This document shows, in pieces, positions 1 through 21,914 of a stretch of 21,914 bases of DNA (positions within the stretch are counted from its first letter, which is position 1; each line of letters opens with the position of its first letter). The notes below the pieces were generated by a model that had not been told where the DNA came from, ran no database searches, and was given only the letters and a program-made list of their open reading frames with translations. This DNA comes from a virus: positions 1-21,914 of IMG/VR virus record IMGVR_UViG_3300025117_001647. One strand, given 5' to 3'. The position numbers and the translations under genes were made by a program.

Positions 1-204
1 ATGTCTAAGCCCCTGCCGCTTTCTGAGCGCCTGCAGCTGATCGCCGAACTGGACGCCCGCACCGCCTGCCCACGGCCGCACCCTGACCTGCCCCTGACGC
101 CTGCCCCTGGATCTAACGTCGCCTATGTGTCCTCGGCCGAGAACGCCCGCCTGGTGTCTCAGGGCCTGGCCCTAGGCCTCGGGCGCTTCCGCCCAGCCCC
201 ATGA
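1..204 (+). CDS. Small hypothetical phage protein (67 aa)
   Basis: I do not recognise this protein. It is a short soluble polypeptide with a charged N-terminal helix (LSERLQLIAELDAR) followed by a proline-rich stretch (PRPHPDLPLTPAPG) and a small Ala/Leu/Gly-rich tail. No signal peptide, membrane segment or metal site is visible. The ATG is the first base of the window, so a longer upstream start cannot be excluded. Its TGA overlaps the ATG of the next gene (ATGA at 201-204), so the two are probably translationally coupled and co-transcribed. It is convergent to the large minus-strand late operon. The evidence for a real gene is the coupling and the GC-rich third codon positions. Confidence 0.6.
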   Translation: MSKPLPLSERLQLIAELDARTACPRPHPDLPLTPAPGSNVAYVSSAENARLVSQGLALGLGRFRPAP

Positions 205-569
205 CCCACGAGACCGTCCGCGCCATGATCGAGCGCGGGGCGAAGATCAGGTGGTTCTGCGAGGTCGGGCAGGGCCACTATGGCGAGGTGAACCTGAAGG
301 CCATCGCTCGCGCCAAGGGCGGCGCCGTGACCTTGATCAACCGCCGCCCGTTCTGCAAGATCCCTGGATGCCCCGGCCGGGTCTATTTCCAGGACCTGTC
401 CTCAGCATGGCCCAAGAAGCTGGACGACATCGGGACCGAAGCCTTGTTCGCCTATACCGAGGCTGAGCGGGCGCGTCTCATGCCGCTGGGCTACCGCATG
501 GTCGACGGCCGCTGGCTAGGGCCAAAAACGACAAAAGGCCCGCCCTCCGAAGAGAGCGGGCCTTCATAG
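201..569 (+). CDS. Hypothetical protein with possible Cys/His metal site (122 aa)
   Basis: This is a soluble 122-aa protein of unknown function. Four residues could bind zinc: Cys20, His26, Cys52 and Cys57, in the contexts RWFCEVGQGHYGEV and RPFCKIPGCPGR. This resembles the loose zinc-ribbon-like small proteins common in phages, but I cannot assign a family. A helical segment rich in Glu/Ala/Arg follows (about residues 78-93). It starts in an ATGA overlap with the upstream 67-aa gene. Its last 12 or so codons (Gly-Pro-Lys-Thr region onward) are encoded by a strong inverted repeat that acts more plausibly as a terminator for the opposing minus-strand operon, so the C-terminus is probably an unstructured by-product of that element. 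Confidence 0.65.
   Translation: MTHETVRAMIERGAKIRWFCEVGQGHYGEVNLKAIARAKGGAVTLINRRPFCKIPGCPGRVYFQDLSSAWPKKLDDIGTEALFAYTEAERARLMPLGYRMVDGRWLGPKTTKGPPSEESGPS
524..564 (-). terminator. Rho-independent terminator of the late operon
   Basis: A perfect 9-bp stem (AAGGCCCGC at 535-543 pairing with GCGGGCCTT at 556-564) encloses a 12-base loop. Read on the minus strand, the stem is followed directly by TTTTGTCGTTTTT (536 down to 524), a classical T-rich tail. On the plus strand the stem is followed only by a weak CTTCATAG, so the main direction is minus. It sits about 45 bases beyond the stop of the last minus-strand gene and lies inside the end of the plus-strand 122-aa gene. Confidence 0.75.
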
Positions 570-586
570 AAGCGATATGATCCGGC

Positions 587-608
587 CGTGGTCGGATTTC
601 CGACCACG
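587..608. terminator. Perfect hairpin between convergent operons
   Basis: CGTGGTCGG (587-595) and CCGACCACG (600-608) form a perfect 9-bp stem with a 4-base loop. It lies between the stop of the plus-strand gene (569) and the stop of the minus-strand lipoprotein gene (610). Neither side has a T-tract, so alone it would be a weak intrinsic terminator or a 3'-end RNA-protecting hairpin. It works in tandem with the T-tailed hairpin at 524-564. Confidence 0.55.
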
Positions 609-609
609 C

Positions 610-945
610 TTATCCCGGCACGATGCGATCCAACCATCCCTGACGCCGGCGAGCCTCGATCTTCAGCCATTCGTCGATCAGGCGCCGCTCGGCCTCAATC
701 GACTCTATGGCCAGGGCCCGCGCGCCGTCGCAGGTCACGATCTGGGCGCCGCGCGTCATATAGCCCGCATCCAGGTCGGCCTGGGTCGGATTATAGGGCA
801 GGACCGACAGGGCGCAGGATCTCTTGGCGGCCTCAGGGATCGTCAGGCGCGGCGGCCTGACAGGTTCCGGGGGCGATGTCGCACAGCCGGCGATCATGGT
901 CGCGCAGGCGATCAGCCCGCTCAGCAGACAAAGGGTCGTTCGCAT
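610..945 (-). CDS. Outer-membrane spanin lipoprotein, Rz1-like (111 aa)
   Basis: This is the probable outer-membrane subunit of the spanin complex, which disrupts the outer membrane at the end of lysis. The start at 945 is chosen because AGGAGG lies 6 bases upstream and the resulting protein opens with a lipoprotein signal: MRTTLCLLSG, a hydrophobic core, then lipobox IAGC with Cys21 as the lipidated residue. After the cysteine comes a proline-containing linker (SPPEPVRPPRL) and a charged helical C-terminus. At 111 aa it is longer than lambda Rz1 and carries two further cysteines in the mature part. Its first 113 bases overlap the end of the upstream Rz-like gene in another frame, the usual Rz/Rz1 architecture. 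A longer reading from 1014 is possible but lacks the signal logic. The Rz1 role is inferred from lipobox, overlap and position. Confidence 0.75.
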   Translation of the reverse strand: MRTTLCLLSGLIACATMIAGCATSPPEPVRPPRLTIPEAAKRSCALSVLPYNPTQADLDAGYMTRGAQIVTCDGARALAIESIEAERRLIDEWLKIEARRRQGWLDRIVPG

Positions 946-1264
946 CGGGGGCCTCCTGGGCTTGATGAAGGGCTTGGGCGGTCTCGGCCGCGACGCGGAT
1001 GCGGATGTCGCCATAGGCCTCCGTCCGCGCCACCTGCTCGGCGTTGCCCTGGCTTTCCAGACCGCGCGCCGAGGCGTCGCTTTTCGTGGTGGCCAGTTCT
1101 GTCTGCGCCCTTTCGAGCTTCGACTCGGCCGACCCCGGCCACCAGGCCCACAGGCCGTTCCAGACTGACGAAACCACCGCTATGGCGACCACCACCGCGA
1201 TCAGCCCCCCCACCAGCATCAACAGCCAGCCGAGGGGCGACAGGGTTCGAAGCATCTTCAGCAT
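833..1264 (-). CDS. Inner-membrane spanin, Rz-like (143 aa)
   Basis: This is the probable inner-membrane spanin subunit. One N-terminal membrane segment (about residues 11-34, LGWLLMLVGGLIAVVVAIAV) is followed by a charged, Ala/Glu/Gln/Arg-rich helical periplasmic domain (about 47-125) that looks like a coiled coil, then a short tail with two cysteines. The start at 1264 has GGGGAG 8 bases upstream and makes a 7-base overlap with the stop of the preceding gene. A longer open frame to 1489 exists but its extra N-terminus is Arg-rich and is the shadow of the neighbouring gene. The 3' end overlaps the Rz1-like lipoprotein gene. The function follows from topology plus the overlapping lipoprotein partner; the sequence itself is not recognisably lambda Rz. 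Confidence 0.75.
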   Translation of the reverse strand: MLKMLRTLSPLGWLLMLVGGLIAVVVAIAVVSSVWNGLWAWWPGSAESKLERAQTELATTKSDASARGLESQGNAEQVARTEAYGDIRIRVAAETAQALHQAQEAPDANDPLSAERADRLRDHDRRLCDIAPGTCQAAAPDDP

Positions 1265-1551
1265 GCGCGCCACTCCCCATCCGTCAGATAGCCGTGCCAG
1301 TGGCCGACATGATGCACGCTGGGCTGAAGGCTCGGCCGATCGAGCGATCCGTTCCAACTCCAGGACGGACCGTCGGCAGGCTTGAAGTTCAGCCCGACCG
1401 TGAGCGGCGCCCGACGGCCGCAACCGCAGGGACAGCAGTACCAGAACGACCGCTCGCCGTCGGACGTGTCGGGCTCCGAGACCCACCACGACCCCGCGAC
1501 TCGGCCGTTCATGAATTCATCGCGGTCGGCGATGTGCAGGGCGGCCGTCAT
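1258..1551 (-). CDS. DUF6527-like Cys/His small protein (97 aa)
   Basis: This is a small phage protein with a Cys cluster CCPCGCG (Cys39, 40, 42, 44) and a C-terminal HWHGYLTDGEW segment (His84, His86). The CPCGCG-to-WSW-to-LxPSV-to-H arrangement matches what I know of the DUF6527 family, whose function is unknown; a bound metal ion is a reasonable guess. It is related to the adjacent upstream 111-aa protein (shared WSWNG, DRPSL/DRPTL and PSV elements). The ATG overlaps the upstream stop (ATGA at 1548-1551), and its own stop overlaps the Rz-like start, so it is embedded in the lysis cassette by translational coupling. Confidence 0.75.
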   Translation of the reverse strand: MTAALHIADRDEFMNGRVAGSWWVSEPDTSDGERSFWYCCPCGCGRRAPLTVGLNFKPADGPSWSWNGSLDRPSLQPSVHHVGHWHGYLTDGEWRAC

Positions 1552-1883
1552 TGGAATTGCTCATGAGGACAGGGCGGGAGGGGCACGGTCTGCCCCGCCA
1601 GCGCGTGGGTGCAGTCGGTCAGGAACTCGATCTGACCGTCGCGGACGAAAGAGTGACAGACCGCCGGCGGTGCCCGATGACCGTCGTCGTCCATCTGACC
1701 GGCGTCAGAGCCGTTGTAGGTCACGAGCACAGACGGGCTCAGCGTCGGCCGATCCGTGTCGCCGTTCCACGACCAGGTCGCGCCGTCGCCGAGGCTGACC
1801 GAGTGGTCGCGTTCGCACCCAGGACACCGGAAGGCGCCTCGCCGTCCGGCCTTATCCCAGATCCAGAAGGCCGGGGCCGTCAC
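1548..1883 (-). CDS. DUF6527-like Cys/His small protein, paralogue (111 aa)
   Basis: This is a small protein with potential metal ligands Cys20 and Cys23 (FRCPGCERDH), Cys76-His77 (AVCHSFVRDG) and Cys91/His93 (TDCTHALAGQTVPL). The WSWNGDTDRPTLSPSV centre and the DCTHALAGQTV ending are familiar from many phage lysis-region proteins of unknown function, grouped as far as I recall with DUF6527-like families and sometimes mislabelled as enzymes. It overlaps the endolysin stop at 1880-1883 and the next gene at 1548-1551, both as ATGA. It is a diverged tandem relative of the 97-aa protein downstream. No signal peptide or membrane segment is visible. Confidence 0.75.
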   Translation of the reverse strand: MTAPAFWIWDKAGRRGAFRCPGCERDHSVSLGDGATWSWNGDTDRPTLSPSVLVTYNGSDAGQMDDDGHRAPPAVCHSFVRDGQIEFLTDCTHALAGQTVPLPPCPHEQFQ

Positions 1884-2392
1884 GCCTCATTCTCCGTCAC
1901 CGGCACGCCCGACGGCTTCAGGCGGATCACCTGCGCTTCCGGCAGGGCGACGCCGGCGGGCCACCGCATCCCGCCCTTGGCCAGCCGGGCCTTGGCGATT
2001 CTGGTGATGCTGACGGCGTTTCCCTGGTTTCCGCCCAGCACGTGGAAATGACTGTCGTCCTCGCCGACGTAGAAGCCGACATGACCGCCCCCGGAACGGG
2101 TGAAGACCAGCACGCACCCCAGGCGCGGCGCCAGCAGCTCCCGGCCCCACGTCCCCCAGGCCGAGGCCCGCACGGCGATGGGCGGCGGGGTCAGCCCGGC
2201 CGAGAAAATGCACATGGCCGCGAAGGTTCCGCACCAGGCGGTCTCGTCGTCCAGCACGCGGATGCCCAGCACCCTGGCGCCCAGTTTCTGGACCCAGCCC
2301 ATGATGGTCGGGCTGTGTCTCGGGCCGGGTATTTCCCGCACGCCGATCTGCCGGCGGGCGAACGCCAGCCAGCCAGGCTCTTTCGAGGCCAT
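1880..2392 (-). CDS. Endolysin, NlpC/P60-type (TIGR02594-like), 170 aa
   Basis: This is the probable peptidoglycan-cleaving endolysin. The single domain has a Cys-His-Asn arrangement typical of TIGR02594/NlpC-P60-type hydrolases: Cys54 in DDETAWCGTFAA, His104 in GGGHVGFYVG and a polar third position in HVLGGNQGNAVS (Asn122). The N-terminus (WLAFARRQIGVREIPGPRHS) matches the opening of that family. There is no signal peptide or SAR segment, so release must depend on a holin, and candidates lie 7 kb upstream in the same operon. AGGAG lies 8 bases before the ATG at 2392. The stop overlaps the start of the next gene (ATGA). It lacks a separate cell-wall-binding domain. The spanin genes lie just downstream, which supports a lysis role over a virion role. 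Confidence 0.85.
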   Translation of the reverse strand: MASKEPGWLAFARRQIGVREIPGPRHSPTIMGWVQKLGARVLGIRVLDDETAWCGTFAAMCIFSAGLTPPPIAVRASAWGTWGRELLAPRLGCVLVFTRSGGGHVGFYVGEDDSHFHVLGGNQGNAVSITRIAKARLAKGGMRWPAGVALPEAQVIRLKPSGVPVTENEA

Positions 2393-2421
2393 GGTTCAGT
2401 CTCCTGTTGTGATGAAAGGTC

Positions 2422-2673
2422 TCAGCCGCGCCAGCGGCCGTCCTGCAGCGTCACCAGGGTCCGCTTGCCGTTCGGATAGGTGACGATATGGCTGTGGGTC
2501 CAGCTGGACAGGCCCCGGTTATAGCCCTGGTCGAACAGGCCCGAGAGCCCGGCCGTATAGACCCCGTCCAGGATGCTGGCGCTGTGGTCGTGCCCGCGGT
2601 TGATCTTGACCGCCGTCTTGATCAGCCCCGCCGCGCTGCCCCGCGCGCCGTTGATGCCCAGGTGCCCGTGCAT
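2422..2673 (-). other. C-terminal open segment of the split metallophosphoesterase
   Basis: This 83-codon segment holds the last catalytic blocks: HGHLGINGARGS at its start, GHDHSASILDGVYTAG (residues 27-30 are GHDH) and THSHIVTYPNGKRTLVTL near the end. The ATG at 2673 is internal to the intact family, and the conserved reading extends upstream of it (AAGGIECGM), so this is a fragment and not an independent gene. It ends 29 bases before the endolysin start. Confidence 0.6.
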
Positions 2674-3743
2674 GCCGCACTCGATCCCGCCCGCGGCCTG
2701 GCGATCATGAACGACTGATCGTCGTCGACGAAGTCGATCCCCTCCAGGCCCCGCCCGTCGATCTGGCCCAGGATCCAGCGGAAGACGTTGAACCCCGCAT
2801 CCGCCCGCGCGATCGCCTCATAGACCGCCGTCTGGCACCGCAGGAAGAAGGGCGCATTGACCGCGTCCTCCCGATAGTCGGCCGTCTTCAGCCATTTCAG
2901 CAGGGCGTCGTCGTGATTGGAGTAGCAGACCACCGACCGGCACCAGTCGCGCTCCGTCTCCCTCAGGAACCGCGCCACCGCCACCACCGCATCCTCGACC
3001 CGGTCCGTCCCGCGACAGACCATGGCGAACCGGTGATGCTGATCCTTGATCCGGTGATGGTTGCGGGTGTCGAAGTCCAGAATGTCGTGGAAGAACTGAT
3101 AGCGGGGCTTCAGGGCGTCCAGCAGGGTGTCGGCGCTGACCGTGCGGTCACAGTCGACGTCCAGGCCCCAGCTGGCCAGGGCCACCACCGGATCCAGCTT
3201 CTCCCGATGAATGTCGCCCCAGGTGACGGCCTCGACCCTCTGGCCCGTCGTGACCTTCCCGTCCCGCACCACCGTGTCCAGATCCTGAAACGCCCCGTCG
3301 CTGGTGGCGTTGATCTGCCGGCAGAACAGGCGACCGGCCGCGTCGATCTCGACCACCGTCGCCCCGATCACATGGTGGAACCGCGCCTTCAGCCCCGCCT
3401 TGCGTTCGACGTAGTTGTCGACGGTGCAGGCGCCCGTGGTCATGATCATCTTCACCGGCCCGCCGATCGTCGTCGGCACGCTGACCAGCTGCACCTTGGC
3501 GTGCGGGAAGACGCCCCACTTCTGGGCGGTATAGCTCTCCAGCCCCGCCAGCGGCCGCACCGCCGTGGGCAGGGTGTTCATCTCGGCGCAGAAGACCACC
3601 GGCCCCAGGTCGACCGCCTCGTGCCGCATGAAGGGCCGCACCTCTTCGGCGAACACGGCGGATCGTGACGCGTGATCCTCGAACAGCCCCTTCTGATAGG
3701 TGAAGCCCCCCCACCATAACCTCCGCGCCCCGATGCCGCGCAT
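2622..3743 (-). other. Central open segment of the split metallophosphoesterase
   Basis: This is the longest uninterrupted piece (373 codons from an ATG that is probably not a natural start). Its first dozen residues are out-of-frame readthrough before the G run. From GGFTYQKGLFEDH onward it reads as conserved protein: a beta-rich domain with PHAKVQLVSVP and FHHVIGATVVE, then metal motifs GDIHREKLDP (176-179), HDILDFDTRNHH (219-225) and SNHDDALLKWL (275-278). After residues DDDQSFMIA it turns into nonsense (PRAGSSAACTGTW), marking the second shift. Without the C-terminal GHxH motif it cannot complete a two-metal site. Confidence 0.6.
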
Positions 3744-4167
3744 AGGCCGTCAGATTGCGCCAGAACGGCCCGTGGACGGCCGTATCGTCCTGGGCGGCCG
3801 TCAGCAGCCACACACGGCCCTCAGACGCCCTGCAACCCCTTCCCACGGCCTTGGCGGTCACCGGCCCCACGATGCGCCAGGCGGTCCAGTCGGGGCAGTC
3901 GTTCGGCTGGCCCTGGCCCTTCAGGATCTGCTGCTTCCGCACCCAGTTGGACAGGGTGGCGTTCGACATCTTCAGCCGCTTCGACGCCTCCTGAACCGCC
4001 GATCCCCGGCCGCCCGTCACGCCATAGGGCGCATAGCCGTCCCTCAGACAGTCCTCGATGGCCGCGCGGCGCTGGGCGGCGACCGCGGGGGCGACGGCAG
4101 GCGTGGGCATGGGCGGGCTCCGGTGCGGATGGCCGGCCGTTCGTGCTCAGCGATGTGGGGCAAGACA

Positions 4168-4191
4168 CCTGCGACAGGTCAGGGTCGCAGG
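4168..4191. promoter_or_regulatory. 24-bp perfect inverted repeat upstream of the HTH-phosphoesterase gene
   Basis: CCTGCGAC (4168-4175), an 8-base spacer AGGTCAGG, and GTCGCAGG (4184-4191) form a perfect palindromic pair. A smaller palindrome ACCTG-CGA-CAGGT (4167-4179) overlaps its left arm. It lies about 60 bases upstream of the start at 4110, in the only sizeable gap of the minus-strand operon, where an operator or attenuator is plausible. No clear -35/-10 pair is visible. It could equally be an RNA hairpin without a regulatory role. Confidence 0.35.
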
Positions 4192-4217
4192 CGCTGACAG
4201 AGGGCGGGCGGCCTCAA

Positions 4218-4240
4218 ATGAGGAGCGCGGCTCCCCTCAT
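4218..4240 (-). terminator. Candidate weak terminator after the acyltransferase gene
   Basis: On the minus strand GGAGC pairs with GCTCC around a CGC loop, and the stem extends through a 2-base bulge to ATGA/TCAT. It starts about 20 bases beyond the acyltransferase stop and is followed by TTTGAGG, only a short T run. It may partly terminate transcription between the acyltransferase and the HTH-phosphoesterase gene. The 150-base gap 4111-4260 otherwise holds only the palindrome at 4168-4191. Confidence 0.4.
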
Positions 4241-4260
4241 GTGATGAAGGGGCGTGGAGG

Positions 4261-5364
4261 TTAAGCGACCCCAGCTACGGCGGTGACAACCCGTCTGTTT
4301 GATCGCTTCAATAGCTTGGATCGAAGGAACGCCAGCAAGGGCTTCTCCACGGCCAGGTGAGCAACGACCGAGATACAGATCGCGACCAGCACCATGAGGA
4401 CAAACTGACCCTCGTACGACAGGAAGCGGAAAACGTCCGCCTGAAACACTCTGATCAGCACAGAGCCCACTGCGGTGTGAACGAGGTAGAGCGCGTATGA
4501 GGCGCCGCCCAGCACCTTCAGCAGGGAGCCGAAGGGCAGAGCCCTGACCTTCTCCATTTGGGTGACCCCGAAGATAATCAACGCAGAACACGACAGGTAA
4601 ATAATAGGGCTCACTCGCTCGCCGAGAGGTCGTCCCGGAACAGGGACGTATCGACCGATCTTCCACTCGATAACCATGGCCGCGATGAATAACGTAAGCC
4701 CCGCGAGAGCGATCAGTCCTGGACGTCGAGGCTGCCACCTGAAGGAGGCCCAGGCGGCGAAGATGCCCATCCCGAACCCGATATTGTGCAGGTAGAGGAA
4801 GGGCTTCACGGCCCCCGCCACGTCGGACGGATAAAGAAGTCCGAAGACAAGCGATCCCAGCTGCCAGGCGACCAACGCGGCGACGCCCGCCCTGGCGTTC
4901 AGTATGGCTATCGAGAAGATCGCATAGAAGACGACCTCGTGGCGCAGCGACCACGACTGGGCCAGGACTTCCGACCCGTTCATCGGCAGCAACAGAGCGT
5001 CCAACACAAGGGAGCCGGGGCTAAGGTCGCGATCTCCGCCTAAAGAGGGGATCAGCGCAAAGGCGGCGAGCAACGCTGCGAAGACCGCGAGATACATCGG
5101 GTACAGGCGAATAGCCCGCTTGACCGCGAAGTCGCGCAGCTTCGCCCTTACCCCGAGATCGCTTCGATGGATGTAATAGATGATGAAGCCGCTGAGGACG
5201 AAGAAGTATTCCACCCCTGCATGGCCGGCCCGGAACGCCATGTCGAAAACATAGACCTCGTGGAAATCCACAAACATGATCGAGAAATGAAAACAGGCGA
5301 CGAGCAGGGCCGCAGCGAAACGGCCGGCTTCCAAACCTAAAAGGCGGCCGCTTCCCGACATCAT
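4261..5364 (-). CDS. Acyltransferase 3 family membrane protein (surface polysaccharide O-acyltransferase), 367 aa
   Basis: This is a multi-pass inner-membrane enzyme of the acyltransferase-3 (OafA/NodX-like) family, which transfers acyl groups, usually acetyl, to surface glycans. Visible hallmarks (from residue 1 at 5364) are the catalytic-region FHFS with His26, VEYFFVLSGF (51-60), the basic KRAIRLYP (82-89) and WSLRHEVVFY (from 138), followed by many hydrophobic helices and a basic C-terminus. The start at 5364 has GGAG 9 bases upstream; an ATG at 5379 is in frame but has no ribosome binding site. It follows the tailspike gene by about 20 bases and is clearly less GC-rich than the tail genes. 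The likely role is host surface modification (lysogenic conversion or exclusion of related phages); the acceptor glycan is unknown. It may be a cargo gene. Confidence 0.85.
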   Translation of the reverse strand: MMSGSGRLLGLEAGRFAAALLVACFHFSIMFVDFHEVYVFDMAFRAGHAGVEYFFVLSGFIIYYIHRSDLGVRAKLRDFAVKRAIRLYPMYLAVFAALLAAFALIPSLGGDRDLSPGSLVLDALLLPMNGSEVLAQSWSLRHEVVFYAIFSIAILNARAGVAALVAWQLGSLVFGLLYPSDVAGAVKPFLYLHNIGFGMGIFAAWASFRWQPRRPGLIALAGLTLFIAAMVIEWKIGRYVPVPGRPLGERVSPIIYLSCSALIIFGVTQMEKVRALPFGSLLKVLGGASYALYLVHTAVGSVLIRVFQADVFRFLSYEGQFVLMVLVAICISVVAHLAVEKPLLAFLRSKLLKRSNRRVVTAVAGVA

Positions 5365-5387
5365 GGCGTCCCGCTCCATTTTGTGGG

Positions 5388-7670
5388 TCAGGTGAGGGCA
5401 TCAAGCGCGTTCGGACGCTTGACCAGAGCATGAACGCCGTCCCCTCTCGCGTCAAGCAGCGGGATCGCTGTTCCGCGAGTTCCAACCTGCACGAACTCGC
5501 CGGACACCGGGATGGTGACGTTCGTGTTGCTCTCAATACGGATGAAGGAGGTCGGGTTGGCCGAACCGCCATCCGAGAAGGGACGAACGCGCACATTGCT
5601 GACATTGGACCGCGCGGTCACGACCGTGTTACGGAAAACGAAGCAGTCGCCGCCGAGGCCGTCGGTGAAGTCGAGATCGACGTCGTCGATCTGCACCGCC
5701 CCCATGGTGCTGAAATCAAAGTGGCGATTGTTGCACCTTTCCGACACAATCCCCTTGACCGTCAGGTTCGCGCCCGACGAGGAGCCGCTGAAGAACCGCT
5801 GTAGGTAAGGCGAGTTTGAGGCGCTGCCGTCACCCCGACCCCTGCATCGCTCAAGCCGCAAGGTCTGATTGTAGCGCGTAGCGCCTAGCGCGCTGGCCTG
5901 GGCTTGCGCGAACGCTGCATATTGGTAGTCGATGATATCGACGTTTCTCACCACGACATCCGCCTTGTAGTTCAGCGGCAGGGCTTGCGCGAGATCCATG
6001 AACCCGACGACGGGGCGGCGAACGCGACCGTTGCTATAGAGAGTGCCAAAACCGCGATTGACGATGCCAAACGGGCTAGTGATCTCGCGAAGGGTCGAGA
6101 CGTTGGGGCCGACGTCGAACCCATCAAACCACATGAACCGCGACCCATAGTGTTGATCGACGGCCTGGCCGTAACAGGCGGTTGCGATGACCTTGACCTT
6201 GGCGTACTGCGCGCACCCGCGCCGCCACTGCTCCGTCCCGGAGTATGCCGAATGATAGGCCGGGTTGGTCGTCACAGCATGGCGCACCCACGATGCGTTG
6301 ATCTTGCCGCCCCCGCCGTAACAGGCGCCGAAGAACTCGACCACATAACCATAGCCGCCCTCCGGCGTCTCGCCCTCCCTGGCGTCGTTGGCGAGATTGG
6401 TGGCCGTCACGTCGAATTCTGGAACGTAGCAGGAGGACAACCGGATCGCAGTCTGCCAGCCGCCGTTAATCTTCGTGTTGATCTTCGGGCGATACACGCC
6501 CCGGAGATCAATGGCGATCTGGCGGTTGTCCTTCCCGATGGTCGCGTTGATGTCGCCGAGCGCTTCGATCTTCGGGCCGTCCCATTCGAAGACAGAGTCC
6601 GTGTCCAGCCGTTGCAGGATGACCGAAGTCGAATAGGTATCGTACAGCTGATCCGCGATCAGCACGACAGGCGCGGCCGATACGGTCGTCGCGCCCGCCG
6701 AGCCGTTGATCGTCAGGCTTTCGCCGGATTGGAACTGGCCGCTGATCGAGTTGAAGATCAGATAGTTGGCCCCGCTCCGCTCAGCCACCGAAGCGACCTC
6801 GGCGGTCGCGCCGGAGATTTGCCCGACGACGACCTGACCCTTTGCCGCCGAACCCACAGACCCCACCTGCAGGCCGATGCCGGCGATGTGCACGTATTCG
6901 GCCTGATAGATGCGCTTGGTTCCGTCGCCAATATCCAGCGCTGCCGCAGCAGAGGACCAGGGATAGGCGTCTCGACTGGATAGCAGGTAGACTTGGCCGG
7001 TCTCGATCCCCACCGTAGGCGCGGTCAGGGCCCATAGGGTCGCGAGCCTGTCGTTGAATAGGTTGGGGTTGGCCGGGTCCGCCATTGCCCCCAGCGTGAT
7101 TTTGGCAACCGCGCTGACCGGAATGGACGGAGGCGTCGGACGTTCGACGATGCAGATGGAACTGTCGGGTCCGGATTCTTGCAGGACGGTTCCCGGGCCG
7201 TGCACGCGGACTTTGGACGGATCGTATTCACGGATCTTCACGCCGCGCAGGCGCAGGCCCTCGTTGACGTAGACGGCGACGCCCAGCGTCTTGGCTAGAG
7301 CCAAGGCGGTCTGGAACTTGGCGTTGTCGTCCGTCACCCCGTCACCGACGCATCCGTGGAGCGCCAAGTCGATGTGCGGAATTTCGAGCGCGCGCTGGAC
7401 CTCGCCCCTCTCCTCGGCCGTCGAACCCAGAAGGACTGCCTTGAGCGATCCGATCGAAAGCGAGGTGAAGCCCGCCAGGGTGTCGGCCAACTTCTCGAGC
7501 GTGTTTGCGTCTTCTGGCGCAGCGCCGACGATGCTGAAAACGGCATCGTCGATCGCTTCATTCACAGGTCCATCGATCCCGGCAAGCGATTGATCGACAA
7601 AGTCGACGAGATCGTTGATCTTGGCGCGAGACTGGCTCCAGGTTTCGCGGATCGCGATTTGCTCAACCAT
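5388..7670 (-). CDS. Tailspike/tail fibre with pectate-lyase-like beta-helix (760 aa)
   Basis: This is a receptor-binding spike, probably trimeric and possibly a glycan depolymerase. Residues 1-95 form a helical, virion-attachment-like N-terminus. The GCVGDGVTDDNAKFQTAL block (about 107-122) is the classic opening of phage pectate-lyase-superfamily beta-helices. A long beta-rich, Gly/Asn/Thr-rich region with repeated short strands follows to about residue 700, then a small C-terminal domain ending in VKRPNALDALT. A segment near 277-335 (GQISGATAEVASVAERSGAN onward) looks like an inserted beta domain. Catalytic acids cannot be identified by eye. The ATG lies inside the end of the tail-tube-like gene (8-base overlap) with GAGG 10 bases upstream. 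G+C is visibly lower than in the structural tail genes, consistent with module exchange. The acyltransferase follows directly. Confidence 0.85.
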   Translation of the reverse strand: MVEQIAIRETWSQSRAKINDLVDFVDQSLAGIDGPVNEAIDDAVFSIVGAAPEDANTLEKLADTLAGFTSLSIGSLKAVLLGSTAEERGEVQRALEIPHIDLALHGCVGDGVTDDNAKFQTALALAKTLGVAVYVNEGLRLRGVKIREYDPSKVRVHGPGTVLQESGPDSSICIVERPTPPSIPVSAVAKITLGAMADPANPNLFNDRLATLWALTAPTVGIETGQVYLLSSRDAYPWSSAAAALDIGDGTKRIYQAEYVHIAGIGLQVGSVGSAAKGQVVVGQISGATAEVASVAERSGANYLIFNSISGQFQSGESLTINGSAGATTVSAAPVVLIADQLYDTYSTSVILQRLDTDSVFEWDGPKIEALGDINATIGKDNRQIAIDLRGVYRPKINTKINGGWQTAIRLSSCYVPEFDVTATNLANDAREGETPEGGYGYVVEFFGACYGGGGKINASWVRHAVTTNPAYHSAYSGTEQWRRGCAQYAKVKVIATACYGQAVDQHYGSRFMWFDGFDVGPNVSTLREITSPFGIVNRGFGTLYSNGRVRRPVVGFMDLAQALPLNYKADVVVRNVDIIDYQYAAFAQAQASALGATRYNQTLRLERCRGRGDGSASNSPYLQRFFSGSSSGANLTVKGIVSERCNNRHFDFSTMGAVQIDDVDLDFTDGLGGDCFVFRNTVVTARSNVSNVRVRPFSDGGSANPTSFIRIESNTNVTIPVSGEFVQVGTRGTAIPLLDARGDGVHALVKRPNALDALT

Positions 7671-8688
7671 TGTCGATCATCCTCAGATTGTCATACATGA
7701 TGCGGTTTTCAGCCATCACCGTGTCCGCGAAGACGGTGTCGAAGGCGGTGATATTGCTCAGGGCGCTGATCGTCAGCGCGGGCGATCCGGTGGACTGATA
7801 GGCCATCAGCGGCACGTCCACCTCGACCCCGTCGGGGCCGTCGGCGCCGATCGGCGTCTCGTCCAGCAGGGCCTGACCGCAAGCCAGTCTCAGCCCGCGA
7901 TCGGTCTCCCGAAACAGCTCCAGCGCCATCGCCCGTTCGGTCCGCGACCAAGCGTCGGCGATGATGGTCTGATCGGCGTAGCGCAGGCGGACAGACCCTG
8001 TCAGGCTGGACTTGCCGTTGTATTCGATCCGGTTGGGCTTGCCGGTCCCGTCGGCGGCGCGGATACGCTTCAGATTGCGCTTGAAGGTCAGTTCCCCGCC
8101 GATGATCTGGCCGCCGGCGATCCCATTCCAGATCACCCTGGCCAACGCCTCGGCCGGGCGGTCCAGATCGGGCGGAGCGCCCACCTCTTCGCTGTCCTCG
8201 GCCGTTTCGACATCCCGCGCCTCGTCCAGGCCGACAAAGGTCAGGCTGGCCCGGGCGAAGCCGTCGGCCTCGGGGTTCAGGGCGATCTTCAGCTCCTCGC
8301 CGACCAAGCCGACGTGACGGCGATAATCCCCGCTCTGCAGCCTGTGCTGAAGACTGACGTATTGCAGTTCCAGTCCGCTCCTGAACTCATGCTCCAGGTC
8401 CGGCTCATCGCCCGTCGTCGTCGGCTCGCCAAAGAAGGCCATCATCCAATAGGGCAGCTGGGCGATGCACAGCGGAACCTCCACCGTCAGCCTGTGGTCG
8501 GGCAGGCCCGGCCCCGGCTCGGTCGGATCGGTCAGGTTCTCGAAACCGCCGTGCAGGAGAGGATCCTCAGGCCGACTGCGGGTCTGACCCCCGGTGATCT
8601 TGTAGACGTTCAGAGCCTGCCTAGCCGTCGCAAAGCCGAAGGGGCTGGTTTGCAGGCCCAGTTCGACCTGGCTCTCTAGTCCAAGCAT
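7663..8688 (-). CDS. Tail tube protein-like (Phage_tube_2 family), 341 aa
   Basis: This is a beta-rich structural protein resembling the Phage_tube_2 (PF18906) tail tube family. The opening LGLESQVELGLQTSPFGFAT is typical, followed by EVPLCIAQLPYWMMAFFGEP (the hydrophobic strand before the tube fold), EHEFRSGLELQYVSLQHRL, YRRHVGLVGEELKIALN and ARASLTFVG. The C-terminal half repeats similar beta features (VRLRYADQTI, ALDE-like elements), suggesting a two-domain protein. The GGAG motif lies about 7 bases upstream of the ATG at 8688. Its position is odd: tube genes normally precede the tape measure, but this one sits after the tip protein and holin candidates and overlaps the spike gene by 8 bases. 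It could instead be a tube-fold adaptor linking the spike to the virion. The fold call is moderately sure; the role is inference. Confidence 0.65.
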   Translation of the reverse strand: MLGLESQVELGLQTSPFGFATARQALNVYKITGGQTRSRPEDPLLHGGFENLTDPTEPGPGLPDHRLTVEVPLCIAQLPYWMMAFFGEPTTTGDEPDLEHEFRSGLELQYVSLQHRLQSGDYRRHVGLVGEELKIALNPEADGFARASLTFVGLDEARDVETAEDSEEVGAPPDLDRPAEALARVIWNGIAGGQIIGGELTFKRNLKRIRAADGTGKPNRIEYNGKSSLTGSVRLRYADQTIIADAWSRTERAMALELFRETDRGLRLACGQALLDETPIGADGPDGVEVDVPLMAYQSTGSPALTISALSNITAFDTVFADTVMAENRIMYDNLRMIDNG

Positions 8689-8724
8689 GGCGCGCTCCGT
8701 CGTCGCCGCGGCGACGTCCAGGGG

Positions 8725-9069
8725 TCAATGATGCAGGGTGTCGCCGGCTGGCGCCTGGCGTCGGATCCGATGGCCGATCCGGCCGTCGACCGTCCCGTCC
8801 AGACCGTCGATCCGTCGCCGCCAACCATGGCCGTAAAGGGCTGTAAGATGTATCGACAGCCCGCACAGAAAAATCAAGTCGCCCAGGCCGGGCGGATAGC
8901 CCAGGAACCGGCTCGGACCGGCCCAGACCAGGCCTGCGCCCATGGCGCACAGGCCGATCCGCCGCCACCGGCCGGCGTCGCCGCCCCATCCCATGACGGC
9001 GGTCAGAACCACCATGCCCGCCACAGCCGCGCCGGCGATCAGGGTCAGACTCTGCAGGACCGCGTTCAT
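8725..9069 (-). CDS. Small three-helix membrane protein, possible holin/antiholin partner (114 aa)
   Basis: This is a 114-aa integral membrane protein with three hydrophobic segments (about residues 5-27, 36-52 and 61-80) and a strongly basic, soluble C-terminus (HGWRRRIDG onward). I do not recognise a family. It starts at 9069 in an ATGA overlap with the upstream 132-aa membrane protein, so the two are translationally coupled, as holin/antiholin or two-component holin pairs often are. A longer open frame to 9282 is an Arg/Gly-rich shadow of the upstream gene. The role is inferred from size, topology and neighbour only. Confidence 0.7.
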   Translation of the reverse strand: MNAVLQSLTLIAGAAVAGMVVLTAVMGWGGDAGRWRRIGLCAMGAGLVWAGPSRFLGYPPGLGDLIFLCGLSIHLTALYGHGWRRRIDGLDGTVDGRIGHRIRRQAPAGDTLHH

Positions 9070-9464
9070 TGGCCCGCCTCCGCATCCTTGACCCCGCCGG
9101 TGATGATGACCCCGCCGATCTGGACCCGAACCAGCGACAGCGGGTCCTTGGCGTATCGCGCCAGGGCCTGCGCCAGCCCGGCCAGGATCACCATCCCGAA
9201 GGCGCCGCAGGCCAGGCCGATCACCGCGACGATGGACGTCGGCAGGGCGTCTCCCGGCCAGAACAGGGCCGCCACGTCGCACAGGGCCGGCGCCACCCAG
9301 AAGGCGGCGAACAGCCCGACCACCGCCGAGACGATCTTGCCCCGGATGGTCAGCTTCTCGCCGAACGCCATCGACATGACCGCCCCGGCCACGATGGGCG
9401 CATAGGGCGTGAAATGGCGCAGCAGTTCGCTCAGCCCCGTTCCGGGCTGGGGTGTATCGGCCAT
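9066..9464 (-). CDS. Putative holin (132 aa)
   Basis: This is a small inner-membrane protein with two or three hydrophobic stretches (about 22-36, 44-62 and 75-98), a hydrophilic N-terminus and a C-terminus that ends in charged residues. The segment AFGEKLTIRGKIVSAVVGLF resembles loosely the holins of some proteobacterial phages, although I cannot name a family with confidence. A strong GGAGGG lies 4 bases before the ATG at 9464. It is coupled by ATGA to the following small membrane protein. The predicted job is to form the lesion that releases the signal-less endolysin encoded 7 kb downstream. Confidence 0.65.
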   Translation of the reverse strand: MADTPQPGTGLSELLRHFTPYAPIVAGAVMSMAFGEKLTIRGKIVSAVVGLFAAFWVAPALCDVAALFWPGDALPTSIVAVIGLACGAFGMVILAGLAQALARYAKDPLSLVRVQIGGVIITGGVKDAEAGQ

Positions 9465-9488
9465 CGGGCCCTCCGTTTGTCAGATTTG

Positions 9489-9504
9489 TCCGCCGTCGGG
9501 CGGA
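9489..9504 (-). other. Hairpin between hypothetical and holin genes
   Basis: TCCGCC and GGCGGA form a 6-bp stem with a 4-base loop in the 43-base gap between the stop at 9508 and the holin ribosome binding site. No T-tract follows on either strand. It could tune translation or mRNA decay at the switch from tail to lysis genes, but a stem this short can arise by chance in GC-rich DNA. Confidence 0.3.
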
Positions 9505-9507
9505 TGG

Positions 9508-9843
9508 TCAGGTCTCCGGCGAGGCGGCGACTTCGGCCGGTACGGGCGTCAACGCGGCCACCCGCGCCGCGACTGCCCCGCGACCCAGGGTGATCGCTCC
9601 CGGGATCCGCGTCAGGCTCTGGCTCACGCCCTCCTGCCCCAGCGTGCGGGGTTGTCCAGGCAGGGCCGGCACGCTGTCATGGCTGGCCGCGACGGCCGCC
9701 GTCAGCTGATCGACCACGGCCTGCACCGCCTCGCCGTTCAGCAGTTCCGCCGCCGATTGCGCACTGGCCAGGCGCAGGGCGTTGGGATTGGCCGCCATGA
9801 AGGCCAGGACTTGCTCGGTCGTCAGTTCGGTGGATTTCGACAT
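9508..9843 (-). CDS. Hypothetical protein (111 aa)
   Basis: This is a soluble Ala-rich protein that I do not recognise. Residues 1-55 are predicted helical (TTEQVLAFMAANPNALRLAS onward) and the second half is rich in Pro/Ala/Val. There are no cysteines, membrane segments or obvious motifs. GGAG lies 7 bases before the ATG at 9843, and the stop of the preceding 84-aa gene is one base away, so it is an operon member. The position between the tip protein and holin suggests a small tail-associated or lysis-associated accessory protein, without further evidence. Confidence 0.65.
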   Translation of the reverse strand: MSKSTELTTEQVLAFMAANPNALRLASAQSAAELLNGEAVQAVVDQLTAAVAASHDSVPALPGQPRTLGQEGVSQSLTRIPGAITLGRGAVAARVAALTPVPAEVAASPET

Positions 9844-9844
9844 C

Positions 9845-10099
9845 TCAGATCTCCGTTAGGACAGGGGTCAGGACCGCGCCTTCTCCGGCAAACGATCCTT
9901 CTTGTTCAGGGGCGTCGGCGCGCCGCTGCAGGGTGTTGTCCGGCCCGACCTCCAGGCAGTCGTCGGCGATCATCAAGGGACCATCCGACGCCATCAGGCT
10001 CTGACCGGGCTTCAGGTAAAGCGAGGCGGTGTGAGCGTCGGGCTGGTCGACGCTCATCAGCACCGCGCCGGTCGCGTCTTCGACAATGCGGAAGATCAT
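9845..10099 (-). CDS. Small hypothetical protein following tip protein J (84 aa)
   Basis: This 84-aa acidic protein has a beta-like character (MIFRIVEDATGAVLMSVDQP and SLMASDGPLMIADDCLEVGP). The start at 10099 makes an ATGA overlap with the stop of the J gene. The longer frame from 10240 is a shadow of J. The opening resembles small proteins placed after phage tip or fibre genes, whose role is often unknown. A chaperone or accessory of J is possible but not shown. Confidence 0.65.
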   Translation of the reverse strand: MIFRIVEDATGAVLMSVDQPDAHTASLYLKPGQSLMASDGPLMIADDCLEVGPDNTLQRRADAPEQEGSFAGEGAVLTPVLTEI

Positions 10100-13000
10100 G
10101 TGTTGGTCAGGTCCTCTTCTGCTGACATGAAGCGGTTGCGGATATCCTTCACCGTCATGTTGCTGGCGCTGACCCAAACCCGGACGTAGTAGCGCCAGGT
10201 TCCGGCTCCCGCGTAGGTGTCTTTGATCTTGATGGGCCACTTGCCCGTGAAGTTGTCGGCCGTGTCCCCCGCGCCGTTGACGAATTCGTACTGCACCTGA
10301 AGATCGTTCGACCCGTCGACCAGCTGGCGCCGCAACTCGACGTACATTGTGAAGGAACTGGCAGGTTCATGCTTCATGTCCATCAGAGCCAGAAACTCCA
10401 CGATCACAGGAGATCCGGAAGTCTCGATCACGACCTCTGCGACGGTCGATGGCGTGGTGCCGCTCAGGGTCACCGTTCCCGCAGCGTAACTGGACGCGGC
10501 CGGCCGCACGGTGCCCTTGATGATCTTGGTTCCGCCGTTCAGCGTCCCGTCCAGCGTCAAGTTGCCGTCGATCTCCACATCGCCGCTGAACCGCGCCTTG
10601 GTCCCATAGATGGACAGGACTTCAATCAGGGTTGATCCGTCCAGCGTCCCCAGCACGACCTTGGGCCCGGCCAGGACCGCATATCCCCCGGCCGTGGACG
10701 ACACCAGGCGCAGAATGGCCGGCTGGCCGCCGCTGGCGTTGGCCACCACCTCGTAGCTGGCCAGGGCCGCCTGAAGCTCCAGGTCGATGATCGACAGCGA
10801 ATGTTCGGTGACGGTCGCCGACAGCCCCGGCAGCACCGTTCCGGCCGCGATCTCGGCGTCGGTCGCTGGCCGAATGGAGCAGCGGTCCCAGATGATGATT
10901 TTAGGGTCTTTCGCGCCGTCGAAGCCGGCCCATTGCGTCATCAAATGGAAGACGAGGCGGCCGTTCGGAACCGTGTCCAACCGGATCAGCTTGCGCCATG
11001 AGCGCGACGCCCCAACGCTGACAGAGTTTCCGACCGCGCCGTTCGTGTCAGGATCAGTCGCGAAACTGATCCTGCCATCGCTTCCGCTAGGAGAATACAC
11101 AAAGACGCCGGCTCCGCCCCAGCCTCCAGCGGGGAGACGGCAGTCCGCCTGCAGGACATAGTAGCCCGGTGCGGCATTGGCTAAGCCGCCGGGAACGCCG
11201 TTGTCCCACGACTGGGCGATCCCGCAATCGTTCGGCACGCCGCCTAGGTTATCGTGCTGCTGGAAGGCGTATTGAGCGAAACGTCCGGCAACTCTGGCGA
11301 CGTCCCATAGAGCCGCGTTGTAGTTCCAAGCCCCCCACTTGGAGGGCATGGCCGGGTCTGGGTAATCCGCAAAAGTTCCGTTGTGGTTCAGCGCGCCCTC
11401 GATGGCCGCCGACCTGAGTTGACTGATCTGCTCTCCCCGCGCCGTCGTCTCGCCGGCCAGGGCGATCTCCAGGTCGATGACGTCGGCCTCGGTCGCGCCC
11501 GTGCGGGCTTCAAGGCCGGATATGGCCGTGGCGTTCGACGCATCCCCGTCGATCCGCGCCTGGTTCACCTGCACGATGCGGGCGTTCAGGTTGGCCTGGC
11601 CGCCCCGCGCCGTCGCGATCTCCACGCCCTGCGCATCGATCAGATCCTGCGCGTCCGAAAGGGCGGCCGACACGTCCGACACGTCGCCGAACAGGGCCGC
11701 GATATCGGCGTCGATGGCGGCCAGGGTCGCCGGGTCGATCGCGGCGGACAAGGCCGGCGTCGTCCTCGGCCCGATCACCAGAGACCCGCCCGCCACGCCC
11801 TGCGGCGAGGCGTAGGTGATCAGGACCCAGTAATCCACGCTGGACACCAGACCCTTTATTTCGTGCGACACGGTCCCGGCCGGGCCCTCATAGGACCCGT
11901 TCCACGGCCCCGTCTCGGTCAGGCCATAGGCGATCGACACCCGGCCGACCGCCGGATCGGTCACCGTCCCGGACACGATCAGCACCGGCTGGCTGGTGCC
12001 GTCCTCGGCCGTGCCGCGCGGGGTCACGCTCCAGACCGCCTCGACCGGGGTCGCCACCACCGGCAGCACGGCGGTAAAGGCCAGGGCGGGCGACGTCTGT
12101 CCCGACGCCGTGACGGCGCGGATCTCGATCTCGACCCGCGTCGCCTCGTCCTCGCCCGGCAGTTCGCGCAGCGGCGGCGTGGTCAGGGTCATGGCGTCGC
12201 CCGCCAGGTCCGGCAGGGGCAGCCAGGACGACTGCTCCCCCGCCTCCGGCTTGACCCGCCACCGCACGGTGAAGGCCGTCACCGGCGATCCCTTCCACGG
12301 CGGCAGGCTGAACCCCGCCCGCACCCCGTCGACCGAGACCTGAACCCCCAGCAGGGTCGGCCGCGGCGGGTCCTTCAGCCGGTCCAGGGTCAGCCGCGTC
12401 GTCAGCTCGGGGATCGGCCCCGTCTCGCCCGCCATCAACAGGGGCGCCACATAGCGGACCCCGGTCAGATTGGCGGTCAGCCCCTCGCCCGGCTCCAGGC
12501 CCAGGATCTCGACGTCCTCCGTCACCTGTTCCACAGGACCGAAGGCGATCATATCCCCCCGGCGCGGCGCCACGGCGGCCGCCCGGGCGTCGACGAAGAT
12601 GATCTCGCGCGTCTGCACCGGACCATCCACGGCGGGATTGACCACCGGAACCCCGGTCAGCAGCTGGTCGACCAGCCTCAGGTCGACCACATAGTCGACG
12701 CCGGGGCTCATCTCGATCTCGCGATCCAGCCTCAGGCCGGTCACGCTCGATCCCTCGCCGGCCGACCACCGCCGGGCCCGCACCCGCGCCCCGCCTTCGC
12801 CGCCCGCCCGCGACCAGGCCAGACGCACCCGGTCGCCGTAGCGACAGACCACCGCCTCCACGTCCGACGACCAGGTGTCGAACCGCCGCTGATGCTTCCG
12901 GCGACCCAGCTCCCACCGGGCGTCGCGATAGGCGCGCTCGGGCGTCTTCTGCCCGTCCTCCAGACGCAGGGCCTCGATCAGGGTCGCCGCCGCGACAGGG

Positions 13001-14724
13001 TCGCCGTTGTCGTCCACCCCGGCCGTCTCGGCGTAGCCGTCGTTATAGACCATGATCTCGTCGGCCTCGCCGCGCTGCTCCAGGTTCTGGAACTCGACGC
13101 GGAAGGCATGGACCGGATCGGCATAGGCGATTTCGAACCGGTGATCCTTCAGGTTCACGCCCGTGAACATCTGTTTGGGCACGGGCTTTTCGACCCAGCA
13201 GCTGGCGACCGCCTGCGTCCCGTCCCAGAAGACGCCCGCTCGGCCGGCGCGCTCCAGCAGGGCCAGGGCCTCGGCCTGGGTCCGGTCCTCCTGGATCGGG
13301 ATATGGGCTTCCCACCCATATTCGTCGCACAGCACCGACCAGGCGCGCAGGCCTTGGTCCGCCTGGGCGCTCAACAGGGGCTTGGCGGGCGCCGGGCCCG
13401 TCAGCAGCCACCGGGTCAGGGCGGCCGGATTGGCGGTCGGAACCGGCGGGCCCCATTCCGTTCCGGTCCAGGTCTGACACAGGGGCGTGATCTTGCAGGT
13501 GATGGGCGCCAGATTGCCCTGGTTCAGGGCCGTGGCCCGCACCGCGAACTCGCTGATCGACAGGACTTCGTCCGTCACCGGCTTGCGATAGGCGATGGCC
13601 CGGATCGCCGACCAGGCGACGTCCGTGTGGCGCTTCTCGTTCGTATCCTCCAGGACCGACCGCTTCACCTCGAACTCGTACCGGCCCATCGGCAGGTTCA
13701 GCGACCGGGTGATCCGCAGCGGATCCTTGCTGGACCCGGTCAGGGGGATGGTCAGGCCCGCCGTCCAGGCGCCGGACCCCACGGGGTCGCCGAACTGATC
13801 GACCTCACGATAGCGCACGGTGATCGTGACCGAGGCCGCGATCTTGCGGCCGTCGTCCTTCTGGAAATACAGGCCGCCGGGCAGGTAGAAGTCCAGTTCG
13901 AAGGTCTCGCCCTCGCTGCCGCTGGCCCGAACCACCGGGGTCGCCGTGCTGGTCGTCGCCGTCAGTTCCTCGGGCGCCAGGTCCAACTGGTCGATATCGT
14001 TCGGCACCAGGCTGAAGGTGCGCGGCCCTGGCGTCAGATGGTGCACGAACTTGACGTCGCTCGCGCCCATGCTGCTGACCAGGGTGTCCCCGATCTTCAG
14101 TTCGTCCAGCTGGCACGGGCCATAGTGGTGGGCCAGTATGCCGTAGATCCAGACGTCGTCCCCGATTGCGCGGGTGAAGGTCTTGACCGCCAGGTCCGGG
14201 GCGACGACGCACGGACCCAGCATCAGGGGCGCCATGCCCCACTGGCGATAGGCGTTCGACGCCGACTGCAGGGCGTAGCGGTCGTTGACCTTCTCGGCCG
14301 ACGCCTTGGGCGCGTAGAGGGCGTTGATCGCCATATTGCCCGCCACCATCACGGCGGCAGAGGCGACGCGGGCCAACAACTGGCTGGTGATCGCCCCGCC
14401 CGCGCCGCCGCCGACCCACATGGAGACGGCGATGACCGCGACCTGCAACAGGATCTGGCCCACGTCCTTGCCGCCGCCGCCCCCGCCGCCGTGGGGATAG
14501 ACGACCAGATTGACGATCTGGCCTTCCTCCAGCACGTGATCCAGGGCCTGGTCGCGCGGGATCGCCACGCCGTCGACGTGCAGCTCGGCCTGTCCCAGAT
14601 ATTTGGCCTCGATCCGTCCCTGCGCCACCGCGTCCACCAGCATGGCGCGCACGGTCCGGCCGGCGGGCTGCAGCAGGGTGTCCGGCTCGGCCATCGGCCG
14701 GGGCGTCAGGACGACAGGGATCAT
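10096..14724 (-). CDS. Tail tip/host specificity protein J-like (1542 aa)
   Basis: This is the central tail-tip protein that closes the tail tube and bears the distal fibre. In order: an N-terminal tip domain with a Gly run and a long hydrophobic stretch (about 88-140, VGQILLQVAVIAVSMWVGGG then AVMVAGNMAINALYAP), typical of TipJ-family proteins. The conserved J core follows (RYALQSASNAYRQWGMAPLM and VWIYGILAHHYGP), then further tip domains to about 780, with fibronectin-III-like domains at about 790-990. A coiled coil spans about 1000-1108 (IDADIAALFGDVSDVSAALS and onward). A jelly-roll-like domain lies at about 1110-1300 (HNGTFADYPD to WDRCSIRPATD), and beta-helix-like C-terminal parts follow (DVEIDGNLTLDGTLNGGTK) before a receptor-binding-like end. 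The last 1.3 kb are less GC-rich than the rest. The ATG is 4 bases after the NlpC gene stop. Confidence 0.88.
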   Translation of the reverse strand: MIPVVLTPRPMAEPDTLLQPAGRTVRAMLVDAVAQGRIEAKYLGQAELHVDGVAIPRDQALDHVLEEGQIVNLVVYPHGGGGGGGKDVGQILLQVAVIAVSMWVGGGAGGAITSQLLARVASAAVMVAGNMAINALYAPKASAEKVNDRYALQSASNAYRQWGMAPLMLGPCVVAPDLAVKTFTRAIGDDVWIYGILAHHYGPCQLDELKIGDTLVSSMGASDVKFVHHLTPGPRTFSLVPNDIDQLDLAPEELTATTSTATPVVRASGSEGETFELDFYLPGGLYFQKDDGRKIAASVTITVRYREVDQFGDPVGSGAWTAGLTIPLTGSSKDPLRITRSLNLPMGRYEFEVKRSVLEDTNEKRHTDVAWSAIRAIAYRKPVTDEVLSISEFAVRATALNQGNLAPITCKITPLCQTWTGTEWGPPVPTANPAALTRWLLTGPAPAKPLLSAQADQGLRAWSVLCDEYGWEAHIPIQEDRTQAEALALLERAGRAGVFWDGTQAVASCWVEKPVPKQMFTGVNLKDHRFEIAYADPVHAFRVEFQNLEQRGEADEIMVYNDGYAETAGVDDNGDPVAAATLIEALRLEDGQKTPERAYRDARWELGRRKHQRRFDTWSSDVEAVVCRYGDRVRLAWSRAGGEGGARVRARRWSAGEGSSVTGLRLDREIEMSPGVDYVVDLRLVDQLLTGVPVVNPAVDGPVQTREIIFVDARAAAVAPRRGDMIAFGPVEQVTEDVEILGLEPGEGLTANLTGVRYVAPLLMAGETGPIPELTTRLTLDRLKDPPRPTLLGVQVSVDGVRAGFSLPPWKGSPVTAFTVRWRVKPEAGEQSSWLPLPDLAGDAMTLTTPPLRELPGEDEATRVEIEIRAVTASGQTSPALAFTAVLPVVATPVEAVWSVTPRGTAEDGTSQPVLIVSGTVTDPAVGRVSIAYGLTETGPWNGSYEGPAGTVSHEIKGLVSSVDYWVLITYASPQGVAGGSLVIGPRTTPALSAAIDPATLAAIDADIAALFGDVSDVSAALSDAQDLIDAQGVEIATARGGQANLNARIVQVNQARIDGDASNATAISGLEARTGATEADVIDLEIALAGETTARGEQISQLRSAAIEGALNHNGTFADYPDPAMPSKWGAWNYNAALWDVARVAGRFAQYAFQQHDNLGGVPNDCGIAQSWDNGVPGGLANAAPGYYVLQADCRLPAGGWGGAGVFVYSPSGSDGRISFATDPDTNGAVGNSVSVGASRSWRKLIRLDTVPNGRLVFHLMTQWAGFDGAKDPKIIIWDRCSIRPATDAEIAAGTVLPGLSATVTEHSLSIIDLELQAALASYEVVANASGGQPAILRLVSSTAGGYAVLAGPKVVLGTLDGSTLIEVLSIYGTKARFSGDVEIDGNLTLDGTLNGGTKIIKGTVRPAASSYAAGTVTLSGTTPSTVAEVVIETSGSPVIVEFLALMDMKHEPASSFTMYVELRRQLVDGSNDLQVQYEFVNGAGDTADNFTGKWPIKIKDTYAGAGTWRYYVRVWVSASNMTVKDIRNRFMSAEEDLTNT

Positions 14725-14728
14725 GCGG

Positions 14729-15256
14729 TCAGGCGCTCTCGAGAGTGACGAAGGCGGGGACGAAGGCCCCGTTCAGGCGATACCGGCCGGCGACCTCTTC
14801 CAGGTTCAGCAGCTGGGTTCCGATCCCGACATCCGCATGGACGACCAGGGTCGGGGAAATCATGAAGCCGACATGACCGGCGACGCCCAGGAACGTCAGC
14901 CAGGCCAGGGCCCCGGCCTGGGGCGGAACCGGCTTCCACGACGCCAGCCCCTCGGCCAGCAGCCGCGCCCGTTCGGCCCGGCCGCTGCGGGCGACGATCT
15001 CCGATTCATACAGGTCGGCATAGTCGGGCAGGTCGATCCCGCACCATTCGCGGTAACACCACCGCGCACAGCCGCGGCAGTCCCAGCCGTCGGGCGTATC
15101 GCCCTTGGGCAGGAAGGGCCGGCCGATGATGGCGGCGGCCCGTTCGGGCAGGTCGGACGGCAGTCTCAGGATCATTTCGGTACGATCACCGATATGATCG
15201 GCCGGGCCGCGCAGAACCATTTCGGCGGCTTCACCGATATGGTCGACGGGGGCCAT
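14729..15256 (-). CDS. Tail-tip NlpC/P60 peptidase (175 aa)
   Basis: This is a cysteine peptidase of the tail tip, counterpart of lambda K and of gene transfer agent tail peptidases, probably locally cleaving peptidoglycan during DNA entry. Catalytic candidates are Cys60 in GWDCRGCARWCYREWCGI, His129 in AGHVGFMI and His141 in VVHADVG. Extra cysteines 63, 67 and 72 are unusual for the family. The position directly before gene J supports the call. The start at 15256 forms a TGATG overlap with the upstream stop. The first 34 residues contain two copies of a 15-aa unit (DHIGEAAEMVLRGPA and DHIGDRTEMILRLPS); homologues may begin at the second Met of that unit (position 15175), so a shorter form is possible. 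Confidence 0.85.
   Translation of the reverse strand: MAPVDHIGEAAEMVLRGPADHIGDRTEMILRLPSDLPERAAAIIGRPFLPKGDTPDGWDCRGCARWCYREWCGIDLPDYADLYESEIVARSGRAERARLLAEGLASWKPVPPQAGALAWLTFLGVAGHVGFMISPTLVVHADVGIGTQLLNLEEVAGRYRLNGAFVPAFVTLESA
15155..15244 (-). repeat. 45-bp imperfect tandem duplication
   Basis: Two adjacent 45-base units (15200-15244 and 15155-15199) encode DHIGEAAEMVLRGPA and DHIGDRTEMILRLPS at the N-terminus of the NlpC/P60 tail peptidase. The units share the GATATG and ATTTCGG blocks on the plus strand. They look like an in-frame slippage duplication that has since diverged. Confidence 0.6.
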
Positions 15257-15723
15257 CAGAACGCCCCCGGCACGGTCGAGGGCGTATAGGAGACGGCGCA
15301 GGCCGGCTCCTCGTTGAAGTCGCGCGGGCGGATCACGGCGGCGATCCGGCTGCTGTCGCCCTCCACGCTCGGCACCTTGGCGCTCAGGATGGCGTTCTCG
15401 ACCACGTCCGGGTCGTCCACCCGCACCAGCTGCAGATCGATCTCCGGCGGGTCGTTGGCGGCGTCGCAGGCCTGTTCGATCCGGCGGTCGACGTTCTGCA
15501 CCGTCAGCCGCCCCTCGCCGAAGGCCGTATCCTTCGACGCTCCGGCCCAGGCCAGCTGAAACGGATAGAAGGGATAGTCGTCCCCGTTCGACGTCACCCC
15601 GTCGGGCCAGTCGGTGGCGCGGATCGGATCGGGATGGGCGTCGGACCTCAGGGTCACCAGCTGGGCCACCGGCGACGGCTCACCGCGCCAGGCGGCCTCG
15701 ATGAAGGCTTCGGTCACGGCCAT
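15256..15723 (-). CDS. DUF1833-like tail protein (155 aa)
   Basis: This is a beta-rich minor tail protein matching the pattern of the DUF1833 family: QLVTLRSDAHPDPIRATDWP, VTSNGDDYPFYPFQLAWAGA, FGEGRLTVQNVDRRI and PPEIDLQLVRVDDPDVVENA. Such proteins sit between the M-like protein and the NlpC peptidase in tail operons, the position of lambda L, and likely form the baseplate hub with them. The start at 15723 overlaps the upstream stop (TGATG). An open extension to 15822 is an Arg-rich shadow. The C-terminal FNEEPACAVSYTPSTVPGAF is ordinary. Confidence 0.75.
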   Translation of the reverse strand: MAVTEAFIEAAWRGEPSPVAQLVTLRSDAHPDPIRATDWPDGVTSNGDDYPFYPFQLAWAGASKDTAFGEGRLTVQNVDRRIEQACDAANDPPEIDLQLVRVDDPDVVENAILSAKVPSVEGDSSRIAAVIRPRDFNEEPACAVSYTPSTVPGAF

Positions 15724-16643
15724 CAGGCGGTCTCCAACCACAGGTTCAGACTGACCGTCGCCACCTCGCCCTTGTCCTCCGTCAGGCGCGGCTGACCGTC
15801 GACGGCGAACCGGGCGACGCACAGCCGGTCGCTGCCCGGCTCCACGATCCAGAAATCGCCCGGCGTCGTGCGCCAGAAATCGTCCAGCACCGCCCGCTCA
15901 TAGGGGTCGCACCGCACCGATCCGGCGAACTGGCGCGCCGGCGACAGGCCGGTGCGGCGCATGGCCGGACGGCCGGGGCTCTCGCCCTGGAACTCGACGC
16001 CTGAGGGCAGGGGCTCCCCGTCCGGACCCAGGTCGAACGACCTCAGTTCGTGGGGCCAGGCGGGCAGCTGCAGATCCTCCGACACATGCAGGCCGGGCTG
16101 CCACGACAGGGGCTCGCTCCGTCCGGGCGGGACCGCAGCGATCTGCGGCTTCAGCAGGGCGATGACCACCGCCGCGCCCGACGCCGCCGGCGTCACCGAC
16201 AGTCTCAGGTCCGCCGACACCGCCCCGGCGGGCGGGGTCAGCCTTTGCCGCGCCGTGGGCCAGGTGCTGCGCACCCCCTTCAGCCCGACGCCATGGCGCG
16301 TAATCTGCGGCTCGCGCAGGCTCAGGGTCTCGCTTGCGATCACCCCGCCGCCCGCCGCATGCCAGACCACCGTCGCGACCACCGGCGTGATCACGCCTGC
16401 GACCGTGGCCAGGGCGCACAGGCTGACCTCGACCTCGACCCCGGCCGTCACGGCCGCGCGATGGGCCGCATCGACCGAGACCGTCTGGGTCTGGTTCGTC
16501 GCCGTGGTGGCGCCCGTCGCGACCAGGGCCGCGCGACCGGGCGAGCCGCGAACGGTATCGTCGACGGACAGGCTCAGCTGGGCCGTCTTGGTCCAGCCGG
16601 TCGTCCCGTCCAGAAAGCCGGCGTTGGTCAGGGTGTTGGCCAT
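15723..16643 (-). CDS. Minor tail protein with jelly-roll N-terminus and M-like C-terminus (306 aa)
   Basis: This is a tail-tip protein in two parts. Residues 1-170 read like a carbohydrate-binding-type beta sandwich (NAGFLDGTTGWTKTAQLSLS, AALVATGATT, TQTVSVDAA, and RLSVTPAASGAAVVIALLKP), the fold often used for glycan or surface decoration. Residues 190-306 (ELRSFDLGPDGEPLP, RCDPYERAVLDDFWRTTPGD and VATVSLNLWLE) resemble the lambda M-type tail protein. It starts with a TGATG overlap at the tape measure stop and ends in the same way into the DUF1833-like gene. The jelly-roll addition is unusual for this position but fits with receptor or surface contact at the tail tip. Confidence 0.75.
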   Translation of the reverse strand: MANTLTNAGFLDGTTGWTKTAQLSLSVDDTVRGSPGRAALVATGATTATNQTQTVSVDAAHRAAVTAGVEVEVSLCALATVAGVITPVVATVVWHAAGGGVIASETLSLREPQITRHGVGLKGVRSTWPTARQRLTPPAGAVSADLRLSVTPAASGAAVVIALLKPQIAAVPPGRSEPLSWQPGLHVSEDLQLPAWPHELRSFDLGPDGEPLPSGVEFQGESPGRPAMRRTGLSPARQFAGSVRCDPYERAVLDDFWRTTPGDFWIVEPGSDRLCVARFAVDGQPRLTEDKGEVATVSLNLWLETA

Positions 16644-19600
16644 CAGCGGCGCCTCTTCGCGGGTGTCTGGCCCAGGGATTTCGCCAGCGACCCCTTGGCG
16701 CCCATTTCCTTGACCTTGTTCTCGACCGCACGGCCCAGCACCAGGTCGAACCCGTCGGGCGTCCGGGTCACGGACTTCTGCTCGACCGGCTCGCCGGTCT
16801 CGTTCTTGATATTGACCACCAGATCGCCCTTGCCGCCGCGCGAGGCCTCGGCCGAGGATCGGTCATTGTCGGCCGTCTGGGCCGGATAGGCGTAGCCCAT
16901 GTCGCCGGACAGGAAGTCTCTCGCGATCAGGTCCGACATGACCCCGCCGGGCAGGCCGCCGGCCGCAAAGGCCGGAACCCCCGCCCTCAGGGCTTCGGTC
17001 AGGCTCATCCCTGCGTTCAGGGCCTGCAACAGGGGCAGGTTACGGCCGGTCGCCTCGGCGTTGCTGATGAACTCCCGGTTCGACACCCGGGCCAGGATCC
17101 GGTCGTCGCGCGGACCGCCCGGCCCCCGGATCAGTCCGGGCGCAAGGGCCATGGCCACAAGCCCCGGATAACCGCCGCCGGCGAAGCCCGGCAGGCCGCC
17201 GTCGCGATACACGCCGCCCCCGCTGACCGGCGCGGTCGTCGCCGCGCTGCTCGATCCGCCGAAGCCGAAAACCGACAGGACCGAAGACCACAGACCGCCC
17301 GTTCCGTCGCCGCTGACCAGGGACCGCAGGGCCGTCCTGATCGCCAGGTTCAGCGGATTGCTGACCAGCTCCTGCCAGATCGACCGCAACAGATCCTCGC
17401 CGAACCGGCGGCCCAGGTCGGACGGATCGCCGCCCATGGCCAAATCTTCCAGCGTCCCGGTGATGCTGTCGGCCAGTTCGCGTTCCTGATCCAGGCGCTG
17501 CTGGAACCGCGCCTCCCAGGCCGCCTCGTCGTCGTCCCTCTGACGGCGCCAGATGTCGGCGATCTGCTCGGCGTTCTCGACATTGATCGCCACGCGCGCG
17601 GCGGCGATCCGCTCGGCCGCGTCCCGGTCGGCCTGCTCGCGGGTCTTCAGCCCGTCCGCGACCGCCTTGTCCTGTTCGGCGCGGATGCGCCGCTCGACCT
17701 CGGCCTCGATCCGCGTCCGGGCCGCGCCCCATTCGCTCAGGGCGGCCTCGAGGTCGAACCCCATCTCGCCGATATCGGGCCGCCATTTCTGCGGCGTGCG
17801 ACCCATGTCGGCCAGGGTGCGCTGGGTCACGTCCTGCACCACCGGCCGGACCGCGTTCAGCGCCTCCTGCGACCGGCGTTGCGCCTCCTGGGCCCGAATC
17901 AGGTTCAGATAGGCGGCGGCCGCCTCGTCGGTGATGGCCGCGCCCTGACGGCGTTGCTCGGCGATCTCGCGCTCGGCCTGGGCCACGGCGACGCTTTCGC
18001 CCCGGCTGTCGGCCAGTTTCTCGGCCCAGCGCTGATCGGCCTGGGTCGCCTGGGACGTCGCCAGGGCCGTGGCCAGAGTCTGGGCGGCCTGGGCCGCCAG
18101 GGCCGCGCGGGTCTGATCCGTTTCGGCGACCAGACTGTCCTTGGCGGTCGAAATCGCCTGGATCTGCTCCAGATAGGCGGCGGCCGCCCGCGCTTCGTCT
18201 TCTGACCGGGCGACGAAGGCCTGATCGCCGTCGTACAGCTTGCCGTCGCGCACGCTGAACCGGGCGTCGGCGGCCGGCGTCCGCCCCATCAGCTGGCTGA
18301 CCTGGGCCGCCTCGGCGACACGCTGCAGAATCGACAGGATGGACCGGTCTTCCGACGACATCTTGCCGGCCTTGCCGCCGCCGGACGCGCTGGGCGCCGC
18401 CCGCGTCGGGGCGTCTCCCGTCATCGTCAGCTCCAGGGCCGCTTCCTGCGACCGCCGCAGGGCCGAAACCACCTCGGCATGGGCCGTGCTGTTCGGATTG
18501 GCCCTCAGGGTGGCTTCCGCTCCCGCCACCCGGCCCGACAGGCCCTGCAGTTGCTGGGTCGCCCAGGCCTGGTTCTGTTCGATCATCCGCGCATTGGCGG
18601 CCCGCTGATCGGCCGTCAGGGCGCCGCCGGCGTCGTTGCGGCCGGTCTGGTTCTGCTGGGCCCGGCGGCGGGTGTCCAGCACCCGCGCGCGCGCGTCCAG
18701 AACGAACTGTTCCTGCTCCGCCTTCCACAGGTCGCGCTGTCCCGCCGCGACCACCGCCCGCAGATCGCGGGCGCGCACGTCGGACGTCGGATCCATGACC
18801 CAGCTGGAGCCCGGATAGGGCGAGCCGCGACCGGCGGAGGCCTCGGAGGCGGCGGCGCGGGCCTGGGCGGCCTGCAGCGAAGCCTTGGCGTCTTCCAGGG
18901 CGGCGGCGGCCTTCTCCCGGTGCGCGGCGGCGGCCGCCTGAAGGGCGGGCACTTCGGACCAGGTGGCGCTGGCCAGTTGGTCGCTGATCGCCCGCAGTTC
19001 GTCGGACACGACCACCGTGTCGCGCAGGGTTCGGACCTTCTCTTCCCAGGCCTGCTGACTTTGCCAGACGGCGTAGATCAGACCGCCCAGGGCGATCGTC
19101 AGCACCCCGACCCCGCCGCCCAGAAGCGCGTAGACGCCGGCCAGACCCCGGCCGATCGCGGCCTTGACGGCATAGGCGTTGCTGACCTGGCTGGTCACCG
19201 CCAGCTCGGCCTGTTGCGCGATGGCGCTGCGGGTGACGGCGGCCGTATTGGCGTTGGTCGCGGCCGTCGCGGCCGACTTGGCGGCGGCTTCTGCCCGTTC
19301 GGCGGCCGTGACCAGGGCGCTGGCGCGGGCCTCGGCCTCGGACACCAGAACCGCCTGGGTTCCGGCGGCGGCCTTCAGGCGCGTCACCTCGGCCGAGGCG
19401 GCGTCGGCGGCGGCGCGCGCGGCCGTGGCGGTGCGGGCGCGGATCTCGGCCTGGGCCTTCAGGTCGACGGCGCGGGCCTCGGCGGTCGTGGCGGCGGCCC
19501 GGTCGCTGATCGCGGCGGCGGCGCCGACGCCGTCGACGGCGGCTCCGGCGGTAAAGACCCCGTTAGCGCGGAAGGCCTGGACCGCGCCATAGGCTTCGCG

Positions 19601-20860
19601 CGCCTTCAGGGCGGCCGTGGCGAACCCGGCGGCCAGCACCTCCCCGGCCTTCAGGGCGATCAGGGCCTGGGCGGCCGAAACGATCAGGTCGAAGTTTTCG
19701 ACCACCCCGCCCGCCAGACGTCCGGCCGTCTCCAGGACGTCGCCGAACAACTGGCCCGCGCGAATGGCGGGCTCCAGGCTCGACGGGTCCAGCAGCACCT
19801 GTTCTCGGAAGCCGTCCAGCTTGGTCGTCAGGTCGTTCAGGAAGCCGAAGACCCCCTGCTGCAGGCCGGTCGTCTGGGCCAGCTGGCCCACGGTCCGGGT
19901 GATGGTGTCGCGCAACACCTGCCAGCCCTGCTGGGCCGTCTTGGGCGCGCTGATGAAATCCTTCTCGATCTGCGGCTCGGCGCGCAGCAGGGCGGCGACC
20001 AGCTTCTCGGCCGTGATCGCCCCTTCCTCGCCCAGCTTGCGCAGCTGCCCGAAGGCCACGCCCACCTTGCCGTTGATCTCCAGGTTCTGGGCGATGTAGC
20101 GCAGCAGCAGCGGGCTGCTTTCCAGCATGGAGCGCAGTTCGTCGCCGCGCAGCACGCCCGAGGCGATGGCCTGGCTGAACTGGATGGTCGAGGCGATGCT
20201 TTCCGACGCCGTCGCGCCCTGGATGGCCAGGGCCTTGGACGTGGCTTCCGTGATCCTCAGGGCGTCGGCCTGGGCCCGGCCCATGTCGCTGACCGCCGGG
20301 GTGATCCGCACGAACAGGCTCGACAGACCCTCGACCGAGGTCCGGGCCTCGCGCGCGCTCTCGTACAGGGCCTGCTGGTTCTGGGCCGCCGCCACCGTCC
20401 CGTAGGAAAAGATCTTCAACCGCGAGGCCATGGCCGCATAGGCGTCGGCGCCGCGCAGGATGTCGCCGGCATAGGCGGCGGCGGCGATCCCGGCCGTGGT
20501 CAGGGCGGCGGCCCCGCCCAGAATGGCGATATTGCTGGCCCGGCTCAGCAGGCCCATCCGTTCGGAGGCCGAGGCGACCGACATCAGGCCCGAGGCCGCG
20601 CCGGGCGCGCGCGAGACGATCCCCGCCAGGCCGGCGCCCAGCGGCCCCAGAGCGCCCGTCATCATGGCGATCTGACCGGCCGAGGCCGCGCTGACCGTGC
20701 CCAGCAGGCCGCCGCCGCGCTGGGCGGCGTTATAGACGGGGATCAGGCCGGCGACCTCGCGCTTCTGTTCCGCCAGGGCCTGGGTCAGGGTGCGGACGCG
20801 CGGGGTCTCGCGCTCGATCCCCGTCGTGCGGAAATCAAGCTCGGCGACGCGTCTGGCCAT
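16643..20860 (-). CDS. Tail tape measure protein (1405 aa)
   Basis: This is the tape measure that sets tail length and is threaded out of the tail at infection. The N-terminal region carries the lambda-H-like tape measure domain (about 130-320; RLKIFSYGTVAAAQNQQALY, LFVRITPAVSDM and GVLRGDELRSMLESSPLLLR). Hydrophobic stretches lie at about 105-133 and 573-607 (ALLGGGVGVLTIALGGLIYA), and an Ala-rich heptad region at about 450-570 is coiled-coil-like. The middle is helical with many Ala/Gln/Arg, and the C-terminus is glycine-rich and tail-attached (LPGFAGGGYPGLVA and VSNREFISNAEATGRN). By the lambda rule of about 0.15 nm per residue it suggests a tail near 200 nm. AGGGA lies 7 bases before the ATG at 20860. 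Its stop overlaps the next gene as TGATG. Confidence 0.9.
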   Translation of the reverse strand: MARRVAELDFRTTGIERETPRVRTLTQALAEQKREVAGLIPVYNAAQRGGGLLGTVSAASAGQIAMMTGALGPLGAGLAGIVSRAPGAASGLMSVASASERMGLLSRASNIAILGGAAALTTAGIAAAAYAGDILRGADAYAAMASRLKIFSYGTVAAAQNQQALYESAREARTSVEGLSSLFVRITPAVSDMGRAQADALRITEATSKALAIQGATASESIASTIQFSQAIASGVLRGDELRSMLESSPLLLRYIAQNLEINGKVGVAFGQLRKLGEEGAITAEKLVAALLRAEPQIEKDFISAPKTAQQGWQVLRDTITRTVGQLAQTTGLQQGVFGFLNDLTTKLDGFREQVLLDPSSLEPAIRAGQLFGDVLETAGRLAGGVVENFDLIVSAAQALIALKAGEVLAAGFATAALKAREAYGAVQAFRANGVFTAGAAVDGVGAAAAISDRAAATTAEARAVDLKAQAEIRARTATAARAAADAASAEVTRLKAAAGTQAVLVSEAEARASALVTAAERAEAAAKSAATAATNANTAAVTRSAIAQQAELAVTSQVSNAYAVKAAIGRGLAGVYALLGGGVGVLTIALGGLIYAVWQSQQAWEEKVRTLRDTVVVSDELRAISDQLASATWSEVPALQAAAAAHREKAAAALEDAKASLQAAQARAAASEASAGRGSPYPGSSWVMDPTSDVRARDLRAVVAAGQRDLWKAEQEQFVLDARARVLDTRRRAQQNQTGRNDAGGALTADQRAANARMIEQNQAWATQQLQGLSGRVAGAEATLRANPNSTAHAEVVSALRRSQEAALELTMTGDAPTRAAPSASGGGKAGKMSSEDRSILSILQRVAEAAQVSQLMGRTPAADARFSVRDGKLYDGDQAFVARSEDEARAAAAYLEQIQAISTAKDSLVAETDQTRAALAAQAAQTLATALATSQATQADQRWAEKLADSRGESVAVAQAEREIAEQRRQGAAITDEAAAAYLNLIRAQEAQRRSQEALNAVRPVVQDVTQRTLADMGRTPQKWRPDIGEMGFDLEAALSEWGAARTRIEAEVERRIRAEQDKAVADGLKTREQADRDAAERIAAARVAINVENAEQIADIWRRQRDDDEAAWEARFQQRLDQERELADSITGTLEDLAMGGDPSDLGRRFGEDLLRSIWQELVSNPLNLAIRTALRSLVSGDGTGGLWSSVLSVFGFGGSSSAATTAPVSGGGVYRDGGLPGFAGGGYPGLVAMALAPGLIRGPGGPRDDRILARVSNREFISNAEATGRNLPLLQALNAGMSLTEALRAGVPAFAAGGLPGGVMSDLIARDFLSGDMGYAYPAQTADNDRSSAEASRGGKGDLVVNIKNETGEPVEQKSVTRTPDGFDLVLGRAVENKVKEMGAKGSLAKSLGQTPAKRRR

Positions 20861-20902
20861 CGGCTATCCCTGAAGCCGCATCGGCGGCGATTGAATGTGT
20901 GA

Positions 20903-21550
20903 TCAGAAGCCCGCGCGAGCGGCCTCGGCGGCGCGTTTGGCGGCCTTGCGGTCCAGGATGTCGCCCCAGACCGTCTCCATCCGGGCGGCGTGGCGATTGT
21001 GCAGCCCGTCCAGGTCCAGCCGCTTGGGCATCTTGGCGGACGGCTTCCAGATGTAGAGCGGGACCGGGTCTTCGTAGCTGTTCCGGCGCCCCAGGATCAG
21101 GACGCTGGTCTTTCCGGCGATGGGGGCGAAGGACAGGTCCCAGCCCATGGCCTCCGCCTCGGCGGGCCAGGCGAACCGACGACCGTTCGCGGCGATGGGC
21201 GCGCCGTCCTTGATCGGGATCGACACCCCCGGCCGGCCGCTGGCGCGGACCACCGGCGCCGTGTCGAAGACCCACAGCAGGTTCACTTCCCCGCTGCGCT
21301 TCTTCGAATAGATGGCCTTGCTGTCGACCCGGTAATGACCCCTGGCCACGCGCTTCAGCCGGATGCTCTTGGAAAAGCTGCCGGCGTCCCAGACCCGCCA
21401 TTCCGCGCCGAAATTCTTGCGAACGATGCGCCGCAGTTCGGCGGCCGTATTGCGGGCCGTGACCCGCACCGTATCTTCGCTGGCGAAGGCCCCGTCGCGG
21501 GCGCTGTCCGCCACGAACTCCGACAGGTCGTCGAACCCCCTGGCCTTCAT
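20903..21550 (-). CDS. DUF6441-like tail protein (215 aa)
   Basis: This is a phage protein resembling the DUF6441 family. The pattern is a charged helical N-terminus (ASEDTVRVTARNTAAELRRI), IYSKKRSGEVNLLWVFDTAP, VSIPIKDGAPIAANGRRFAW, and a C-terminal PLYIWKPSAKMPKRLDLDGL followed by a basic helix. Such proteins are encoded just before the tape measure and may act in tail assembly or be a structural minor tail component. The ATG at 21550 overlaps a TGA in another frame. The 42-base gap to the tape measure start contains only its ribosome binding site. Confidence 0.75.
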   Translation of the reverse strand: MKARGFDDLSEFVADSARDGAFASEDTVRVTARNTAAELRRIVRKNFGAEWRVWDAGSFSKSIRLKRVARGHYRVDSKAIYSKKRSGEVNLLWVFDTAPVVRASGRPGVSIPIKDGAPIAANGRRFAWPAEAEAMGWDLSFAPIAGKTSVLILGRRNSYEDPVPLYIWKPSAKMPKRLDLDGLHNRHAARMETVWGDILDRKAAKRAAEAARAGF

Positions 21551-21560
21551 CCGTCCGCCC

Positions 21561-21800
21561 TCATGACGGGGTCCGCGCCTGACGCTTCGCCGTCTCGGCC
21601 GCGCCCTCGATCAGACCGCCCTCGTAACTGCGCAACAGCGCCAGGATCTTCTCCCGGTCCGCGCCGGTCGGGATCAGGGCGGCCGCCTGGGCCCAGTCGA
21701 TCCCGCACGGAACCCCCGCCTGTCCGGCGCGACGCCACACGCCCGGCCGTCCGCCGATGTCGACCGCCAGGACCCCGGACGGGGTCAGGGGCCGGTTCAG
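21561..21800 (-). CDS. Short gene in the tail-assembly chaperone position, start uncertain (about 79 aa)
   Basis: The reading frame ending at 21561 looks coding (VLAVDIGGRPGVWRRAGQAG and PCGIDWAQAAALIPTGADRE) with GC-rich third positions, but has no ATG. A CTG at 21800 overlaps the upstream stop as CTGA, echoing the ATGA junctions elsewhere; an in-frame GTG at 21740 (59 aa, weak binding site) is the conventional alternative. A third option is a -1 frameshift from the upstream gene, as in lambda G-T; that frame stays open to the window edge, though I see no classic slippery heptamer. It may be a DUF1799-like second chaperone part, since such genes sit between the chaperone and tape measure. 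The Arg-rich frame ending at 21547 is a shadow. Confidence 0.5.
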   Translation of the reverse strand: MNRPLTPSGVLAVDIGGRPGVWRRAGQAGVPCGIDWAQAAALIPTGADREKILALLRSYEGGLIEGAAETAKRQARTPS

Positions 21801-21914
21801 GGTGCGGGGGCAGGGTCTGCCGGTGCGTCCGACCCCGCCTCGGGCGCAGCCGGCGCCGGATCGGGCGCAGCCCCTGCAATATTCGCCGCCGTCGCCGAAA
21901 TCGTGGCGGGCGAG
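21797..21914 (-). CDS. C-terminal end of a probable tail-assembly chaperone or tail protein (partial)
   Basis: The window edge cuts this gene: only the last 38 codons are present, reading SPATISATAANIAGAAPDPA followed by a Pro/Ala-rich tail ending in DPAPAP and TGA. A low-complexity Ala/Pro tail gives no family signal. Its place just upstream of a short overlapping gene and a DUF6441/tape measure pair is where the tail-assembly chaperone normally lies, which is the basis for the call. The true start is beyond 21914. Confidence 0.45.
   Translation of the reverse strand, partial: SPATISATAANIAGAAPDPAPAAPEAGSDAPADPAPAP

Follow-up and report, generated by a model that had tools for sequence, protein, structure and literature searches.

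A T5 A1-type gene split over three reading frames in a single phage contig

The locus and its reading frames

The window, by which we mean the whole 21,914-nucleotide stretch of viral DNA analysed here, carries on its minus strand, a detail absent from an earlier note on this DNA, a gene of the T5 A1 family, with an ATG at 4110 and a stop codon at 2422-2424. Between these points the gene leaves its initial frame (frame A), runs on in a second one (frame B) and then returns to the first. The features of the locus are as follows.

2422-4110, minus strand: whole gene, T5 A1-like (PHROG 1745, "DNA transfer protein"), with two frameshifts; PHROG matches in three pieces, DNA 91% identical to that of an intact gene in the closest relative
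3713-4110, minus strand: about 132 codons of frame A that encode the N-terminal piece; PHROG 1745 positions 80-118; GC3 of 0.86-0.92
3706-3712, minus strand: site 1, a coding-strand run of seven G, with one base more than the relative has in the alignment
2622-3743, minus strand: middle open frame B, 373 codons, homologous part about 3705-2703; motifs GDIH, LDFD and SNHD; PHROG 1745
2702-2703, minus strand: site 2, where the alignment shows one base fewer than in the relative; no homopolymer
2422-2700, minus strand: C-terminal piece in frame A with HGH and GHDH; PHROG 1745; 97.6% amino acid identity to the relative

The frames were followed with a GC3 plot, which records third-position G+C content in each frame and is independent of homology. 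GC3 in the correct frame was 0.86-0.92 from the ATG to about 3740 (frame A), 0.86-0.98 from about 3735 to 2690 (frame B) and 0.92-0.98 from 2685, where frame A resumes; the switches near 3700 and near 2700 are thus visible from GC3 periodicity alone. The PHROG 1745 profile matches the translated pieces consecutively over positions 80-541 of its 542, with positions 80-118 in the N-terminal piece (E=2e-7), 122-453 in the middle piece (E=1.5e-113) and 459-541 in the C-terminal piece (E=1.8e-36). The ordered profile matches and the GC3 switches together indicate one gene split over three frames, in agreement with the earlier note, which had described a gene broken by two indels with segments in frames 1-2-1.

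Alignment to the closest relative, IMGVR_UViG_2734482272_000001, located both changes. One base is in excess in the run of seven G at 3706-3712 (seven C on the plus strand) and one is missing at 2702/2703, within the 2680-2710 interval where the earlier note had expected it. The net length change is zero, and the relative's intact protein has the 562 amino acids predicted for the joined product. A third gap pair, at 3905/3914, cancels inside nine bases. The description of the two indels as compensating holds for length and fails for function: translation from the ATG gives 320 amino acids and then a stop, because the stretch of about 1 kb between the indels is out of frame from the ATG and holds stops at 3150 and 2820. 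As the frames run A-B-A while the relatives examined have a single frame, the gene is a broken copy of the T5 A1 / PHROG 1745 family in this contig, and as written it is not a working member.

Family, motifs and neighbouring genes

All five metal-ligand motifs are present in the broken gene, namely GDIH, HD..DF (HDILDF), SNHD, HG(H) and GHDH. GDIH, LDFD and SNHD are encoded in the middle frame and HGH and GHDH in the last, intact as the earlier note had reported. The corresponding residues D299/H301, D342/D345, N398/H399, H481 and H507/H509 (numbering of the closest relative) are invariant among nine relatives. The series DxH, D, NH[D/N], H and GHxH is one that we take to be the metal ligands of calcineurin-like metallophosphoesterases. 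Searches with the protein gave no Pfam match to its core and no hit among PDB sequences; the N-terminal piece bears a weak helix-turn-helix resemblance (HTH_Tnp_1, E=0.004, below Pfam's cut-off). An AlphaFold2 model of the intact relative was of moderate quality (pLDDT 68), and its best PDB fold matches, Vps29 and purple acid phosphatases, were weak (E >= 2.5e-3, low TM-scores), too weak for us to lean on. The name metallophosphoesterase given to the gene earlier is a reasonable one that stops short of the precise family, which, judged from the profile, is T5 A1 / PHROG 1745. Homology to T5 A1 suggests a role for the intact protein in host DNA degradation, DNA transfer or both, for which it would use a predicted calcineurin-like two-metal site.

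The closest relative is a 57 kb, syntenic, temperate phage with an integrase and a repressor-like gene, and the phage of the window is probably a temperate siphophage as well. Because of these two genes in the relative, we regard the locus as a case of an A1-type gene among the late genes of a siphophage that is probably temperate. The best matches include phages of Caulobacter, Brevundimonas and other alphaproteobacteria, and these relatives, the only guide to the host, suggest Caulobacterales-type bacteria.

Several features of the surrounding region deserve mention in their own right. The holin-side genes and the A1-like gene are separated by about 4.7 kb (4112-8780), compared with 180 bases in the syntenic relative. 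This interval contains a tailspike-like gene (5388-7670) and, adjoining it, an Acyltransferase-3 / O-acetyltransferase gene (4261-5379), whose product possibly modifies a host surface sugar in lysogenic conversion. It also contains a tail-tube homolog (7663-8688) with 70% amino acid identity to the relative's tube, which is encoded upstream of the tape measure gene. This is an unusual place for a tail tube gene and may reflect a chimeric assembly; a scan for relatives of the tube returned weak matches only. On the other side, two adjacent, related DUF6527 genes (1258-1883) lie between the endolysin and spanin genes, and a CHAP-like endolysin-type gene (1880-2392) scores below Pfam's cut-off. 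The relative has a different, peptidase-looking gene in the latter's place, an apparent swap in the lysis region.

Selection, relatives and the origin of the two indels

Against the closest relative, dN/dS was 0.05 for the middle piece and 0.04 for the C-terminal piece. The N-terminal piece was looser (0.16), in a part of the protein that is poorly conserved family-wide. The protein changes that could be polarised with outgroups divide into 10 on the window's lineage and 9 on that of the relative, and therefore give no sign of relaxed selection in the former. The low dN/dS led us to reject a long-standing pseudogene. Five nonsynonymous core changes fall on the window's side, a count with P about 0.03 had the gene accumulated 0.012 substitutions per site unselected; this is a rough Poisson estimate under a neutral model that ignores background changes. 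More than about 0.012 unselected substitutions per site are thus disfavoured, compared with a branch length of about 0.13 at synonymous sites. In the gene we saw no additional in-frame stop, larger deletion or surplus of missense changes, and in the approximately 20 kb of other coding sequence in the window no further frameshift. The gaps that blastn reported in other genes lie nearly all in short neighbouring groups, and protein comparison shows those genes to be open. Since the limit on unselected divergence is small relative to the branch length and other decay was not seen, the breakage is either very recent or not real.

The gene was compared in relatives, as the earlier note had proposed. 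In the closest one it is a single frame of 562 amino acids, and the 13 loci found with an A1-like gene, among them two in bacterial genomes, are all open in a single frame as far as they cover it. From the bacterial class of one of these two, 385 genomes were drawn; of the copies that matched, the four spanning the core are free of stops, and a fifth match, weak and N-terminal, has one. Among 60 phage records sampled across the match ranking, a single one, that of Salmonella phage GSW6, is split in two pieces. Sites 1 and 2 are unbroken in every relative whose frames we examined, where the gene passes through both in one frame. Intact motifs, the low core dN/dS, no excess of changes and unbroken relatives all support the recent mutation or read errors that the earlier note had offered as explanations. 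Pattern scans of IMG/VR around each site did not recover the same phage, a scan with the N-terminal piece matched only the known relative, and phage and plasmid collections yielded no near nucleotide match; as records almost identical to the window may be missing from these scans, failure to meet the same phage in them is not evidence.

The earlier note had also proposed that the G run acts as an on/off switch, through phase variation or transcriptional slippage. The run does coincide exactly with the frame switch. However, none of the relatives read has seven G there (the nearest has GGGAGG, read as GTG GGA GGC), seven G is short for such a tract, and the window's second run of seven G, inside the spanin gene at 1205-1211, is nothing more than GGG GGG in frame, encoding two glycines. 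A change in run length joins at best the first two pieces of the gene. Because of the second indel, at 2702/2703, no run length restores the frame of the C-terminal HGH and GHDH, whereas in a phase-variable gene tract length alone should restore the full frame. These comparisons do not support the claim, and we regard such a switch as very improbable.

Programmed recoding, in which ribosomes would shift +1 at the G run and then -1 near 2702, would account for frames that occur in the right order and a profile that continues without a gap. Against it, site 1 has no stop in its vicinity, no slippery heptamer was found near site 2 (2660-2790), and the RNA folds downstream of both sites do not improve on those of shuffled sequences (z 0.07 and 0.10). 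The relatives examined are also single-frame, except for one T5-like record broken elsewhere in the gene. The slippery site, stimulatory structure and conservation in relatives that identify a programmed frameshift were accordingly not found here, and we give recoding almost no credence. A combined version, in which the G run is a real slippage site that tunes A1 and a second recoding event adds the C-terminal ligands, is scarcely more credible; if true, a temperate phage would tune production of a host-DNA-degrading A1 protein via slippage at a G run.

We infer instead that the two indels are, with moderate probability, sequencing or assembly errors in the contig. The phage would then carry an otherwise normal, recently functional T5 A1-type metallophosphoesterase gene, its frame broken in the contig only. 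The breaks would be independent of each other, each a length change of one base, the first in a G homopolymer and the second in ordinary sequence, and would stem from sequencing or assembly and not from the phage. In favour of such errors, the breakage is known from a single virus contig, one indel lies in a homopolymer, the usual site of sequencing errors (PMC12007338), and other decay is absent. Two indels in 21.9 kb amount to about 9 per 100 kb; reported values are 5 to 187 per 100 kb in long-read drafts and 0.13 to 1.7 in hybrid or modern assemblies (PMC12007338). The density would suit a long-read draft better. Against errors, the approximately 20 kb of other coding sequence showed no frameshift, two random indels would share any one gene with a probability of 0.11 and both fall in the A1-like gene specifically with a probability of 0.006, and site 2, having no homopolymer, is an untypical error site.

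The same clustering is what would be expected if the indels were real and A1 alone were free to decay, with the other genes intact. The gene would then have been inactivated very recently in the phage or prophage, as an early-stage pseudogene, and A1 would be dispensable for a temperate phage or lost after prophage fixation. The temperate nature of the nearest relative (integrase, repressor-like gene) accords with this, as does the G run, a natural site of replication slippage. However, other decay, in the form of in-frame stops, larger deletions or too many missense changes, is missing from the gene, and a pair of indels is a lot for a period that was so brief and saw so few substitutions. 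Nor is there decay at either site in the relatives examined, or any stop in the four genomic copies that cover the core. We therefore hold a real inactivation to be possible but the less probable of the two origins, the weights given to them being a matter of judgement.

The split gene is thus ordinary and no switch; mistakes in sequencing or assembly, or else mutations of very recent date, are the most likely source of its indels. What removes the switch is the combination of the frame plot, the unbroken relatives and an indel, the second, that lies outside any homopolymer. As a mechanism the locus carries little weight; it illustrates clearly why a gene found broken in one phage contig should not be taken as regulation. 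If the indels are real, a T5 A1-type gene is being lost in a temperate phage.

Comparison with known systems

The T5 A1 family (PHROG 1745) has more than 1,100 matching phage records, many of them annotated as A1 or DNA transfer protein. In T5 itself, A1 is reported to be essential for host DNA degradation and, jointly with A2, for the second step of DNA transfer (PMC13250531). A query with the intact relative gave about 38% identity to T5-like phages. Two differences separate the window from T5 and its family: A1 of T5 lies in the pre-early terminal-repeat region, whereas here the gene is in the late region, adjoining lysis and tail genes, and in this contig its frame has two breaks. Phages of Caulobacter and Brevundimonas (phiCbK, CcrSC, Kikimora) have A1 homologs with 43-48% amino acid identity across the core; those phages are large (200-350 kb), whereas the window is a siphophage contig with a relative of about 57 kb. 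A parallel to the breakage itself is Salmonella phage GSW6 (NC_111398.1, 1216-2882), whose A1 annotation consists of two overlapping CDSs, an indication of one frameshift or a sequencing error in that record. Unlike the gene in the window, it has a single break, at a different place and without a G run.
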